Source of the DNA: Glutamicibacter ardleyensis
GTDB lineage: Bacteria > Actinomycetota > Actinomycetes > Actinomycetales > Micrococcaceae
Reading direction: 5' to 3'
Assembly (NCBI RefSeq): GCF_014644555.1
Contig: NZ_BMKX01000005.1
Coordinates: forward strand, 1 to 64,000
DNA length: 64,000 nucleotides
The notes under the pieces are model-generated. The model saw nothing but the letters and a program-made list of their open reading frames with translations. It was not told where the DNA came from and did no database searches. Shown piece by piece: positions 1 to 64,000 of this stretch (positions are counted from its first letter, which is position 1; every line of letters starts with the position of its first letter). The position numbers and the translations under genes were made by a program.

Positions 1-129
1 TTGGCGGTGATGTCTGGGCAGGATATTGTGCTGGACGCGCCGCAGTTTTTGCATCGCCATAGGGTGCGTCCAGCACTGGTTTTCCCGTTTTTTACTTGTT
101 TATTTCCGCATACATCGCAGAGGGGTTGA
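1..129 (+). CDS. Possible 3' end of an unidentified gene (partial)
   Basis: Frame 1 is open from the window edge to a TGA at 127-129, about 42 codons, and the translation (for example DIVLDAPQFLHRHR) looks mildly protein-like. I do not recognise it. An 11-bp inverted repeat (28-38 with 66-76) lies inside it, so the stretch could instead be noncoding sequence with a hairpin. The upstream part is outside the window. Low confidence. Confidence 0.2.
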   Translation: MAVMSGQDIVLDAPQFLHRHRVRPALVFPFFTCLFPHTSQRG

Positions 130-149
130 TTCGCAACTTTTGCCACGGT

Positions 150-168
150 ACATGCTTTCAAAGCATGT
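150..168. promoter_or_regulatory. Perfect 19-nt palindrome, operator-like
   Basis: Positions 150-158 are the exact reverse complement of 160-168 around a central C (half-site ACATGCTTT). Such a symmetric site is typical of a dimeric repressor operator, but no intact gene starts close by: the next coding remnant begins near 370. The rest of 130-369 shows no gene I can support. The function is unknown. Confidence 0.2.
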
Positions 169-369
169 GGTGGTGGTGTTAGCCCTAGTGGTTATTTGTT
201 TTGGGAGGTTTCTGTACACACATTTTGGGACTTAACCCCCGACGTGTGCCACCATAAGTCTGCGCCGGCTATTGGTTCCGAAATGCTTGTCGAATGAAAT
301 TCCCCTGCCTTAGGGGTCAACTAGTTTCTGGTTTCCATGGCTGCGGAGGCCAAGATGGTTCGCACGTGA

Positions 370-990
370 GTGCATAACCTCTTGGTTTCGTTAGTTGGCC
401 ACGCCGCAGGAGATCGAGTGCTCTTTGATGAGCAGGCCGGGGGAGCGGCCGCGCTATTTACAAGATTCGATGAGCGCGTCATTCACGGTATTCAGGGGCT
501 CAGAGATCCCTTCACGGCAGATCACGCAATGATCAGCATGCGTGGACAGGGGATCGGAGCCGAGACTATGGGGCGCCGCAAGCTTGGCTTGCAACCTGGA
601 CCATGGCCTAAGGATGGATAGATGGAATGGCTGGTGGGGAGATGCCCACCCTTTTTAACCCCGGTTTTTATCTTGACTCGTTACCCACGAGAAACACTCA
701 AATTTACTAACGGCACAAGTTTCCATTTTGTCGATACCGCACCGGGTGATGCGCTACGCATGGCACAGGAAGCGGCAGGCGGGTTAGACGTTCGCATCGA
801 CGGCGGGCCATCGACCGTCAATGAATTTCTCCGCGCGGACTTGATTGACTTCCTGCATCTGGCGATTGTCCCCATGTTGGTGGGCTCTGGTGTGCAAATC
901 TGGGATCAACTATTAGGTATGGAAGATCGATTCGAGACCGAATCAATTGGCACTGGCGGCGGACTGACACATCAGCTGTGGAACAGATGA
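370..990 (+). pseudogene. Broken dihydrofolate-reductase-family (RibD C-terminal) gene
   Basis: The translation follows the family of small stand-alone RibD-C/dihydrofolate-reductase-like proteins: an N-terminal part with GQGIGAETMGRRKLG, then TPVFILTRYPRE, FHFVD, the nucleotide-site signature DVRIDGGPSTVNEFL, and a C-terminus ending THQLWNR. Frame 1 is interrupted by a TAG at 619-621. Between about 610 and 652 the expected residues (NGWWGDAHPF) are found in frame 2. This means a net one-base gain near 605-620 and a compensating one-base loss near the T run at 652-656. The gene is therefore probably inactive, unless one of the changes is a sequencing error. The extreme N-terminus is also poorly conserved. 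Confidence 0.7.
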
Positions 991-1677
991 GCCCGTACAT
1001 AATTAATACCCAATTTCCCATTGCATTGTGTAGGGGAGCTGGAGAATGTTCTAGGTTATCTTTTGACCGAACCTAGGATCTGTAAAACCGAGGCGGTGGA
1101 CGTGCGTGCGCTCCTACCGCTCGCTGCTAAACGACAACGGCTGCGGCCAGTTAGCGAAGTCGATGCAGATTCCTTGTGCGCTGTCGTAGGCAACGTTCAC
1201 GCTGTGCTCTGCTTAGGCTCGCCCCTGTGGACCTGCAATGTCGCAACCGTACGAATCCTTAGCCGGCTGTCTATAGGTGCTGAGGAGGGCAGTGGAATGC
1301 TCCTGGCCCCTGAACGATTCCCCGATAAAACGTAAATTGTCTCGTGCACGTGGAATAGCTGGAATCCAGGTTTTTGGAAAGCTTCGATGGGCTTTGGGTA
1401 CACACGTGCTGAACCGTGACTCGATCGAGGCTGACATGCGCGACATCGACTCGGGCGGGTGTTGGAGAAGATGCTGTTATTCGCGAGAGATCATCTCGTG
1501 AGGACGGCCATGCTGACGGGGCATCAACGAATTCTTGGGTGTACGCGATCTGGCATCGCGAGTGGGAGTACATTCCGCCTCACACCCCCAATCTGACCCA
1601 AGATTAGGGGTGTGATGCAAGACATGGCCTTTCGATTCGCCATGGAGTTTAGGAGTTGGTAATGTTGTATTTACCGA
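991..1677. other. Intergenic stretch without a supportable gene
   Basis: Several short open frames exist on both strands, but none has recognisable domains, consistent composition or a convincing ribosome binding site. A hairpin with arms at 1580-1590 and 1604-1615 (cacaccccca / taggggtgtg) lies about 60 nt before the tRNA. I read the region as decayed or noncoding DNA. A promoter for the tRNA must lie near its 3' end, but I could not fix the boxes. Confidence 0.4.
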
Positions 1678-1751
1678 CGCGGGGTGGAGCAGTTCGGTAG
1701 CTCGCCGGGCTCATAACCCGGAGGTCAGAGGTTCAAATCCTCTCCCCGCCA
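1678..1751 (+). tRNA. Initiator tRNA-fMet (CAT anticodon)
   Basis: A complete cloverleaf can be drawn. The acceptor stem is 1678-1684 with 1744-1750, the D stem gagc/gctc, the anticodon stem ccggg/cccgg with loop ctcataa (anticodon CAT at 1712-1714), and the T stem agagg/cctct with loop ttcaaat. Two initiator hallmarks are present: the first acceptor position is unpaired (C1 opposite C72), and three G-C pairs close the anticodon stem (ggg/ccc). The CCA end is not encoded. Confidence 0.96.
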
Positions 1752-1756
1752 CAGAG

Positions 1757-1789
1757 AAAAAGTGGAGATCCAAATGGATCTCCACTTTT
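1757..1789 (+). terminator. Rho-independent terminator after tRNA-fMet
   Basis: An 11-bp perfect stem (agtggagatcc, 1761-1771, with 1776-1786) and a 4-nt loop is followed by TTTT. It lies directly after the tRNA and probably ends its transcript. Confidence 0.85.
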
Positions 1790-1818
1790 GGTTTAAGCTT
1801 TTATTTTTGGCGAATAAG

Positions 1819-1859
1819 TAGGCGCCGGATCTGTTCAAGTTGAACAGATCCGGCGCCTA
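1819..1859 (-). terminator. Long hairpin at the 3' end of the pspA unit
   Basis: Positions 1819-1838 are an exact inverted repeat of 1840-1859 (20 bp, centred on 1839), placed 17 nt beyond the pspA stop codon. The U-run on the minus strand is weak, so the hairpin may stabilise the transcript 3' end as well as terminate it. Confidence 0.7.
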
Positions 1860-1875
1860 TTGTCATGTAGGGAGT

Positions 1876-2607
1876 CTAGCTCTCCAATGCTCCGGTCTGA
1901 TTAGCCTTCAGAGCCGCCAGTCGTGCTTCAACCTCGGTCTGTTCACCGAGGTCTTCCAGAGACTCAAACTGAGCGTCCAGACTGGACGAGGCCAACTCCG
2001 ACGCACCTCGCACCTTGGCTTCTTCACGGCGGATCTTTTCCTCAAAGCGGCTGATCTCGCTGGTCGGATCCATCATATTCACGGACTTGACGGCCTCGTT
2101 GACCTGGTTCTGCGCGTTTGCAGACTTAGCACGAGCAACGAGTTCGTCGCGCTTGCTGACCAGTTCGTTGCGCTTTTCCTTCATCTGGTTCAGGCCGGTC
2201 TTCAGCTTCTCAACGATTTCGCGCTGCGAGGAGATGGTCGGGTTAGCGGTTTTCATCTCACTTTCAGCCTGCATCTGACGCTGAATGGCTACCTTGGCCA
2301 AATTGTCGAATTTCCCGGCGTTGTCGGCATCGTTTGCCGCGCGAAATTCGTCCGCCTTATTCGAGGCAGCCAAAGCTTTGGTTCCCCAGTCACCAGCTGC
2401 TTGCTCATCTTCGCGGTAGTCGTCTTCCAACATCCGCAGGTTACCGATGGTCTGGGCGACAGCCTGTTCAGCTTCTGCAATGTTGTCTGTGTAGTCGCGA
2501 ACCATCTGATCCATCATCTTCTCTGGATCTTCGGCAGAATCCAGGATCGAGTTGATGTTGGCCTTTGCGAGCTGGGCAACGCGTCCGAAAAGTGATTGCT
2601 TGGTCAT
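1876..2607 (-). CDS. PspA/IM30 (ESCRT-III-like) family membrane-stress protein
   Basis: A 243-residue, highly charged, almost wholly helical protein beginning MTKQSLFGRVAQLAKANINS and continuing with the family's typical DPEKMMDQMVRDY segment. PspA/IM30 proteins bind the inner face of the cytoplasmic membrane through an N-terminal amphipathic helix and form oligomeric coats that help maintain membrane integrity under stress. The N-terminal helix and long coiled coils are visible; there is no signal peptide. A ribosome site (GAAAGG) lies 7 nt before the ATG. The gene lies 68 bp downstream of the TPM-domain gene on the same strand, probably in one transcript, an association common in actinobacteria. 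No PspBC or PspF-like regulator is nearby. Confidence 0.92.
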   Translation of the reverse strand: MTKQSLFGRVAQLAKANINSILDSAEDPEKMMDQMVRDYTDNIAEAEQAVAQTIGNLRMLEDDYREDEQAAGDWGTKALAASNKADEFRAANDADNAGKFDNLAKVAIQRQMQAESEMKTANPTISSQREIVEKLKTGLNQMKEKRNELVSKRDELVARAKSANAQNQVNEAVKSVNMMDPTSEISRFEEKIRREEAKVRGASELASSSLDAQFESLEDLGEQTEVEARLAALKANQTGALES

Positions 2608-2675
2608 GTGTAGACCTTTCTATACGAAATAGTATTGCTGAAATTTGCGTACTACTGAGATAAAACCGCGTAACT

Positions 2676-4742
2676 CTAGAAACTGCCGCCGGCACCTCCG
2701 CCGAAGCCTCCACCACCTCCGCCGCCGCCAAATCCGCCACCGAAACCTCCGCCGCCTCCACCGAAGCCACCGAAGCCGCCTCCGCCGAAGAATCCACCGT
2801 CGCCGCCATCATGGTTTCCACCTCCGCGGTTTCCTCCGCCGAGGATCGAATCGATGAGAATGCCTCCAAGAACGGCGCCACCAATTCCGTCGAACATGCC
2901 TCCACGACCGCGGTTGGAACCTCCAAAGTTACCTAACCCACCGTCACCACCAAAGCCATTGACGTCTTGTTCGGCCATGCGAGCAGCCTGATCAGCAAGT
3001 TGGCTGGCACGCTGTGCTGAAGCAACCGCCTCAGAGGGATTCTGCGATGCCAAGGACAGCGCCTGATCGTAGGCGCGCTGTGCTTCAGCTAGGCGGGTAC
3101 GTGCCGAAGAGCGGACGCCGCCACGACGCGCACGTATGTAATCTTCGGTGCCTTGGATCCGCGAAGCGGCGGTATTAAGCAATGACTGCAGCTGATCACG
3201 AGCGGCTTGATCCTGCTGAGCGCGATCGCGAAGCGTTCCCAAGGCAGAAGCCAAGGGAGTAGTAGAATCATCGAGCGCCGAGATCAATGCCAGCGGATCA
3301 TGCTTATCTGCGCGTAGTGCTTGTTGAATCATTGACAGGGTGCTTTCGACCCCGGCGATGGGACCTGCCAGATTAGGCTGTGAACCGTTAGCGACAAGGG
3401 CTTTAGCCTGCGCGAGGTCCCGGGCAGCCGTGGCAACAGCTGATTCCAAATCATTGTCTGCTTGACGAAGAGCCGACGCGGACTTACTGATTGCTTCCAG
3501 CAGGACTTCAGCCTGATCATGGGCTTCTTCAGCATTCTGAATCAACAGGGCAGCATGTGCACGGTCGCTGCCGAGCTTTTCACGTGCCTGCTTCAGCGAT
3601 GACACCGCAAAGGTCAGTCGTTCCGAGGCCTGCTCGGCGTTATCGGTGATCTGTGAGACCGCACTGTCCTCATACTTCGTCGTTAACGCTTCAAGCTCGG
3701 AGACACGCTGTGAAAGTTGCTGCGCAAGAGGTTCTTTTTCGGCGGCGACTTCTTCAATTCGAGTCTCAGCATTTTGCTCTAGCTGACGTAGATCTTTGAA
3801 TTCGCTGGCGTGCTTTTGCAAGGTGTCGTCAACTTGACCGCATCGGTTGATGATTTCGCCAAGCCAGGAGCGCTGGTCTTCCTCGGTGTCGGGAATGTGA
3901 TCATCGAGTTGTTGCTGCAGGCGGAAGGATTCCACTAGGTGTGTTTTGGCTTCGGCCAGATCCTCGGAGAAAACCTTGACAGAGTCTGCACCATATTGAG
4001 CTTCAGCGAATCCTAGTTCCTGCTCGGAAGAACGAATTGAATCATCGGCGGCAACAAGTAATTGGTCCGCTCGCAGTCGTAGGCTCTCCAATGACTCAAG
4101 CTGCTGAGGCTGCCCAGCGCTTGGGTTTCCTTGAGGGATTTGGTTAGTCTTTTTCTTGCTTCGGCGCGAAAGAATGACATAGCCGGCTACAGCTACGCCG
4201 CCAATAATGAGAAGTACCCAGAAAACGCTACCGCCGGAGCTTGACGAACTGGTGGCACTGCCACCATCGGCAACATTTGCGATACCTTCCATTGCTCCTT
4301 CAGCGGCGCCCGACCAATCTTTCTTCGCGAGGGCCGGGGAAATTTGCTTTGAATAGATTTCCTGGGTGTAAGCGTTAAGTGGACCATTTTGGTGTCCGGC
4401 GAAGTTTGCCTGACGCTGTTTGGTTGCCACCACCAAGATAGCGTCGGAACTGCCCATATTCTTATTCGCAGCAACTTGTTCAAGCCATTGGCCCGGATTT
4501 GAAGGGGAAGTAAACTCGTCAACGTAAACGACAAACAGGCTAATGCCAGTGTCATCACGAAGTGTCTTAATGTCGTTTTCGAGTTTACCTTCATCGCCAC
4601 CGAGCACCTGGGCGTTGTCGACAACAAAGTCTCCAGGTGGGATGGTGACAGGGGGGTCTGCAAATGCTGGTGCTGATGCTCCCAGCGATAATGCCACCGC
4701 CGTTAATGCTGCAGCAGTGATTCGCCGCGCTTTGGAAATCAT
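2676..4742 (-). CDS. TPM-domain (YgcG-like) membrane protein with Gly-rich tail
   Basis: A 688-residue protein from the ATG at 4742, which has a GAGGA site 7 nt upstream; ATGs further upstream lack one. A signal peptide (about 1-30, ending APAFA) is followed by a TPM domain (about 35-165; PPGDFVVDNAQVL), a Ser/Gly linker and a membrane helix (about 178-200; VFWVLLIIGGVAVAGYVIL). Then comes a long charged coiled-coil region (about 220-600) and a C-terminal tail of Gly-Gly-Phe repeats. The TPM domain should face outside and the coiled coil inside. TPM proteins are linked to envelope quality control; the exact role is not established. Pairing with PspA downstream suggests joint work at the membrane. 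Confidence 0.85.
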   Translation of the reverse strand: MISKARRITAAALTAVALSLGASAPAFADPPVTIPPGDFVVDNAQVLGGDEGKLENDIKTLRDDTGISLFVVYVDEFTSPSNPGQWLEQVAANKNMGSSDAILVVATKQRQANFAGHQNGPLNAYTQEIYSKQISPALAKKDWSGAAEGAMEGIANVADGGSATSSSSSGGSVFWVLLIIGGVAVAGYVILSRRSKKKTNQIPQGNPSAGQPQQLESLESLRLRADQLLVAADDSIRSSEQELGFAEAQYGADSVKVFSEDLAEAKTHLVESFRLQQQLDDHIPDTEEDQRSWLGEIINRCGQVDDTLQKHASEFKDLRQLEQNAETRIEEVAAEKEPLAQQLSQRVSELEALTTKYEDSAVSQITDNAEQASERLTFAVSSLKQAREKLGSDRAHAALLIQNAEEAHDQAEVLLEAISKSASALRQADNDLESAVATAARDLAQAKALVANGSQPNLAGPIAGVESTLSMIQQALRADKHDPLALISALDDSTTPLASALGTLRDRAQQDQAARDQLQSLLNTAASRIQGTEDYIRARRGGVRSSARTRLAEAQRAYDQALSLASQNPSEAVASAQRASQLADQAARMAEQDVNGFGGDGGLGNFGGSNRGRGGMFDGIGGAVLGGILIDSILGGGNRGGGNHDGGDGGFFGGGGFGGFGGGGGGFGGGFGGGGGGGGFGGGAGGSF

Positions 4743-4982
4743 TGTCGTCCTCATCTGAATTGCTGATTCGAACGAATAAAACAGCCACTCGTCCAATCGC
4801 TTTTACCTACGATTACTTTGTTAGCTCAATTTGATTCTATTTGCCCTGCATGCCAGCGTCCATGCTATTCAGCTGCGAGAATAGTTAACTCACAGCCAGC
4901 GCTAAGTTATCCCTCTCAACCGCCACAGTTCGACCGTGAATAATAAAACTCAAGAGATACGATATTCGAAAGAGGTATGACG

Positions 4983-6572
4983 ATGAGCCAGTCACCAGAT
5001 GAACCACGAAACAACGACATGGGCCAACCCGAGCAACCCGAGGATATCGGTCAAACCCCGAATCATGTTCAAGAGCCACGCGTCGCTCCCTCCGACGGTA
5101 CACCTCAGAGCCCTGAAACCACACCGATTTCATATGTCGAGCCAACTCGCAATCATGAGCGCGTCAGCGACAGTGGTAACGCAAGTGATCAGCCGACCGA
5201 TGTGTATGCTCGCCCGGCAAATCACGTTGAACCGCAGCCTGCGACAAGCGTCTATGGACAGGCCTCAGAGCAACACCATTCAGCAGCTACTGGGTCACCT
5301 TATGGTGCAGCAGGATATGGGCACTCTGACCAACACTCAAACTATCCAGTACCGCCTGAGCGTGCGCCGAAGAAGAAGTTTGCTGGCAGTACCTTAATTG
5401 CCGGAATGGTCGCTGCAGCTTTAATTGGTGGCGTGACAGCGGCTGGAACCACGTATTTCATGAATGATGGCGGCAACGCCAGCAGCACTTCGGTGCAGAC
5501 GCCCCAAAATGGCGTGGTCATCAACAATCCTGAGTCCGTCACTGCGGTAACTGCTGCAGCGGCAAAGGCTTCGCCGAGCGTGGTGACCATCGAGGCCTCG
5601 GGCAATGGCAGCGGGGGATCGGGCTCAGGAATTATCCTTGATACTGAGGGTCATATTCTTACCAACACTCACGTAGTGACACTCGGTGGGGAAACAGCCA
5701 ATCCGTCGCTGAGCGTCCGGCTGAGCGATGGCAAGGTACACCAGGCAAAACTGGTGGGTACAGATCCTCTCTCAGATTTGGCAGTGATCAAGATTGATGC
5801 GCCAAAACTTGTCCCAGCTACTCTTGGCAAGTCCTCTGCACTTAACGTTGGCGACACTGCAGTGGCCATTGGTGCGCCTCTTGGGCTGAGCGGTACGGTA
5901 ACTGACGGCATTATTTCCACACTTAACCGCACCATCTCGGTGGCTTCCTCGGCAGTGCCTAAGGAAAACGCACAAAGTGATGGGCAAGGTGGCGGTGACA
6001 GTCAGTACAACTTCGAGTTCCCGGGGATGCCTAAACAGGATAATCAATCCAGCCAAGGGTCGATCTACATTAACGTCATGCAGACCGATGCCGCGATTAA
6101 CCACGGCAACTCGGGTGGCGCACTAGTCAACGATAAGGGCGAAATTATTGGCGTGAACGTTGCGATCGCTTCCAGCGGCTCCGGAGGATCAGAATCAGGT
6201 TCGATCGGTGTTGGTTTTGCGATACCCATCGATTACGCGCAGCGCATCGCAAACGAGCTAATTGCCAATGGTTCGGCAACCCACGGTCTCTTGGGAGCAA
6301 CAGTACAAGCCCAAGCCGCCTCCACCGGTTCGGATGCGTCGCAGTTCAGTGTAGGCGCAGCAATCCAGGATATTTCACCGAACTCAGCAGCCGAGAAGGC
6401 TGGTCTGAAATCTGGGGACATCATCACGGTTGTCAACGGCCGAGCCATTCAAGATTCGCAGACATTGACTGCAGCCATTCGTGAAGTACCAGCCGGTGGA
6501 AAGGCTGAAATTACTTACACCCGAAATGGCGCCGATAACAATGTGAGCGTAGAAGTTGGCTCGCTGAAGTAG
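4983..6572 (+). CDS. Membrane-anchored HtrA/DegP-type serine protease (trypsin fold + PDZ)
   Basis: A 529-residue S1C protease. The cytoplasmic N-terminus (about 130 residues) is Pro/Gln-rich and disordered. A single membrane helix (about 133-155) then exports the protease domain. The catalytic triad is visible: His about 230 in NTHVV, Asp about 265 in SDLAVIKID, and Ser about 377 in GNSGGAL. A C-terminal PDZ domain (about 435-525; ISPNSAAEKAGLKSGDIITVVNG) should bind unfolded C-termini. Such proteases degrade damaged exported proteins. The ATG at 4983 is preferred because AGAGG lies 7 nt before it, whereas it is only one base from the ATG at 4977. It is transcribed away from the TPM/PspA unit. 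Confidence 0.93.
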   Translation: MSQSPDEPRNNDMGQPEQPEDIGQTPNHVQEPRVAPSDGTPQSPETTPISYVEPTRNHERVSDSGNASDQPTDVYARPANHVEPQPATSVYGQASEQHHSAATGSPYGAAGYGHSDQHSNYPVPPERAPKKKFAGSTLIAGMVAAALIGGVTAAGTTYFMNDGGNASSTSVQTPQNGVVINNPESVTAVTAAAAKASPSVVTIEASGNGSGGSGSGIILDTEGHILTNTHVVTLGGETANPSLSVRLSDGKVHQAKLVGTDPLSDLAVIKIDAPKLVPATLGKSSALNVGDTAVAIGAPLGLSGTVTDGIISTLNRTISVASSAVPKENAQSDGQGGGDSQYNFEFPGMPKQDNQSSQGSIYINVMQTDAAINHGNSGGALVNDKGEIIGVNVAIASSGSGGSESGSIGVGFAIPIDYAQRIANELIANGSATHGLLGATVQAQAASTGSDASQFSVGAAIQDISPNSAAEKAGLKSGDIITVVNGRAIQDSQTLTAAIREVPAGGKAEITYTRNGADNNVSVEVGSLK

Positions 6573-6600
6573 TCGAATCAAGTACACGGCAAGTCAATAG

Positions 6601-6642
6601 ATATGGTGTGGTGCAGATAATAATCGCATCACACCATATTTT
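6601..6642 (+). terminator. Terminator after htrA-like gene
   Basis: A 14-bp stem with one G-T pair (6601-6614 with 6626-6639) and an 11-nt loop ends in TTTT. It lies about 30 nt after the protease stop codon. Confidence 0.85.
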
Positions 6643-6787
6643 GTGCCTTAAAATCGAAGTCATCGGCCGATATCGATACGATAGTAGGCGAAGCACGGAA
6701 GAATGATTAGTGAAGCAACCAAGCTTTATGCAACTCCGAAGCTATTAAAAACCTCTCAAATACCCTGCCCTAGACAGCCTCAGAAAT

Positions 6788-7564
6788 GTGACGATGCGAC
6801 GCATGCTTGATCCCAACGACTTCATAAACCCTGCAACTCAGCGAGTGTTGGCATTTGCCGCACACCCCGATGACCTGGATTTTGGTGCGGCCGGTACGGT
6901 CGCGGCCATGACCGCAGCTGGTATTGAAGTGCAATATTGCATTATGACCGACGGAGATGCTGGCGGTTTTGATGACCGGGATCCGGCAGAAACGGTTCGC
7001 TTGCGACATGAAGAACAACGTGTCGCAGCTGCTCGCGTGGGCGTGAGTACCGTGCACTTTTTAGGTGAACGTGACGGTTTCCTAGAACCTAGCCACCACG
7101 TGATGCGTCAAGTTGTGCGTCTAATTCGCCAGTTTAAGCCGCAAATTGTCATGGCCATGCATCCCGAACGCAACTGGGAGCGGATACAACGCTCACATCC
7201 CGATCATCTTGCCTGTGGGGAAGCGGTAACGCGTGCTATTTATCCAGCCGTGGAGAACCCCTTCTCTTATCCGGAGCTTATAGCTGAAGAGGGTCTGCAG
7301 GCCTACAAGGTGCCATGGCTTTGGTTCTATGGGGCTCCGAGAGAGCGTGAAAATGCCTTCATGGATATCAGCGAATTTTTTGAGTCGAAGATGGATGCTT
7401 TGAGGGCCCATTTCACCCAACATCCAGATGTAGGGGCTATGGAGAAGTTCGTCCTAGAACAATGCCAGGCGAACGCAGAGCGTGGAAAAAAGCCTGTAGG
7501 GTCACTGGCCGAAGCATTTCATTTGGTGGCGGTCAATGCTGACGACACGATCGCTGGCTTCTAA
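6788..7564 (+). CDS. PIG-L (LmbE-like) family zinc deacetylase
   Basis: About 258 residues. The family's zinc-site signature AHPDDLDFGAAG is near the N-terminus, and the second metal motif SHPDHLACG lies at about residue 138. PIG-L enzymes remove N-acetyl groups from GlcNAc-type substrates, as in mycothiol (MshB/Mca) or other amino-sugar pathways. The sequence does not identify the substrate and no mycothiol gene is adjacent. The gene stands alone between two terminators. The start is uncertain: GTG 6788, ATG 6794 and ATG 6803 are in frame and none has a clear ribosome site. Confidence 0.88.
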   Translation: MTMRRMLDPNDFINPATQRVLAFAAHPDDLDFGAAGTVAAMTAAGIEVQYCIMTDGDAGGFDDRDPAETVRLRHEEQRVAAARVGVSTVHFLGERDGFLEPSHHVMRQVVRLIRQFKPQIVMAMHPERNWERIQRSHPDHLACGEAVTRAIYPAVENPFSYPELIAEEGLQAYKVPWLWFYGAPRERENAFMDISEFFESKMDALRAHFTQHPDVGAMEKFVLEQCQANAERGKKPVGSLAEAFHLVAVNADDTIAGF

Positions 7565-7580
7565 GGTAGATTGCTGGTCT

Positions 7581-7633
7581 AAACTATTGAGGCGCTGGTT
7601 CCCTTTCGGGAACTAGCGCCTCAATAGTTTTAA
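7581..7633. terminator. Bidirectional terminator between convergent genes
   Basis: A stem of about 22 bp (aaactattgaggcgctggttcc, 7581-7602, with 7608-7630; one mismatch) has A-rich and T-rich flanks on opposite sides. It can therefore stop transcription from both the PIG-L gene and the convergent membrane-protein gene. Confidence 0.85.
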
Positions 7634-7670
7634 GTTTTGTTTGAGCTCTCAGTAACTCAACGACAGATCG

Positions 7671-8225
7671 TTACTCTGCTGGCTGTTCAGTTTGGTTCAG
7701 CGGCAAATCAACAGAGGCTTCGGTTTCTTCCGAGGGCGACGCTGGAACCTCTGAGCCTTCTACGGTGATGTGTATCGCGACGACATCATCGATGGGGGAC
7801 AAGCCTCCCTTGGCGTCTTCACCAGTGGTCTTGGTTACCACGCTGATGCCGCCTTCTTCAAGAATGGCCCAGACCACGTACTGTTCAGAAGCATCAAGTG
7901 CAGGTAATGAGGACAGCTCAACGCCCAAAGAGTTCTCTTGCTTTGAGGTACTGATTTTCGCTTGACCGCCACTGCGCAAATCAACAGTCTGGCTGACAAC
8001 ATCCGAGGCTTTGGTGGCCTTAGTAGCCTTGGTTCCTCCATTGAGCAGGGAGAACGTCACTAACGCCAAGACGACCACGATGATCAGACCAATTAGTGCA
8101 AAGATCCAGCGTTTTGGCCTGACGCGCCGTTCGGCACGGGAGCTCTGGGCCACTTGACTGACCAGGTCCAGACCTAGATTTTCGTCCTGAGGCTCGTCGC
8201 TGTGCTGCGAAGGGCTACGGTTCAT
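7671..8225 (-). CDS. Single-pass membrane protein with RskA-like (anti-sigma) C-terminal domain
   Basis: 184 residues: a charged cytoplasmic N-terminus (1-42, with RRVRPKR before the membrane), one membrane helix (about 43-62), and an outer domain of about 110 residues. The pattern of the outer domain (YVVWAILEEGG ... VAIHITVEGSEVPASPSEE) resembles the extracytoplasmic domain of anti-sigma factor RskA. The N-terminus has no zinc-binding anti-sigma domain (no HxxxCxxC) and no sigma-factor gene is next to it, so an anti-sigma role is not supported. The acidic tail is Glu/Ser/Pro-rich. A GGGAG site lies about 11 nt before the ATG. Confidence 0.6.
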   Translation of the reverse strand: MNRSPSQHSDEPQDENLGLDLVSQVAQSSRAERRVRPKRWIFALIGLIIVVVLALVTFSLLNGGTKATKATKASDVVSQTVDLRSGGQAKISTSKQENSLGVELSSLPALDASEQYVVWAILEEGGISVVTKTTGEDAKGGLSPIDDVVAIHITVEGSEVPASPSEETEASVDLPLNQTEQPAE

Positions 8226-8348
8226 TGTTTTGGAATCTCCCGAGAAGTTGTCGGTCTTTTTGTCATGTGCGCCAATGCGAACATACTCAAAAGCTTACTT
8301 TATAAAGATTGGGTAAAGCTGTGTACTAGACCGGGTGGTGCTGGTATT

Positions 8349-8810
8349 TTAAGCTCCGGCAAACCCATGTTGACGCCAGGCTTCATAGGCAACGACGGAA
8401 GCAGTATTGGCTAGGTTCAATGATCGTCGCCCGGGAAGCATGGGGAGTCGAACCAGGTCAGTCACTCGCTGGTGCGCCTTGTCTTCGGCGCTGAGTCCCA
8501 CTGATTCTTTGCCGAACATGAGAATGTCACTGGCGTCATACGCCACATCTGTGTACATGGTGTTGCCCTCAGAGGTGAATGCGAAAACGCGGCCCTCACC
8601 TAGGGCTTCAAAAGCCGCATCAAGATTTTCATGCACGGTAACCACCGCAAGATCATGATAGTCCAAGCCGGCACGTCGGAGATTGGCATCTTCAAAGTTG
8701 AAGCCTAGGGGCTTGACCAAATGAAGCTCGGCGCCAGTGATGGCAGCTAGACGGATGGCATTACCGGAGTTGCCAGGAATTTCGGGAGCATTAAAAAGAA
8801 TACGGAACAC
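8349..8810 (-). CDS. trmL: tRNA (cytidine/uridine-34 2'-O)-methyltransferase, TrmL-like
   Basis: A 153-residue SPOUT-class enzyme. Family motifs are NAPEIPGNSGNAIRLAA at the start, LHLVKPLGF, and the knot/SAM-binding region MFGKESVGLSAE plus LPMLPGRRSLNLANTASVVAYEA at the end. It methylates the ribose of wobble base 34 in certain tRNA-Leu species. The GTG start at 8810 is preceded by TAAACT (a -10-like box) with a 7-nt gap and no ribosome site, so the message may be leaderless. It is followed on the left by the RskA-like gene on the same strand, with a gap of about 120 bp. Confidence 0.92.
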   Translation of the reverse strand: MFRILFNAPEIPGNSGNAIRLAAITGAELHLVKPLGFNFEDANLRRAGLDYHDLAVVTVHENLDAAFEALGEGRVFAFTSEGNTMYTDVAYDASDILMFGKESVGLSAEDKAHQRVTDLVRLPMLPGRRSLNLANTASVVAYEAWRQHGFAGA

Positions 8811-8848
8811 ATCAACCAGTTTAAGCTCTAAGTGCCAGAAAACTGGTA

Positions 8849-9748
8849 TCAGTACATTCTGTCGAGGAGTCGAGCAAGTACCGGACGATCAACAATGTTC
8901 GGTGAAGGGCCCGATCCGAGGAAAAGTTTCAACTCACGAATCAGTCCAGCAGCGTTCAACACGTTCGGACTGGAGGATAACGTGGGATCTGCCCGACGGT
9001 GATATTCAATGACCGGCTCATGAGGGTTTCCGTTGCCAGCAAGTACCAAAGTAAAAGCCACGACGTTCATCTGCATGAAGGAGCGCTGCATGCCGGTGAT
9101 ATTCAACGCCGGCGGCTGCGTCATCTTATTTCCATGGCGTAAGACGTTGCCATCAAAGGCGTAGTAGCCTTCAGGCAGAGTCATCGTATTGAGCACCGCC
9201 ATGCGATAGCCGGCAACCAACACGTGGTCGAAGTGTCCACCACCCGGGGCGTTGAGTCCGTTGACTAAACGTGCAGCGGGAAGGATGTTGAGTACGTTTT
9301 TGGTCAACAAGTTGATGGTGTGCGTCTCCCGAGACATCCGCGACCGGGAACTAAACAATCCTCGCTTACGCGGTTCACCATGAACTCGTTGGATCGAGCG
9401 AGCCCTATCAAGCAATGTAAACGAAGCATCATCGAGCCGAGGTTCATACTCAGTTGCCAACTGCGCTTTGGGATGCTGAGGAGAGGTACGCAGTTTCTCA
9501 TCATAGGCGCGTGAAGTGGTACCTGCCCGTGGTGCTTGACCAGGAGCCTGAAAAGACTTTTCAAACCTAGCATTGCCATGCTCATCTGAAAGGATCTGAT
9601 AGGCCTGCTGGACCGTTTTGAATTGCTCCTCACTGCCACCTAAATCGGGGTGAGAAGCACGAGCCGCTTTGCGATACGCGATCTTGATTTCTTCAAGGCT
9701 TGCACTCTGAGGCACGCCAAGAATTTCGTAGGGGCTCGGCGAACTCAT
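8849..9748 (-). CDS. J-domain (DnaJ N-terminal) protein with unknown C-terminal domain
   Basis: 299 residues from the ATG at 9748; the upstream in-frame ATG at 9769 overlaps the only AGAGGA site, which favours the inner start. Residues 1-60 form a J domain with the HPD motif (ASHPDLGG) that stimulates DnaK-type Hsp70. The Gly/Phe region, zinc finger and substrate domains of true DnaJ are absent. The remaining 200 residues contain no domain I recognise (for example GGGHFDHVLVAGYRMAVLNT). It is probably a specialised Hsp70 co-chaperone; the client is unknown. Confidence 0.8.
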   Translation of the reverse strand: MSSPSPYEILGVPQSASLEEIKIAYRKAARASHPDLGGSEEQFKTVQQAYQILSDEHGNARFEKSFQAPGQAPRAGTTSRAYDEKLRTSPQHPKAQLATEYEPRLDDASFTLLDRARSIQRVHGEPRKRGLFSSRSRMSRETHTINLLTKNVLNILPAARLVNGLNAPGGGHFDHVLVAGYRMAVLNTMTLPEGYYAFDGNVLRHGNKMTQPPALNITGMQRSFMQMNVVAFTLVLAGNGNPHEPVIEYHRRADPTLSSSPNVLNAAGLIRELKLFLGSGPSPNIVDRPVLARLLDRMY

Positions 9749-9887
9749 GATGCGGATATTTCCTCTCAAATGGGGCGTTTTCCATGACCGATGTCATTGG
9801 ATCAAAACCCCATTAGAACATTTTAGCTTCCACTAATAGTAGTCAGCTTTTTCGTACCATGATGCTTGCTGGGTATTGTCTATTCTT

Positions 9888-10802
9888 ATGGTCCCACCGG
9901 CTGAATATCAGCGTATCCACCTCGTCTTTCATCCCAATTCAGGTAAGGGGCTGGGCGCGCGTCGCGTCACCGAACTTGAAACACTGCTTTTCTCCTTGGG
10001 ATTGCGTCCGCGAAGGTTAGATACTTCGAAAATTTCCGGCAGTGAGCTTGGTGAAGCGCTTGGCCAAGCTGACGCCGTAGTCGTTATTGGCGGGGATGGA
10101 CTGATCCACCATGTGATCAAGCATTTGGCCCGGACACGCACTCCCATGGGGATCGTGCCAGCCGGCAGCGGAAACGACACCTGGAGAATGTCCTCAGTCC
10201 GGACAGTTGAGCAAACGCTACAGGACGTTGTTCGTTTCCTGACCGGAGACATCGAAGCAAGGCCAGTAGATTTGCTTGAACTGAAATATGCCAACCAAGA
10301 TTCGCAGACCAAGGTCGCCATCGGTGCTGTGTCGTGGGGCTTTGAAGGCTTGGTGAATGAACGAGCAAAAAAACTACCGCGAAGCCTTGGTGGACTGCGT
10401 TACCTGGTCGGATTGGTGCTCAGCCTACCGAAGTTGCAACCTCACCGGACCGTGGTGCACAGCGAAGAATTCGACTTCCGAGGGCAAATCTATGCAGCCA
10501 GCATTGCCAATATTCGCTCGGTAGGTGGCGGGATCACCTTGTTCCCCCAAGCGGACTACACCGATGGGCTAGCGGATATCTCCTTGGTGAGCGGAAACCG
10601 ATTACTTAAGGTGTTGCCGTACGTAGGACATATACTCTGCGGCAGAAAGCATCCGTACCGAGAAATTGCTCGCAGCTCACAGGTCAACGTGCAAACTACG
10701 GAAGCCAGCTATGCGGATGGCGAGCTCCTTGGGCACGGAGATTTTGAACTCTCGGTGCTACATCATGCGCTCTTGCTTATTCCCGGCGCCGATAGTCGCT
10801 AA
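9888..10802 (+). CDS. Diacylglycerol/lipid kinase family protein
   Basis: 304 residues. The catalytic DAGK domain shows the phosphate-contact NPNSGKG-like motif (HPNSGKGLGAR), the ATP-binding VVIGGDGLIHHVI, and GIVPAGSGND. This is the YegS/DgkB/LcbK group, which phosphorylates diacylglycerol or other lipid alcohols; the substrate is not evident from sequence. The ATG at 9888 follows TATTGT by 8 nt with no ribosome site, suggesting a leaderless transcript. Its 3' end overlaps the convergent reductase gene by 26 bp. Confidence 0.88.
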   Translation: MVPPAEYQRIHLVFHPNSGKGLGARRVTELETLLFSLGLRPRRLDTSKISGSELGEALGQADAVVVIGGDGLIHHVIKHLARTRTPMGIVPAGSGNDTWRMSSVRTVEQTLQDVVRFLTGDIEARPVDLLELKYANQDSQTKVAIGAVSWGFEGLVNERAKKLPRSLGGLRYLVGLVLSLPKLQPHRTVVHSEEFDFRGQIYAASIANIRSVGGGITLFPQADYTDGLADISLVSGNRLLKVLPYVGHILCGRKHPYREIARSSQVNVQTTEASYADGELLGHGDFELSVLHHALLLIPGADSR

Positions 10803-11514
10803 AGAGCATCGAATCTTCTTCACATAACGAATGTAAGCGTAAGTGCCGGACCGCTTCCTGTGGGCCATGGGCGATCCTTTGACCGGAACCGGCGAGCACC
10901 ATGGGGGAAAAACTCACGCACAACGAATCGAGACGGTCTGCTGCGATGAACTGGCCCAGCAAATGCGGACCACCCTCGGCATGGATGAATTCAAGTCCCC
11001 TAGAGGTGAGGATTTCAACGATTTGTTGGGGGTCGCAGCCTTCATTCACTTCAGCAACTTCAATAACTTCAACCTGTGCGGGGAATTGCGCACGGTGCTC
11101 CGGCGTAATCTCTGCGCTGGTAAAGAGCAATACCGGCACCGGGCTGAGCGTGAAGACTTCATTATCCGGTTTCAGATGGAGCCCATGGGAAACGATGGCT
11201 AATACCGGTTGAGCCGACATCCCCCGCGCTTCTCGCCATGCAATGTCCTCGGCACTGACTAGATCTCCTGCGTAGCCTTCGGCACGTACAGTTCCGGCAC
11301 CGACGACGATGACATCGGCTAAACGACGAAGTAAACCGAAGATGCGTTTATCGCCGGGACTACCCAAACCTCCAGATAGTCCCTCACGCTGCGCACTTCC
11401 ATCCACGCTGGAGATGAAATTAAATCGGATGAACGGACGTTGCGATGTGGCGTACCGCGCTAAGAGATTCGCTTCGTCAACGATGGGCAATGACTCAGGA
11501 AGCAGTGAACGCAA
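10777..11514 (-). CDS. RibD C-terminal-type (pyrimidine reductase family) protein
   Basis: 245 residues with the dihydrofolate-reductase-like RibD-C fold: RFNFISSVDGSA at the start (substrate side), a central DVIVVGAGTVRAEGY, and FIHAEGGPHLLGQFI, the NADPH-site Gly pair. The family includes the NADPH-dependent reductase of riboflavin synthesis, but the deaminase half of RibD is missing and no rib gene is near. It starts with TTG at 11514 (AGGAT 8 nt upstream), 9 bp after the FolP2-like gene, so the two form an operon and may act on related pterin or pyrimidine compounds. The 3' end overlaps the convergent lipid kinase. Confidence 0.8.
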   Translation of the reverse strand: MRSLLPESLPIVDEANLLARYATSQRPFIRFNFISSVDGSAQREGLSGGLGSPGDKRIFGLLRRLADVIVVGAGTVRAEGYAGDLVSAEDIAWREARGMSAQPVLAIVSHGLHLKPDNEVFTLSPVPVLLFTSAEITPEHRAQFPAQVEVIEVAEVNEGCDPQQIVEILTSRGLEFIHAEGGPHLLGQFIAADRLDSLCVSFSPMVLAGSGQRIAHGPQEAVRHLRLHSLCEEDSMLFSDYRRRE

Positions 11515-11523
11515 GGGGTGATC

Positions 11524-12450
11524 CTATCTGCTGGTTTCTCGTTCTGGATGAGCCGGTGGATTAACCTCGCCCATATTGTGAATTTGGTACGCAGGATCGC
11601 GCCAGCCTTGAGCCGCCTCGATCAGCCGAACCGTCTGCACCGACTCGACGATATTGTGCATTCTAATAATTCTTGCCCCACCCATAATGCACATGGTGGC
11701 CGCCACCATTGAGCCGACTAAACGCTCAGGCTTTGGCAGGTCAAGAGTTTCACCGATGAAGTCCTTATTTGAAACCGCCGCAAGCGCCGGATAGCCCAAC
11801 GCGGCAATCGCTTCGAAATTCGCAGTGATATCCAAGGTGTGCCGAGTGTTCTTGTTCAGATCATGACCCGGGTCAATAATGATTTTTGACGCGTCGATAC
11901 CAGCGTCCAGAGCCAACTGCACTTTTTGTTCTAGGTAATCGCGTACCTCCGCTACCACATCTTGATAATGCGGATGTGGGTAGATGGTGCGTGGCTTGGC
12001 TAGGGAGTGGGTCAGCACTAAATGAACATTGTTCCGCGCAACTACCTCGGCCAGCTGCGGATAAGCCAGTCCCGTGGTGTCGTTGATGGCATCGGCTCCG
12101 GCATCAATGGCTGCTTGGGCAACCTCTGGTAAGAAGGTGTCGGCAGAAATCACCACATCACTGTGCTCGCGTACAGCCCGAATCACCGGGACGATGCGCT
12201 CAGCTTCTTCTTGCCAAGGTAATTCTGGTCCGGGGGAGAAAGGCACCCCACCAATGTCCACCCAGTGTGCACCAGCCTGGACAGCCTGCAACGCTGAGGA
12301 CACCGCCGCATCCAAACCGAAGGTAGATCCGGCATCGTAGAACGAATCAGGAGTGCGGTTGATCACTGCCATCACCGCGATTTCGCGTGCAAAGTTGATG
12401 CTTCGACGCGAAAAGTGGTGAACCGGAACCTTGAGTTCGGGCATAAACAT
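11524..12450 (-). CDS. Dihydropteroate synthase paralogue, FolP2 type
   Basis: 308 residues, TIM-barrel pterin-binding family. The start at ATG 12450 has GAGGGAG 9 nt upstream; a longer frame reaches 12648 but would overlap the divergent gene. The opening strand reads VINRTPDSFYDAGSTF, with IGGVPFSPGPELP. This matches the FolP2 class of mycobacteria rather than FolP1, which has NVTDDSFSDGG and DVGGESTRPG. FolP2 of Mycobacterium leprae was reported not to complement DHPS, so folate synthesis should not be assumed. No folK, folB or folE gene is nearby. It is co-transcribed with the RibD-C-like gene downstream. Confidence 0.8.
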   Translation of the reverse strand: MFMPELKVPVHHFSRRSINFAREIAVMAVINRTPDSFYDAGSTFGLDAAVSSALQAVQAGAHWVDIGGVPFSPGPELPWQEEAERIVPVIRAVREHSDVVISADTFLPEVAQAAIDAGADAINDTTGLAYPQLAEVVARNNVHLVLTHSLAKPRTIYPHPHYQDVVAEVRDYLEQKVQLALDAGIDASKIIIDPGHDLNKNTRHTLDITANFEAIAALGYPALAAVSNKDFIGETLDLPKPERLVGSMVAATMCIMGGARIIRMHNIVESVQTVRLIEAAQGWRDPAYQIHNMGEVNPPAHPERETSR

Positions 12451-12563
12451 TGAGCTGGTCTCCCTCGATCCGCGGACGCGCCGCTGAGTTGTGCTTTCTC
12501 CATTCATATCACTGGACGCATCACCGATGCGGGATATGAGCTGTTGCTGGTTAAGCTTGTAAC

Positions 12564-13370
12564 ATGCAGTTTTCCCATGTCTCAGCCACTCAGGGTCAAT
12601 GGATCGTTGATTCCTGCGCCACAGCCGATCCATTGACAGTAGTCGCACAGATCCCGGTCGGCTATGAACGATACGCGCGGATCCTCCATCCGGCCTATGA
12701 CGAAGATGATCAGGCAGTGCGCTGGGGGACTGTTGCCAATAGTCGCGGCCACATTTTCACCGCCGCGGATCTTTTTGAAACCATTGCCGGTTGGGATGCC
12801 CAGGGAAATCCAGCCACCGAAGATGCTTGGGAAGAAACTGACCTGCCGGTTGACGAACTACCTGTTGAACAGTGGCAGGCACTGGTCAAGATCCTGAGCG
12901 CCACCAACACCAAAGATTACTTTGTCGCTGGGTTGTGGAGTGGTTATGCCTTTATCGAGGGTGGGGAACGTATCCAGATTGATTATGAGGATGACCTAGA
13001 GCTCAGCGAAGAAGAGAACCGGGCCGCCGAAGCTGCAGCGCTCGCCGAGGCACAACGTCCAGCGTTTACAGCAGACGTTTTGGCAACTCCCGCATTAGAA
13101 CTCGGTGGAGGCTACCGAAATTATCGACTTTTCGAAGTAGACGGCGAATTTCTGGCTAACCCGGTGTGGGCCACAACGGCAGATGGCGAGCAGCGTCAGC
13201 GCCCATCCTTGGTCTTTCCGCAAGACCACAGTTGGATGCTTTCCACCGAGCCCTATGACGACTGCACACTGATCGGTGGCTCGGCTCAACTTATTGAAGC
13301 TATTTTGCAAGACCCTGCACTGGAAGCCATTGAAGTCGGGCAATTCACACGCATTGGCCATTCAAACTAG
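12564..13370 (+). CDS. Conserved actinobacterial protein of unknown function
   Basis: 268 residues, acidic, no signal peptide or membrane segment. I do not recognise a characterised domain. Visible features are WGTVANSRGHIFTAADLF near the N-terminus, an acidic helix rich in Glu/Ala in the middle (LSEEENRAAEAAALAEAQ), and a C-terminus with LVFPQDHSWMLSTEPYDDCTLIGG. It is divergent from the FolP2-like gene. The ATG follows TAAGCT by 6 nt with no ribosome site, a leaderless pattern. Confidence 0.7.
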   Translation: MQFSHVSATQGQWIVDSCATADPLTVVAQIPVGYERYARILHPAYDEDDQAVRWGTVANSRGHIFTAADLFETIAGWDAQGNPATEDAWEETDLPVDELPVEQWQALVKILSATNTKDYFVAGLWSGYAFIEGGERIQIDYEDDLELSEEENRAAEAAALAEAQRPAFTADVLATPALELGGGYRNYRLFEVDGEFLANPVWATTADGEQRQRPSLVFPQDHSWMLSTEPYDDCTLIGGSAQLIEAILQDPALEAIEVGQFTRIGHSN

Positions 13371-13397
13371 GTAGGGAAAGCTCGTACCATTAAAACG

Positions 13398-14633
13398 ATG
13401 AACAACTCCGCGGTATACCTAGATCACGCGGCAACTACCGATCTGAACCCAGCGGCGTTGTCGGCTATGACCGAGCAATTTTCGCAAACCGGAAACCCCT
13501 CCTCGCTTCATGGGGCCGGTCGCCGGGCTAACCGTGTAGTGGACGAGGCGCGCACTGCCATCGCGAAGGTTGCCGGTGCACACCCCACAGAACTGATCTT
13601 CACCTCCGGTGGAACCGAATCGGATAACTTGGCGCTCAAAGGCCTGTTCTGGAACCGGACTGCGAAGAATCCGCTAGCACGCAGTATCCTGGTTGCCGGA
13701 ATCGAACATCACGCGGTGCTCGATACCGTCTCATGGCTAGAAGCTCATGAAGATGCCACGGCTTTATGGATGCCGGTGGACGCCGATGGGGTGCTTGATC
13801 TGCAAGCGGCGAAGGAGCTTATCGAGGAACACCATGAGCGAATCGCTCTGGGGACCATCATGTGGGCCAACAACGAGGTAGGTGCTATCCAACCGGTAGT
13901 TGCTTTCACCGCGCTTGCCGCAAAATATGGCATCCCAGTGCATAGCGACGCGGTGCAGGCTTTTGACTCCGTACCCACAAATTTTGCTACCAGTGGTTTG
14001 GCTACCATGGCGGTTAGCGCCCATAAAATTGGTGGTCCGGTAGGAATCGGAGCGCTCTTTGTGCGCCGTGACGTAGTACTGATGCCGGTCCAGCACGGTG
14101 GCGGACATGAACGCAAACTCCGTTCAGGAACGTTGAACGCCGTGGCCGCGGCGGGGTTTGCGGCGGCCGCTACTGCGGTCCATGAGACATTGGCGGCAGA
14201 AAGCGCGCGATTGAGTGAGCTTCGCGAATACGCGGTCCAAAATATTACCCGGCTTGTTCCCGACGCGGTGCTCAATGGTCCACGAGATGAAGACAATGCA
14301 GGTCTGCGACTTCCAGGAAATCTGCATTTCACTTTTCCCGAGTGCGAGGGCGATTCCTTGCTATTTCTCTTAGACATGGTGGGAATTGCCTCGTCTACCG
14401 GTTCAGCCTGCACCGCAGGAGTACCGCAACCATCGCACGTCTTGGTGGCCATGGGCCGGGATGCGCGCAGTGCCCGAAGTGTGCAACGCTTCACTTTGGG
14501 GCATAGAACAACGCATAAAGACGTTGACATACTTTTAGAAGCTCTGCCAGATGCCTATCAACGGGCTAAGAAAGCCGGTATGGCGGCAGACGAAAGCAGT
14601 ATTCACACAGCAGGGACGGGTTTTACAAGATGA
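13398..14633 (+). CDS. Cysteine desulfurase (NifS/IscS class), sulfur donor for MnmA
   Basis: A 411-residue PLP enzyme. Visible motifs: [12 protein letters not shown] start, [15 protein letters not shown] (PLP phosphate), the lysine of [10 protein letters not shown] (Schiff base), and the catalytic loop cysteine in [17 protein letters not shown]. It converts cysteine to alanine and holds a persulfide. The stop overlaps the mnmA start by 4 bp (ATGA), so translation is coupled and its main client is probably MnmA, though it may also feed other sulfur pathways. The ATG is 7 nt after TACCAT with no clear ribosome site. Confidence 0.93.
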
Positions 14634-15763
14634 AGGTACTAGCAGCGATGTCCGGTGGCGTCGATTCGGCGGTAGCCGCAGCACGTGCGGTTGAAGCCGG
14701 TCACGACGTGGTTGGCGTCCACCTAGCGCTCTCTCGCATGCCCGGAACTTTGCGCACCGGCTCACGTGGCTGTTGCACGTTGGAGGACTCCAATGACGCA
14801 TGGCGTGCCTGCGACAAACTAGGGATCCCATACTACGTTTGGGACTTTTCGGATCGTTTTGCCGAAGACGTAGTCCAGGACTTCGTTGATGAGTATGAAG
14901 CTGGACGCACGCCAAACCCTTGTATGCGGTGTAATGAGAAGATCAAGTTTGCCGCACTGCTGGAAAAGGCACTCGCCTTAGGCTTTGACGCGGTATGCAC
15001 CGGTCACTATGCCAAGGTCTTGCGCGATACGGAAGGCAACCCAGAATTGCACCGCGCCGCCGATTGGGCGAAGGACCAGTCCTACGTACTTGGTGTGCTC
15101 ACCCATGAGCAGCTAGATCATTGCATGTTCCCGCTGGCTGAAACGCCTTCGAAGGCCGAAGTTCGCGCCGAGGCGGCCGCTCGCGGTCTGACTGTGGCGA
15201 ATAAGCCAGACAGCTACGATATTTGTTTCATTCCTGATGGTGATACCCGCGGCTGGTTGGCCGAGCGTATCGACATGAAGCCAGGCGAGATCGTTGATCA
15301 AGACGGTAACCAGCTGGGTGAACACGGTGGCGCGCAAGCCTTCACCGTTGGTCAGCGTAAGGGGCTTCGCTTGGGCCGGCCAGCAGCTGATGGCAAGCCT
15401 CGTTTCGTGCTGGAAATCCGTCCCAAGGACAACAAGGTGATCGTGGGGCCAGAGGCTTTACTCTCCGTTGACGAGCTGCGCGGTATTCGCATCTCCTGGG
15501 CAGGGGTTCCGATTCCGGAGATCATCACTGGCGAAGAATTCGATTGCATGGTGCAGGTTCGCGCCCATGGCGATCCGGTGGATGCCAAGGCACATATGGA
15601 GCGTAGCGAAGGATCTGACGTCTTGGTAGTCCAGCTGCCCGAAGGCATGCGTGGAGTGGCACCTGGACAAACCATGGTGGTTTACCAAGGTACTCGTGTG
15701 CTGGGCCAGGCCACCATCGACAAAGCCCGGTCTACCTCATGGGATTCGAGCAAGGTCAGCTAG
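14630..15763 (+). CDS. mnmA: tRNA-specific 2-thiouridylase MnmA
   Basis: 377 residues. The ATP pyrophosphatase P-loop is [12 protein letters not shown] at the N-terminus. The two catalytic cysteines lie in [13 protein letters not shown] and [12 protein letters not shown], and the C-terminal beta-barrel includes [15 protein letters not shown]. It adds sulfur to U34 of tRNA-Lys, -Glu and -Gln, using persulfide sulfur and ATP. The 4-bp overlap with the upstream cysteine desulfurase supplies a dedicated donor. A strong terminator follows the gene. Confidence 0.97.
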
Positions 15764-15780
15764 GTTTTAGTAAGGATAGA

Positions 15781-15826
15781 CGCCTCGGAGCAGCGAAATA
15801 ATTTCACTGCTCCGAGGCGTTTTTTC
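15781..15826 (+). terminator. Terminator after mnmA
   Basis: A hairpin with arms cgcctcggagcag (15781-15793) and ctgctccgaggcg, followed by TTTTTT. It is strong and immediately downstream of the operon. Confidence 0.92.
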
Positions 15827-16429
15827 ATGACCTGCGTGAGGTTTTGATGTTCCATAGTTCTGCTTCGCGAAGCGGAGCGCCGGTGTCGAAAGCGTTTGGG
15901 ATAGGGACCGGATCTCCGGAGCAATCCTTGCTTGTAGGCGGTTTCCTGCGCACAGCGAGTACGCAGTACGTGCTGGATTTGTCGCTCCTGTTTGTCGCCC
16001 GTGATACCGGTCCAAAGCGTTTGGATACAGGCCTAAGATGCCCGTGCCTTATAGTCTCCAACAATTCTCAAAAAGAAAATGTGATTGCTCTAGCCGGGTA
16101 GTCCTGTTGGCTCGCTTGCTTGGGAGCAGGCATGCTCAGCTGTGGATCCGAAAAGAACGGGCGCCGGTGTGCTTCGACGGATCGTTGTCCTAGACGACGT
16201 TGGAGTTCATGAGGTAGTTCGTTGATTACCTTGTCGAAGCGGCAGAGACCTCTGGGTGATGGCCATCAGCGCGGCCTTGAAGCATTTTTAGCTTCTTCGA
16301 ACTTCCCTCCAGCAGCATCAAAAAGTACCTTGGACGCAAACTCCTCGCTCATTGAGTACCGTGGTGCGACAACGGTCATCTAACAGGAATGCCAGTCCTG
16401 GGAGGGCTAAGGAACTATGAGGGGCAACG
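15827..16429. other. Gene-poor stretch, possibly decayed
   Basis: No open frame here has a recognisable domain. A plus-strand frame of 85 codons (15844-16101) shows weakly protein-like runs (for example GAPVSKAFGIGTGSPEQ) without a ribosome site or known family. A short motif (aaagcgtttggga) occurs twice, near 15889 and, as aaagcgtttgga, near 16013. I read this as remnant sequence in an accessory region. Confidence 0.35.
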
Positions 16430-16822
16430 TTAGTTGCGAAGGCGTTTGGCTTGGATTCTTGGTTGAATGATTCCAAAGATCAGATAAAAAAATGTCCAGA
16501 GTACAGCTCCGGTTATCAAGAATATGCCAAATGTCGACAGGTAATCTAAGGGACCATTAAGAACGAACCATCCGCTCAAATACAGTGCGGGTAGGACTGT
16601 ACAAAGCATGATTCCAAAATGGATCAAAGACTGGATTTGTAGTGTCCAGCGGTCCACTTGATAAACCACAGAAGCGCCACTTGTAGCAGCGATTATCACC
16701 CCCACCGCGAACGTACTCCGGGCGTTAATGGAGTCGCCTTGCACGGCCAGCATCACTGCGATGGCCCCCAAGATTAAGAGCGGAACACCTGCCAAGATTA
16801 GACCGAGACGTTGTGGCGACAT
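16430..16822 (-). CDS. DUF3021-like four-helix membrane protein
   Basis: 130 residues with four hydrophobic helices (about 7-27, 37-55, 68-90, 97-118) and a basic C-terminus (RIQAKRLRN). The segment VVYQVDRWTLQIQSLIHFGIM matches the shared core of DUF3021 proteins, where an aromatic/acidic/Trp stretch precedes a His-Phe at the head of helix 3. In Firmicutes such genes often lie beside LytTR regulators. None is present here and the function is unknown. The gene is isolated in the accessory stretch. Confidence 0.6.
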   Translation of the reverse strand: MSPQRLGLILAGVPLLILGAIAVMLAVQGDSINARSTFAVGVIIAATSGASVVYQVDRWTLQIQSLIHFGIMLCTVLPALYLSGWFVLNGPLDYLSTFGIFLITGAVLWTFFYLIFGIIQPRIQAKRLRN

Positions 16823-17297
16823 GCCTAGATTCTATTGCTTATGGAACGAATAATGCGAAAAGTTGAGTAACTATTCAATGTCAGTACAGCCAAAGACAAT
16901 TTTTCTACTTTTGCTGGTCAGCGAGTCAGCCAAGAAGGATCTACTGTACGGGGCACACCTGCCCCTAGAGGCATCTGCCTAGGAACAGGTGATACTGCGA
17001 CACTCCTTCACGCTAGGAACGGTAGTAGTAGCTCGAAGTTTTGATCACTGATACCTGGCATGTGGGGTGAACGAATGGTTCAGAACCGAACTCAATACAA
17101 CGATCCATTCTGGATCAGGGTGAGATTTTTTTTGGGGCAATTGACGTCAGCTTTTCCTCTACTTAGACAATGAACCTCAGGGTAGTTACGTTTTTGATTG
17201 GACGGTGCTGTCTAGGTCGTTTGACGCATGGGTTGTCCACAGCAGGCAATTGAGTTTTCGGAAGTGACCTAGGGTAGGAGCCATCAGCTAGTTTGCT
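16823..17297. other. Intergenic stretch left of the insertion sequence
   Basis: No supportable gene. Short frames are broken by stops and show no recognisable composition. The last 8 bases (17290-17297, agtttgct) are the left copy of the target duplication of the insertion sequence that follows. Confidence 0.5.
17290..17297. repeat. Target-site duplication, left copy
   Basis: AGTTTGCT, identical to 18747-18754 on the other side of the insertion sequence. Confidence 0.9.
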
Positions 17298-18746
17298 GGC
17301 TCTTCAGGATTGAGGGTGTAAACGCCGTCTAAACCCACCGGTCTCCAACAACGACCGGGCGATATAGTGCGCCAGATTCTTGAACCCCAACGCGATACCT
17401 CGCAGATGCTCCAACCTGCCATTCAAAGCCTCGGTAGGACCATTCGAACTACCAATATGATCAAAGTACGCGAGAATGTCCGTCTTCCTCCTGCGCAGGG
17501 TGCCGCCGAGCTTTTTCAGCTCCGGCAACCCTTTCGGTACCTTCGTGCCAACTTCGTTGATCAGTTGCTCCAAGGCCCACCGTCCGACCTCGGGCTTCGG
17601 TTGCCGGTAGGCATCCACCATCTTCTGATACACGCTCCAGACCAATTGAACCGGCTCATACTCCGGCTCCTTGAACAGGTCTTCAAGCTTGGTCTTCTGC
17701 TTTTCCGTAGCCAAGGATAGTCCCGTGGTCAGCGTTCGCCTGCACTTGTAAAGCGGGTCATCCTTGCGTCCTCGACGCCCATGTTGCTCACGTTGAATCC
17801 GTTGCCGGGTCTGGTCCAGCGCCTCGGAACCTAGTTTGACTACATGGAATGGATCCAACACCTCCACCGCGTGGGGTAGCTCCTCGACGGCAGCTGTTTT
17901 GAAGCCGGTGAAACCGTCCATTGCGACGACTTCAATGCCCTGTTTCCATTGTTCTTCTTGATCAGCCAGCCAGGTTTTGAATACAGCTTTGGATCTTCCA
18001 GGGACCATGTCGATCAGTCGTGCGGTACCGGTGCCGTCACGCACCGCGGTGAGGTCCACAATCACGGTGACGTATTTGTCGCCGGTTCGGGTATGCCGCC
18101 AAACATGTTCATCGACTCCCAGCACTTTGACCCCGTCGAAGCGGGTTGGATCATCAATCAGTAAGCGTTGACCTTCAGCCAGCACAGCCTCATTGGCGGT
18201 ATTCCAGGTGACGCCGAGGCCTTCGGCAATTCGGGAGACTGACAAGTGGTGGCAGACCAGTCCAACCAGCGCCCAGCGTAGCCCGGTCCTGCTGATTTTC
18301 TGGCGTGGCGCTACTGCTTGGGACAGCTCTTCACGCCAGACTCGTTGGCAATTGGCGCAACGGTGGCGGCGGTGTTTGATGACTAGGACAGTGGGACGCC
18401 AGCCCAATGGTTCGTGGGCGAGGCGGCGGGTGACGGTATCGCGTGGAATGCCTGCTGCTCCGCAGGTTTGGCACCAAGGGGTCGGGTTGGTGACGTGGCA
18501 GAGGATTTCGGCTTTCGCTGCGCTCAGGTGTTGCCCGATTGCGGTCAGTCCCAAGCCGTCAAGATTGGTGAAAGTGGTGAGGTCTGGTGCGGTGAAGGTA
18601 GGATTGAGCAACGTCGAGGTCTTTCGAAAATGGCTAGTGTGGTAACTTCCATTCTTCTGGAAGACCTCGACTTTTTCGTGCTCGGCGACATGCCCGGGAA
18701 TCGGGGTGTTGGTTTCAGGTGGTTACACTCTTATTCCTGAAGAGCC
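17298..18746 (-). mobile_element. Complete ISL3-family insertion sequence (1449 bp)
   Basis: It is bounded by imperfect inverted repeats: left end ggctcttcaggattgaggg and onward (17298-17322), right end the complement (18722-18746). The outer 12 bases match exactly (ggctcttcagga / tcctgaagagcc). It is flanked by an 8-bp direct repeat, agtttgct, at 17290-17297 and 18747-18754, the duplication length usual for ISL3. One intact transposase gene fills it, with no passenger gene. Perfect flanking repeats and an unbroken frame point to a recent and possibly still mobile insertion. Joining the flanks across one target copy does not restore any gene I recognise. Confidence 0.93.
17304..18611 (-). CDS. 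ISL3-family transposase
   Basis: 435 residues. The N-terminal zinc-binding region (CHVTNPTPWCQTCG, then HRRHRCANCQRVWRE) and helix-turn-helix segment are followed by the DDE transposase domain. Catalytic Asp candidates lie in VLGVDEHVWRH and VVAMDGFTGFK, and the closing Glu in SSNGPTEALNGRLEHLRG. The frame is intact. Its stop codon (17304-17306) lies inside the left terminal repeat, so coding sequence and transposase-binding end overlap. Confidence 0.96.
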   Translation of the reverse strand: MLNPTFTAPDLTTFTNLDGLGLTAIGQHLSAAKAEILCHVTNPTPWCQTCGAAGIPRDTVTRRLAHEPLGWRPTVLVIKHRRHRCANCQRVWREELSQAVAPRQKISRTGLRWALVGLVCHHLSVSRIAEGLGVTWNTANEAVLAEGQRLLIDDPTRFDGVKVLGVDEHVWRHTRTGDKYVTVIVDLTAVRDGTGTARLIDMVPGRSKAVFKTWLADQEEQWKQGIEVVAMDGFTGFKTAAVEELPHAVEVLDPFHVVKLGSEALDQTRQRIQREQHGRRGRKDDPLYKCRRTLTTGLSLATEKQKTKLEDLFKEPEYEPVQLVWSVYQKMVDAYRQPKPEVGRWALEQLINEVGTKVPKGLPELKKLGGTLRRRKTDILAYFDHIGSSNGPTEALNGRLEHLRGIALGFKNLAHYIARSLLETGGFRRRLHPQS

Positions 18747-18754
18747 AGTTTGCT
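18747..18754. repeat. Target-site duplication, right copy
   Basis: AGTTTGCT, identical to 17290-17297. The pair marks the insertion point of the ISL3 element. Confidence 0.9.
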
Positions 18755-19036
18755 GGTTCAGAGCTGCGGGTTCCTGATGAAGAACCTTTCGACTTTGCGA
18801 TCATGACACCACGCGAAGCGCCGGCGCAGGGGATAGCCGTTGAATCCTGCGCAGAAGGGCCTCGTCCAGAAATGAAGCAAGTAGGAATTGCTGTTCCCGA
18901 ATAATATTCGGGTTTCACTGCCTAATTCCCGGGTTATGGGATATGCAGATGGTCAGGCAGAACTGGCTTTTATCGGTGCAACTTAGCAAGCGCAGAAGTG
19001 TGGCATGAGCCAAGAAATCTTCTAAGAAATACAAAC
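18755..19036. other. Intergenic stretch right of the insertion sequence
   Basis: A plus-strand frame of about 50 codons after the insertion sequence, ending at the TAA at 18902-18904, is open and weakly protein-like (VPDEEPFDFAIMTPREAP). I cannot assign it, and it has no start or ribosome site of its own. It could be the tail of a gene cut by the insertion, but the left flank gives no matching head. Confidence 0.3.
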
Positions 19037-19080
19037 GGCTGGGCTCAAGAATCCATAAATGATTCTTGAGCCCAGCCTTT
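19037..19080. terminator. Terminator hairpin downstream of the 19.1-kb gene
   Basis: A perfect stem of about 17 bp (ggctgggctcaagaatc with gattcttgagcccagcc) and a 7-nt loop, followed by TTTT on the plus strand. It sits just beyond the 3' end of the minus-strand gene at 19098. Confidence 0.75.
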
Positions 19081-19097
19081 TGATCTACTGCGAAAGC

Positions 19098-19466
19098 TTA
19101 GTTGCCGTCTTCGTCGACGATGCCAAACATGCGTGCGGAAATGTCTTGGTACTCCACGCGGGTTTTCCCAGAGTCTAGTGCCGGAAGTTGTGCTGGAGAG
19201 TGAATGGCGCAGTGCACGAAGTCGAAGTTTGGCCACCATTTCTTGGGACGTTCGTATTCGTCCTGCCCGCAGACGATGCAGGTGAGGTGGACCCATACTG
19301 GGCGGGCTCCGGCTTTGCGGTTCGCCCGAGACTGCACTAACCAGGCCGGTGGGTTTGCATTGAGCTCGGCAAATTCCTTCTCGCTCATGCGCGGGGCAAT
19401 GCCATGGCGCTTGGCCATTTCCATGGGAATATCCAACGCAATTGCTGCATCTCTACGTGTCATCAT
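19098..19466 (-). CDS. Small conserved protein with a possible zinc site, unknown function
   Basis: 122 residues from ATG 19466, which is 8 nt after TAGGCT (a leaderless pattern); a longer frame to 19535 is open but its first 23 residues look noncoding. The N-terminal third (MMTRRDAAIALDIPMEMAKRHGI) resembles a short DNA-binding or peptide-binding helix pair. The centre has LTCIVCG followed about 20 residues later by HCAIH, a plausible Cys/Cys/Cys-His zinc site. I recall similar unannotated proteins in arthrobacters but know no function. Confidence 0.65.
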   Translation of the reverse strand: MMTRRDAAIALDIPMEMAKRHGIAPRMSEKEFAELNANPPAWLVQSRANRKAGARPVWVHLTCIVCGQDEYERPKKWWPNFDFVHCAIHSPAQLPALDSGKTRVEYQDISARMFGIVDEDGN

Positions 19467-19698
19467 CGTGTCCAAGCCTAGAGTACGGGGACTTTGTTCG
19501 GTATATGTCTTTGCTCTCGGCTGCGCTACATGCAAGACAAAGCGAGGCGCGGGTCACCTGATGGTGCGAGCCAGATCTCAATTTATGTGGGAAAATCGGG
19601 TTATTCATTCGCCTTTGGTGACCTCAATCACCTAGGCTGTATGAAGCATGTGCTAACTATCACTCCGCACATGTTCTACAACAAGAGAAGGATTGCTC

Positions 19699-21333
19699 AT
19701 GGCCAGCAAAAAGAACGGTATGCGACTCGCAGCTGCCGTTATCGGCATTTCCGCCCTCGCCCTGACCGGTTGTACCGGTCCATCGTCGAATGACGCGGGC
19801 AACGGCGGATCCGATGAAGCCAGCAGTGCCCCCATCACCCTGGGCACCACTGACAAGGTAACGTCGCTTGACCCAGCGGCTTCCTACGACAACGGTTCGT
19901 TCATGGTCATGAACCAGATCTACCCATTTGTACTGAACTCGGAGCCAGGCTCTCCAGATCCCTCCAACGACATGGCCGAGTCGGCCGAGTACACCAGCCC
20001 CACCGAATTCACGGTGAAGCTGAAGGCTGGTCTCAAGTGGGCTAACGGCCACGACTTGGACTCCAAGGACGTGAAGTTTTCCTTCGACCGCCAGCTAAAG
20101 ATTGCTGACCCGAACGGCCCTTCCTCGCTGTTAGGCAACATGGAATCGGTTGAAGCTCCGGATGCCACCACCGTGGTCTTCAAGCTCAAGGTAGCCGAAG
20201 ACCAGACCTTCCCACAGGTGCTCACTTCGCCGGTTGGACCCATCGTTGATGATGAGGTCTTCCCAGCCGACAAGGTGCTGGATGACAAAGAAATCGTTGA
20301 CGCTAAGGCCTTCGGTGGCCAGTACACCATCGATTCTTACAACAAGAACAACTTGATCTCCTTCGCTGCTAATGACGCGTACCAAGGCGTGCTTGGTGCT
20401 CCGGCAAACTCCAAAGCGGCAATCAAGTACTACGCCGATGCCAATAACCTCAAACTCGAGGTTCAAGAGGGCAAGATCGACGTTGCTTGGCGTTCACTGA
20501 CGCCAACCGACATTGAAGACCTAGGCAAGGAAGAAAACCTTGCGGTCCATAAGGGCCCCGGTGGCGAGCTTCGCTACATCGTTTTCAACTTCGACTCCAT
20601 GCCGTTTGGCGCTAAGACCACCGATGCTGATCCGGCTAAGTCCTTGGCAGTACGCCAGGCTGCTGCACACCTGGTAGACCGTCAGTCAATCGCCACGAAT
20701 GTTTACAAGGACACTTACACCCCGGCCTATTCCTACGTCCCACAGGGCTTCACCGGTGCAATTGAGCCGTTGAAGGACATGTACGGTACCGATGGAAAGC
20801 CAGATGCTGCCAAGGCCAAGAAGGCTCTAGAAGACGCAGGAGTAAAGACTCCGGTCAAGCTGGCGTTGCAGTACAACCCGGACCACTACGGACCGAACTC
20901 CGGTGACGAGTACGCACTGGTTGAAAAGCAGCTTGAAGCAGATGGCCTCTTCGATGTTGACCTGAAGTCGACCGAGTGGGTTACCTACCAGAAGCAGCGT
21001 GTCACCGACTACCCGGCCTACCAGCTGGGTTGGTTCCCTGACTACTCGGATGCTGACAACTACCTGTCGCCGTTCTTCGCCACCGACAACTTCCTGTCCA
21101 ATGGCTACGACAATAAGGAAGTCGACTCGTTGATTTCCGAGCAGCGCGGTCAGTCCGACGTTGCAGAACGTACCGCATCGATCGAGAAGCTACAGACCAT
21201 GGTCGCCGAAGATCTGTCGACCTTGCCATTGTTGCAGGGCTCGCAGGTAGCAGTAGCGGGCAAGGACGTTCAGGGTGTTGAAAAGACCTTGGACGCATCC
21301 TTCAAGTTCCGCCTTGGCGTGCTGAGCAAGTAG
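19699..21333 (+). CDS. ABC peptide/nickel-type substrate-binding lipoprotein
   Basis: 544 residues from ATG 19699 (AGAAGGA 7 nt upstream). The lipoprotein signal ends in a lipobox (LALTGC, Cys about 25). The mature part is a family-5 solute-binding protein (SLDPAASYDNGS; FTVKLKAGLKWANGHDLDSKDVKFSFDR; PAYSYVPQGFTG; YQLGWFPDYSDADNYLSPFF). Such proteins capture oligopeptides, dipeptides or similar solutes at the outer membrane face and hand them to the permeases encoded next. The ligand cannot be read from the sequence. It is the first gene of a four-gene operon. Confidence 0.93.
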   Translation: MASKKNGMRLAAAVIGISALALTGCTGPSSNDAGNGGSDEASSAPITLGTTDKVTSLDPAASYDNGSFMVMNQIYPFVLNSEPGSPDPSNDMAESAEYTSPTEFTVKLKAGLKWANGHDLDSKDVKFSFDRQLKIADPNGPSSLLGNMESVEAPDATTVVFKLKVAEDQTFPQVLTSPVGPIVDDEVFPADKVLDDKEIVDAKAFGGQYTIDSYNKNNLISFAANDAYQGVLGAPANSKAAIKYYADANNLKLEVQEGKIDVAWRSLTPTDIEDLGKEENLAVHKGPGGELRYIVFNFDSMPFGAKTTDADPAKSLAVRQAAAHLVDRQSIATNVYKDTYTPAYSYVPQGFTGAIEPLKDMYGTDGKPDAAKAKKALEDAGVKTPVKLALQYNPDHYGPNSGDEYALVEKQLEADGLFDVDLKSTEWVTYQKQRVTDYPAYQLGWFPDYSDADNYLSPFFATDNFLSNGYDNKEVDSLISEQRGQSDVAERTASIEKLQTMVAEDLSTLPLLQGSQVAVAGKDVQGVEKTLDASFKFRLGVLSK

Positions 21334-21362
21334 TCTCTGCCTCGCCATAAGAACACCTAAGA

Positions 21363-21416
21363 CCAGGGGATCTACCCAAGTGCAGAAGTTTCTGCTCCAC
21401 AGGTAGATCCCCTTGG
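21363..21416 (+). terminator. Intercistronic hairpin between binding protein and permease genes
   Basis: The arms ccaggggatctacc (21363-21376) and ggtagatccccttgg (21402-21416) pair with one bulged base. A second small stem, gcagaa/ttctgc, lies in the loop. No strong T-run follows. Hairpins at this place in ABC operons usually stabilise the upstream message or partly terminate, giving more binding protein than permease. Confidence 0.65.
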
Positions 21417-21471
21417 CATGTCCACTTTGGACCAAGCACCAAAATTCTGATCCTGATACTAAGGACAAAAG

Positions 21472-22563
21472 ATGACAATCACGTCGCAAACGGGCACAAC
21501 ACCTAGCCCGACACCTGCGCGCAAACCAGCGAAGCAGAAAGGCGGAGGTTTCCTCCGCTATCTGATTACCCGCTTTCTGCTGATCATTCCCACCGTTTTT
21601 ATCCTCATCACGGTGGTCTTCTTCCTCATGCGCGTCACCGGTGATCCAATTACCGCGGCCATGGGTGGACGCCTAACCCCTGACCAACTAGCTATAAGAA
21701 TCCATGAGGCTGGCTACGACCGTCCAGTCTTTATTCAATACATTGAATATCTAGGTCAAGTATTCTCCGGAAACCTCGGACGAACGATGAGCGATAATCG
21801 TGCAGTGACCGAAGTACTGGTCACCTACGGCGCGGCCACCTTAGAACTGGCTATTAACGCGGTCATCGTCGCTCTCGCAGTGGGCATTCCCCTGGGCCTC
21901 GTGGCCGCAAAATTCCGTGATCGCTACCCCGATGCAGTATTGCGAATCTTGGCAATTCTTTCCTACGCCACCCCGGTGTTCTTTGCCGGGTTGCTGCTGA
22001 AGCTAATTTTTGGGGTCTGGCTCGGTTGGCTGCCAATTAGTGGTCGCGCCGATTGGCAGACCGAACTAGCGCTGACTGGACTGCAGAACCCTTCCGGAAT
22101 TTACTGGTTGGACGCCTTACGTAGCGGCAATATGGCCGCCCTAGGCGATGTCACTGCCCACGCGCTACTTCCTGCTTTGGCCTTGGGCCTGCTCACCGGT
22201 GGCGTGTTCTTGCGCCTAGTGCGCACCAATGCGATCGGAACGCTGGGCCGCGAATATGTGGAAGCCGGACGCTCCCGTGGTGTCAGTGAATTCCGCTTGG
22301 TGACCAAGCACGCTTACCGCCCGGCGTTGATCCCGATCATCACCGTGATGGGTCTGCAGATCGCTATGTTGCTCGGTGGTGCGGTACTGACCGAGACCAC
22401 CTTCGAATGGGCCGGACTCGGCTTTAAACTCGCTGAGTATCTCACCGCCCGTGACTTTGTCGCCGTGCAGGGCATCGTGGTGGTGCTCGCAATTATCGTG
22501 GCTGTCACCAACTTTATTGTTGACATCCTTGCGGCCCTGATCGATCCGAGAGTCAGGTACTAA
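21472..22563 (+). CDS. ABC transporter permease, DppB/OppB type
   Basis: 363 residues. A basic 30-residue N-terminal extension is followed by a membrane helix (YLITRFLLIIPTVFILITVVFFL) and the typical DppB core with five further helices. The EAA-loop signature EAGRSRGVSEFRLVTKHAYRPALIPIITV docks to the ATPase. The region FEWAGLGFKL and the C-terminal LAALIDPRVRY are standard for the family. It pairs with the DppC-like gene 2 bp downstream. AAGGACAAA precedes the ATG. Confidence 0.93.
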   Translation: MTITSQTGTTPSPTPARKPAKQKGGGFLRYLITRFLLIIPTVFILITVVFFLMRVTGDPITAAMGGRLTPDQLAIRIHEAGYDRPVFIQYIEYLGQVFSGNLGRTMSDNRAVTEVLVTYGAATLELAINAVIVALAVGIPLGLVAAKFRDRYPDAVLRILAILSYATPVFFAGLLLKLIFGVWLGWLPISGRADWQTELALTGLQNPSGIYWLDALRSGNMAALGDVTAHALLPALALGLLTGGVFLRLVRTNAIGTLGREYVEAGRSRGVSEFRLVTKHAYRPALIPIITVMGLQIAMLLGGAVLTETTFEWAGLGFKLAEYLTARDFVAVQGIVVVLAIIVAVTNFIVDILAALIDPRVRY

Positions 22564-22565
22564 CC

Positions 22566-23543
22566 ATGAGTATCCCTTCGCTAGCTTCAGCCCGTAAGCC
22601 CTGGTTCGCTAGGCTCCCGGTAGTTTCGCACTTGCGCATGTCCTCTGGCCTGCAACGCGGAATGCTCATCGCAGGCCTCGTACTATCGGTGCTGTTCATC
22701 GTGTCGGCGCTTTTTGCTCCATTGATTGCTCCGTTCGACTTTGCGCAATCCTCCGATATGTCAGGTGACTTCCCGCGTCAATCGGCACCCGATGACAAAT
22801 TTATTTGGGGCACCACCGTCACCGGCTACGACGTATTTTCACGCACCATGTATGGTGCACGTACCGCGATCTGGGTCATTATTGCCGCCGTGCTGATGTC
22901 CCTATTTATCGGTGTCCTGCTGGGCCTGATCTCCGGTTACCTCGGCGGCTGGTTTGACCGCATCATGGTGGTCCTGGCTGACGCGATCTACGCTTTCCCT
23001 TCCTTGCTCCTTGCCATCGTTATGTCGATTGTGATTTCTCAGGGGCAATCAAGCCTGTGGGGCGGCATCATGGCAGCGGCGATTTCCATCACCGTGGTCT
23101 TCATCCCGCAGTATTTCCGTGTGGTTCGCGCCGAGGTCATGCGACTGAAGGCAGAACCATTCGTGGAGTCGGCACAAGTTATTGGCTCAAGCCCGTGGCG
23201 CGTGATGTTCACGCACCTATTGCGTAACGCCACCCGCACACTGCCATTGATCTTCACCTTGAACGCGACCGAAGCGCTGCTCACCTTGGCAGGGTTGGGC
23301 TTCTTGGGGTTCGGCATCGAACCGACTGCTGCCTCAGAATGGGGCTTCGACCTCAACCGCGCGATGTCTGACGCCACCAGTGGCATCTGGTGGACCGGAT
23401 TGTTCCCTGGCCTTGCCATCGTATTAACGGTGATGGGCCTGACCCTGGTGGGCGAATCAATGAATGATTTGAACGATCCACGGTTGCGCCGTTTTAGCCG
23501 CAAAAAAGCACAGCGCATCACGCAGGCAGGAGTCACCCGGTGA
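22566..23543 (+). CDS. ABC transporter permease, DppC/OppC type
   Basis: 325 residues. The N-terminal OppC segment has its first membrane helix at about 34-56. It carries GTTVTGYDVFSRTMYGARTAIWV, the EAA loop (ESAQVIGSSPWRVMFTHLLRN) and LAGLGFLGFGIEPTAASEWG, all typical of DppC. It forms a heterodimeric channel with the preceding permease. The start codon follows the upstream stop by 2 bp, and its 3' end overlaps the ATPase gene by 4 bp (GTGA). Confidence 0.94.
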   Translation: MSIPSLASARKPWFARLPVVSHLRMSSGLQRGMLIAGLVLSVLFIVSALFAPLIAPFDFAQSSDMSGDFPRQSAPDDKFIWGTTVTGYDVFSRTMYGARTAIWVIIAAVLMSLFIGVLLGLISGYLGGWFDRIMVVLADAIYAFPSLLLAIVMSIVISQGQSSLWGGIMAAAISITVVFIPQYFRVVRAEVMRLKAEPFVESAQVIGSSPWRVMFTHLLRNATRTLPLIFTLNATEALLTLAGLGFLGFGIEPTAASEWGFDLNRAMSDATSGIWWTGLFPGLAIVLTVMGLTLVGESMNDLNDPRLRRFSRKKAQRITQAGVTR

Positions 23544-25225
23544 ACAAGAAACTGAATACAGATCCGCAAAGCAACGATGATGTGTTGCGCATTGAAGACT
23601 TGAACATCGACTTTGTCACCGATGCCGGGGCAGTCCCGGCGGTTCGCGGTGTTGATCTGAGCGTCAAACCGGGGGAGATCCTGGCCATCGTTGGCGAATC
23701 CGGATCCGGTAAATCGGTGACCGCGCGCACCGCGCTAGGCATTTTGGCCGAGAATGGTGCTTCGCATGGAGCGGTGTACCTCAAGGGCAAAAATATGCTC
23801 ACGCTTCATGGCTCAGCTTTGCGCGCAGCGCGAGGCCGCGATGTGTCGATGATTTTCCAGGAGCCCTCCACCGCACTGAACCCGGTGTACACCGTGGGCT
23901 GGCAGATTATGGAAGGCATCCGCGCGCACACCAAGGTGTCGAAGAAGGAAGCCAAAGCACGCGCCATCGAGGCAATGCGACAGGTAGGTATTCCGGATCC
24001 CGAACAACGGGTGGATTACTATCCGCACCAGTTCTCCGGCGGACAGAAACAGCGTGTGGTCATCGCTTCGGCGCTGGCACTGAAACCAGCTCTGATTGTT
24101 GCCGACGAACCGACCACCGCGTTGGATGTCACGGTACAGGCAGAAATCTTGGCCTTGCTCCGCAACCTTCGCGACGAGTTGGGTACGGCAATCGTGATCA
24201 TTACCCACAATATGGGTGTGGTTGCCGATATTGCCGATCGGGTCATCGTGATGAATCACGGGCAGGTCGTGGAGCAAGCTCCAGCAGTTGAGCTTTTCGA
24301 AAACCCGCAAGATGACTACACCAAGTCATTGCTTGCGGCGGTCCCACACCTGGGACGCAATTCTTCCTCAGAAGGTTTGAACGAACGACCACATTCTCGG
24401 GCTGAGGTACTGGTCGAGGCCAAGGGCTTACGCGTGCACTTCCCAGGGCGCATGGGTGCCCCAGGTTTTACCGCGGTCAACGGAGTGGATCTAAAAATTC
24501 ATGCCGGTGAAGTCTATGGACTGGTCGGTGAGTCAGGTTCCGGTAAGACGACCATTGGTCGCAGTATCGCGGGTCTGAACAAGATCACCGATGGCTCACT
24601 TAATGTGTTGGGCTATGAAATGGCGCAGTACAAAGAACGAAGCTTCAAACCACTGCGTAAGCAGATTGGGTTTGTGTTCCAAGATCCGGCGGCAAGCTTT
24701 AACCCGCATCTGACTGTGGGTGAATGCGTCGCCGAACCGCTGAACGTGCACCGAGATCTGAATCCATCACAGACCCGGGCAAAAGTTGCTTCGCTCTTAG
24801 AAGCGGTTCAATTGCCAGGTGCTTATGCAGACCGTTATCCGCATGAGCTTTCCGGCGGGCAGCGTCAACGTGCATCTTTGGGGCGTGCCTTGGCACTTGA
24901 ACCAAAATTGTTGATCGCTGATGAACCAACCAGTGCGTTGGACGTTTCGGTACAGGCGAAGGTTTTGGATTTGTTCCGTGAGCTTCAAACCGAGCTTGGC
25001 TTCGCAGCCTTGTTCGTCTCCCACGACCTAGCAGTCGTTGACATGCTGGCCTCGTGGGTGGGCGTGCTATACCGCGGTTCATTGATCGAGGAGGGTCTTG
25101 GCTCGCAAGTTCTCTCGAATCCGCAGAACGACTATACCCAGCGTTTGATCGCTTCCCTGCCGGTTCCGGACCCCCGCGAACAGGCCGAGCGACGCAAGCT
25201 GATTGAAGAACTGAACCGCGCTTAG
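23540..25225 (+). CDS. Double ABC ATPase (DppD-DppF fusion type)
   Basis: 561 residues with two nucleotide-binding domains in one chain. First half: Walker A GESGSGKSVTA, signature FSGGQKQRV, Walker B LIVADEPTTALD. Second half: Walker A GESGSGKTTIG, signature LSGGQRQRAS, Walker B LLIADEPTSALD. Each half ends with the oligopeptide-transporter C-terminal extension (PQNDYTQRLIASLPVPDP). It powers import through the two preceding permeases. Both sites keep all key residues. The GTG start overlaps the upstream gene. Confidence 0.95.
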   Translation: MNKKLNTDPQSNDDVLRIEDLNIDFVTDAGAVPAVRGVDLSVKPGEILAIVGESGSGKSVTARTALGILAENGASHGAVYLKGKNMLTLHGSALRAARGRDVSMIFQEPSTALNPVYTVGWQIMEGIRAHTKVSKKEAKARAIEAMRQVGIPDPEQRVDYYPHQFSGGQKQRVVIASALALKPALIVADEPTTALDVTVQAEILALLRNLRDELGTAIVIITHNMGVVADIADRVIVMNHGQVVEQAPAVELFENPQDDYTKSLLAAVPHLGRNSSSEGLNERPHSRAEVLVEAKGLRVHFPGRMGAPGFTAVNGVDLKIHAGEVYGLVGESGSGKTTIGRSIAGLNKITDGSLNVLGYEMAQYKERSFKPLRKQIGFVFQDPAASFNPHLTVGECVAEPLNVHRDLNPSQTRAKVASLLEAVQLPGAYADRYPHELSGGQRQRASLGRALALEPKLLIADEPTSALDVSVQAKVLDLFRELQTELGFAALFVSHDLAVVDMLASWVGVLYRGSLIEEGLGSQVLSNPQNDYTQRLIASLPVPDPREQAERRKLIEELNRA

Positions 25226-25241
25226 GCGTAGTTAACGTTTT

Positions 25242-25273
25242 TGCCCCGACAACCGATCTTGGTTGTCGGGGCA
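25242..25273 (+). terminator. Hairpin ending the ABC operon
   Basis: A perfect 13-bp stem (tgccccgacaacc / ggttgtcggggca) with a 6-nt loop, 17 nt after the ATPase stop codon. There is no good T-run after it, so efficiency is uncertain. Confidence 0.65.
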
Positions 25274-25308
25274 TCGTCACTTAATGGGAAATATAGGAGG
25301 TGAACACG

Positions 25309-25314
25309 TAAACT
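25309..25314 (+). promoter_or_regulatory. -10 box of the chorismate mutase gene (leaderless type)
   Basis: TAAACT lies 7 nt before the ATG at 25322. An AGGAGGTG run at about 25295-25302 is upstream of this box and 20 nt from the ATG, too far to serve as the ribosome site. Confidence 0.5.
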
Positions 25315-25321
25315 AAAGACC

Positions 25322-25693
25322 ATGAGCGAGCCGAACAATACTGTGCCCAGCGAGGAATTCGACCCGCATGCCAGCTCCCTGCCTGGAGAGGTTGAGCAGG
25401 CAGTCCTCGACGAGTTATATGCAATCCGCGGGAGCATCGATAATTTTGATGCCCAGCTGGTCTATCTGCTTGCCGAACGTTTTAAAGCCACCCAGCGTGT
25501 GGGGCTACTGAAAGCTCGCCACGATCTGCCGCCAAGCGACCCAAACCGTGAAAAAGCACAAATTCAGCGGCTGCGTTCGCTAGCCCATGAGGCGCACCTT
25601 GACCCGGAATTTGCGGAGAAGTTTTTGAACTTCGTTATTTCCGAAGTAATCCGACACCACCAAAACATTTCTGACGCGCATAAAAATGACTGA
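25322..25693 (+). CDS. Chorismate mutase, AroQ class
   Basis: 123 residues, all helical. The CM_2 signature is visible: ELYAIRGSIDNFDAQLVYLLAERFKATQRVG, then KARHDLPPSDPNREKAQIQRL and a last helix with FLNFVISEVIRHHQ. It converts chorismate to prephenate for phenylalanine and tyrosine. The first 35 residues are a poorly conserved acidic extension. It overlaps the next gene by 8 bp. No ribosome site lies at a useful distance, so the transcript is probably leaderless. Confidence 0.92.
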   Translation: MSEPNNTVPSEEFDPHASSLPGEVEQAVLDELYAIRGSIDNFDAQLVYLLAERFKATQRVGLLKARHDLPPSDPNREKAQIQRLRSLAHEAHLDPEFAEKFLNFVISEVIRHHQNISDAHKND

Positions 25694-26738
25694 AACCGGT
25701 GACGATTTCGCCCGCTCGGATGTTTTCGTCACTTCGTTCTGCCACTTTCCGGGGCAGGAACCGATGGAGATCCATAAGGTTGTTCGTGGGGAACTAGGCG
25801 AACCAAATCTTGCGGTCATGCCACAGCTGGCCGAACGTGGAGTAGGCGCAGACCCTTTGGGGCGAAGTACCTCGATGGTTAGCGACATGGGATTCGATTT
25901 GCAGCCTCATGGTTGGCGCATCGGTGTTGGCGATGGCATTGATGCCCGCCGAGCTCGTAGTTTCCTCAGAAGCGACGAAAACCTGGTTGCCGACGTTCTG
26001 GGAGCCGAGAAGAAGCCAGCTCAACGCCTCAAAGTTTCGGTGCTGGGACCATGGTCGTTAGCAGCGGGACTGTATTTGAGCCACGGCGAGCGAATCTTGA
26101 TTGATCACGGTGCCCGACGAGACATTCTTCAGGCCTATGCAGACGGGGTAAAGCAACATTTTCTCCGCCTGCGTTCAAGCACCTCGATTAGACAGTTCAC
26201 GGTTCAACTTGACGAGCCTGAGCTTCCCGGCGTACTTGATGGAACGCTTCCCACCGCCAGTGGATATCGCACGCTGCGTTCAATCCCGCGCGCCGAAGTC
26301 CGCGAAGTTTATGCTCAATTTGTGCAAACCATGGCACAGATTGAGGGCACCAGCGTGATCGTTAACCTGCCCGGAGCCGATACTGACTGGATCAAACGCG
26401 TTGATATTCTGCATCAGGCAGGTGTCAACGGGTATTTGATTGACCCACCATCGATGAACCACCCGCGATGGGAGCGGATGGCATCTTTGATCGAATCCGG
26501 TTCACAAATTTATTTGCAACTCTTAACCCCGGGTATGCGAGCACCTGGCGTGGTCGAAGGCGTGCATCACGTGTTGCGTCCGTGGCAGCAATTAGGTCTT
26601 CCGTTGACGCGCCTAGGCCAACTAACACTCATGCCGGCTACGAGCTTCGCTCACTCTAGCTCTAGCCAGGTCATTGAGTGCCTGCAACACCTCACCGGTT
26701 ATGCCCAAGCTCTGGATCAAACCCGAGTGGATGCATAG
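25686..26738 (+). CDS. Stand-alone MetE-C-like (B12-independent methionine synthase family) protein
   Basis: 350 residues resembling only the C-terminal barrel of cobalamin-independent methionine synthase, as in mycobacterial Rv3015c-type proteins: SFCHFPGQEPMEIHKVVRGELGEPN, KVSVLGPWSLAAGLY, TVQLDEPELPGVLDG, and a late LTRLGQLTLMPATSFAH. The His-Cys-Cys zinc ligands of true MetE are not obvious, so methionine synthesis is doubtful. It overlaps the chorismate mutase gene by 8 bp and is probably co-translated with it. Confidence 0.75.
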   Translation: MTETGDDFARSDVFVTSFCHFPGQEPMEIHKVVRGELGEPNLAVMPQLAERGVGADPLGRSTSMVSDMGFDLQPHGWRIGVGDGIDARRARSFLRSDENLVADVLGAEKKPAQRLKVSVLGPWSLAAGLYLSHGERILIDHGARRDILQAYADGVKQHFLRLRSSTSIRQFTVQLDEPELPGVLDGTLPTASGYRTLRSIPRAEVREVYAQFVQTMAQIEGTSVIVNLPGADTDWIKRVDILHQAGVNGYLIDPPSMNHPRWERMASLIESGSQIYLQLLTPGMRAPGVVEGVHHVLRPWQQLGLPLTRLGQLTLMPATSFAHSSSSQVIECLQHLTGYAQALDQTRVDA

Positions 26739-26873
26739 AAGAAGTCTTGATTCGTGCGGTCACACCACGAAAGTGGGGGTGCATCATGTATCTTAGAAAG
26801 AGTGGGGAAAGTAAAAGTACCCGTTTAGGTCTCGTGGCTTATGCCAATGCTTTCGGTTTCAGGGGGATGTTGT

Positions 26874-27554
26874 ATGAAGGCTCGGATTTTAGTCGTCGAC
26901 GATGACGAGGCGCTGTCGGAGATGATCGGCATCGTCCTACAGAATGACGGCTTTGACGCATCATTCTGTTACGACGGATCCGGAGCCCTAGAAGCATTCC
27001 GCGAATCAAATCCCGATCTAGTCCTGTTGGACCTGATGTTGCCTGGGATTGACGGCATTGAGGTATGCAAGCAGATCCGTGCTGAATCTGATGTACCGGT
27101 GGTCATGTTGACGGCCAAATCAGATACCGCCGACGTAGTGCGCGGGCTAGAATCTGGGGCAGATGACTACGTACCCAAGCCATTTAAACCAGCCGAGCTG
27201 GTAGCGCGCGTCCGTGCACGCTTACGCCCGAATGAGACTCATGCGGCAGAAACTTTGACCGTAGGAGATGTCTCCATTGACGTCGCCGGACACCGAGTGA
27301 CCCGCGCGGATAAACAAGTTTCGTTAACTCCTTTGGAATTTGACCTATTGGTCACCATGGCACGTAAGCCTTGGCAGGTCTTTAGCCGTGAACAGCTATT
27401 GGAGGCAGTCTGGGGTTACCGTCACGCTGCCGACACCCGTCTGGTCAACGTGCACGTGCAGCGTTTGCGTTCAAAAATTGAGGTAGATCCCGAGAAGCCA
27501 CAGGTCATTCAGACCATTCGCGGTGTGGGTTACAAGGCTGGTACGGCAAGTTGA
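26874..27554 (+). CDS. mtrA: Response regulator MtrA
   Basis: 226 residues from ATG 26874 (AGGGGGA 7 nt upstream); the open frame extends further but lacks a better start. The receiver domain has the acidic pocket VVDDDE, phospho-acceptor Asp 53 (LLDLMLPGIDG) and LTAKSD. The OmpR-type winged helix follows, with DLLVTMARKPWQVFSREQLLE and VDVHVQRLRSKIE-like segments. MtrA is the actinobacterial regulator of wall metabolism and division genes. It is followed by its kinase with a 4-bp overlap (TTGA). Confidence 0.97.
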   Translation: MKARILVVDDDEALSEMIGIVLQNDGFDASFCYDGSGALEAFRESNPDLVLLDLMLPGIDGIEVCKQIRAESDVPVVMLTAKSDTADVVRGLESGADDYVPKPFKPAELVARVRARLRPNETHAAETLTVGDVSIDVAGHRVTRADKQVSLTPLEFDLLVTMARKPWQVFSREQLLEAVWGYRHAADTRLVNVHVQRLRSKIEVDPEKPQVIQTIRGVGYKAGTAS

Positions 27555-29365
27555 GTGAACACGCCACGACCGGAAACGAGATTGTGCCGGTCGATGCGCG
27601 TGTCCAAGTCCCTCCGGTAGCTCCTGCATTCTTGCGCTTGAAGCTCTGGATTCGGCGACCAATCGAATGGATTCGCCAGCGCTGGCAGCGACACTTGATG
27701 TATCGCACGGTGATTTCCACCCTGCTCTTTACCTCATTAGCGCTGTTAGCAGCCGGCGCCTTTCTTTCCAACCAGATTTCCTCTGCGCTTTTCAGCGAAC
27801 GCTTCAACCAGATTTCCAAAGAATCTGAACGTGGCCTGACCCAGGCGCGTTCTATTTTGGAATCGGCATCAACCACCGACCGTGTCTCTACCCAGTCATT
27901 GGTCAACTCGACACTGGCCACGCTTGAAGGTGATGGAGCCACGGTGATCCGTGACTTCGTGCTCAAACCAGTTCCGGTGGCGGGCGATGAGAACCTGTAT
28001 GTAGGACCAACGGCGTCAGGCTCCCTGACAACTCGCGTTGTTCCCGACGATCTTGCCGAAAGCGTTCAGAACAATTCGGGGATTTTCTGGCGTTCCATTG
28101 AGCTTGGCGTGGACTCTGAACGGCAACCCGGGATTATTATCGGCACTAAGGTACTCATCCCGCCGGGCCGTGAATACGGACTCTATCTGGTTTATGACTT
28201 GTCCAGCGTGCAAAGCACCTTAGAATTCATCAACCGTGCCATGGTCTTCACCGGCCTAGTGCTCCTGTTGGTCGTTGGGTTCATTTCTTGGTCTGTTTCC
28301 CGCACCGTAGTTCGTCCCGTGGCCGATGCCGCTTATGTTTCGGAACGTATTGCTGCCGGCGATCTTGATCGCAGAATGAAGGTTGCGGGTAAAGACGAAG
28401 TTGCACGTTTGGGAACCGCCTTTAACCACATGGCGCAGTCGCTGCAAGAACAGATCACGGCGCTCAATAATCTTTCGGCTATGCAACAACGTTTTGTTTC
28501 AGACGTTTCTCATGAATTGCGGACCCCGCTGACGACGGTGCGCATGGCAGCCGAGCTGATTCACGATGCACGTGAGAACTTTGATCCGCTCACCTCACGT
28601 TCCGCGGAGCTGATGTACGAACAAATCGAGCGATTCCAGAACCTGCTCAACGATCTGCTTGAAGTCTCCCGGTTCGATGCAGGAGTCGCGGTGCTTGATC
28701 GTGAATCTACTGATTTAAATGTCATCGTTCGTAAGGTGATCGACATTGCCACTCCGGTCGCTGATGAGTACGGTTCGATCATTCGATTTAACGCCCCGGC
28801 GGAGGGCTGTGTCGCAGAATTTGATCCGCGTCGAGTGGAGCGCATTGTACGAAACTTGGTGTTAAACGCGGTGGAGCATGGTGAGCAGAACCCCATTGAT
28901 ATCACCATCGGACAGAATGACTCATCCGTTGCGGTCACCGTGCGTGACTACGGCATCGGTATGAGTCCCGAAGCCAGCCAGCACGTTTTTGATCGATTCT
29001 GGCGCGCAGATCCGGCTCGCGCTCGCACCACGGGCGGATCCGGCCTGGGACTTTCCATTTCTATGGAAGACACTCGCTTGCATGATGGACGTTTGGAAAC
29101 CTGGGGAAAGAAGGGTGTTGGATCGGTATTCCGGCTCACCTTACCTCGAACCGAATTCGATTCCATTTCCTCCTCACCGCTTCCTCTGGAACCGTCCGTG
29201 ACCGAAGAGATCGTTGGATTGCTTGGGGATTCCTTCCCGCTGACCGGCGAAGTGCCAAAGATTGGTTACACCCCACTGATTTTGGATGACGAAGATATTT
29301 TGATTGAGGATGAAATTTCCCTCAAACCTATGGATCCAACAGACGGCCAAGGGGAGAGTAAATAA
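27551..29365 (+). CDS. mtrB: Sensor histidine kinase MtrB
   Basis: 604 residues; TTG start overlapping the mtrA stop. Two membrane helices (about 55-78 and 230-252) flank an outer sensor domain. A HAMP domain follows ([23 protein letters not shown]), then the phospho-acceptor His in [15 protein letters not shown], and ATPase boxes N ([13 protein letters not shown]), G1 (VRDYGIGMS) and G2 (GGSGLGLSI). It phosphorylates MtrA. A 70-residue acidic C-terminal tail follows the kinase domain. The gene ends one base inside the lpqB start. Confidence 0.96.
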
Positions 29366-31068
29366 TGCGCCTACGTCTACCTCAGCTCCTGGCACTCATA
29401 CTGACCGGACTCTTAGTACTGGCTGGTTGCGCTACTATTCCGCGCAATTCGATGGTGCAACAGATCGAGGCCGAGTCTAATCAGGAAGAGTCCCAGCCCT
29501 TCCGCTTCGACGCGCAAGGCCCCACTGAGGGATCGGACGCGCGGCGTATCGTTGAGGGGTTTGTTGAGGCCGGGCGTTCGGTCCTTGAAGATTATGCGCT
29601 CTCACGCGAATTCATGACTCCCGAACTGGGTGCCGACTGGCGAGGTGATAGCCGCACCCTGATTTACGAGGCAATGAACGTGCTGACCGGGGCCGACAGC
29701 AATCGGTATACGATACAGCTTGAAATATCAGGCGAAATAGATGCGATGGGCGTCTATACCCAGGAACCAGAGCACTCCACGCGTGCGGTGGATGTTGAAG
29801 TGACCAAGGTCGAAGACCAATGGCGGATCTCAAAGGCCCCAGACGGCATCATGCTTGAGTCAAGCTCCTTCAGCAAGATTTTCTCGCCCCAGACTATTTA
29901 TTTTTACGACTCCAGTTTCAACTATTTGGTGCCTGACGTCCGGTGGTTCACCTCTGGCGCCGGCACCACGACTTCCATGGTGGAAGCGCTGCTGGCCGGC
30001 CCCGCACCCTATCTGCAGAACGCTGTAGTTTCTGCTTTTTCTCCAGCTAGCACTCTTGTGCGTTCAGCAGTGCCGGTACAAGACGGTGTGGCGACGGTTG
30101 ACCTTAGCGCCGAAAGCATTCGGGAATCCTCCGACCGTGCGAAGCAATTGATGCAGCAACAACTAGAGCAAACGCTGACCGCCTTGTCCTCGGTCAGTAC
30201 TGTGCGCATGTTGCAAGAGGAAACCGAAGTAACCCTGGGCGCTCCAGCAGCGAACTTTGTTACCGCGCAAATTAATCCAAGTACTCCAGACACACTCATC
30301 GCGATCTCCAACGAGTCGCTGGTGTACGTCAAGGGACGTTCGATTATTCCCGTCGGTGGCGTGCCAGACATCTCGGCTTATCACCCGCGCAACCCGGCTA
30401 TGTCAGCGGTGGGCAATAGATACGCTTTCCTGAACGGAAAATCCACTCAGTTGATGACAATCAATGAAAGTGGACGAGTCGGGCTGGCCGCTACGGGCGG
30501 GGCCTTGATCCGGCCATCGATTGATGTGGCTGGCTGGACCTGGACAGCGGACAACGCGGCGGAGCATCCCTTACTAGTAGTTCCGGAAGACGTGGCCGGG
30601 CAAGGCGAAGCCCGCCCGATTAGCGTGTCGTGGCTTGAGGATACGAAAGTAACCTCGCTATCGATTTCCCGAGATGGGGCCAGGGCGTTGATTGTTGCCG
30701 AGAAGAACAATGAATCAACCGTATACATTGCCGGAATAGTGCGTGACGCCGATGGCGTTCCGCGTGGCCTGAGCGATGAACCAATGAAGGTCTACCCCTC
30801 CGTTCCGGTATCAACGGCGGTCTGGGACTCGGACCGGTCAATTATCGTGGCTAAACTGAGCACCACCGAACAGGTAGCTGCCGAGCAGCTCACCTTTGAA
30901 CATGGTTCGGAACGCTTGGGACTTCTCTTGGGAATGACCGGTATAACTTCTGGTGTAGGCGACCTCCGACCGGTATATGCCGAAACCAGCGAGGAACTTT
31001 ATACTCGAGTGGGCAATTCTTGGCATGCGCTAGATGATTATGCCAAAGACGTCGCCTACCCGGGCTGA
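29365..31068 (+). CDS. lpqB: MtrAB accessory lipoprotein LpqB
   Basis: 567 residues. A lipoprotein signal with lipobox LVLAGC is followed by an N-terminal lipoprotein domain, a GerMN domain (about 190-300; [20 protein letters not shown]) and a C-terminal LpqB beta-propeller (about 320-560). LpqB lies outside the membrane and modulates MtrB. The start overlaps the mtrB stop by one base (TAATG), showing a tight operon mtrA-mtrB-lpqB. Confidence 0.95.
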
Positions 31069-31125
31069 GTCCACAAACCGCCAATAGTTCACTGCGTACG
31101 CACCGAGCACCTCCAAGCTTGAGGT

Positions 31126-31911
31126 ATGCCGGTTCCGTCACGCCTACTGAATTTTCTGGACACTCAAATACATTCGCGCAGTGTTGGGTGGCTGATGTTT
31201 GCAGTGCGCGAAACGATAAACCTTTTATTACCTGCGAGTTGTGCAATTTGCGAGCGTGCCGATTTTCGGCTGTGCCCCGAATGCCGGCGCAAGGTTCACC
31301 AGCAATTATTTTTGCCCCCACTCGGTGAGCAACTCCAGTTCTATGTTGAATTACCTACTCTTCAATGGCAGCTACCGGTCAGTGCGACCGGCATTTATCG
31401 TAACGAGTTGGCCCGCGCGATCTTGTCCTTCAAAAATCAGCAACGCTATTTTTTGGCACAAGAATTTGCGCCGTTTCTGGCCGCCGCAATTAACACTGCC
31501 TGCCCTCCTCGACTATTCGATCAACCCACGTTGTTGGTTCCCATGCCCAGCTCAGTGCGTGCCATAGGTACTCGTGGCTATCGTCCGGTCCAGGTGATGC
31601 TGCACGAGGCGCAACGTAGGGGCCTTCTGGCCGCGCACACTCGAACGGCGCCCTTGTTGCACTATCGGTTCGGGCGTCTTTTGAGCGGAGCGCAGAAATC
31701 TAAGTCAGGTTCGGCTCGACGTGGTGGCGACTCGCCGTTGATTGCCGAAATTCCGGCAGAACTAAGGCAGCCGATCCTCCTGATCGATGATGTAACTACT
31801 ACCGGAGCTACGTTGCGCAAAGCTGCGATTGCCTGTTTTGACGCCGGTTATGACGTGGTTGGTGCGGTCGTTCTTGCCTATACGAAACCCCCTATCGATG
31901 ACGAGGACTAA
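31126..31911 (+). CDS. ComF family phosphoribosyltransferase-like protein
   Basis: About 261 residues. A Cys4 zinc-ribbon (CAICERADFRLCPECRRKV) stands near the N-terminus, and the PRPP-binding motif (LLIDDVTTTGATLRKA) near the C-terminus. ComFC-type proteins assist DNA uptake in competent bacteria. Actinobacteria keep the gene without known competence, and its role there is unclear. The start is uncertain: ATG 31126 has TTGAGG only one base away, and ATG 31195 would still include the zinc ribbon. It lies between lpqB and hpf as in mycobacteria. Confidence 0.85.
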   Translation: MPVPSRLLNFLDTQIHSRSVGWLMFAVRETINLLLPASCAICERADFRLCPECRRKVHQQLFLPPLGEQLQFYVELPTLQWQLPVSATGIYRNELARAILSFKNQQRYFLAQEFAPFLAAAINTACPPRLFDQPTLLVPMPSSVRAIGTRGYRPVQVMLHEAQRRGLLAAHTRTAPLLHYRFGRLLSGAQKSKSGSARRGGDSPLIAEIPAELRQPILLIDDVTTTGATLRKAAIACFDAGYDVVGAVVLAYTKPPIDDED

Positions 31912-31960
31912 ACGATTTCGCTGAACGCGATATGAAATCTAGCGGTTGGGTACTTGAATC

Positions 31961-32080
31961 TTGACGGAAGTGGCATAGGGTGAAGTATGGGTTGCATCAC
32001 AGATGCAGCGAAGGCCCATCTTCAGCCTTTGGGGGAGGAAACCCCCGGGCTGTTGTGTCACCCGACTCCCTATTGGAGGA
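31961..32080 (+). promoter_or_regulatory. Structured leader (5' UTR) of the hibernation factor gene, with promoter-like element
   Basis: TTGACG at 31961-31966 resembles a -35 box; the matching -10 is unclear. The leader can fold into a closed three-way structure. GGGT 31989-31992 pairs with ACCC 32060-32063. Inside are hairpin 1 (tgcatc 31993-31998 with gatgca 32002-32007) and hairpin 2 (cagcc 32023-32027 with ggctg 32048-32052, then ggggg 32031-32035 with ccccc 32042-32046). GGAGGA at 32075-32080 is just outside the fold. A conserved hairpin motif has been described before raiA/hpf genes in actinobacteria; whether this is that motif needs a covariance search. Confidence 0.55.
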
Positions 32081-32084
32081 CACC

Positions 32085-32783
32085 ATGGAGCTGAATTACA
32101 GCGGACGTAATATCACCGTTTCGGATCGATTCCGTGAGTACGTGGACGAGAAAATCACGAAAGTTGATCAGCTGGCCAGTAAGGTCCAGCGCATCGATGT
32201 GAAAGTTGTCCAGGAAACACATGCACGCAATCAGAGCACAGCGCTCAGCGTCGAATTGACGGTCGTTTCCAAGGGGCCGGCCATTCGTGCTGAAGCCCGT
32301 GGAGCCGATAAATTTGCGGCATTCGACATTGCATTCGCAAAGCTCCTTGAACGACTGCGCAAGGCACGTGACAAGAAGAAAGTGCATCGCGGAAACCATG
32401 CGCCGATCGCAGTTCACGAGGCGACCAGTACGTTGCCGGTAGTGCAAAGCGGCAAGTCGCTGGTTGAAGAAACTCTCGAAGCACAAGCAATCGCTGAGGC
32501 TCAGGCTAACGAGAAGGAAGCGGAATACTCACCAGTTGTTATTCGCCGCAAGGTCTTCCCAGCAGAAGTCATGAGTGTCGATGATGCAGTAGACCGCATG
32601 GAGCTAGTTGGGCACCCGTTCTACCTGTTCATCGATGAAGCCTCCGGTGCGCACTCGGTAGTTTACGGACGAACCCAGTACCAGTACGGTGTGATCACCC
32701 TTGACCCTTCATTGAGTGAAAGCGACGAACTGCCAACCGAAATTCGCGGCTACCGCGATAAGGCTTTGGCAACTGAGGGTTAG
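32085..32783 (+). CDS. hpf: Ribosome hibernation promoting factor, long form
   Basis: 232 residues from ATG 32085 (GGAGGA 4 nt upstream); the frame extends into the leader but that part is RNA structure. The N-terminal S30AE domain (1-100; MELNYSGRNITVSDRFREYV) binds the 30S decoding site. A linker (100-165) and the C-terminal dimerisation domain (about 170-225; RRKVFPAEVMSVDDAVDRMELVGHPF) pair two ribosomes into inactive 100S dimers in stationary phase or starvation. Confidence 0.96.
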   Translation: MELNYSGRNITVSDRFREYVDEKITKVDQLASKVQRIDVKVVQETHARNQSTALSVELTVVSKGPAIRAEARGADKFAAFDIAFAKLLERLRKARDKKKVHRGNHAPIAVHEATSTLPVVQSGKSLVEETLEAQAIAEAQANEKEAEYSPVVIRRKVFPAEVMSVDDAVDRMELVGHPFYLFIDEASGAHSVVYGRTQYQYGVITLDPSLSESDELPTEIRGYRDKALATEG

Positions 32784-32785
32784 TC

Positions 32786-33976
32786 ATTAACAACTCGAAC
32801 GACCTGGGCGGTCAACGCACTCTGGGCTTACCTCAAGCCCGCAGAATCGCGTTGGCCGCCCAAGGTCTGTCTCGTCCCCGCACCGAAGCAAAAATCTCCC
32901 CAAGGCATCTCAAAGGAACTCTTGGCAGGATTGCGCAATTGCAGATCGATTCGATCAATGTGGTCAAGCGAGCCCACTACGTTCCACTGTTCGTAAGATT
33001 AGGTCATTACGACACCACGCTTTTAGACACGCTTGTGTCGCAACAGCATGGGCCAATCACCGAATACTGGGCTCATGAGGCCAGTTATGTGCGTAGTGAT
33101 CTGGTGCCGGACCTTATTCCGTGGCAGCGCCGTCGCTGGGTAGACCGTTCGGAAAGTTTTGATAGTGAGCTCAGTGCATTGGCTGACCGAGTGCTTGTCT
33201 ATCTCGAAGCACACCCAGGCACCAGTGCTCGTGAATTGAGTATTGCTCTGGACGTAGCGGCGATGAAAGATCGAGAACACTGGGGATGGAATTGGAATGA
33301 CACCAAGATCGTCACTGAATCGCTCTTTGCTCAGGGAAAAATTCTCGCGTTAGGCAGAAACTCACGATTTGAACGATTGTTCGCTTTAGGGCAAGTAGTC
33401 TTGCCTACTCTTCAGAACGTAGAAAGTAGAGCTAAAGAAGACGCGCTGCGAAGGTTAGTCTTGGAATCCCTTTCGGCCCAGGGGATCGGGACTAAGCACT
33501 GCATTGCAGAGTACTTCCGACTTCCGCTAAAGGAAGTGGGAAGTGCTTTGGAATCTCTAGCAGAGCACGGGCTAGTCCAGAAGGTGCAAGTTCAAGACAT
33601 TAATGAACAGTGCTATCTGTTGCCAGAGACAAAAATTCCTCGGAATATCGTACCTGATCTGCGCTTATTGGCCCCATTCGATTCCATGGTCTTCAACCGG
33701 CGACGCCTGGAACTATTTTTTGATTTCGAATACCGTGTCGAAATTTATGTGCCTAAGGATAAGCGGAGGTATGGCTACTATGCATTTCCGATGCTTTACG
33801 GTGACCGCTTCATTGGTAGGGTCGATCTAAAAGCGGACCGCGCGGGCGGCGAATTACAGGTAAATTCGGTGCATTACGAGAGTCATGCGCCGACTGAAGT
33901 TTCTGCGGCCCTCGATTTTGAACTTGAGCGGATGGCCAATTGGCTCGGCTTAGGCGAAGTGAAATATTTTCTGTGA
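32786..33976 (+). CDS. Winged-helix (YcaQ/HTH_42 family) protein, probable ATT start
   Basis: About 396 residues. The family opens with a conserved block, here LGLPQARRIALAAQG, encoded from 32822. The frame is open back to a TGA at 32774-32776 but has no ATG, GTG or TTG before TTG 32852, which would cut that block. ATT at 32786 has GAGGG 6 nt upstream and lies 3 nt after the hpf stop, so I place the start there; CTG 32804 or 32822 are alternatives. Other blocks: IDSINVVKRAHYVPLF, EYWAHEASYV, FDFEYRVEIYVPKDKRRYGYY. YcaQ of E. coli unhooks interstrand crosslinks as a DNA glycosylase. Translational coupling to hpf is likely. Confidence 0.82.
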   Translation: MNNSNDLGGQRTLGLPQARRIALAAQGLSRPRTEAKISPRHLKGTLGRIAQLQIDSINVVKRAHYVPLFVRLGHYDTTLLDTLVSQQHGPITEYWAHEASYVRSDLVPDLIPWQRRRWVDRSESFDSELSALADRVLVYLEAHPGTSARELSIALDVAAMKDREHWGWNWNDTKIVTESLFAQGKILALGRNSRFERLFALGQVVLPTLQNVESRAKEDALRRLVLESLSAQGIGTKHCIAEYFRLPLKEVGSALESLAEHGLVQKVQVQDINEQCYLLPETKIPRNIVPDLRLLAPFDSMVFNRRRLELFFDFEYRVEIYVPKDKRRYGYYAFPMLYGDRFIGRVDLKADRAGGELQVNSVHYESHAPTEVSAALDFELERMANWLGLGEVKYFL

Positions 33977-34058
33977 ACGGGCTGTCAGTGCAGTTCTTTT
34001 TCGCTTGTAGAACATCAAATCGCCCCGGGAAATAGCAGATTGTGCTGTTTCCCTCACG

Positions 34059-34064
34059 TAGACT
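34059..34064 (+). promoter_or_regulatory. -10 box candidate for secA
   Basis: TAGACT, the same hexamer as before dinB, lies about 45 nt before the secA GTG. I could not find a good -35. A transcription start near 34071 would give a short leader. Confidence 0.4.
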
Positions 34065-34109
34065 AAAGACGCCAGAATTTACTGTGCTTGAGATATTGGG
34101 AGCTACCAC

Positions 34110-36773
34110 GTGGCATCATTGCTAGAGCGTATTTTACGTACCGGCGACAAGAAGACTTTAAAGACTCTTCGAGCTTACGCCGACACGATCAATACGTTGG
34201 AAGACGAATTTCGCGAAATGTCGGATGAGGAGCTTAAAGCCGAAACCGATAAGTTCCGTGCTCGTCTAGCCGAAGGCGAGAAGCTCGAAGCTTTGCTTCC
34301 GGAAGCTTTTGCTGCGGTGCGCGAAGCCTCTGACCGAGTCCTTGGCATGCGGCACTTTGACGTACAGCTCATGGGTGGCGCCGCATTGCATCTGGGTAAT
34401 ATCGCTGAAATGCGTACCGGTGAAGGTAAGACCTTGGTTGCGACAGCACCGGCTTACCTCAATGCGCTGACCGGTAAGGGCGTCCACGTGGTGACGACCA
34501 ATGACTTCCTGGCGCAGTACCAATCAGAGCTTATGGGACGTGTCTTCCGGTTCCTCGGTTTGAGCTGCGGTTGCATCTTGTCGAATATGGATCCTGCGGC
34601 TCGCCGTAAGCAGTACGAAAACGACATTACCTACGGTACGAATAACGAATTCGGCTTTGACTACCTGCGCGACAACATGGCCTGGAATAAGGAAGAACTC
34701 GTTCAGCGTGGCCACAACTTTGTCATCGTTGATGAGGTCGACTCGATCCTGATTGATGAGGCTCGTACGCCACTGATCATTTCGGGTCAGGCTTCGGGCG
34801 ACGTAAACCGCTGGTACACCGAATTCGCTAAAATCGTGAAGCGCCTTGACCGCGATGACGACTATGAGGTCGACGAGAAGAAGCGCACCATTGGTGTGCT
34901 CGAAGCAGGCATCGAAAAAGTCGAAGACTATTTAGGTATCGATAACCTCTACGAGTCGAACAACACGCCATTGATCGGTTTCCTGAATAACGCCATCAAG
35001 GCAAGGGAACTGTTCAAGAAGGATAAGGACTACGTCGTAGTCAACGACGAAGTCATGATTGTTGATGAACATACCGGACGTGCACTTGAAGGTCGTCGTT
35101 ACTCCGAAGGTATGCACCAGGCAATCGAAGCCAAGGAAAATGTCAGCATCAAGGCTGAAAATCAGACCTTGGCCACTATTACGTTGCAGAACTACTTCCG
35201 CATGTACGAAAAGATCTCGGGCATGACAGGTACGGCTCAGACCGAAGCCGCCGAGTTCATGGGCACCTACAAGCTCGGCGTGGTGGAAATCCCCACTAAC
35301 CGCCCGGCTATTCGAAACGATCAGGCTGACCTGATCTATAAGAATGAAATCTCTAAGTTTGACGCCGTTGTAGAAGATATCGCTGAACGTCACGCAAGTG
35401 GCCAGCCAATCCTTGTTGGTACCACCAGCGTGGAAAAGAGTGAGTATCTCTCGCGTCTGCTCGCTAAGCGAGGCATTCGCCACGAAGTACTCAACGCTAA
35501 GCAACACGCGCGTGAAGCGGCCGTAGTCGCTATGGCAGGTCGTAAAAACGGCGTCACCGTCTCCACCAACATGGCTGGCCGTGGTACCGATATTATGCTC
35601 GGTGGTAACGCCGAGTTCCTAGCCGTAGCGGAGATGGAACGTCGCGGACTAGATCCAGAGAATAATCCCGAAGAGTACAACAAATTATGGGACGAGGTCT
35701 TTGCGAAGGCCAAAAAGACCGTTGCCAGCGAAGCGGAAGAAGTCACCTCACTCGGTGGACTTTACGTACTCGGTACTGAGCGTCACGAATCGCGTCGTAT
35801 CGACAACCAGCTTCGTGGTCGTGCCGGCCGTCAGGGTGACCCGGGCGAATCGCGTTTCTACCTGTCGATGACCGACGATCTGATGCGACGCTTTAATTCC
35901 GGTATGGCCGAACGCATTATGAACAATCCATCGATGCCAGATGACGTGGCACTCGAATCAAAAATGGTTTCTAAGGCAATCGAATCTGCTCAGGCTCAGG
36001 TTGAAGGCGTAAACGCCGAACAGCGTAAGAACGTGCTGAAATACGACGACGTGATGAACCGTCAGCGTGAAGCAATTTATGCTGATCGTCGTGCCATCCT
36101 AGAGGGTGCCAATATCGACGAGAAGGTAGGTCACTTCCTCGAAGATGTTGTCACCGCCATGGTTAATGAAGTGACTTTGGTTGGTAATCCTGATGACTGG
36201 GATCTGAAGCAGCTATGGACGAACCTCAAGCAGCTCTATCCCATTGGCTTGACCATCGACGAGGTTGTCGAAGAGGTCAACGGGCTGGGGCATCTAACGC
36301 CAAAGTTCTTGGAGACGGAAATTCTTTCCGATGCTAAGTACCAGTATGAACTTCGTGAAAAAGCCATTGGCTCTGAGGTTCTGCGTGATCTTGAGCGCCG
36401 TGTAGTGCTTTCTACCATTGGACGTAAATGGCAAGAGCACCTCTACGAAATGGATTACCTCAAGGAAGGCATCGGCCTTCGTGCCATGGCACAGCGTGAC
36501 CCATTGGTCGAGTATCAGCGCGAGGGCTTCACCATGTTCCAGACCATGATGGAATCCATTCGCGAGGAAAGCATCGGAACATTGTTCAATCTCGAAGTTC
36601 CTACCAGTAGCGAGACCAATACTGACGGCCCTGCGGCGGTACAAACGCCAGCTTCTCCAAAGAACTTGCAGTTCACTGGGCCCGACGAAGACGGTGAAGC
36701 TAGCACTCAGGCTGAACAGGCTTCCAATCCCGCTAAGGCAGCCAAGAAAAACAAGAAGGCCAAGCGCCGCTAA
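34110..36773 (+). CDS. secA: Preprotein translocase ATPase SecA
   Basis: 887 residues; GTG start with GGGAG about 8 nt upstream. Visible motifs: Walker [16 protein letters not shown]-type [19 protein letters not shown], the crosslinking domain between, [14 protein letters not shown], and [13 protein letters not shown]. SecA drives export through SecYEG. The C-terminus is Lys/Arg-rich and lacks the SecB-binding zinc motif, usual in actinobacteria. The length fits the housekeeping SecA1 rather than accessory SecA2. Its end overlaps the convergent gene by 4 bp. Confidence 0.98.
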
Positions 36774-37285
36774 ATTGTTTCGACGCTTGTGATCTGCCAC
36801 CGTCCGTGCCATGGCTCAATTCTGAGAGCTACGGCGCGGACGCGGTGTTTAAACGCGATAATTACCGAACATTCATAGGCTCCAGAGAGTGTGGGCCAAA
36901 GGTGCAGTGATCGGACTTGCCCATGACTCGTCCCGGGTTCGGGCTGAAGTGTATATCCTCCGGTTTGCAGAATCGCTTGGGCACGAAGTTTCTTCACGCA
37001 TTCGGGTTCCATAACAAACGCTAATTGACCCACCGAGCGGTAACCGGCGATGATCTCAAAGACGGCCCGAGACACAGCGTGTGAGAGCTCGATTACGGTT
37101 TTGCGTTCGGAGGTAGTCACCGCATGGCGGCGGAAGATCCGATCCATTGCCAGCGAAATTTGCTGGGGCGATCTCGCTTTATTATTCTCACGATGTCCTG
37201 AAGCGATACGCAGCGGAACATTGGCGCAAGTTTGATTGGCCGATTCGGTCCTGAGCTCGGTGATCGTGTCTGATTCAATACTCAC
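36770..37285 (-). CDS. Rv3235-like conserved protein
   Basis: 171 residues, no signal or membrane segment. The central helix [33 protein letters not shown] and the final beta-rich part [36 protein letters not shown] match the Rv3235 family found near secA in actinobacteria. The function is unknown. It follows the LysM gene by 13 bp and is probably its operon partner. A GAGGAAA site precedes the start. Confidence 0.75.
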
Positions 37286-37298
37286 TTTGGTTTCCTCC

Positions 37299-38027
37299 TT
37301 AGTTGATAACGGGTAGTTTCAGCTCAAGACCGAGCTGGAGCATATTCGGATCTTCTCCAATCACCTCGCGATTCATCTCGTATATTTGCGGCCACAACTT
37401 GGCAATCTCTGCAGACGACCCGTCGCTGTGCAACATTTGTTGGGCAATGCTCCACAGCGTTTGCCCTGACGCAACGATCACTACTTCCTTATCGGGTACT
37501 GGCCGATTGCGCTCTTTTCCCGAACCCATCAACCGATTCATCGGAATACTTAGCGAGCCGGGCAACCAGCCAGGGGTGGGAACAGTCGTATTCGGTTGTG
37601 CGTTCACCGCAACTCTGTCATCTGAAAACGCCGCAAGTTCTTCGCTCTGAGAAGAGGAAACTTGCGCAATGGCAGAGGGTGCGGCTTGGGCGAGCCCGGT
37701 AGAGGCGAATGCCAAGCTAGTGCCCACAACGGAGCCTAAGATCCGACGGGTCAGCGTTGGGGCTATCTGGCAAAAGAGTTCTAAAAGTCCGGTATGTCCG
37801 CGTCGTGCTGCGAAGATAGCGATGCGCAGCGTTGCGTAGGCGAGAAGACCCGTTAACACACAGATGCCTGCCGCACAGAGAAAAAGAATCAATGAGTTCT
37901 GCAAGAGGTCACCGTCCGCTTCGAAGCGCGGACCGGTGGAACGTACCCAATCGAGCACGGCAAGGGCAACTACAGAGCAAGCAGAGACTAGCAAACAAAT
38001 GATGAAGGTCCTCCTGTGACGGATCAT
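37299..38027 (-). CDS. Membrane protein with C-terminal LysM domain
   Basis: 242 residues. Membrane helices lie at about 7-25, 43-68 and 92-112. A Ser/Pro linker is followed by a LysM module at the C-terminus (VVIASGQTLWSIAQQML ... EMNREVIGEDPNMLQLGLELKLP). LysM binds the glycan backbone, so the protein probably ties the membrane to the wall. The gene is transcribed with the Rv3235-like gene and divergently from the gene at 38149. Confidence 0.82.
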   Translation of the reverse strand: MIRHRRTFIICLLVSACSVVALAVLDWVRSTGPRFEADGDLLQNSLILFLCAAGICVLTGLLAYATLRIAIFAARRGHTGLLELFCQIAPTLTRRILGSVVGTSLAFASTGLAQAAPSAIAQVSSSQSEELAAFSDDRVAVNAQPNTTVPTPGWLPGSLSIPMNRLMGSGKERNRPVPDKEVVIVASGQTLWSIAQQMLHSDGSSAEIAKLWPQIYEMNREVIGEDPNMLQLGLELKLPVIN

Positions 38028-38136
38028 TGCTTTGCCTCACTTAGTTGAGTTAGATACAATTTGATGTTATTAGATATCGATCATGACACTTTAAGTCAAT
38101 TTAGGGAAGAGGGTTTCGCAATAAACTCTTCTCTCG

Positions 38137-38142
38137 TACAGT
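38137..38142 (+). promoter_or_regulatory. -10 box 6 nt before the ATG at 38149
   Basis: TACAGT, followed by 6 nt and then ATG, with no ribosome site in between: a leaderless promoter arrangement. A weak -35 (TTCGCA at 38115) is 16 nt upstream. Confidence 0.5.
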
Positions 38143-38148
38143 TGGCGC

Positions 38149-38700
38149 ATGCGGTGGGAATCTTTCTTTGAAGACCTTGAGGCGCAAGCGGAAGCACAAC
38201 ATGCAGCGCAATTACGCGATGAAATAGCTGAAGGTATCCGAGTTGAGCGCGCTACCGAAAACATGCGTAACCGTCTGTTGGAGATGCAGAGCTCAACCGT
38301 GGACGTCAAGCTGACCGGGGGAGTAGAACTCAATGCCCGGCTCGGACCGGTTGCCACCGAGTACTTCTGTTTGGAAAACGACGGGACGCGATGGTTGGTT
38401 CGCTGGCTAGCATTACGGTCGCTCGGAGTGCCATCGATGAAATTGAATCAGGGTGGCCGTTTATCCCCGATAAAATTTGCGGCCGTAGTTCGTGGCGTAT
38501 TACGCGATCGACAACGAGTTGTTATTTACGATGTCAGCGGCCAGATGGCTGCCGAAGGGACATTGTGGCAGGTAGGCGCAGACTTCCTCATCATCGCGAT
38601 TCATCCGCGTGACGAATTTGCTCGTGATCGCAGTATCACTGGTTATCAACTTATACCTTTGGAAACCATTGGATGGCTCCAAGTCGCCGGGTCAAATTAA
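38149..38700 (+). CDS. Conserved actinobacterial protein of unknown function
   Basis: 183 residues. The N-terminal 50 residues form a charged helix (FFEDLEAQAEAQHAAQLRDEI). The rest is beta-rich with two similar halves: VDVKLTGGVELNARLGPVATEYFCLE and RQRVVIYDVSGQMAAEGTLWQVGADFLIIAIH. This suggests a repeated Sm-like or barrel fold, which is inference only. It is divergent from the LysM gene and probably leaderless (TACAGT box). Related genes appear beside SAF/CpaE-like genes in arthrobacters, to my recollection. Confidence 0.65.
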   Translation: MRWESFFEDLEAQAEAQHAAQLRDEIAEGIRVERATENMRNRLLEMQSSTVDVKLTGGVELNARLGPVATEYFCLENDGTRWLVRWLALRSLGVPSMKLNQGGRLSPIKFAAVVRGVLRDRQRVVIYDVSGQMAAEGTLWQVGADFLIIAIHPRDEFARDRSITGYQLIPLETIGWLQVAGSN

Positions 38701-38788
38701 TCCACACCCTAACGGCTTAGGGTTCACAGCGCGCGCAAGTTGTCGTAGGCTCGCGAAACAACCAACTAGCGCGGTCAAAGGATAAACA

Positions 38789-39454
38789 ATGATTGGTGAA
38801 CAGAGTAGTAGCGCATCTCGTTCAACAACAGCGGCCCGGGTCAAGCGGCCTACATGGAAGGATCCTCGACTTGCTTTGGGCGCAGTACTGGTGGTCGCTT
38901 CTGTGGTTGGCACCGTATATTTGGTCCGCGAGCTGAACCACACGACAGAGGTCTATGTCGCAGGTGCCAACATCACCCTAGGAGAAGAGCTAACGCTCCA
39001 AAACCTCAGGATTGAAAACGTCCAGCTTGGTGAGTCAGGCGCACAATATCTAGCAGCGAACCCGGAACTGATCAGTGAGGCACGCGCCAACACGTTTATC
39101 GGAGCAGGAGAGTTCATACCGAACTCCTCGATCACGCACAATGATTTAGGCTCACGCCGTCCAATAAATATTGAACTTCCAGCAGATCTAACACCCGCTA
39201 TCACTCCGGGGAGTTTTGTGGACGTGTGGATCGCGCAGCGTGAAAAAGCAGGATCAACCTATGGAGTGCCAGAACAACTAGCGAGCATGGTTGAGGTCTC
39301 TGCCAGAGTGGCCAGAGCTGGCGGACTGGTGAACCAAACCGGTACCAATCTGGAACTGCTCGTCGAACCGACCCACCTTGAACCTTTGCTCCAAGCGCTA
39401 GCTAACGAATCAAGAATTATTGTTATCTACAATCCTGCCGGAACCCAGCAATGA
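38789..39454 (+). CDS. SAF-domain membrane protein (CpaB-like)
   Basis: 221 residues. A short basic cytoplasmic tail is followed by one membrane helix (about 30-50; LGAVLVVASVVGTVYLV) and a SAF domain (about 58-125; VYVAGANITLGEELTLQNL ... GAGEFIPNSSI). A C-terminal beta region follows, as in CpaB/RcpC pilus proteins (VDVWIAQRE). It overlaps the CpaE-like gene by 4 bp (ATGA). No TadA motor, TadB/C or pilin gene is adjacent, so a pilus role is unproven. Confidence 0.8.
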   Translation: MIGEQSSSASRSTTAARVKRPTWKDPRLALGAVLVVASVVGTVYLVRELNHTTEVYVAGANITLGEELTLQNLRIENVQLGESGAQYLAANPELISEARANTFIGAGEFIPNSSITHNDLGSRRPINIELPADLTPAITPGSFVDVWIAQREKAGSTYGVPEQLASMVEVSARVARAGGLVNQTGTNLELLVEPTHLEPLLQALANESRIIVIYNPAGTQQ

Positions 39455-40722
39455 GTATCACCGTCGTTGTCTTAGGAAATGATGAGCATGTGGTGCGCCA
39501 AATCGAAGGCTACCGAGGCGAGCTTATGGTGACACGCGTGTGTGAAGATGTTGCTGAAGCAATTGCAGTATGTGCTGTTGGCGCGGTAGACGTGCTGTTG
39601 GTTTCGGGCCGAGAGCTTTTGCCCCCTGTTGAACAGATTGATGCGATAGCCGCTCTGCAAACTGTCTTGGTGCTCCTTGACGACAAGCCGCGGACCGAGA
39701 ACATAATTACCGGTCTTCTGGAAGTTGAACCAAACATCTCGATGATTGAATTAGAACCACTTGTACTGCGAACGCTTCGTGAACTGACCCATCCGGCGAG
39801 ATCAGATACCGGGAACTTAGCGCCAAACGGTACGGAAACCGATGACGCGGCCGGAAAAATTGTGTGTTTTTGGGGAGCGCCAGGTTCGCCAGGGCGAAGC
39901 ACCGTTGCTTTGAACTATGCGGTGGAAGCAGCCCTTGCAGGGCAATCGGTGGTGATCCTAGACGCGGACACTTTCGCTGCCTCGATTTCGATACAACTGG
40001 GATTATTAGATGAGTCTGCGTCAATCGCCCAATTGTGCCGAGTTATTGATTCGGGATCCAAAGAACCAGCCCGTTTGGCTGCAACATGTCTTAGCGTCGA
40101 GGTTGCAGCGGTAGTCATCAAAGTGGCTACCGGTTTACCTCGAGCAAGCAGGTGGCCAGAAGTACGTGCGTCAGCTTTACGCCGTGCCACCGAAGTGCTT
40201 CGTGAACATCATGATCTGGTGGTGCTGGATGTGGCATCACCCATCGAATTAGACGAGCAACTCAGCTTTGACACGCAAGCACCGCAGCGGAATGCGGTAA
40301 CTGTAGAAATGCTGCGTAGTTCTGATGAGGTCTTCATGGTTGTTGCAGCCGATAGTGTGGGAATTCCTCGTGCACTTCGAGCCATCGATGAGTTTGAAGA
40401 ACAAATACCGGGCGTTGAACTACAAATTCTTTTCAACAAGCTTGGCACTGCCAATACTGGTCACAGCCCCAAACGCCGTCTTTTGGAAGCATGGGACCGG
40501 TTTGGACCGCGCCATACTATTGCTGGCTATCTCCCACAGGACACCGTGAGCTGTAACGCCGCGTTGCTTGCTGGATCACCTTTGGCTGAAATTGCCCCCA
40601 AAAGTACATTGCGTACTGAAATCAAGGGTTTGGTGGGGATTAAATCTTTGGATAAGAGGAAGAAACGGTTGAGTCGTCGATTTGGCCAAAGGCATGAACT
40701 TGACCAAACGAAAACACGGTAG
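39451..40722 (+). CDS. CpaE/MinD-like P-loop ATPase
   Basis: 423 residues. The N-terminal receiver-like domain (about 1-120) lacks a clear phospho-acceptor context, as in CpaE. It is followed by a MinD/ParA-type ATPase with a deviant Walker A (GAPGSPGRSTVALN), VVILDADTFAASI (Walker A' Asp) and LVVLDVASP. Such ATPases position pili, flagella or chromosomes. The tail is very basic (KRKKRLSRRFGQRH). It is translationally coupled to the SAF protein and forms a two-gene unit of unknown target. Confidence 0.8.
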   Translation: MSITVVVLGNDEHVVRQIEGYRGELMVTRVCEDVAEAIAVCAVGAVDVLLVSGRELLPPVEQIDAIAALQTVLVLLDDKPRTENIITGLLEVEPNISMIELEPLVLRTLRELTHPARSDTGNLAPNGTETDDAAGKIVCFWGAPGSPGRSTVALNYAVEAALAGQSVVILDADTFAASISIQLGLLDESASIAQLCRVIDSGSKEPARLAATCLSVEVAAVVIKVATGLPRASRWPEVRASALRRATEVLREHHDLVVLDVASPIELDEQLSFDTQAPQRNAVTVEMLRSSDEVFMVVAADSVGIPRALRAIDEFEEQIPGVELQILFNKLGTANTGHSPKRRLLEAWDRFGPRHTIAGYLPQDTVSCNAALLAGSPLAEIAPKSTLRTEIKGLVGIKSLDKRKKRLSRRFGQRHELDQTKTR

Positions 40723-40788
40723 TGTGGATTACATCGGAGATCCGCAAAGACGCGGATTGATAAGAATTTCGTTCTTGGAGGCGTTCAC

Positions 40789-43700
40789 TTGAACTCGTCG
40801 GAATCCAACATGTCAGAATCATTTATGGATGCGACACTCACCACGCAGTTGGTGGGCGAGTACTATGGCCAAACCGCGCAAGAGGACGTTGCGGCGTACA
40901 CGCCCGACGAACTTGAAGCGCGAGTGGCTGCACACTTGGAAATTGGATATGGTCGTGACGTTGACACGGCTAACGTATCTATCACCCGCAACAACGGCGT
41001 TTCGGTGGTACATATCGTCACCGATGACATGCCCTTTTTGGTTGACTCCGTCACCGCGGAATTGGTTCGTCTATCGGCGCCCATCCAGCTTGTAGTTCAC
41101 CCAACATTCGTGGTCTCGCGTGACCGCGAGAGTGGGTTCATCAAGAAGCTGTCACACTCTGGATTACAGCATGTTGCCAGTGGAGATACTGCCGCACTGT
41201 CAGATCTCAGCACACTGACCTCCCTTGATACCCACACTAAGGTTGAATCGTGGATCTCGGTGGAGGTCGCTCGGGACCTGAGCGACGAAGAAGCCGTGAC
41301 CATCGTCGAAAACCTAAATAAGGTTTTGTCGGATGTGCGTATCGCTGTCCAAGACTGGCCAGCCATGCTTGATCGTGCAAAAGACATCGCTGCAACATTG
41401 CCACAGACCGCAAATGCAGGGGACATCGCGCAACTAGATCAGGCCGTTGAGCTGCTGAACTGGATGTCTGATGGCCGCTTCACCTTCTTGGGATACCGTC
41501 ATTACGATCTCAGCACCGAGCACGGTGAAGATGTTCTGGTTGCCCGAGAAGGCAGCGGTCTAGGTTTGATGCGTGAACTGGAGAATCAGGGTCCACAGCA
41601 TTTGACTAAGCGCGGACGTGCCATGGCCCGCGATAAGAGCGCTCTGATCATTACCAAAGCCAACTCACGCTCCACAGTGCACCGCGGGGTCTACCTCGAT
41701 TATGTGGGTGTGAAGAGCTTTGATGCTAACGGCGAGGTCAACGGCGAACGTCGTTTCATCGGCCTCTTCGCTTCGAAGGTTTATACCTCAAGCGTGAAGA
41801 CCGTACCGGTGGTTCGTGAAAAGGTTGAAGCAGTACTAAAAAACACTGGCTTTGCTGGCGATTCGCACTCGGGCAAGGACATTGTCACGATTCTGGAAGC
41901 GTACCCGCGCGATGAACTATTCCAGATTTCAATTGAAGAACTCACCGAAATCGCTTTGGGTATTCTGCGACTGCAGGAACGTCGGCGTACCTCGGTCTTC
42001 TTGCGCACCGACTCTTACGGGCGTTTTGTGACCGCAATGGTGTACCTGCCTCGTGACAGATTCTCTACCGATGTGCGTCAGCGTATTGAAAAGGAACTTG
42101 CCTCAAGCTTCAACCCGGTATCCACCGAATACGAGGCACAACTTGGTGCTGGTGCGCTGGTTCGTCTCTTCTACCGCCTGCGCCTGCAACACCACGGGCT
42201 TGCCCCGGTCGTGGACCGTAAGGCACTGGAAGACCGAATCGCTAAGGCTGTTCGTTCCTGGAGCGACGCGATCACCGACACCGCACGCCTTAGCCTCTCT
42301 TCGGGAGATGCTAACCAGTTGGCAAACGCTTGGGCCGGTGCTTTCCCCGAGGCATACAAGGTGCAATTCGAAATTGAAGATGCGCTGTCCGACATAGACT
42401 TGCTCACCGAGTTGAATGACCCGGAACACCAGGGGCCGGTAGTTTCCTTCTACGACGCACCCTATGACGAAAGCTCTCCGGTCACCAAGCGCATGAAGAT
42501 CTTTGTTGATCGTCCATTGCTGCTCTCGCGCATCCTGCCTGTACTTCAAGACCTTGGACTGGACGTCGTCGACGAACGACCATTCGAACTGAGCCCAGAC
42601 GGTCTGGGGGAACGCTACATCTATGACATGGGTTTGCAGGTTGATCCGGAAATTGATTTCTCTGCCATCGAAAGCAAACTTGCCGACGCATATTCGGCAG
42701 TGGTTCGCTCGGCAGCTGAATCGGACAAGCTCAATGCTCTAGTGCTGCGCGAAGGTCTAACCTGGCAAGAAGTGGCGATGCTTCGTGCCTACGCTCACTA
42801 CCTGTTGCAGCTTGGTGTCTCGAACTCCACTGGCTTCATTGCTTCTACTCTGGTGAACAATGCCGCGGTAACTCACGGAATCGTTGCACTGTTCCAGGCA
42901 ACCTTTGATCCTTCCTTGTCCGCTGAGGCTTCGACTTCGGCACGCGAACAGGCTCATGCTCAGATCACCGAAGCTCTAGAGAATGTACCGACGCTAGACG
43001 CCGATACTCTTCTTCGCCGATTCGTGAAGGTCATCGAAGCGACCAAGCGCACCAACTACTTCACCGATGGTGTGGCGCTTGCTTTCAAGTTGGCTCCAGA
43101 AGAAATTGACTTCGCACCATTCCCGCGTCCAAAACATGAAATGTGGGTCTACTCGCCGCGTGTAGAAGGCGTACATTTCCGTTTCGGCGCGGTAGCTCGT
43201 GGTGGCCTACGCTGGTCGGATCGTCGCGAAGATTTCCGCACCGAAGTACTGGGTCTGGTCAAGGCACAGATGGTGAAGAACTCAGTGATCGTTCCAACCG
43301 GTGCTAAGGGCGGTTTCTACGCTAAGCAGCTGCCTAATCCTGCCGTGGACCGTGGGGCTTGGATGGAAGAAGGAAAAGCTTCATACCGAGTCTTCATCAA
43401 AACCTTGTTGGACCTGACCGACAACTTGATCACGGATGAAAACGGAGAACACGTTGAGTACCCGAAGAATGTAGTGCGTCGCGACGGCGACGATACATAT
43501 CTTGTTGTCGCCGCGGATAAGGGAACCGCAAGCTTCTCCGATATCGCAAACTCGATCTCCCAGGATAAGGGCCACTGGTTAGGCGACGCGTTCGCCTCCG
43601 GCGGGTCAGTGGGCTATGACCACAAGGGCATGGGAATTACCGCTCGTGGTGCATGGGAATCGGTTAAGCGTCACTTCTTCGAGCTGGGTGTGGACACACA

Positions 43701-45615
43701 GAGTGAAGAATTCACCGCCGTAGGCGTGGGCGACATGTCCGGTGACGTTTTTGGCAACGGCCTACTGCGAACCCGCACGGTAAAGCTGGTGGCGGCCTTT
43801 GACCACCGCGATATTTTCTTGGATCCAAATCCTGAACCAGAAGCAGCTTTTGTCGAGCGTCAGCGCTTGTACGATCTACCCCGCTCTAGCTGGGCTGATT
43901 ACAACAAGGACCTGCTCTCCGAAGGTGGCGGGGTCTACTCCCGTAGCCTGAAATCGGTTCCAATCAGCGCGCAGGTTCGTGAAGTTCTTGGCTTGGAAGC
44001 TTCGGTTACCAAGATGAGCCCCAACGAATTGCTCAAGGCCATCTTGTCGGCCCCGGCGGACTTGTTGTACAACGGCGGTATCGGCACATATGTGAAATCC
44101 AGCGCCGAAACCCACGGACAGGTGGGAGACCGTGCAAACGACGCGATTCGCGTTGATGGACGAGACATCCGAGTCAAGGTCATTGGTGAGGGCGGAAACC
44201 TTGGCATGACCCAACTGGGCCGTATCGAAGCCGCGCAGAATGGTGTAGTTCTCAATACCGATGCGATTGATAACTCGGCTGGTGTTGATACCTCTGACCG
44301 TGAAGTAAACATCAAGATCTTCGTTGATCGCCAGATCAAGGCCGGCCAGCTGACCGCTGAGGAACGAAGCGAGTTCCTCTTGTCCATGACCGACAACGTA
44401 GGCGACCTGGTCTTGCAGACCAACTTCGATCAGAACGTATTGCTACTCAACGAGAAGCATGCAGCGAAAGTTTGGGCTCCAGCTTACGAACGACTCATGC
44501 AGTGGTTGGAGGAGCACGCGGATCTGAATCGTGAATTGGAATTCCTTCCAAGTAACGAGGAACTCGAAGAGCGCAAGAACTCCGGTGGAGTAATGACTGC
44601 ACCAGAAATTTCGGTGCTCGCCGCCTACGCTAAAATTCAGCTCGCCCACGCGTTAGCCGAATCAGACCTGGCAGATGATCCGTACTACGTTGCAACGTTG
44701 CGCCGCTACTTCCCAGAACAGCTCGTTGAGCGTTTTGGGGACCAGTTGGAGACGCACCCGTTGCGTCGTGAAATCATTGCGACGGTTGTCGCCAACGACA
44801 TGATCAATATCGGTGGCGTCACCTATGTCTTCCGTGCCATGGAAGAGACTGGTGCCAATGAGGTCCAGATCGCAAAGATGTTCACCGCACTGCGCGATGT
44901 ATACGGCTTCGACCGTCAGTTCGCTGCGATCAACGTCCAGCGGGCCGGCACGGACGTCGAATACTGGGGACGTCAGCACCATGACATGCGCCGTCTGCTC
45001 GATCGTACGACCCGTTGGTTCATCAACCGCGTCGATCAGCAGCAGCCGGTAGATGACATCGTGCACACCTACGAGCCGATTGTCAGCCAGCTACGTCAAA
45101 GCTTGCCGACCTTCCTTGTGGGCTCGGATCTTGAGCGATACACCGAATGGCAGCTAGACGCCGTCAGCAATGGAATCGATGAGCATCGGGCCAGCATGTG
45201 GGCCTCGCAGTTTGAGTCCTACACGTTGCTAGATATTGCCGATCTAGTGGGTCGCTCAGAGTATTCAGCGCAGCAGATCGCTGAGACCTACTTCGTGCTT
45301 TACAACGAATTTGGTGCCGATGATTTGCTGAACCGAATCACCAAGTTGCCTCGTTCAGACCGCTGGCAGGCCTTGGCTCGTGCGGCAATGCGTGATGATC
45401 TGTACACGACGCTTGTGGACCTCACAGGCAATGTGTTGGATAACGGCGCACAGATTGCCGACCCGGCAGAGCGTGTTGCGGCCTGGGAAGAGGCAAACGC
45501 GGCTAACCTTGATCGTGCGAAGACAATGTTTGCTGAAGTAAACAGCCTCGGACGCGACGACATGGCGTCGCTGTCTGTAGCCCTTCGCCTTCTGCGTTCC
45601 ATCGTCCGGAGGTAA
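40789..45615 (+). CDS. NAD-specific glutamate dehydrogenase, large (about 180 kDa) class
   Basis: 1608 residues; TTG start with TTGGAGG 7 nt upstream. The N-terminal third holds ACT-like regulatory domains (about 50-400). The catalytic GDH domain is central (about 700-1230; [33 protein letters not shown], then [13 protein letters not shown] with the active-site Lys region, and [13 protein letters not shown]). A helical C-terminal domain follows. It deaminates glutamate to 2-oxoglutarate with NAD+, a catabolic role. In mycobacteria the class is inhibited by the FHA protein GarA; that gene is not in this window. Confidence 0.96.
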   Translation: [1608 protein letters not shown]

Positions 45616-45624
45616 CACCCGCTA

Positions 45625-47121
45625 ATGGCCCTCATTACCGAGCAACAACGTCAACGCGCAAATCTCGGGCCCGGTGATGAGGACTGGCTGCACCTACTGG
45701 TGGGGGACTGGCAACTAATCTCGGATCTAGCATTCGCAGACTTGGTTCTCTGGTTCCCCACCGGGGACGGTTCTTACGTGGCTCTCGCGCACGTAAGACC
45801 GTCAACGTCCCACACGGTATTCCATACCGACTTTGTGGGCGAACGGATCCGCAAGGATCTGCGAATGATGGTTGATCAGGCTTGGGAGAGCCAAAAGGTG
45901 CAGAAATCTGCCGAGCAACCAAGCGCAGAACTGATCTCCGGCCTGACCTCGGTCCAAGCGATCCCATTGGTGCGTCAGCATCGATCGGTTGCGGTGATCA
46001 CTTCACACTTCGATCCAAATCAAGCTCGAACCCCCTCAAATCTTGAACTGGTGTACCGGCAGAGCGCCGATGACCTATTGACCATGGGCACTCGTGGTCT
46101 GTGGCCCGATTTTGCAAGCCCCACTGGGTCGCGTCGCGGTGCGCCGCGAGTGGGCGACGGGTTTATCCGACTAAATGTCGACGGTGTGGTGGAGTATGCG
46201 AGCCCCAATGCTGTGTCGGCCTTCCGCCGTTTGGGAGCAGCCGAAGTGCTCCAAGGACAACCGTTAGCAGATCTCACGATGGCACTGGTTAGTGACCGTC
46301 GTGTAGTCGATGAAACTTTGCCCCTAGTACTCCAAGGGAAAATGCCGTGGCGTACCGAAGTAGAGTTCTCCGGAGTGACGCTCTCGTTGCGTGCCATTCC
46401 ACTTCGTGATGAATCCAAACGGTGGGGTGCCTTGGTATTGTGCCGAGACGTCACCGAACTTAGGCGTCGGGAGAAAGAACTCGTCACCAAGGACGCCACC
46501 ATTCGCGAAATTCACCACAGGGTGAAGAATAATTTGCAGACGGTTGCAGCCCTACTGCGTATGCAGTCACGTCGTATGAGCTCCGACGAGGGTAAACAAG
46601 GCCTTGAACAAGCAATGCGTCGTGTCTCGACCATCGCCTCGGTACACGACTTCCTATCTAAGGGTCTGAACGAAACCGTAAAATTTGATGATCTTATGGA
46701 TCGTCAATTCAGGCTGATCGTCGAAATTGCCTCGCCCGGCCAGCGTGTAGCAACCCGGCGTGAAGGTGAATTCGGGATGCTGGACGCCGATTTAGCCACT
46801 CCATTGTCGCTGGTCATCAACGAGCTGGTGACAAACGCGGTTGAACACGGGTTAGCGAACCGTGATGGTGAGGTCGGGCTGCTAGCTAACCGCTACAGCG
46901 GACACGATGGTAAAGACTGGCTACGAGTAGTGATCCAGGATGACGGGCATGGTTTGCCGGCAGGTCCACGGCGTGAAGGCTTGGGCCTACAGATCGTCCG
47001 CACATTGGTCACTAGCGAATTATCTGGTGAAATCCAGTGGATGCAGTCGGAACCGCAAGGGACCAAGGTCGTCATTGAGATGCCATTGCATCGACATCGC
47101 AGAGATCATCATAGTGTCTAA
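45625..47121 (+). CDS. Sensor histidine kinase, PdtaS-like (HisKA_2)
   Basis: 498 residues, soluble. The N-terminal GAF-type domain (about 1-140) is followed by a PAS domain (about 165-285; FIRLNVDGVVEYASPNAVSAFRRLG). A HisKA_2 helix pair follows, with the phospho-acceptor in IREIHHRVKNNLQTVAALLRMQ. The ATPase has LVINELVTNAVEHGL and VIQDDGHGLP. This is the architecture of PdtaS, which signals to the RNA-binding ANTAR regulator PdtaR. No pdtaR lies in the window. It starts 10 bp after the NAD-GDH stop, with GGAGGT 11 nt upstream, so it may share that transcript. Confidence 0.9.
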   Translation: MALITEQQRQRANLGPGDEDWLHLLVGDWQLISDLAFADLVLWFPTGDGSYVALAHVRPSTSHTVFHTDFVGERIRKDLRMMVDQAWESQKVQKSAEQPSAELISGLTSVQAIPLVRQHRSVAVITSHFDPNQARTPSNLELVYRQSADDLLTMGTRGLWPDFASPTGSRRGAPRVGDGFIRLNVDGVVEYASPNAVSAFRRLGAAEVLQGQPLADLTMALVSDRRVVDETLPLVLQGKMPWRTEVEFSGVTLSLRAIPLRDESKRWGALVLCRDVTELRRREKELVTKDATIREIHHRVKNNLQTVAALLRMQSRRMSSDEGKQGLEQAMRRVSTIASVHDFLSKGLNETVKFDDLMDRQFRLIVEIASPGQRVATRREGEFGMLDADLATPLSLVINELVTNAVEHGLANRDGEVGLLANRYSGHDGKDWLRVVIQDDGHGLPAGPRREGLGLQIVRTLVTSELSGEIQWMQSEPQGTKVVIEMPLHRHRRDHHSV

Positions 47122-47140
47122 ACAATTTGGCTGAGCACAA

Positions 47141-47180
47141 AAAATGCGGGTAAGTTCCGAAAGGAACCTACCCGCATTTT
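47141..47180. terminator. Bidirectional terminator between convergent genes
   Basis: The stem aaaatgcgggta-gttcc / ggaac-tacccgcatttt has one mismatch and a GAAA loop, with A-run and T-run on its two sides. It serves the kinase gene and the convergent LysM gene. Confidence 0.9.
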
Positions 47181-47187
47181 CTTATGT

Positions 47188-48906
47188 CTAGCTGTACTGC
47201 TTCATCAAAGATTTGACGCTAGCAACGTAGCGCTTGGTGTCTTCGAACATCCCGTACTTTCGAACTCCACCTAAGCCCTGGTAGTAGGATGCGATTGCTT
47301 CATCCAGGCTGTTGGTGTTATCCAAGTTGAAACGAATCGTAGCAACACCGGCTGCGACGTTGTCCTGAGGCTTCAGAAGGTTCAGATCGCGTCCTAGACG
47401 AGATGACATCCACTCGCCGGTACTTGGAATGACCTGCATGGTGCCAAGGGCGTTAGCAGGGGATACAGCACGCATGTCGAAGCCAGACTCCTGCATGGCG
47501 TGTGCCATTGCGAGCGACGGGTCTACTCCCATGCTGTTCGCAGTGGAACGAATTATTGCTTTCATCTCGTCGCGGCTTGGGACCGAGACGGAATCGAGGT
47601 AATTCTTATTCTCGTTGGCACTGTTCACGGTGGCATCTGGGTAGGTGCGGCCCAAGAAAGAATTACCGATCTTACGGTCCTTCTTCTTTTCAATGTTTCC
47701 ATTTGGCGATACCGAAGAACCTGAGACTCGGAGTTTTTCACCGATCTTCAGCGCAGTCTGCGAGCTTACCTGCGGGTTCAAGTTCAGCAGCGCAGACAGC
47801 TTCATATCGTGCTGACCGGCGATGCCGCCGAGGGTGTCACCACTCTTGACAGTGTAAGTTGCGTTGCCCGACTTCTTTGGTGAGCTCTTCTTTTCGGTGT
47901 TTTTCGATTCCGAGGAACCGCCTGAAACAACGAGTTTATCGCCTGGGAAGATGTGCTTACCGGAGCTAATGTTGTTCTTGCTGAGCAAGGTCGACAGGCT
48001 CATATCGTGCTTGACTGCGATTCCCCCGAGGGTATCGCCACTCTTGACGGTGTAGGTCGAGGAGCCCGATGTTGATTTAGGGGAGCTCGACTTAGAGTCT
48101 GAGTTGTTGCTTGTTGACTTGCCAGAAACGGTGAGCTTATCACCGGGGAAAATCGACTTCGAAGCTGAGAGATTGTTTTTGCTAAGCAGTGTCGACAGGC
48201 TCATATTGTGCTTGACTGCAATGGCTCCGAGAGTATCGCCGTCCTTGACGGTATATGTTGCCTGACCCGAGTTCGAGCTATTGCGCTGCGAATCTTTCTT
48301 TGGCGCAGATGATTTAGAGCTCCCTGCAACGGTGAGCTTATCGCCAGGGAAGATCAAAGTGCTGGCAGATATGTCGTTCTTGCTCAACAGGCTAGACAGG
48401 CTCATATCGTGCTTGGCAGCGATACCACCTAGGGTGTCGCCGTTCTGCACGGTGTAAGAAGAACTCTGCTGGGTTTGCGGAGCAGACTTTTTCTTCGAGG
48501 ATGACGCATTGCCAGGGACTTTGAGCGTCTTCCCGGCGACAATCACATCATTCTTGAGATTGTTGATCTTCTTTAGTTCGGAGATCGAAGTGTTGTATTC
48601 CTTGGCGATGCTCCACAAGGAAGCTCCCGGTTCAACTTTAATTTCCTTGGTGCTGCGCTGCGCAGGCAGACCAAGAGTTGAAACTCGTGAAGCGAGTAAG
48701 TGAGCTTTGATTTGGCTTTCAGCAATTTTTAGACTTGCTGGCGAGACGCTTTTAGGTGCAAGCACGCTCGGGCTCTGTGGAACTGAAACAGGTGCCGCGT
48801 GTACCGCTGGAGCTAACGCCAGACTGCCGATCACCGCGGCAGGTATAGCGGCGCCAGCTACGACGCCTAGAGCATGCTTAGCTGCATTGCTCGATTCGTG
48901 GGGCAT
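47188..48906 (-). CDS. Secreted lytic transglycosylase with five LysM modules
   Basis: 572 residues from ATG 48906 (GAGG 9 nt upstream; the TTG at 48921 overlaps that site). A signal peptide ending VHA about residue 38 is followed by five LysM modules, divided by Ser/Lys/Pro linkers. A C-terminal SLT domain carries the catalytic Glu in MAHAMQESGFD and ANALGTMQVIPSTGEWM. It should cleave peptidoglycan glycan strands while held by LysM. Modules 2-5 are close copies (TYTVKSGDTLGGIA...HDMSLSTLLSKN). Confidence 0.93.
   Translation of the reverse strand: MPHESSNAAKHALGVVAGAAIPAAVIGSLALAPAVHAAPVSVPQSPSVLAPKSVSPASLKIAESQIKAHLLASRVSTLGLPAQRSTKEIKVEPGASLWSIAKEYNTSISELKKINNLKNDVIVAGKTLKVPGNASSSKKKSAPQTQQSSSYTVQNGDTLGGIAAKHDMSLSSLLSKNDISASTLIFPGDKLTVAGSSKSSAPKKDSQRNSSNSGQATYTVKDGDTLGAIAVKHNMSLSTLLSKNNLSASKSIFPGDKLTVSGKSTSNNSDSKSSSPKSTSGSSTYTVKSGDTLGGIAVKHDMSLSTLLSKNNISSGKHIFPGDKLVVSGGSSESKNTEKKSSPKKSGNATYTVKSGDTLGGIAGQHDMKLSALLNLNPQVSSQTALKIGEKLRVSGSSVSPNGNIEKKKDRKIGNSFLGRTYPDATVNSANENKNYLDSVSVPSRDEMKAIIRSTANSMGVDPSLAMAHAMQESGFDMRAVSPANALGTMQVIPSTGEWMSSRLGRDLNLLKPQDNVAAGVATIRFNLDNTNSLDEAIASYYQGLGGVRKYGMFEDTKRYVASVKSLMKQYS
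47780..48450 (-). repeat. Tandem LysM-coding repeats, about 201-bp period
   Basis: Equivalent positions in modules 2, 3 and 4 lie at about 48383, 48182 and 47981, exactly 201 bp (67 codons) apart, and module 5 follows at about 198 bp. Sequence identity between modules is high at DNA level, so the array arose by unequal duplication and may vary in copy number. Confidence 0.8.
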
Positions 48907-49108
48907 GGAGTGAATCCTCAAATCAGTGGAGTAGGTAACAACTTCGTTCGCACGTCCTCGTTGGCAACGGGGCCAATGTGGTTCGTGTTGAAATTGTTAT
49001 CAAAGTGATACATGAAAATTTACACTACTAGTGGGGCGCAAGGAAACCATTGTGGCGAGTCGGGAAGAAGTTTCTGCACGGTTTACCTTTTTGTGGGAAC
49101 CTTAAGAG

Positions 49109-49462
49109 GTGAATGAACTTCAAAAAACCGTTGGCCAGTGGCTGACTCTTCCGGACTTAGCCGAAATTCTTGATGTCGATATCCGGGCAATACACCGGTT
49201 ACTCGATGAACGAGCCATTATCTCTGTGCGAATCGGAGAGCGAAACGTGCGGTCAATCCCCGCTGACTTCGTTCTTGATGGTGCAGTCGTGGAAAGTCTT
49301 AAGGGAACGTTGTCGGTCCTGCTGGATGCTGCGTACTCGGATGAAGAAGCCATCACGTGGCTATTCACCGAAGACGAATCGCTTCCAGGGACTCCAATGA
49401 ATGCCCTTCGTACTGGGCGCAAGACAGAAATCCGACGCAGGGCTCAAGCTCTAGCTTGGTAA
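49109..49462 (+). CDS. Rv2175c-family DNA-binding protein
   Basis: 117 residues. The N-terminal winged helix-turn-helix (WLTLPDLAEILDVDIRAIHRLLDERAI) and C-terminal domain (LKGTLSVLLDAAYSDEEAITWLF) match Rv2175c, a DNA-binding protein that in M. tuberculosis is phosphorylated by kinase PknL encoded next to it. Here pknL is absent from the neighbourhood. The GTG start overlaps AAGAGG, so the ribosome site is unusually close. The idsA-type gene follows convergently, as around Rv2173-Rv2175c. Confidence 0.85.
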   Translation: MNELQKTVGQWLTLPDLAEILDVDIRAIHRLLDERAIISVRIGERNVRSIPADFVLDGAVVESLKGTLSVLLDAAYSDEEAITWLFTEDESLPGTPMNALRTGRKTEIRRRAQALAW

Positions 49463-49606
49463 TTGAGCAGAACTAATCGTAAAGATTTCATAAAACTTTG
49501 GTCTCGAACGTGTTGTTGATAACCACATGTTCGGGACCTTAGTTCGTGCTGGGGTATTTGCGAAAACACATCGACGGTGCCCGGCAATCGAAGCTGGAAA
49601 TAGCAA

Positions 49607-49641
49607 TGGCCGACTACGAACAAAAAGTTCGTGGTCGGCCA
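49607..49641. terminator. Terminator between Rv2175c-like and polyprenyl synthase genes
   Basis: A 15-bp stem (tggccgactacgaac / gttcgtggtcggcca, one G-T pair) with an AAAAA loop lies between convergent genes. There is no long T-run. The rest of 49463-49670 holds no gene. Confidence 0.6.
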
Positions 49642-49670
49642 CTGCCAAATGCCTATGAAATTAAGGTTGT

Positions 49671-50777
49671 TTACTTACTGCGTTTGGTGACGATGTCGCT
49701 GAGGTAATGCATCCCTGCCAACGACAAGTCCGCAACGGTGATGCGTTTGAGTGCGGTAAGAGACTGCTCCGTCAGTTCGCTAATACTCGCTTCGGTTTCC
49801 ACAAGGGCTCCCGAGCTTTTCAAAATTGTGCTCATCTTCTCTACTTCAACGTCGCTCATATCGGAGGCACCGAGGCGGTCTTGGATGAAGTCTCGTTCCG
49901 CTGGGGCGGACTTTGCCAACGCATGGGCGATCAATTCGGTACGTTTACCTTCACGCAAATCGTCTCCCGCTGGCTTCCCAGTCACTGAAGGGTCACCGAA
50001 GACGCCAAGAACGTCGTCGCGAAGTTGGAAGGCTTCACCTAGCGGCAATGCAAACGCGCTATAGTTTTCTAGCAATTCTGCACCGGCATTAGCTAATGCC
50101 CCACCTAATAAAAACGGGTTCTCCGTCGAGTACTTTGCAGACTTAAAGCGCACGATAGTTCGAGCGCGCTTCACGGCTTCTGCCGGATCATAGGCAGAGC
50201 CGGCTGACTCTTCCAGGACGTCGAGGTACTGCCCGGCCATGACTTGCAGTCGCATCCTATTAAAAATGGATCGAGTCGCTGAATTGAGCCCATCAATCTC
50301 GGCAAATACTTCTTCACTCAGAGACAGGCATAGGTCGCCAGTTAGGATGGCGCTTGCCATTCCATAAGCGGCGGCGTCACCGGTTAGACCGAGTGATGAG
50401 TGCTGCGCTTCAAATCTCTTGTGCACGCTTGGCTGTCCGCGACGAGTGTCGGAATTGTCAATGATGTCGTCGTGGATCAGGGCCGCACCCTGAAATAGCT
50501 CCAGAGAAACGCCTAAACGAACGATATTCTCGTCATCTGGATTTCCTCCCGCGCCGAGGTATCCCCAGTACGCAAAGAGCGGACGCAGGCGTTTACCGCC
50601 ACGTACTAAGTCTTGGATGCTGCTGACAATTTCAGTGGCGCTGGAGGTAATCTGAGCAACTTCGTCACCTTTTGAAGACAAGAATTGTTCCAGAAGCTTG
50701 GCGACCGCATCGGTATAAGTACGACTCATCTGTTCAGCTTTGGATACCAGAGCTGACAGAGGTTCAAGCGAGGACAT
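49671..50777 (-). CDS. Polyprenyl (geranylgeranyl-type) diphosphate synthase
   Basis: 368 residues, all helical. The first Asp-rich motif is in LIHDDIIDNSDTRRGQPSVH and the second in FQLRDDVLGVFGDPSVTGKP, followed by GDDLREGKRTELI. It condenses isopentenyl diphosphate with allylic diphosphates. Residues before the first motif are bulky rather than strictly diagnostic, so chain length (C15-C20 or longer) is not certain. The position next to the Rv2175c homologue matches mycobacterial idsA2. The ATG at 50777 has only a weak ribosome site. Confidence 0.92.
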   Translation of the reverse strand: MSSLEPLSALVSKAEQMSRTYTDAVAKLLEQFLSSKGDEVAQITSSATEIVSSIQDLVRGGKRLRPLFAYWGYLGAGGNPDDENIVRLGVSLELFQGAALIHDDIIDNSDTRRGQPSVHKRFEAQHSSLGLTGDAAAYGMASAILTGDLCLSLSEEVFAEIDGLNSATRSIFNRMRLQVMAGQYLDVLEESAGSAYDPAEAVKRARTIVRFKSAKYSTENPFLLGGALANAGAELLENYSAFALPLGEAFQLRDDVLGVFGDPSVTGKPAGDDLREGKRTELIAHALAKSAPAERDFIQDRLGASDMSDVEVEKMSTILKSSGALVETEASISELTEQSLTALKRITVADLSLAGMHYLSDIVTKRSK

Positions 50778-50913
50778 GAAAAACCATTTTCTAAGCGTGA
50801 ACTACTAACGGATACTGTCAACTCTACAGTCATCTTTGTACCGCGCTCACGGAGACTGGATCGGCGGACTTCTCAGGATTGTTCGTGGTCCGCAGAACCG
50901 TCGGGTCGCTCAT

Positions 50914-50919
50914 TAGACT
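50914..50919 (+). promoter_or_regulatory. -10 box 6 nt before dinB
   Basis: TAGACT, then agggat, then ATG at 50926; no ribosome site. A leaderless start is the simplest reading. Confidence 0.55.
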
Positions 50920-50925
50920 AGGGAT

Positions 50926-52104
50926 ATGGCAGATCTGGAAAATCGCGCAATATTGCACGTGGATATGGATGCGTTTTTCGTATCCGTAGAGCTTCGCGAC
51001 CGACCAGAGCTACTTAATGAACCAGTCATAGTGGGATTCCCTGGTGGTCGTAGCGTCGTGCTTTCAGCATCCTATGATTGTCGCGCACGTGGGGTACGTT
51101 CGGCCATGCCAATGAGCCAAGCCATAGCCTTGATGCCTCAGGCCACGATCATTGAACCTCGACATAGCGTGTATACCGAAGTTTCGGCACAGATTATGAA
51201 CTATTTTGAGACCATTACGCCGCTGGTCGAACAGGTAAGTATCGACGAAGCTTTCTTAGACGTGACTGGAAGTATGCGATTGCATGGTGGACCGGTAGCA
51301 ATCGCACATAAGATCCGTGCGCATGTGGCAGAAGAACTGCATCTTCGTGCGAGCGTGGGCATTGCGAGAAACAAGTTCGTGGCAAAACTCGCCTCGACAC
51401 ATGCGAAGCCAGACGGCCTCATTGTCGTCGCTCCAGAGCGAACTACAGAATTTTTGCATCAGCTCCCGGTGTCAGCGATGTGGGGAGTGGGAAAGAAAAC
51501 CGGGGAACAATTGCACGCCCTGGGAATTGAAACCATCGAGCAGTTGGCCACCGAGCCGCAATCCCGAATGATCCAACGCTTTGGAGAACATGGACGTTCT
51601 TTGCATCTGCTGGCCCACGGTATCGATAACCGTCACGTGCAAACTACCCGGCAGGAGAAAAGTATCTCAGCTGAGCATACTTTTGCTGGTGATGTGAAGG
51701 ATGTCGAGGTGCTGGAGGAAGAACTGCTGAGGTTGGGCCACCGGATTGGACAGCGCCTAAGGGCCTCTGGAAAGGCCGCGTCAGGGGTGGGGCTAAAACT
51801 GAAGTATCAGGACTTTACCGGAGTGACTCGAAGTAGGGCTATGACGGTACCGACCGACTCCTCGGCGACTATAAGTCAACATGCCGTCGAACTGTTGCGC
51901 CGCATGACTCCGCTATCTCAGTCCGTCAGGCTGGTGGGTGTCAAAGCGGAAAGGCTAAGCGATCCTGAACTGGGAATACAGTTGAGTCTGGACCCTATAG
52001 AAGGAAAAACCCGTGAAGCTGAAAGAGTTGCTGACGAAATAAGCCAACGTTTTCCTGGCTTCGGTTTGTCTCCAGCTCGGTTCCTGCGACCTAAAGAAAA
52101 ATAG
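50926..52104 (+). CDS. dinB: DNA polymerase IV (Y-family)
   Basis: 392 residues. Catalytic acidic residues are in HVDMDAFFVSVE and SIDEAFLDVT; the SYDCRARGVRSAMP finger is also present, together with helix-hairpin-helix MWGVGKKTGEQLHALGI and a little-finger domain. It copies damaged DNA with low fidelity. The C-terminus (FGLSPARFLRPKEK) does not show a clear beta-clamp motif. No LexA box was seen at the short promoter. Confidence 0.95.
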   Translation: MADLENRAILHVDMDAFFVSVELRDRPELLNEPVIVGFPGGRSVVLSASYDCRARGVRSAMPMSQAIALMPQATIIEPRHSVYTEVSAQIMNYFETITPLVEQVSIDEAFLDVTGSMRLHGGPVAIAHKIRAHVAEELHLRASVGIARNKFVAKLASTHAKPDGLIVVAPERTTEFLHQLPVSAMWGVGKKTGEQLHALGIETIEQLATEPQSRMIQRFGEHGRSLHLLAHGIDNRHVQTTRQEKSISAEHTFAGDVKDVEVLEEELLRLGHRIGQRLRASGKAASGVGLKLKYQDFTGVTRSRAMTVPTDSSATISQHAVELLRRMTPLSQSVRLVGVKAERLSDPELGIQLSLDPIEGKTREAERVADEISQRFPGFGLSPARFLRPKEK

Positions 52105-52286
52105 GTCTGCCACTCACAATGATGGAGTTGCCTGAAAGTGCTGAAGATCAACTAGCAGGGGAGCGGCAAAAGAGACTATCCTAATAAGTAGGTAGCAAAT
52201 ACCGATTGGGAACGATTCCAAGTGGTTGTGCGTTATACCTGTAGGCGGTGGTGGACCGCTTCGGAAGTGATTGGAAGGAGAAGGCG

Positions 52287-52673
52287 ATGCCCCTATCAGA
52301 GCATGAGCAACGTCTATTGGAGCAGTTGGAGAAGCAACTGCACGAGGATCGTCGCTTCGCTTCCAGCATGAAGGCTCCAGCAAGTACTGGTCGTCTTTCA
52401 ACGCGCAACATTGCGCTTGGTGCGCTCCTGGTCATCGTGGGACTCGGTGGTCTCATCTTTGGAATTTCCCAGCAGCTGATCATTGTCGGTGTTATCGGAT
52501 TCGCAGCCATGTTCGCTGGCGTTCTTCTGGCCCTTGCTAAATCGGCGGAAGGAAAAGTCGGTGGCATCAAAGCTCCGGCCAATTCCAAGCCATCGGGATC
52601 AGGAAATTCGCCGTTCATGAGCGGTTTGGAAGAGAAATGGAACCAGCGTAAGCGGGACCAGTCCGACGGATAG
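52287..52673 (+). CDS. DUF3040 membrane protein
   Basis: 128 residues from ATG 52287 (AAGGAG 7 nt upstream). The family start MPLSEHEQRLLEQLEKQLHE is exact. Two membrane helices follow (about 47-65 and 68-86), then a Gly/Ser/Lys-rich tail. The function is unknown. In actinobacteria it usually lies just before mraZ, as here. Confidence 0.9.
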   Translation: MPLSEHEQRLLEQLEKQLHEDRRFASSMKAPASTGRLSTRNIALGALLVIVGLGGLIFGISQQLIIVGVIGFAAMFAGVLLALAKSAEGKVGGIKAPANSKPSGSGNSPFMSGLEEKWNQRKRDQSDG

Positions 52674-52685
52674 ATTTTAGTTTTC

Positions 52686-52725
52686 GAGGTGTAACCCTTT
52701 GTGGGGTTGCACCTCTTTTTCTTTT
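52686..52725 (+). terminator. Terminator after the DUF3040 gene
   Basis: The stem gaggtgtaaccc / gggttgcacctc (one mismatch) with a 6-nt loop is followed by TTTTTCTTTT. It isolates the dcw promoter from upstream transcription. Confidence 0.9.
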
Positions 52726-53004
52726 AATTGACCTTCAACAGGCGCCGGCACAATTCTCGGCAGATTCCTAGGTAACGGGTTTTATGGGGTATTTGCCCAC
52801 CCCCACTTTCCTCCCCGCACCCCTCCATAGTGCTCCCCAAACTTAGATTCCGCCCATAAACAGCGGTATCTCGGCCTTTTTACGTCAGAACTCCTTAACT
52901 GTCGGTCCATTCTTCCTTAGACCCTCCACAACAGAAGCTGGGAAAAACCCGCGAAATCAAGGCCTTTTTTAATTCCAACACCTCGCGAAAACGCGTTGTT
53001 TGCG
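52726..53004. other. Noncoding stretch before the dcw promoter
   Basis: No gene is visible. The plus strand is C-rich around 52798-52840 (runs of cccc). I saw no further repeats or hairpins strong enough to report. Confidence 0.6.
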
Positions 53005-53032
53005 TTGACAGTGGAGGGTTGTGGAGTAAAGT
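53005..53032 (+). promoter_or_regulatory. Promoter of the dcw operon (mraZ promoter)
   Basis: A consensus -35 TTGACA (53005-53010), a 16-bp spacer and -10 TAAAGT (53027-53032) predict a start near 53039. The spacer and the -10 region are covered by MraZ-type boxes. Confidence 0.85.
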
Positions 53033-53046
53033 GGAGTGCAGTAGAG
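53011..53046 (+). promoter_or_regulatory. MraZ operator: four direct repeats, 10-bp spacing
   Basis: GTGGAG at 53011, 53021 and 53031 and GTAGAG at 53041 lie exactly 10 bp apart, on one face of the helix. MraZ proteins are known to bind repeats of this kind at their own promoter, and the repeats overlap the spacer, -10 and start. MraZ autoregulation of the operon by blocking polymerase is the expected mechanism. Confidence 0.88.
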
Positions 53047-53088
53047 GGAATTGGGTAATTGGACCACTTTGCGGGAGAGGCGGTGTGC

Positions 53089-53502
53089 ATGTTCCTTGGA
53101 ACGTACACGCCCCGACTCGATGAAAAAGGTCGACTAATTCTGCCTGCTAAATATCGTGACGAGCTCTCATTTGGCCTAGTGCTTACCCGAGGGCAGGAAC
53201 GTTGCATCTATGTCTTTAGCCAGCGCGAGTTTGAGAAGCAACATGAGCAACTAGCTCAGGCATCACTGACTTCGCGTAAAGCACGAGATTATGCGCGTGT
53301 GTTCTTGTCAGGCGCTTCTGACGAATTGCCAGACAAACAAGGACGAGTCACGATTCCGCAGGTATTGCGTAGCTACGGAGGCTTGGACCGTGAAGTGACG
53401 GTCATCGGTGCGGGAAACCGAATCGAAATTTGGGACTCCACTGCCTGGCAACAGTACTTGCAAGAACAGGAAGAAGTATTTTCCGAAACGGACGAAGACT
53501 AG
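53089..53502 (+). CDS. mraZ: Transcriptional regulator MraZ
   Basis: 137 residues from ATG 53089 (GGGAGAGG 8 nt upstream). The start [23 protein letters not shown] is the family signature, and the second half repeats the pattern ([20 protein letters not shown]). Each half is an AbrB-like swapped-hairpin DNA-binding motif. It represses the dcw operon through the four upstream boxes. Confidence 0.96.
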
Positions 53503-53681
53503 AACCCATTGCGGGTTCCGGTGTTTTCCACAGAAACAAGAACGCTGGGATGAGATCTCCAGCCACCTTGACGGTGACTTGCTCTGGCTCCACTTCCCCG
53601 GATCCAGATCAAAATTCACTGACGCGAGGTTGGATGGGGATCTGATTCCAGCGGAGACAACAACAGCGAAAAGGGGGCGCA

Positions 53682-54674
53682 GTGCCGAATCAAGATTCTC
53701 AACGACCAGCTTCGGAGCGACATGTTCCGGTATTACTGGATCGATGCGTCAATCTTTTGGCACCGGGCATCGAGCGCGCCAATGCCGACGGACGTAGAGC
53801 CGTTGTTGTGGACTGCACCTTAGGAATGGGTGGACACTCCGAGGCGATCCTGCAACGCTTCGACAATCTCCACCTGATCGGTCTTGACCGTGACGAGCAG
53901 GCTCACCAGCTTGCCGGAGCTCGTCTAAAGCCTTTCGAAGATCGAGTAGACCTTGTGCATGCGGTCTACGACGAAATCTCGGACGTGGTGGAAGACCTGG
54001 GTTTCCCGGGAATCGACGGCGTACTTTTTGATCTTGGTGTTTCCTCATTGCAACTCGATGAGCGCGAACGAGGTTTTGCATATTCCTACGATGCGCCTCT
54101 AGATATGCGTATGGACACCTCGGTTGGTCCAACTGCCGAAGACTTGGTCAACGACCTGGACCGTGAGCGACTGCTACGGATTATTCGTCAGTGGGGCGAA
54201 GAGAAATTTGCGGGTCGGATTTCTACAGCCATCGTGGAGGCGCGAGCCACAGAACGAATCACGACGACAGCTCAGCTGGTCGAGGTTATTCGCTCAGTAG
54301 TTCCTGCTGCTGCAGCACGCACCTCAGGGCACCCCGCAAAGCGAACTTTCCAAGCATTGCGTATTGCGGTGAATGAAGAGCTTGACGTTTTGGAACGAGC
54401 TATACCTGCGTCGATGTCCTCACTGAATATTGGCGGCCGGGTGGTCGTCATGAGTTACCACTCACTCGAGGACAAAATCACCAAACGTCACTTCGTCAAG
54501 GGTTCTACCTCTTCAGCTCCTCCGGGTTTTCCAGTTGAGCTGGAAGAGCATAAGCCCGAATTCAAGGTACTCACCAAGGGCACCGAGAAGCCGACAGAAG
54601 CAGAAATCGCAGAAAATCCACGTGCTGCATCGGCCCGCTTGCGTGCGGTCGAAAGAGTTCTGAAAAGGAGCTAG
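53682..54674 (+). CDS. rsmH: 16S rRNA (cytosine-1402 N4)-methyltransferase RsmH
   Basis: 330 residues; GTG start with AAAGGGGG 4-5 nt upstream. Motifs: [13 protein letters not shown], the SAM site [35 protein letters not shown], the helical insert with [13 protein letters not shown], and [17 protein letters not shown]. It methylates C1402 in the ribosomal P site. About 180 bp separate it from mraZ, a gap that includes a small hairpin (gaaccc/gggttc, 53503-53519) at the mraZ end. Confidence 0.96.
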
Positions 54675-54677
54675 CCC

Positions 54678-55460
54678 ATGACCCAACGAGCCCAACGTCG
54701 AGTCACCAAGACCGCCGCAATGACCGCACAGACGGTTGTCGACGGTAGTGCTGCTCGCGCCGTTCGTCCGGAACCAGTGGCTGCAAGTGAACTTCCAGAG
54801 CTTGATTCGCGCCAGCGCGTTACGCTCTCACTCGTACCGCGTATTAACGAGACCAACAAGCGTTCGATGTTGGTCATGGTGATTGCTCTGGTCGTCGTGG
54901 CATTTTCAGTGATAGTTACGCTCGTGCTGATGAACACGTCGGTAGCCCAAAGACAATATGACATTGTGTCTTTGCGAAACCAAGAACGCGTGCTCTCGCA
55001 AGAAAACCAGGCGCTACTCAAGGAAGCTCAATCGCTGTCAGCTCCGCAGGCGCTGGCAAAAAAAGCGAAAGCGCTTGGCTTAGTAGCACCGGGGGCTCCT
55101 GGACTGGTGGATCTCAACGACAACTCCATCACGAAGTCTGCAGACAAGGCCGTGGAGGCGGAAGGAAATTCCGCCAACTACGCAACGTTGCCACTACCGG
55201 GGCAGAGCATCCGCGAGAAGGCAAAGGCCGACACGAAGAAGAGTGAGTCCAAGGCACCAGTGCCTACTGTGGGCAATGCCTCTAAAGATGATGCGAAGCC
55301 GGCTACCGATTCGGCGGACTCGAAGAATTCCACGAAGTCTGTAGTGAAAGACGAAACGGCAACTCGCAAGATTGCCGATGACGGACGACCGGTCTTCAAA
55401 GATAGCGAACTCAACGGCGGCACGATCCCAGCACCAATGATCAAATCCCCGACGAACTAG
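54678..55460 (+). CDS. ftsL: FtsL-like division protein
   Basis: 260 residues. The cytoplasmic N-terminus has about 65 residues, followed by one membrane helix (about 68-92; MLVMVIALVVVAFSVIVTLVLM) and a leucine-zipper-like coiled coil (RNQERVLSQENQALLKEAQ). A long Lys/Ser/Asp-rich outer tail of about 120 residues is low in complexity and much longer than in E. coli FtsL (121 residues total), as in other actinobacteria. It is encoded directly between rsmH and ftsI and scaffolds FtsI-FtsW. Confidence 0.82.
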   Translation: MTQRAQRRVTKTAAMTAQTVVDGSAARAVRPEPVAASELPELDSRQRVTLSLVPRINETNKRSMLVMVIALVVVAFSVIVTLVLMNTSVAQRQYDIVSLRNQERVLSQENQALLKEAQSLSAPQALAKKAKALGLVAPGAPGLVDLNDNSITKSADKAVEAEGNSANYATLPLPGQSIREKAKADTKKSESKAPVPTVGNASKDDAKPATDSADSKNSTKSVVKDETATRKIADDGRPVFKDSELNGGTIPAPMIKSPTN

Positions 55461-55536
55461 CTTTCGCTTTCTAAGCTAGAACCACGACGGTAATTCTCGC
55501 TGTCAAGAAACCACGTTGAGGGGACTGAGTATCACC

Positions 55537-57351
55537 GTGAGCTCGACCGCACTGGACACAGCAAAAAAGCGCATGCGTTTTTTGCTCATCTTATCTTTGG
55601 CAGCGCTCCTAGCAATCGCGGGCCGATTGTTTTGGGTACAGGGAATTAACGCTTCGACCGTCGCCGATGCCGCGCAGGCAGACCGCCAGCGCGAAGAAGT
55701 TATCGCGCCGACCCGTGGTTCTATCGTTGATCGCAACGGTACGTTGTTGGCGGTCAGCGTTGACCGTTACGACCTGGTTATTGACCAGCGAGACCAGCGA
55801 GATCAATTCCGCCGCGCAAAGCGCGATGGCACCAACGGTAGCGAGTTCATTGGTTGGGATCAGGCGGTCAAGGAACTAGCCCAGATTCTTGACCAGGATC
55901 CAGCAGAGCTTGCCACTTCCGTTCAGCCGCAGGACGGTGCCAAACCCAAAGGCTACGTGGTCCTGGCCAAGGGAGTCACTCCAGAAGTTAAAAACGAAGT
56001 GATGGAAGTCGGCATCCCACGCCTTTCCCCATTGCTACGTAGCGAACGACAGTACCCACAAGGCGTGATCGCCGGACCGCTCCTAGGTTTTGTGCGAAAC
56101 TCTGAGGATCAAACATCCGTGGTGGGTGCTGAAGGCTTAGAACTAAGCCAAGAAAAGCATCTTAAAGGAACCGAAGGCAGTCGCAAGATTGAGGTCAGTG
56201 CCGACGGCGTCCGCATACCGGTCACCGAGGTTGAAGAAACCCCAGCGGTTAACGGCCAAGACGTCATGCTGACCATCGACTCCGATGTGAACTATGTGGC
56301 ACAGCGTGAGGCCGAAAAGAAGCAGAAGCAGTTTAATGCCCAATGGGTATCGGTAGTCGTTCAGGAAGTAAAGACCGGCAAGATCCTTGCCATTGGTGAC
56401 TCTGCTCAATTAGATCCCAATGACCCAGGTGCCACCGACCCTGAGTTTCGTCGCTCCGTGTCTATCACCCGGGCTTTTGAGCCAGGCTCCACCGGCAAGG
56501 CTGCAATTTTTGCTGCGGCAATTGATCAGGGAGCGGTAACCCCAAAGACCGAGCTCCGTGTTCCGAACAAGTACACAGTCACCAAGGAGACTATTAACGA
56601 CTCCTTGCCACACGACACTTTCGATATGACTGCGGCCGGAGTTTTTGCTCGTTCCTACAACACCGGTACCGTGATGGTCGGAAACAAGCTGACCAAAAAA
56701 CAACGCTATGACTACATGCGTAAGTTTGGGCTAGGAAGCCCGATTTACCTTGGACTAAACGGTGCAAGCGCTGGACAGCTGGCGAAACCAGAAAATTGGG
56801 ATCGCCGCCAGCAGTACACCACGATGTTTGGCCAAGGTTATTCGCAAACCGTCCTGCACACCGCCTCGATTTTCCAGACTCTAGCCAACGGTGGAGAGCG
56901 CATCGCACCGAGCCTCATCGAAGGTTATAAAAACGACGATGGAAGCGTAACCGAACCGGATCCGTCAAAAACGAGCCGCGTTGTGAAGAAAGAGACAGCA
57001 AAAGAGATGCTGAAGATCATGGAAGGCGTCGTGGAATCGGGCACCGGTACTAAAATGAAGATACCGGGATACCGCGTAGGCGGTAAAACGGGTACCGGAC
57101 AGGCCGCAAGTGATAAGGGCTATGACGGGTACAGCTATTCCTTCGCAGGCGTAGCACCACTGGATGACCCACAGTACGTTGTGGTGGCAACCATGTACCG
57201 TCCGCAGGGTAGCTGGAAAAACTTTTCGGTCGCCGACACGTTTACTGAAGTAATGAGTCACGTACTCAACACCTACAACGTGCCACCAAGCTCCACAAAA
57301 TCAGAAGCGTATGACGTCTTCGTTGGTAAGGAACAAAAGAAACCTTGGTAG
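55537..57351 (+). CDS. ftsI: Septal peptidoglycan transpeptidase FtsI (PBP3)
   Basis: 604 residues from GTG 55537 (GAGGGGA 12 nt upstream); TTG 55516 is a longer alternative that overlaps that site. A short tail and membrane helix (FLLILSLAALLAIAGRLFWV) are followed by the PBP dimerisation domain (IAPTRGSIVDRNGTLLAVSVDRYDL) and the transpeptidase: active Ser in EPGSTGKAAIF, SxN as RSYNTG, and KTG in VGGKTGTGQA. It crosslinks septal wall with FtsW. PASTA domains are absent. Confidence 0.94.
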   Translation: MSSTALDTAKKRMRFLLILSLAALLAIAGRLFWVQGINASTVADAAQADRQREEVIAPTRGSIVDRNGTLLAVSVDRYDLVIDQRDQRDQFRRAKRDGTNGSEFIGWDQAVKELAQILDQDPAELATSVQPQDGAKPKGYVVLAKGVTPEVKNEVMEVGIPRLSPLLRSERQYPQGVIAGPLLGFVRNSEDQTSVVGAEGLELSQEKHLKGTEGSRKIEVSADGVRIPVTEVEETPAVNGQDVMLTIDSDVNYVAQREAEKKQKQFNAQWVSVVVQEVKTGKILAIGDSAQLDPNDPGATDPEFRRSVSITRAFEPGSTGKAAIFAAAIDQGAVTPKTELRVPNKYTVTKETINDSLPHDTFDMTAAGVFARSYNTGTVMVGNKLTKKQRYDYMRKFGLGSPIYLGLNGASAGQLAKPENWDRRQQYTTMFGQGYSQTVLHTASIFQTLANGGERIAPSLIEGYKNDDGSVTEPDPSKTSRVVKKETAKEMLKIMEGVVESGTGTKMKIPGYRVGGKTGTGQAASDKGYDGYSYSFAGVAPLDDPQYVVVATMYRPQGSWKNFSVADTFTEVMSHVLNTYNVPPSSTKSEAYDVFVGKEQKKPW

Positions 57352-58928
57352 TTCAGGAATCAGGCACGCCACGCGAGCTGGAACATCATTTGCGACCTAG
57401 CACGGTCAAAGGCATCGACTTTGATCAGTTGCTAGAACCACTCGCTGCAACCGCTCATGGAGCCGCTAACAAGCGACCCATTACCGGAGTGAGCCTGAAC
57501 CCACAGATAGTTCAGCCCGGGGACGTATTCCTGGCCATCTCGGGCGCAAAACGTCACGGCGCAGAATTCCTAGACACCGCCATAGCCAATGGAGCCGTCG
57601 CGCTGATCACCGATGAGGCGGGCCTCAACCTGTTGGCCGAACCGGCGTCGATTCCGGTGGCAGTAGTCAGCGATGTGCGAAAAATTGCAGCTCGCGCCGC
57701 CAGCATGGTCTACGGTACAGCGAAGAACTGCCCCGAATTGTTAGCGGTGACCGGCACCAATGGCAAAACCACCACAACCTTTATGATTCGGGCGATTACC
57801 GAGGCCCTCGGATTACATGCAGGTCTTGTAGGCACCATTGAAATGTCTGCTCGCGGTCAGATTATCCCTAGCGTGCTCACTACCCCCGAGGCGACCCAGC
57901 TGCATGGTGTCCTGGCACGAATGAATGAACAAGAAATTTCTACGGTGGCTATGGAAGTTTCTAGCCATTCGCTGAGTTACGGGCGGGTAGACGGATTGCA
58001 GTTTGCCGTATCCGGATATACCAACCTCACCCAGGACCATCTCGATCTGCATGGTTCGATGGAAGATTATTTCCAGACCAAAGCGCAACTGTTTACCTCG
58101 GGCCATAGCCAGCGTGCAGTGGTGATGGTCGATGACTCCTATGGACAGCGACTGGCGCAGAACGCTTCAATTCCCACCGAGTCGTTGAGCCTTGATGCAC
58201 ATACCAATGCCGACTGGCACGTAGTGAACATCGCGCCCAGCGTATTAGGACATCAGTTCACTATCGTGCATCGCGATGGACGCGAAATTCACGCCCGCAC
58301 CGGCCTGCCGGGACTCTTTAATGTCGCCAACGCGGCGCTGGCAACCGTGATGGTGCTGGCCAGCGGTGTTGCTCTAGAACAGCTCCAGGAAGCACTGAAG
58401 CAAGCTGACCCGCTGTCGGTATCGGTTCCAGGTCGGATGCAAGTCATCGGCGAGTCACCCGTGGCAGTAGTGGACTTCGCGCATAACTCCGATGCCATCG
58501 CCAAGGCCTTGGAATCGATGCGCGTCACCGGGCAAGGACGTCGAATTATCGTTTTCGGTGCCACCGGCGATCGTGACAAAACCAAGCGCCCGGACATGGG
58601 CGCCGTGGCGGCGCGCCATGCAGACATCGTCATTGTCACCGATGATGACCCGCATGGGGAAGATCCAGAACCAATTCGCGAACAGGTTGCCGCCGGCGCG
58701 CAAGCCGTGATCGACGCTGAACGTGCAGCGGTGCAGCTATTCAACATCGCGCCACGCGCTAAAGCCGTTGAATTCGCTGTGAGTTTGGCTGGAGTGCAAG
58801 ATGCGATACTCGTTGCCGGTCGCGGACACGAAGTTAGCCAAGACGTCGCCGGTATTGACGTTGAGTTAGATGACCGCGTCGAACTGGCCAATGCGCTAAA
58901 GCTTCATGGATTTGTGACCATTTACTAG
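57345..58928 (+). CDS. murE: UDP-MurNAc-tripeptide synthetase MurE, probably lysine-adding
   Basis: 527 residues; TTG start overlapping the ftsI stop by 7 bp. ATP loop LAVTGTNGKTTTTFM, VAMEVSSHSLSYGRV, and the C-terminal domain with VFGATGDRDKTKRPDMG. The residue-3 selecting motif reads DDPHGEDP (encoded about 58641-58665). Diaminopimelate enzymes have DNPR or DDNPR here, with the Arg binding the extra carboxylate. Replacement by His fits L-lysine addition, as expected in Micrococcaceae. Confidence 0.94.
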   Translation: MVVQESGTPRELEHHLRPSTVKGIDFDQLLEPLAATAHGAANKRPITGVSLNPQIVQPGDVFLAISGAKRHGAEFLDTAIANGAVALITDEAGLNLLAEPASIPVAVVSDVRKIAARAASMVYGTAKNCPELLAVTGTNGKTTTTFMIRAITEALGLHAGLVGTIEMSARGQIIPSVLTTPEATQLHGVLARMNEQEISTVAMEVSSHSLSYGRVDGLQFAVSGYTNLTQDHLDLHGSMEDYFQTKAQLFTSGHSQRAVVMVDDSYGQRLAQNASIPTESLSLDAHTNADWHVVNIAPSVLGHQFTIVHRDGREIHARTGLPGLFNVANAALATVMVLASGVALEQLQEALKQADPLSVSVPGRMQVIGESPVAVVDFAHNSDAIAKALESMRVTGQGRRIIVFGATGDRDKTKRPDMGAVAARHADIVIVTDDDPHGEDPEPIREQVAAGAQAVIDAERAAVQLFNIAPRAKAVEFAVSLAGVQDAILVAGRGHEVSQDVAGIDVELDDRVELANALKLHGFVTIY

Positions 58929-58962
58929 CTCACAGAAGTCCTCCTCACCCGCCGCTCAAGTG

Positions 58963-58968
58963 TAAAGT
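58963..58968 (+). promoter_or_regulatory. -10 box candidate before murF
   Basis: TAAAGT lies 10 nt before the murF ATG, inside the only sizeable gap (50 bp) between murE and ftsW; no ribosome site is seen. It may be an internal promoter of the dcw operon. The hexamer is identical to the -10 of the mraZ promoter. Confidence 0.4.
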
Positions 58969-58978
58969 CCTAATTGCC

Positions 58979-60436
58979 ATGATTGATTTGTCTCTCTCCG
59001 ACCTGCTCGCGATCACCGGGGGTCGCGCGACAGCTTCTGTCGCCCCATCCACCGTCATCTCATCGGTTACTACCGATTCGCGTGACGTGCTTCCCGGAGC
59101 CCTTTTTGTTGCTAAGCCCGGCGAATTTTCTGACGGGCACGCCTTTATTGACAAGGCCCTGTCCAGCGGCGCCACGTTGGCTCTAGCCGAACGTGTCACT
59201 CTCGACGAGCAAAGAGCCGAGCATCCGGCAATTATTGTCGATGACGCGGTCGAAGCGATGGGTCAGATCGCTGCACACATCGTTGAGTATCTGAAGAAGA
59301 AAAACGACGCGGTGGTCATCGGGATTACCGGCTCAGCCGGCAAAACAACCACCAAAGACCTTTTGGCAAGCATCTTGTCCAAGGTTGCGCCGACGGTGTC
59401 CCCGATTGGCTCCTATAACGGAGAAGTCGGAGTGCCGCTGACCGTATTCAGTGCCACCGAAGACACCAAGTACCTGGTGATCGAGATGGGCGCTACCGGT
59501 ATTGGACACCTGACTTACCTCACCGATATGGTGCACCCGAAGATCGGGGTGGTGCTTTGTGTAGGCACCGCACACGCCGGGGAATTCGGTGGAGTGGAAA
59601 ATATTGAAAAGGCCAAGGGTGAACTTGTTGAAGCCTTAGACGCTTCCGGGACCGCTCTACTGAACTATGACGACTCACGAGTCGCACGTATGGCGCAGCG
59701 CTCCGGGGGAGCGGTACGTTACTTCGGTACCGTCAGCAATAAACCAGAGAACGCGAGCGTCTGGGCTGAGGATGTGGTTGTCAACTCCGATGGTCAGCCT
59801 GAACTAACTCTAGAATTTTCCAATGGTTACAGCCAGCGAATCACCTCAGGTCTGCTTGGACGCCACCATGTCTCGAATATTTTGGCCGCTGCCGGTGCAG
59901 CGGCTGAATTAGGCATCGAAGCGGCCTTGATTGCACAAACCCTTGATGGGCTCACTGCCGGCAGCCGGTGGCGGATGGAACGCATTGAGCGCGCCGATGG
60001 AGTCACCATCATTAACGATGCGTACAACGCGAATCCAGAGTCCATGCGCGCCGCACTACGCACGCTGGCCGAACTAGGACTTCCGAACGAGCAAGGTGTT
60101 GCCCGGCGTACCTGGGCGGTCCTAGGCGAAATGCTAGAGCTCGGGGACGAATCCCGGCATGAGCATGATGTTCTGGGGCGCATTGCGGTACGGATGAACA
60201 TCAAAAAGTTGTTGGTGATTGGCTGGGGCGCAAAGCTGGCATATAACTCCGCGGTGCTCGAAGGCAGTTGGGGCGATGAAGCCTACTTCGTGGAAACCAT
60301 CGAAGAAGCACGTAGCCAGCTTGCCGAGCAGCTTCTGCCCGGCGACATAGTTTTGTTCAAATCTTCAAATGGCGCCGGGTTACGACACCTAGGTGATGAC
60401 ATCGCAGCACTTGTGAAAGAAGGCGAAGACGCATGA
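58979..60436 (+). CDS. murF: UDP-MurNAc-tripeptide-D-alanyl-D-alanine ligase MurF
   Basis: 485 residues. MurF/Mur-ligase N-domain with SSVTTDSRDVLPGALFVAKPGEFSDGH, ATP loop VIGITGSAGKTTTKDLLA, VIEMGATGIGHLTYLT, and a C-terminal domain with VTIINDAYNANPESMRAAL. It adds D-Ala-D-Ala to complete the pentapeptide. It overlaps mraY by 4 bp (ATGA). Confidence 0.96.
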   Translation: MIDLSLSDLLAITGGRATASVAPSTVISSVTTDSRDVLPGALFVAKPGEFSDGHAFIDKALSSGATLALAERVTLDEQRAEHPAIIVDDAVEAMGQIAAHIVEYLKKKNDAVVIGITGSAGKTTTKDLLASILSKVAPTVSPIGSYNGEVGVPLTVFSATEDTKYLVIEMGATGIGHLTYLTDMVHPKIGVVLCVGTAHAGEFGGVENIEKAKGELVEALDASGTALLNYDDSRVARMAQRSGGAVRYFGTVSNKPENASVWAEDVVVNSDGQPELTLEFSNGYSQRITSGLLGRHHVSNILAAAGAAAELGIEAALIAQTLDGLTAGSRWRMERIERADGVTIINDAYNANPESMRAALRTLAELGLPNEQGVARRTWAVLGEMLELGDESRHEHDVLGRIAVRMNIKKLLVIGWGAKLAYNSAVLEGSWGDEAYFVETIEEARSQLAEQLLPGDIVLFKSSNGAGLRHLGDDIAALVKEGEDA

Positions 60437-61536
60437 TCGCATTGATTCTAGGCGCAGGCATTGCCTTAGTGCTGACCATGGTGGCCATGCCGCTGTACAT
60501 CCGGTTACTGACCAAAAAGCAGTACGGACAAGTGGTGCGTGACGACGGACCAAACTCACATTCGGTGAAGTCCGGTACCCCCACCATGGGTGGCGTGGTC
60601 TTTATCCTTGCGGTCTTTGTTGCTTACTTCCTCACCCACGGCATCCTAGGTCTGATGGGGCGTACTTCCTCGGGGATTACCGCCAGTGGCTTGCTGGTGT
60701 TGTTATTGTTCGGCGGTATGGGACTTGTCGGCTTCCTGGATGACTTCATTAAGATCGCCAAGAAGCGTTCCTTGGGACTGCGTGCCTACCAGAAGATCAT
60801 CTTGCAGGCAATTGTTGGCATCAGCTTCGCAGTTCTTGCCTTGCAGTTCCCTAACTCCCAGGGGCTAACTCCTGGGTCAACGGCGATTTCATTCCTGCGC
60901 GATCTGAACATTGACCTAGCATTCGCCGGACCAATGGTGGGCCTGATTCTCTTTGTGCTTTGGGCCAACTTCATCTCCACCGCGACCACCAACGGTGTGA
61001 ACCTCACTGACGGTCTTGACGGTCTTGCGACTGGTGCTTCCATTATGGTGTTCGGCGCTTACACGCTCATTGGTATCTGGCAACAGAATCAGGCCTGTGG
61101 CCGCGATAACGCGATGGAAGTTTGCTACACCGTGCGTGATCCGCAGGATCTAGCACTGCTCGGTGCAACGATTTCCGGCGCACTGATCGCCTTCCTCTGG
61201 TGGAACGCAAAACCAGCGAAGATCTTCATGGGTGATACCGGTTCGCTAGCTATTGGTGGCGCCCTGGCAGCGATGGCGATCCTCTCACGCACCCAGCTGT
61301 TGCTGGTTGTCATTGCTGGCTTGTTCGTCATCATCGCATTGTCGGTGATAATCCAGGTTGGTTACTTCAAACTTTCCGGTGGCAAGCGCGTCTTCAAGAT
61401 GGCGCCGTTGCAGCACCACTTTGAGCTCTCCGGATGGTCCGAAGAGAATGTTGTTATTCGTTTCTGGATTCTGGCCGGTCTCTTTGTGGCAGCCGGACTG
61501 GGTCTGTTCTACTCCGAATGGGTTGTCGCACTGTGA
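60433..61536 (+). CDS. mraY: Phospho-MurNAc-pentapeptide translocase MraY
   Basis: 367 residues, about ten membrane helices. Catalytic and Mg sites: GTPTMGGVVFI, the Asp pair in GFLDDFIKI, NLTDGLDGLATG, and MGDTGSLAIGG; then FKMAPLQHHFELSGWSEENVVIRFW. It makes lipid I from UDP-MurNAc-pentapeptide and undecaprenyl phosphate. The stop overlaps the murD start by 4 bp. Confidence 0.97.
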   Translation: MIALILGAGIALVLTMVAMPLYIRLLTKKQYGQVVRDDGPNSHSVKSGTPTMGGVVFILAVFVAYFLTHGILGLMGRTSSGITASGLLVLLLFGGMGLVGFLDDFIKIAKKRSLGLRAYQKIILQAIVGISFAVLALQFPNSQGLTPGSTAISFLRDLNIDLAFAGPMVGLILFVLWANFISTATTNGVNLTDGLDGLATGASIMVFGAYTLIGIWQQNQACGRDNAMEVCYTVRDPQDLALLGATISGALIAFLWWNAKPAKIFMGDTGSLAIGGALAAMAILSRTQLLLVVIAGLFVIIALSVIIQVGYFKLSGGKRVFKMAPLQHHFELSGWSEENVVIRFWILAGLFVAAGLGLFYSEWVVAL

Positions 61537-63053
61537 GTGAAAAACTGGCCAATCTGACCAGCTGGGATGCAAACTGGAAAGACCTGCGCGTTGTTGTTGC
61601 GGGTCTGGGACTCTCCGGATTCTCCGCCGCCGACACGCTGATCGAGCTTGGCGCCATAGTCACCGTCATCGACGGACGTGATGACGAGATCAACTCGCAG
61701 CGTGCCGAGACACTGAAAATTGTCGGAGCGCATCAGGTGTTGCTCGGTACCGAACATATTGACTCGTTGCCACAGGTTGACGGCGGCGCGCCGGATCTCG
61801 TGGTGGTCTCGCCGGGCTGGAATCCACGCCACCCAGTATTGGCGGCGGCGGCAGAAGCCGGTATCGAAATCTGGGGCGATGTTGAACTTGCTTGGCGCGT
61901 GCAGAACCGTGCAGGGCGCACTGCGCCACAGTGGCTAGCGATCACCGGTACCAACGGTAAAACTACGACCGTAGGCATGACCGAAGCGATCTTGCAGGCT
62001 GCCGGGTTACGTGCCATCGCCGTGGGAAACGTAGGGACCCCCATTTTGGATGCGGTTCGTGAACCGGTGGACTACGACGTATTTGTTGTTGAACTATCGA
62101 GCTTCCAGCTTCACTTCACCCACAGCATCTCTCCTTTGGCCTCAGTCGTCTTGAACATCGCCGAAGATCACGTGGACTGGCATGGCGGCTTTGAGGCCTA
62201 CCAGGCGGACAAAGCTAAAATCTATGAGCGAACCCAAGTCGCCGCGATCTTTAACGTCGCAGATGCCAAGACGCTTCAAATGGTTGAGAACGCGGATGTC
62301 ATCGAAGGATGCCGCGCCATCGGCTTCTCCACCGACAGCCCAGCCGTTTCCACCGTAGGGATCGTTGAAAGCCTATTGGTGGACCGCGCATTTATCGAAG
62401 AGCGCCGGAGCAATGCCTTAGAACTGGTGGCGCTGAGCGATATCGGCGAAATCGTTCCGAAGCATACCGCAGCCAACGCCGCCGCGGCCGCTACTTTGGC
62501 CCGCGCGTATGGGGTTGAAGCCGAGGCAATAGCCAAGGGTCTGAGCGGTTTTGATTCTGGTGCTCACCGTATTCAAGCCGTCGCGCGACGCAATGACATC
62601 TTGTGGATCAATGATTCAAAAGCCACCAACCCGCACGCGGCTAACGCCTCACTTGCGGCATTTAGCTCGGTGGTGTGGATTGCAGGCGGACTGTCTAAGG
62701 GTGTGGACTACACCGAGCTGATTAGAACTCATGCACAGCGTTTACGCGCCGTACTGCTGATTGGTACCGATAACGACTCACTGCGTGCGGCACTGGCCGA
62801 ACACGCTAGTGACGTCGAGCTGGTAGACATCACCGCGCTGGGACAAGCTGCCACGGACATGGCCCCGACAGGCTCGCAGGTGATGACCCAAGCAGTGCGC
62901 AAGGCTGCAGAACTTGCGCAGGCCGGGGATACAGTATTGATGGCACCGGCAGCTGCCTCGATGGACCAATTCAGTTCCTACGCCCAGCGTGGCAACGCAT
63001 TTATCAGCGCTGTCAGTGATCTCATGGATGAGGGAACCGCAGGAACTAAGTAA
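61533..63053 (+). CDS. murD: UDP-MurNAc-L-alanine:D-glutamate ligase MurD
   Basis: 506 residues from GTG 61533, which overlaps the mraY stop (GTGA); the longer frame to 61434 lies inside mraY and is rejected. N-domain VVVAGLGLSGFSAADTL, ATP loop LAITGTNGKTTTVGM, VVELSSFQLHFTHS, INDSKATNPHAANASL, and the C-terminal VLMAPAAASMDQFSSYAQRGNAF. It adds D-glutamate to UDP-MurNAc-L-Ala. Confidence 0.96.
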   Translation: MSEKLANLTSWDANWKDLRVVVAGLGLSGFSAADTLIELGAIVTVIDGRDDEINSQRAETLKIVGAHQVLLGTEHIDSLPQVDGGAPDLVVVSPGWNPRHPVLAAAAEAGIEIWGDVELAWRVQNRAGRTAPQWLAITGTNGKTTTVGMTEAILQAAGLRAIAVGNVGTPILDAVREPVDYDVFVVELSSFQLHFTHSISPLASVVLNIAEDHVDWHGGFEAYQADKAKIYERTQVAAIFNVADAKTLQMVENADVIEGCRAIGFSTDSPAVSTVGIVESLLVDRAFIEERRSNALELVALSDIGEIVPKHTAANAAAAATLARAYGVEAEAIAKGLSGFDSGAHRIQAVARRNDILWINDSKATNPHAANASLAAFSSVVWIAGGLSKGVDYTELIRTHAQRLRAVLLIGTDNDSLRAALAEHASDVELVDITALGQAATDMAPTGSQVMTQAVRKAAELAQAGDTVLMAPAAASMDQFSSYAQRGNAFISAVSDLMDEGTAGTK

Positions 63054-63079
63054 GCAATCTGACCGGACGGGAGGCAATG

Positions 63080-64000
63080 ATGGCAACAGCACGTGGCAAA
63101 AAAACCAAGAATAGAAAGCCAAAGTTCTCCCCGGTCGGTCGGCTCATCGGCAACATCGAATCCGGCAGTGCACGCACCGCTTCGATCGACTACATGCTGG
63201 TGTTCGTCACCTCGATTGCCTTGGCAATATTTGGTGTGCTGATGGTGCAGTCCTCGGCGTCCGTTGAGGCTATTGCTCGCGGAAATGATGGCTTCACCGT
63301 GGCATTATCCCAAGCGATGTTTGCCGGATTAGGCATTGTCGCGATGATAGCGATGCAGTTTTTCAAACCTGCAACGTTGAAAAGGCTGGCCTGGCCAGCC
63401 GCACTCGTGGCGGTACTACTGTTGTTCCTCGTGGCGTTCACTCCGCTCGGCCATGAGGTTCTGGGTAACCGAAACTGGATCCGTATCACCAGCACCATCG
63501 GCCTGCAGCCCAGTGAGTTTGCCAAGTTAGCGTTGGCAGTTTTTGCTGCATTTATGCTTGAAAAAAAGCAAAACATGCTCCACGACTACAAGCACCTATT
63601 TGTACCGATCGTCCTTCCAATCGGCGGCGCCATTCTTTTGCTGGTGTTAGCCGGAAAAGACGTAGGTACCGCGCTGGTATTGATCTTGATCATCGCCACC
63701 GCGCTTTTTCTTGGCGGGCTGAAGATGAAGTGGCTGGCGCTGGCAGGCATTACAGGCTTTGCCATGCTCGCGGTGCTGGTATTCGCGTCCTCTAACCGTC
63801 GTGCTCGTGTGTTGGCATGGTTGAAAATTGACTGCGGAGTCGATGACAGAATCTGTTACCAGTCCAGCATGGGACTGCACGCATTCGCCTCCGGCGGTTG
63901 GTTCGGCGTCGGGGCTGGTCAATCACGACTAAAGTGGTCCTACGTTCCCGAAGCGCAAAACGACTTCATCTTCTCAATTCTTGGCGAAGAATTCGGATTT
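63080..64000 (+). CDS. ftsW: Septal glycan polymerase FtsW (3' end cut by window)
   Basis: 307 codons to the window edge. ATG 63080 is chosen over the adjacent ATG 63077 because GGGAGG ends 5 nt before it rather than 2. A basic N-terminal tail is followed by SEDS-family helices. Motifs: MVQSSASVEA, GHEVLGNRNWIRI...LQPSEFAKLALAV, LAGKDVGTALVLI and KWSYVPEAQNDFIFSILGEEFG, the last containing the conserved catalytic-side Asp region. It polymerises lipid II with FtsI at the septum. The rest, and presumably murG, murC, ftsQ and ftsZ, lie beyond the window. Confidence 0.95.
   Translation, partial: MATARGKKTKNRKPKFSPVGRLIGNIESGSARTASIDYMLVFVTSIALAIFGVLMVQSSASVEAIARGNDGFTVALSQAMFAGLGIVAMIAMQFFKPATLKRLAWPAALVAVLLLFLVAFTPLGHEVLGNRNWIRITSTIGLQPSEFAKLALAVFAAFMLEKKQNMLHDYKHLFVPIVLPIGGAILLLVLAGKDVGTALVLILIIATALFLGGLKMKWLALAGITGFAMLAVLVFASSNRRARVLAWLKIDCGVDDRICYQSSMGLHAFASGGWFGVGAGQSRLKWSYVPEAQNDFIFSILGEEFGF

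Follow-up and report, generated by a model that had tools for sequence, protein, structure and literature searches.

Ribosome hibernation is widespread, and to our knowledge the switching-on of hibernation factors after transcription is known in only a few bacteria. Leader hairpins that sequester the Shine-Dalgarno (SD) sequence and RNA thermometers are known kinds of regulatory element. In release 15 of Rfam, the raiA-hairpin (RF03059) is a model of 48 positions with a gathering threshold of 43.7 bits, and was reportedly named in a survey of 2017 that dealt with 224 candidate RNAs; the raiA motif (RF03072) spans 209 positions, with a gathering threshold of 101.3 bits. In C. difficile, the raiA motif RNA is called ModT (PMC11706538). 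Three further papers report that CsrA controls hibernation proteins in E. coli (PMC10746276), that YhaM trims the S. aureus hpf mRNA (PMC11347170) and that CodY and SigB control hpf transcription, which is probably not the sole level of control (PMC6256015). A search of the CsrA paper (PMC10746276) for an hpf or raiA leader gave no hit.

The window analysed here is a stretch of 64,000 nucleotides from contig 5 of a Glutamicibacter-type genome of the Micrococcaceae. The open reading frame at 32085-32783 (+ strand, ATG at 32085) we take to be hpf, encoding the long-form ribosome hibernation promoting factor; the name comes from the preliminary description of this DNA and from general knowledge of the protein family. 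The closest named locus is that of Arthrobacter sp. MYb213, where HPF is 99% identical, Glutamicibacter species scoring lower among the matches listed. Upstream, comF ends at 31911 and downstream secA begins at 34110, both names being read from the open reading frames alone. The 173-nt gap between comF and hpf holds a promoter-like block and the leader structure described below. An hpf start at the upstream GTG at 31980, which lies in an open frame, was rejected because the conserved start is the ATG behind GGAGG. A short open reading frame from the AUG at 31987 was also discarded, since some genera have ACGGG at this place.

The promoter-like block consists of a -35-like hexamer TTGAAT (31954-31959, + strand) and a -10-like hexamer TAGGGT (31976-31981, + strand). 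The relatives share a TTGAAT-like hexamer, a spacer of 16-17 nt and TANNGT, and the distance from the -10 to the first hairpin is nearly fixed. TANNNT was present in 66 of 66 relatives, a count that is circular because the pattern used to select the leaders required TANNNT, including the T of the second GTG. Other letters were not required by the selection: the T at -22 from the -10 was found in 63/66 relatives, with 60 TGAAT- or TTGA-like matches at that distance; of the 66 relatives, 49, 63 and 64 have the respective letters of the GTG before the -10, and 63 each have the first and the second G of the GTG at its end. A scan of the window for consensus sigma-70 promoters gave no site at this block. 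An A stands 6-8 nt after the -10 in all 66 relatives with a letter there, and from this spacing we infer that transcription starts near A31987 (+ strand, give or take 2), in which case the first hairpin would form the very 5' end of the message. A direct repeat, GTG-N7-GTG (31970-31982), straddles the -10, with strong conservation across the family; it could serve as an operator or belong to a special promoter.

To compare the leaders, three collections were used. A first set comprised 32 of 36 leaders found by pattern. The main alignment, made with MAFFT, contains 67 of 108 unique leaders, hand-picked for diversity; protein matches supplied 33 of them, and a first covariance model located the other 34. 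These 34 lean towards the structure, and the changes were therefore recounted on 32 of the 33 leaders found by protein match, with no RNA model involved. Left out of the main alignment were near-duplicates and some distant leaders, as well as leaders with a long insert in the central hairpin (L030, L034-L036, L038, L045 and L248-L253). One leader (L024) was included without its 5' part and was excluded from the protein-found set. Ten of 80 stretches gave no hpf start: one is a weak match of the first model away from hpf (L254), and the other nine are order-level stretches, of which no further use was made.

Folded alone, the window region does only modestly better than shuffled sequence: 4 of 200 shuffles were as good for 31960-32090 (z -2.0) and 11 of 200 for 31986-32080 (z -1.59). 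According to the comparison of leaders, the element has ∼100 nt and forms three successive hairpins: P2 at the 5' end, P3 in the centre and P4, which includes the SD. RNAalifold, run on the 67 leaders with no structure supplied, recovered all three, together with extra CC/GG pairs to the SD. In the same alignment, two-sided changes amounted to 170 cells, a number that none of 500 shuffles reached (67.7 ± 6.5), and the covariation score was 0.330, compared with 0.038-0.109 when partners were slid. Two other counts from these leaders were not outstanding: 13 pairs with any two-sided change versus 12.3 in shuffles, and 37 further pair types versus 34.1 (39 of 500 shuffles as high). The 32 protein-found leaders gave 31 two-sided cells against 8.1 ± 2.1 (0/500 as high), a covariation score of 0.237 versus at most 0.092 with slid partners, and 99.1% of cells paired; six pairs, all of them in P2 and P3, had a two-sided change, compared with 3.4 in shuffles (4/500 as high).

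P2 (31987-32019, + strand) pairs AUGGG at 31987-31991 with CCCAU at 32015-32019, and across the 67 leaders AYGGR faces its complement. Covariation is seen at column pair 9-42 (UA 31, CG 18, UG 9, unpaired 8) and at column pair 12-39 (GC 58, AU 7, GU 1), and P2 covaries in the 32 protein-found leaders too. In ensembles of whole transcripts from the inferred start, the mean probability of P2 was 0.57 and that in the window 0.23; it is weakly predicted in the window's genus (0.00-0.23 in 10 leaders). P3 (32023-32052, + strand) is formed by CAGCCU..GGGCUG and GGGGG/CCCCC, with a mean probability of 0.87 in the whole-transcript ensembles. Compensatory changes occurred in six of its six tested pairs, with 95.5% of cells paired (67 leaders), and in four of five pairs, with 98.8% paired, in the 32 protein-found leaders. 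At the level of sequence comparison, P2 and P3 are established, and we consider it very likely that the leader is a real, conserved, structured RNA. The loops and inner parts of both hairpins are free to vary, and little unpaired sequence is conserved, for the most part C44, A104 and the linker.

The preliminary description had proposed a three-way fold, in which a closing helix, a small hairpin and a long G/C hairpin form at once. Both hairpins are present in the sequence and in the folds: the small one, UGCAUC/GAUGCA (31993-32007, + strand), is the inner hairpin of P2, which the alignment shows to vary between genera, and the G/C hairpin at 32023-32052 is P3. The proposal of a conserved and structured hpf leader was likewise borne out by the compensatory changes in relatives, in both the 67 and the 32 leaders, and a regulatory role of the leader is plausible on such comparative grounds. 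The closing helix of GGGU (31989-31992) with ACCC (32060-32063), possible in the window's sequence, did not hold in the alignment, where the 67 leaders have no compensatory change in it, 78.8% of cells pair versus 79.1% in shuffles and the U-A pair is broken in 28 of 66; GGG at 31989-31991 pairs instead with CCC at 32015-32017, within P2.

Several further elements were considered and rejected. A longer first helix below P2, GAAG/CUUC, fits one subgroup, but across the wider set each of its pairs is broken by 11 to 29 of 66 sequences, and it also sits at or before the inferred start. A helix P1 of GGUGA (31979-31983) with UCACC has a 5' strand that overlaps the -10 and that changes, as judged by eye, without changes of its partner in some genera. 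The one terminator-like site of the scan, at 32028-32049, is P3, and its tail CTGTTGTGTC is mixed and not a run of U. Six leaders of distant genera of the family (L040, L044, L049, L055, L256 and L257) have at their 5' end, as seen by eye, a hairpin of AUGGG..CCCAU or CUCAU that stands about as far from the -10 as in the other leaders; their P3 and P4 parts differ or are missing.

P4 (32055-32083, + strand), predicted by the local folds and by RNAalifold, joins GUGUC at 32055-32059 with GACAC at 32079-32083 and CCGA at 32062-32065 with UUGG at 32073-32076. It thus encloses the SD, GGAGG at 32075-32079 (+ strand), of which alignment columns 119-122 are invariant and column 123 is G in 66 of 67 leaders. 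The general form is GUGUC-(A/AC)-CC with GG-AG-GRCAC, in which CC pairs with the GG of the SD. The preliminary description placed the ribosome site just outside the fold; the SD lies instead within P4, whose GUGUC/GRCAC helix, counted as at least four of five pairs, appears in 64 of 67 local folds taken from the end of P3 to the start codon. The three leaders lacking P4 in the local fold are L032, L219 and L220. Some relatives keep one half alone, as in L040, where GGCAC is present and GUGUC absent.

The mean energy of P4 in the 67 leaders was -9.2 kcal/mol, compared with -6.1 kcal/mol when the linker was shuffled. Taken singly, only 30% of these leaders fold better than with a shuffled linker (p < 0.05; mean z -1.42), whereas the same test gave 14% (mean z -0.60) for 42 hpf leaders from outside the family. 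At least three SD bases are predicted to be paired in 64/67 family leaders versus 15/42 of the outside controls, and an SD predicted to be wholly free was found in none of the 67 and in 14 of the 42. In whole-leader ensembles, P4 had a mean probability of 0.70 and a median of 0.84, with 0.86 for the window. The cells of P4 are almost invariant and 99.1% paired in the 67 leaders. The spacer reads GGCAC in 40 leaders and GACAC in 27, and pairing is kept either way (40 UG, 27 UA); the rare changes in GUGUC break the pairing. No P4 pair had two-sided changes in either the 67-leader or the 32-leader count, its variation being one-sided, and as both strands are near invariant covariation cannot prove this hairpin. 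We regard P4 as probable.

Similarity to the leader at the DNA level was detected in 19 of 58 genomes, these being every genome of the genus in the search (18, counting that of the window) and one other genome of the family. Two covariance models, built from 32 and from 67 leaders, were then searched against 295 genomes of Micrococcaceae, all of which (295/295) have hpf homologues. The first model matched 141 of them; the second matched 169, in 23 of 32 genera and with one match per genome, and was silent at E 0.01 in the other 126. Only 13 first-look candidates per genome were scored in the search with the second model, so a second, weak copy of the leader could be missed. The matches of both models in the window end at 32084, adjoining the ATG of hpf. 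For the second model, 135 places from the 169 matches (150 listed) entered the adjacency count, which left out 15 of the 150 whose hpf place was not among the matches listed; hpf had a position in 132, and all 132 end 0-12 nt before hpf on the same strand. The one weak match of the first model away from hpf (L254, genome G023, E 0.0018) was not matched by the second.

At the order level, the second model matched 20 of 297 genomes. As read from the results, 18 of the 24 family members included in this search were matched, one of them weakly (E 0.007), and outside the Micrococcaceae there were matches in two of 273 genomes (E 0.0018 and 0.0068), which is chance level for 273 genomes searched at E 0.01. 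The linker word GYYGTGTCACC had eight matches in the window's own genome, against seven for its reversed control, and so gives no sign of a regulon. These comparisons document that the leader is conserved and, among the matches checked, restricted to hpf.

It had also been suggested that the structure might be a member or an elaboration of the raiA-hairpin. RF03059, however, gave no match in the window at its gathering threshold, none in 31880-32120 when hits up to E 10 were admitted and none in 20 relatives, 16 from the family and 4 from the order, with the limit set at E 5, and a positive control, leader L162, scored 66.2 bits, the one match among 20 control sources; the suggestion is not supported. 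RF03072 was not matched in scans of the window, nor in any of 59 genomes of the order, a search that shows little, as the same model was also silent in 14 of 14 control genomes. With hits up to E 10 admitted, the leader region of the window drew no match from any further family in Rfam. Among the matches listed, the literature searched held no description of this leader, the survey of 2017 lying outside its scope, and an earlier description outside Rfam may exist.

Taken together, the reading that we favour, with slightly better than even confidence, is that of an hpf-specific cis-regulatory leader of the Micrococcaceae, without a match in Rfam, which would throttle translation by hiding the SD. 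Building on a predicted start site and a predicted P4, we infer the repression, the protection and the trigger as follows. Transcription would begin near 31987 and the leader would fold as the neighbouring hairpins P2, P3 and P4. P4 would base-pair both ends of the SD and the spacer, so that the default state would be poorly translated. The 5'-terminal hairpin would probably protect the message, with P2 and P3 acting as supports and perhaps also keeping off decay. The opening of P4 in a stationary or stressed cell, perhaps by more free 30S subunits, by a helper RNA or protein or by temperature, would then allow HPF to be made. One specific form of trigger, which we think quite unlikely, is a sensor of idle ribosomes: P4 would silence hpf while free 30S subunits are scarce, and those appearing at growth arrest would capture the hidden site. 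If this were true, the output of HPF would scale with the number of ribosomes going into storage. There might also be a switch between P2 and P4 on one side and, on the other, a fold in which the 5' GGGU/YAC strand pairs with the anti-SD strand, the GGGU/ACCC helix then being the open state; this alternative pairing is without covariation support.

The same hairpins could be read differently. The leader may mainly set the lifetime of the mRNA, P2 and then P3 blocking decay that depends on the 5' end, so that the hpf message would persist in starved cells and P4 would be incidental. P2 begins at the inferred start and covaries, and a steric shield would tolerate the free variation that P2 and P3 show in their loops and inner portions; nevertheless, this reading leaves unexplained the near-invariant and complementary GUGUCACC and spacer GRCAC, and we hold it to be possible rather than expected. 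Autogenous control, in which HPF or a ribosomal component would bind P2/P3 and lock P4 as in the leaders of ribosomal proteins, would account for the single match in each genome and for its place at hpf (132 of 132 places compared), a pattern expected of feedback and not of a metabolite regulon. Against it, the window leader showed no more than chance likeness to the 16S locus of its own genome (score 11.0 versus 9.6 ± 1.1 in shuffles, 15% of them as high), and the best match lay outside the 16S part of the stretch; mimicry of 16S rRNA at the level of sequence was accordingly rejected, a structural mimicry may exist, and we regard this form of control as unlikely.

A conserved leader with several hairpins and a plausible expression platform at the ribosome-binding site could likewise be a metabolite riboswitch, P2 and P3 forming an aptamer that moves P4. 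Conserved unpaired letters are nevertheless scarce, the loops vary and the matches lie at a single gene, hpf, in every one of the 132 places compared, which argues against a metabolite aptamer and makes a riboswitch very improbable. Finally, the conservation might belong to promoter DNA and a strong ribosome-binding site, with RNA structure being secondary: strong conservation is indeed seen in the -35/-10 block, including the G letters that flank the -10. Promoter DNA would not be expected to show the compensatory changes found in P2 and P3, which lie ∼6 to 71 nt downstream of the -10, and this explanation is scarcely credible to us.

Other structures were noted at or near hpf. In Luna-type Microbacteriaceae and related metagenome-assembled genomes (Rhodoluna, Aquiluna and others; L101, L103-L105, L107, L111-L115, L117, L118, L120, L122 and L124-L126), the last 60 nt before hpf contain another kind of short hairpin. 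It is GGCAA.GU.GCC-like, shows changes of the type CGGCU..AGCCG and directly precedes an SD that is mostly exposed. Compostimonas, Leifsonia and Okibacterium, which are other Microbacteriaceae (L098, L108 and L109), carry yet another inverted repeat upstream of hpf, GGCGUG..CACGCC or a similar one, within the leader. In Zafaria-like DNA, a near-perfect inverted repeat of ∼70 nt lies downstream of hpf (L023:2346-2416). Rfam miRNA models match both of its strands with scores under their cut-offs, a result that any long perfect hairpin might give.

The leader of the Micrococcaceae is a structured RNA without a match in Rfam, and it probably belongs to a kind already known, that of cis-regulatory leaders whose ribosome site is probably hidden. 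In the places compared its matches lie at hpf only; found in 23 of 32 genera and with a ribosome site predicted to be hidden, it offers a compact and testable handle on the control of hpf. Like the CsrA and YhaM cases, it would control the expression of a hibernation protein after transcription; there, however, control acts via an RNA-binding protein or the 3' end, whereas here a conserved 5' leader in another phylum would be involved. It shares with SD-sequestering leaders and RNA thermometers a hairpin of moderate stability in which SD and spacer are base-paired, predicted in our case, and differs from them in the upstream P2/P3 pair, which is particular to the hpf leader of the Micrococcaceae. 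The raiA motif takes its name from the same gene family and is much larger. The raiA-hairpin, as found in L162, is likewise a short RNA structure that precedes an hpf-type gene in a member of the Actinomycetota; in contrast to its model of 48 positions, the Micrococcaceae leader has ∼100 nt and three hairpins and includes the SD. With the raiA-hairpin in L162, the present element in Micrococcaceae and the Luna-type hairpin, the comparison suggests that hpf leaders differ from one actinobacterial family to another.
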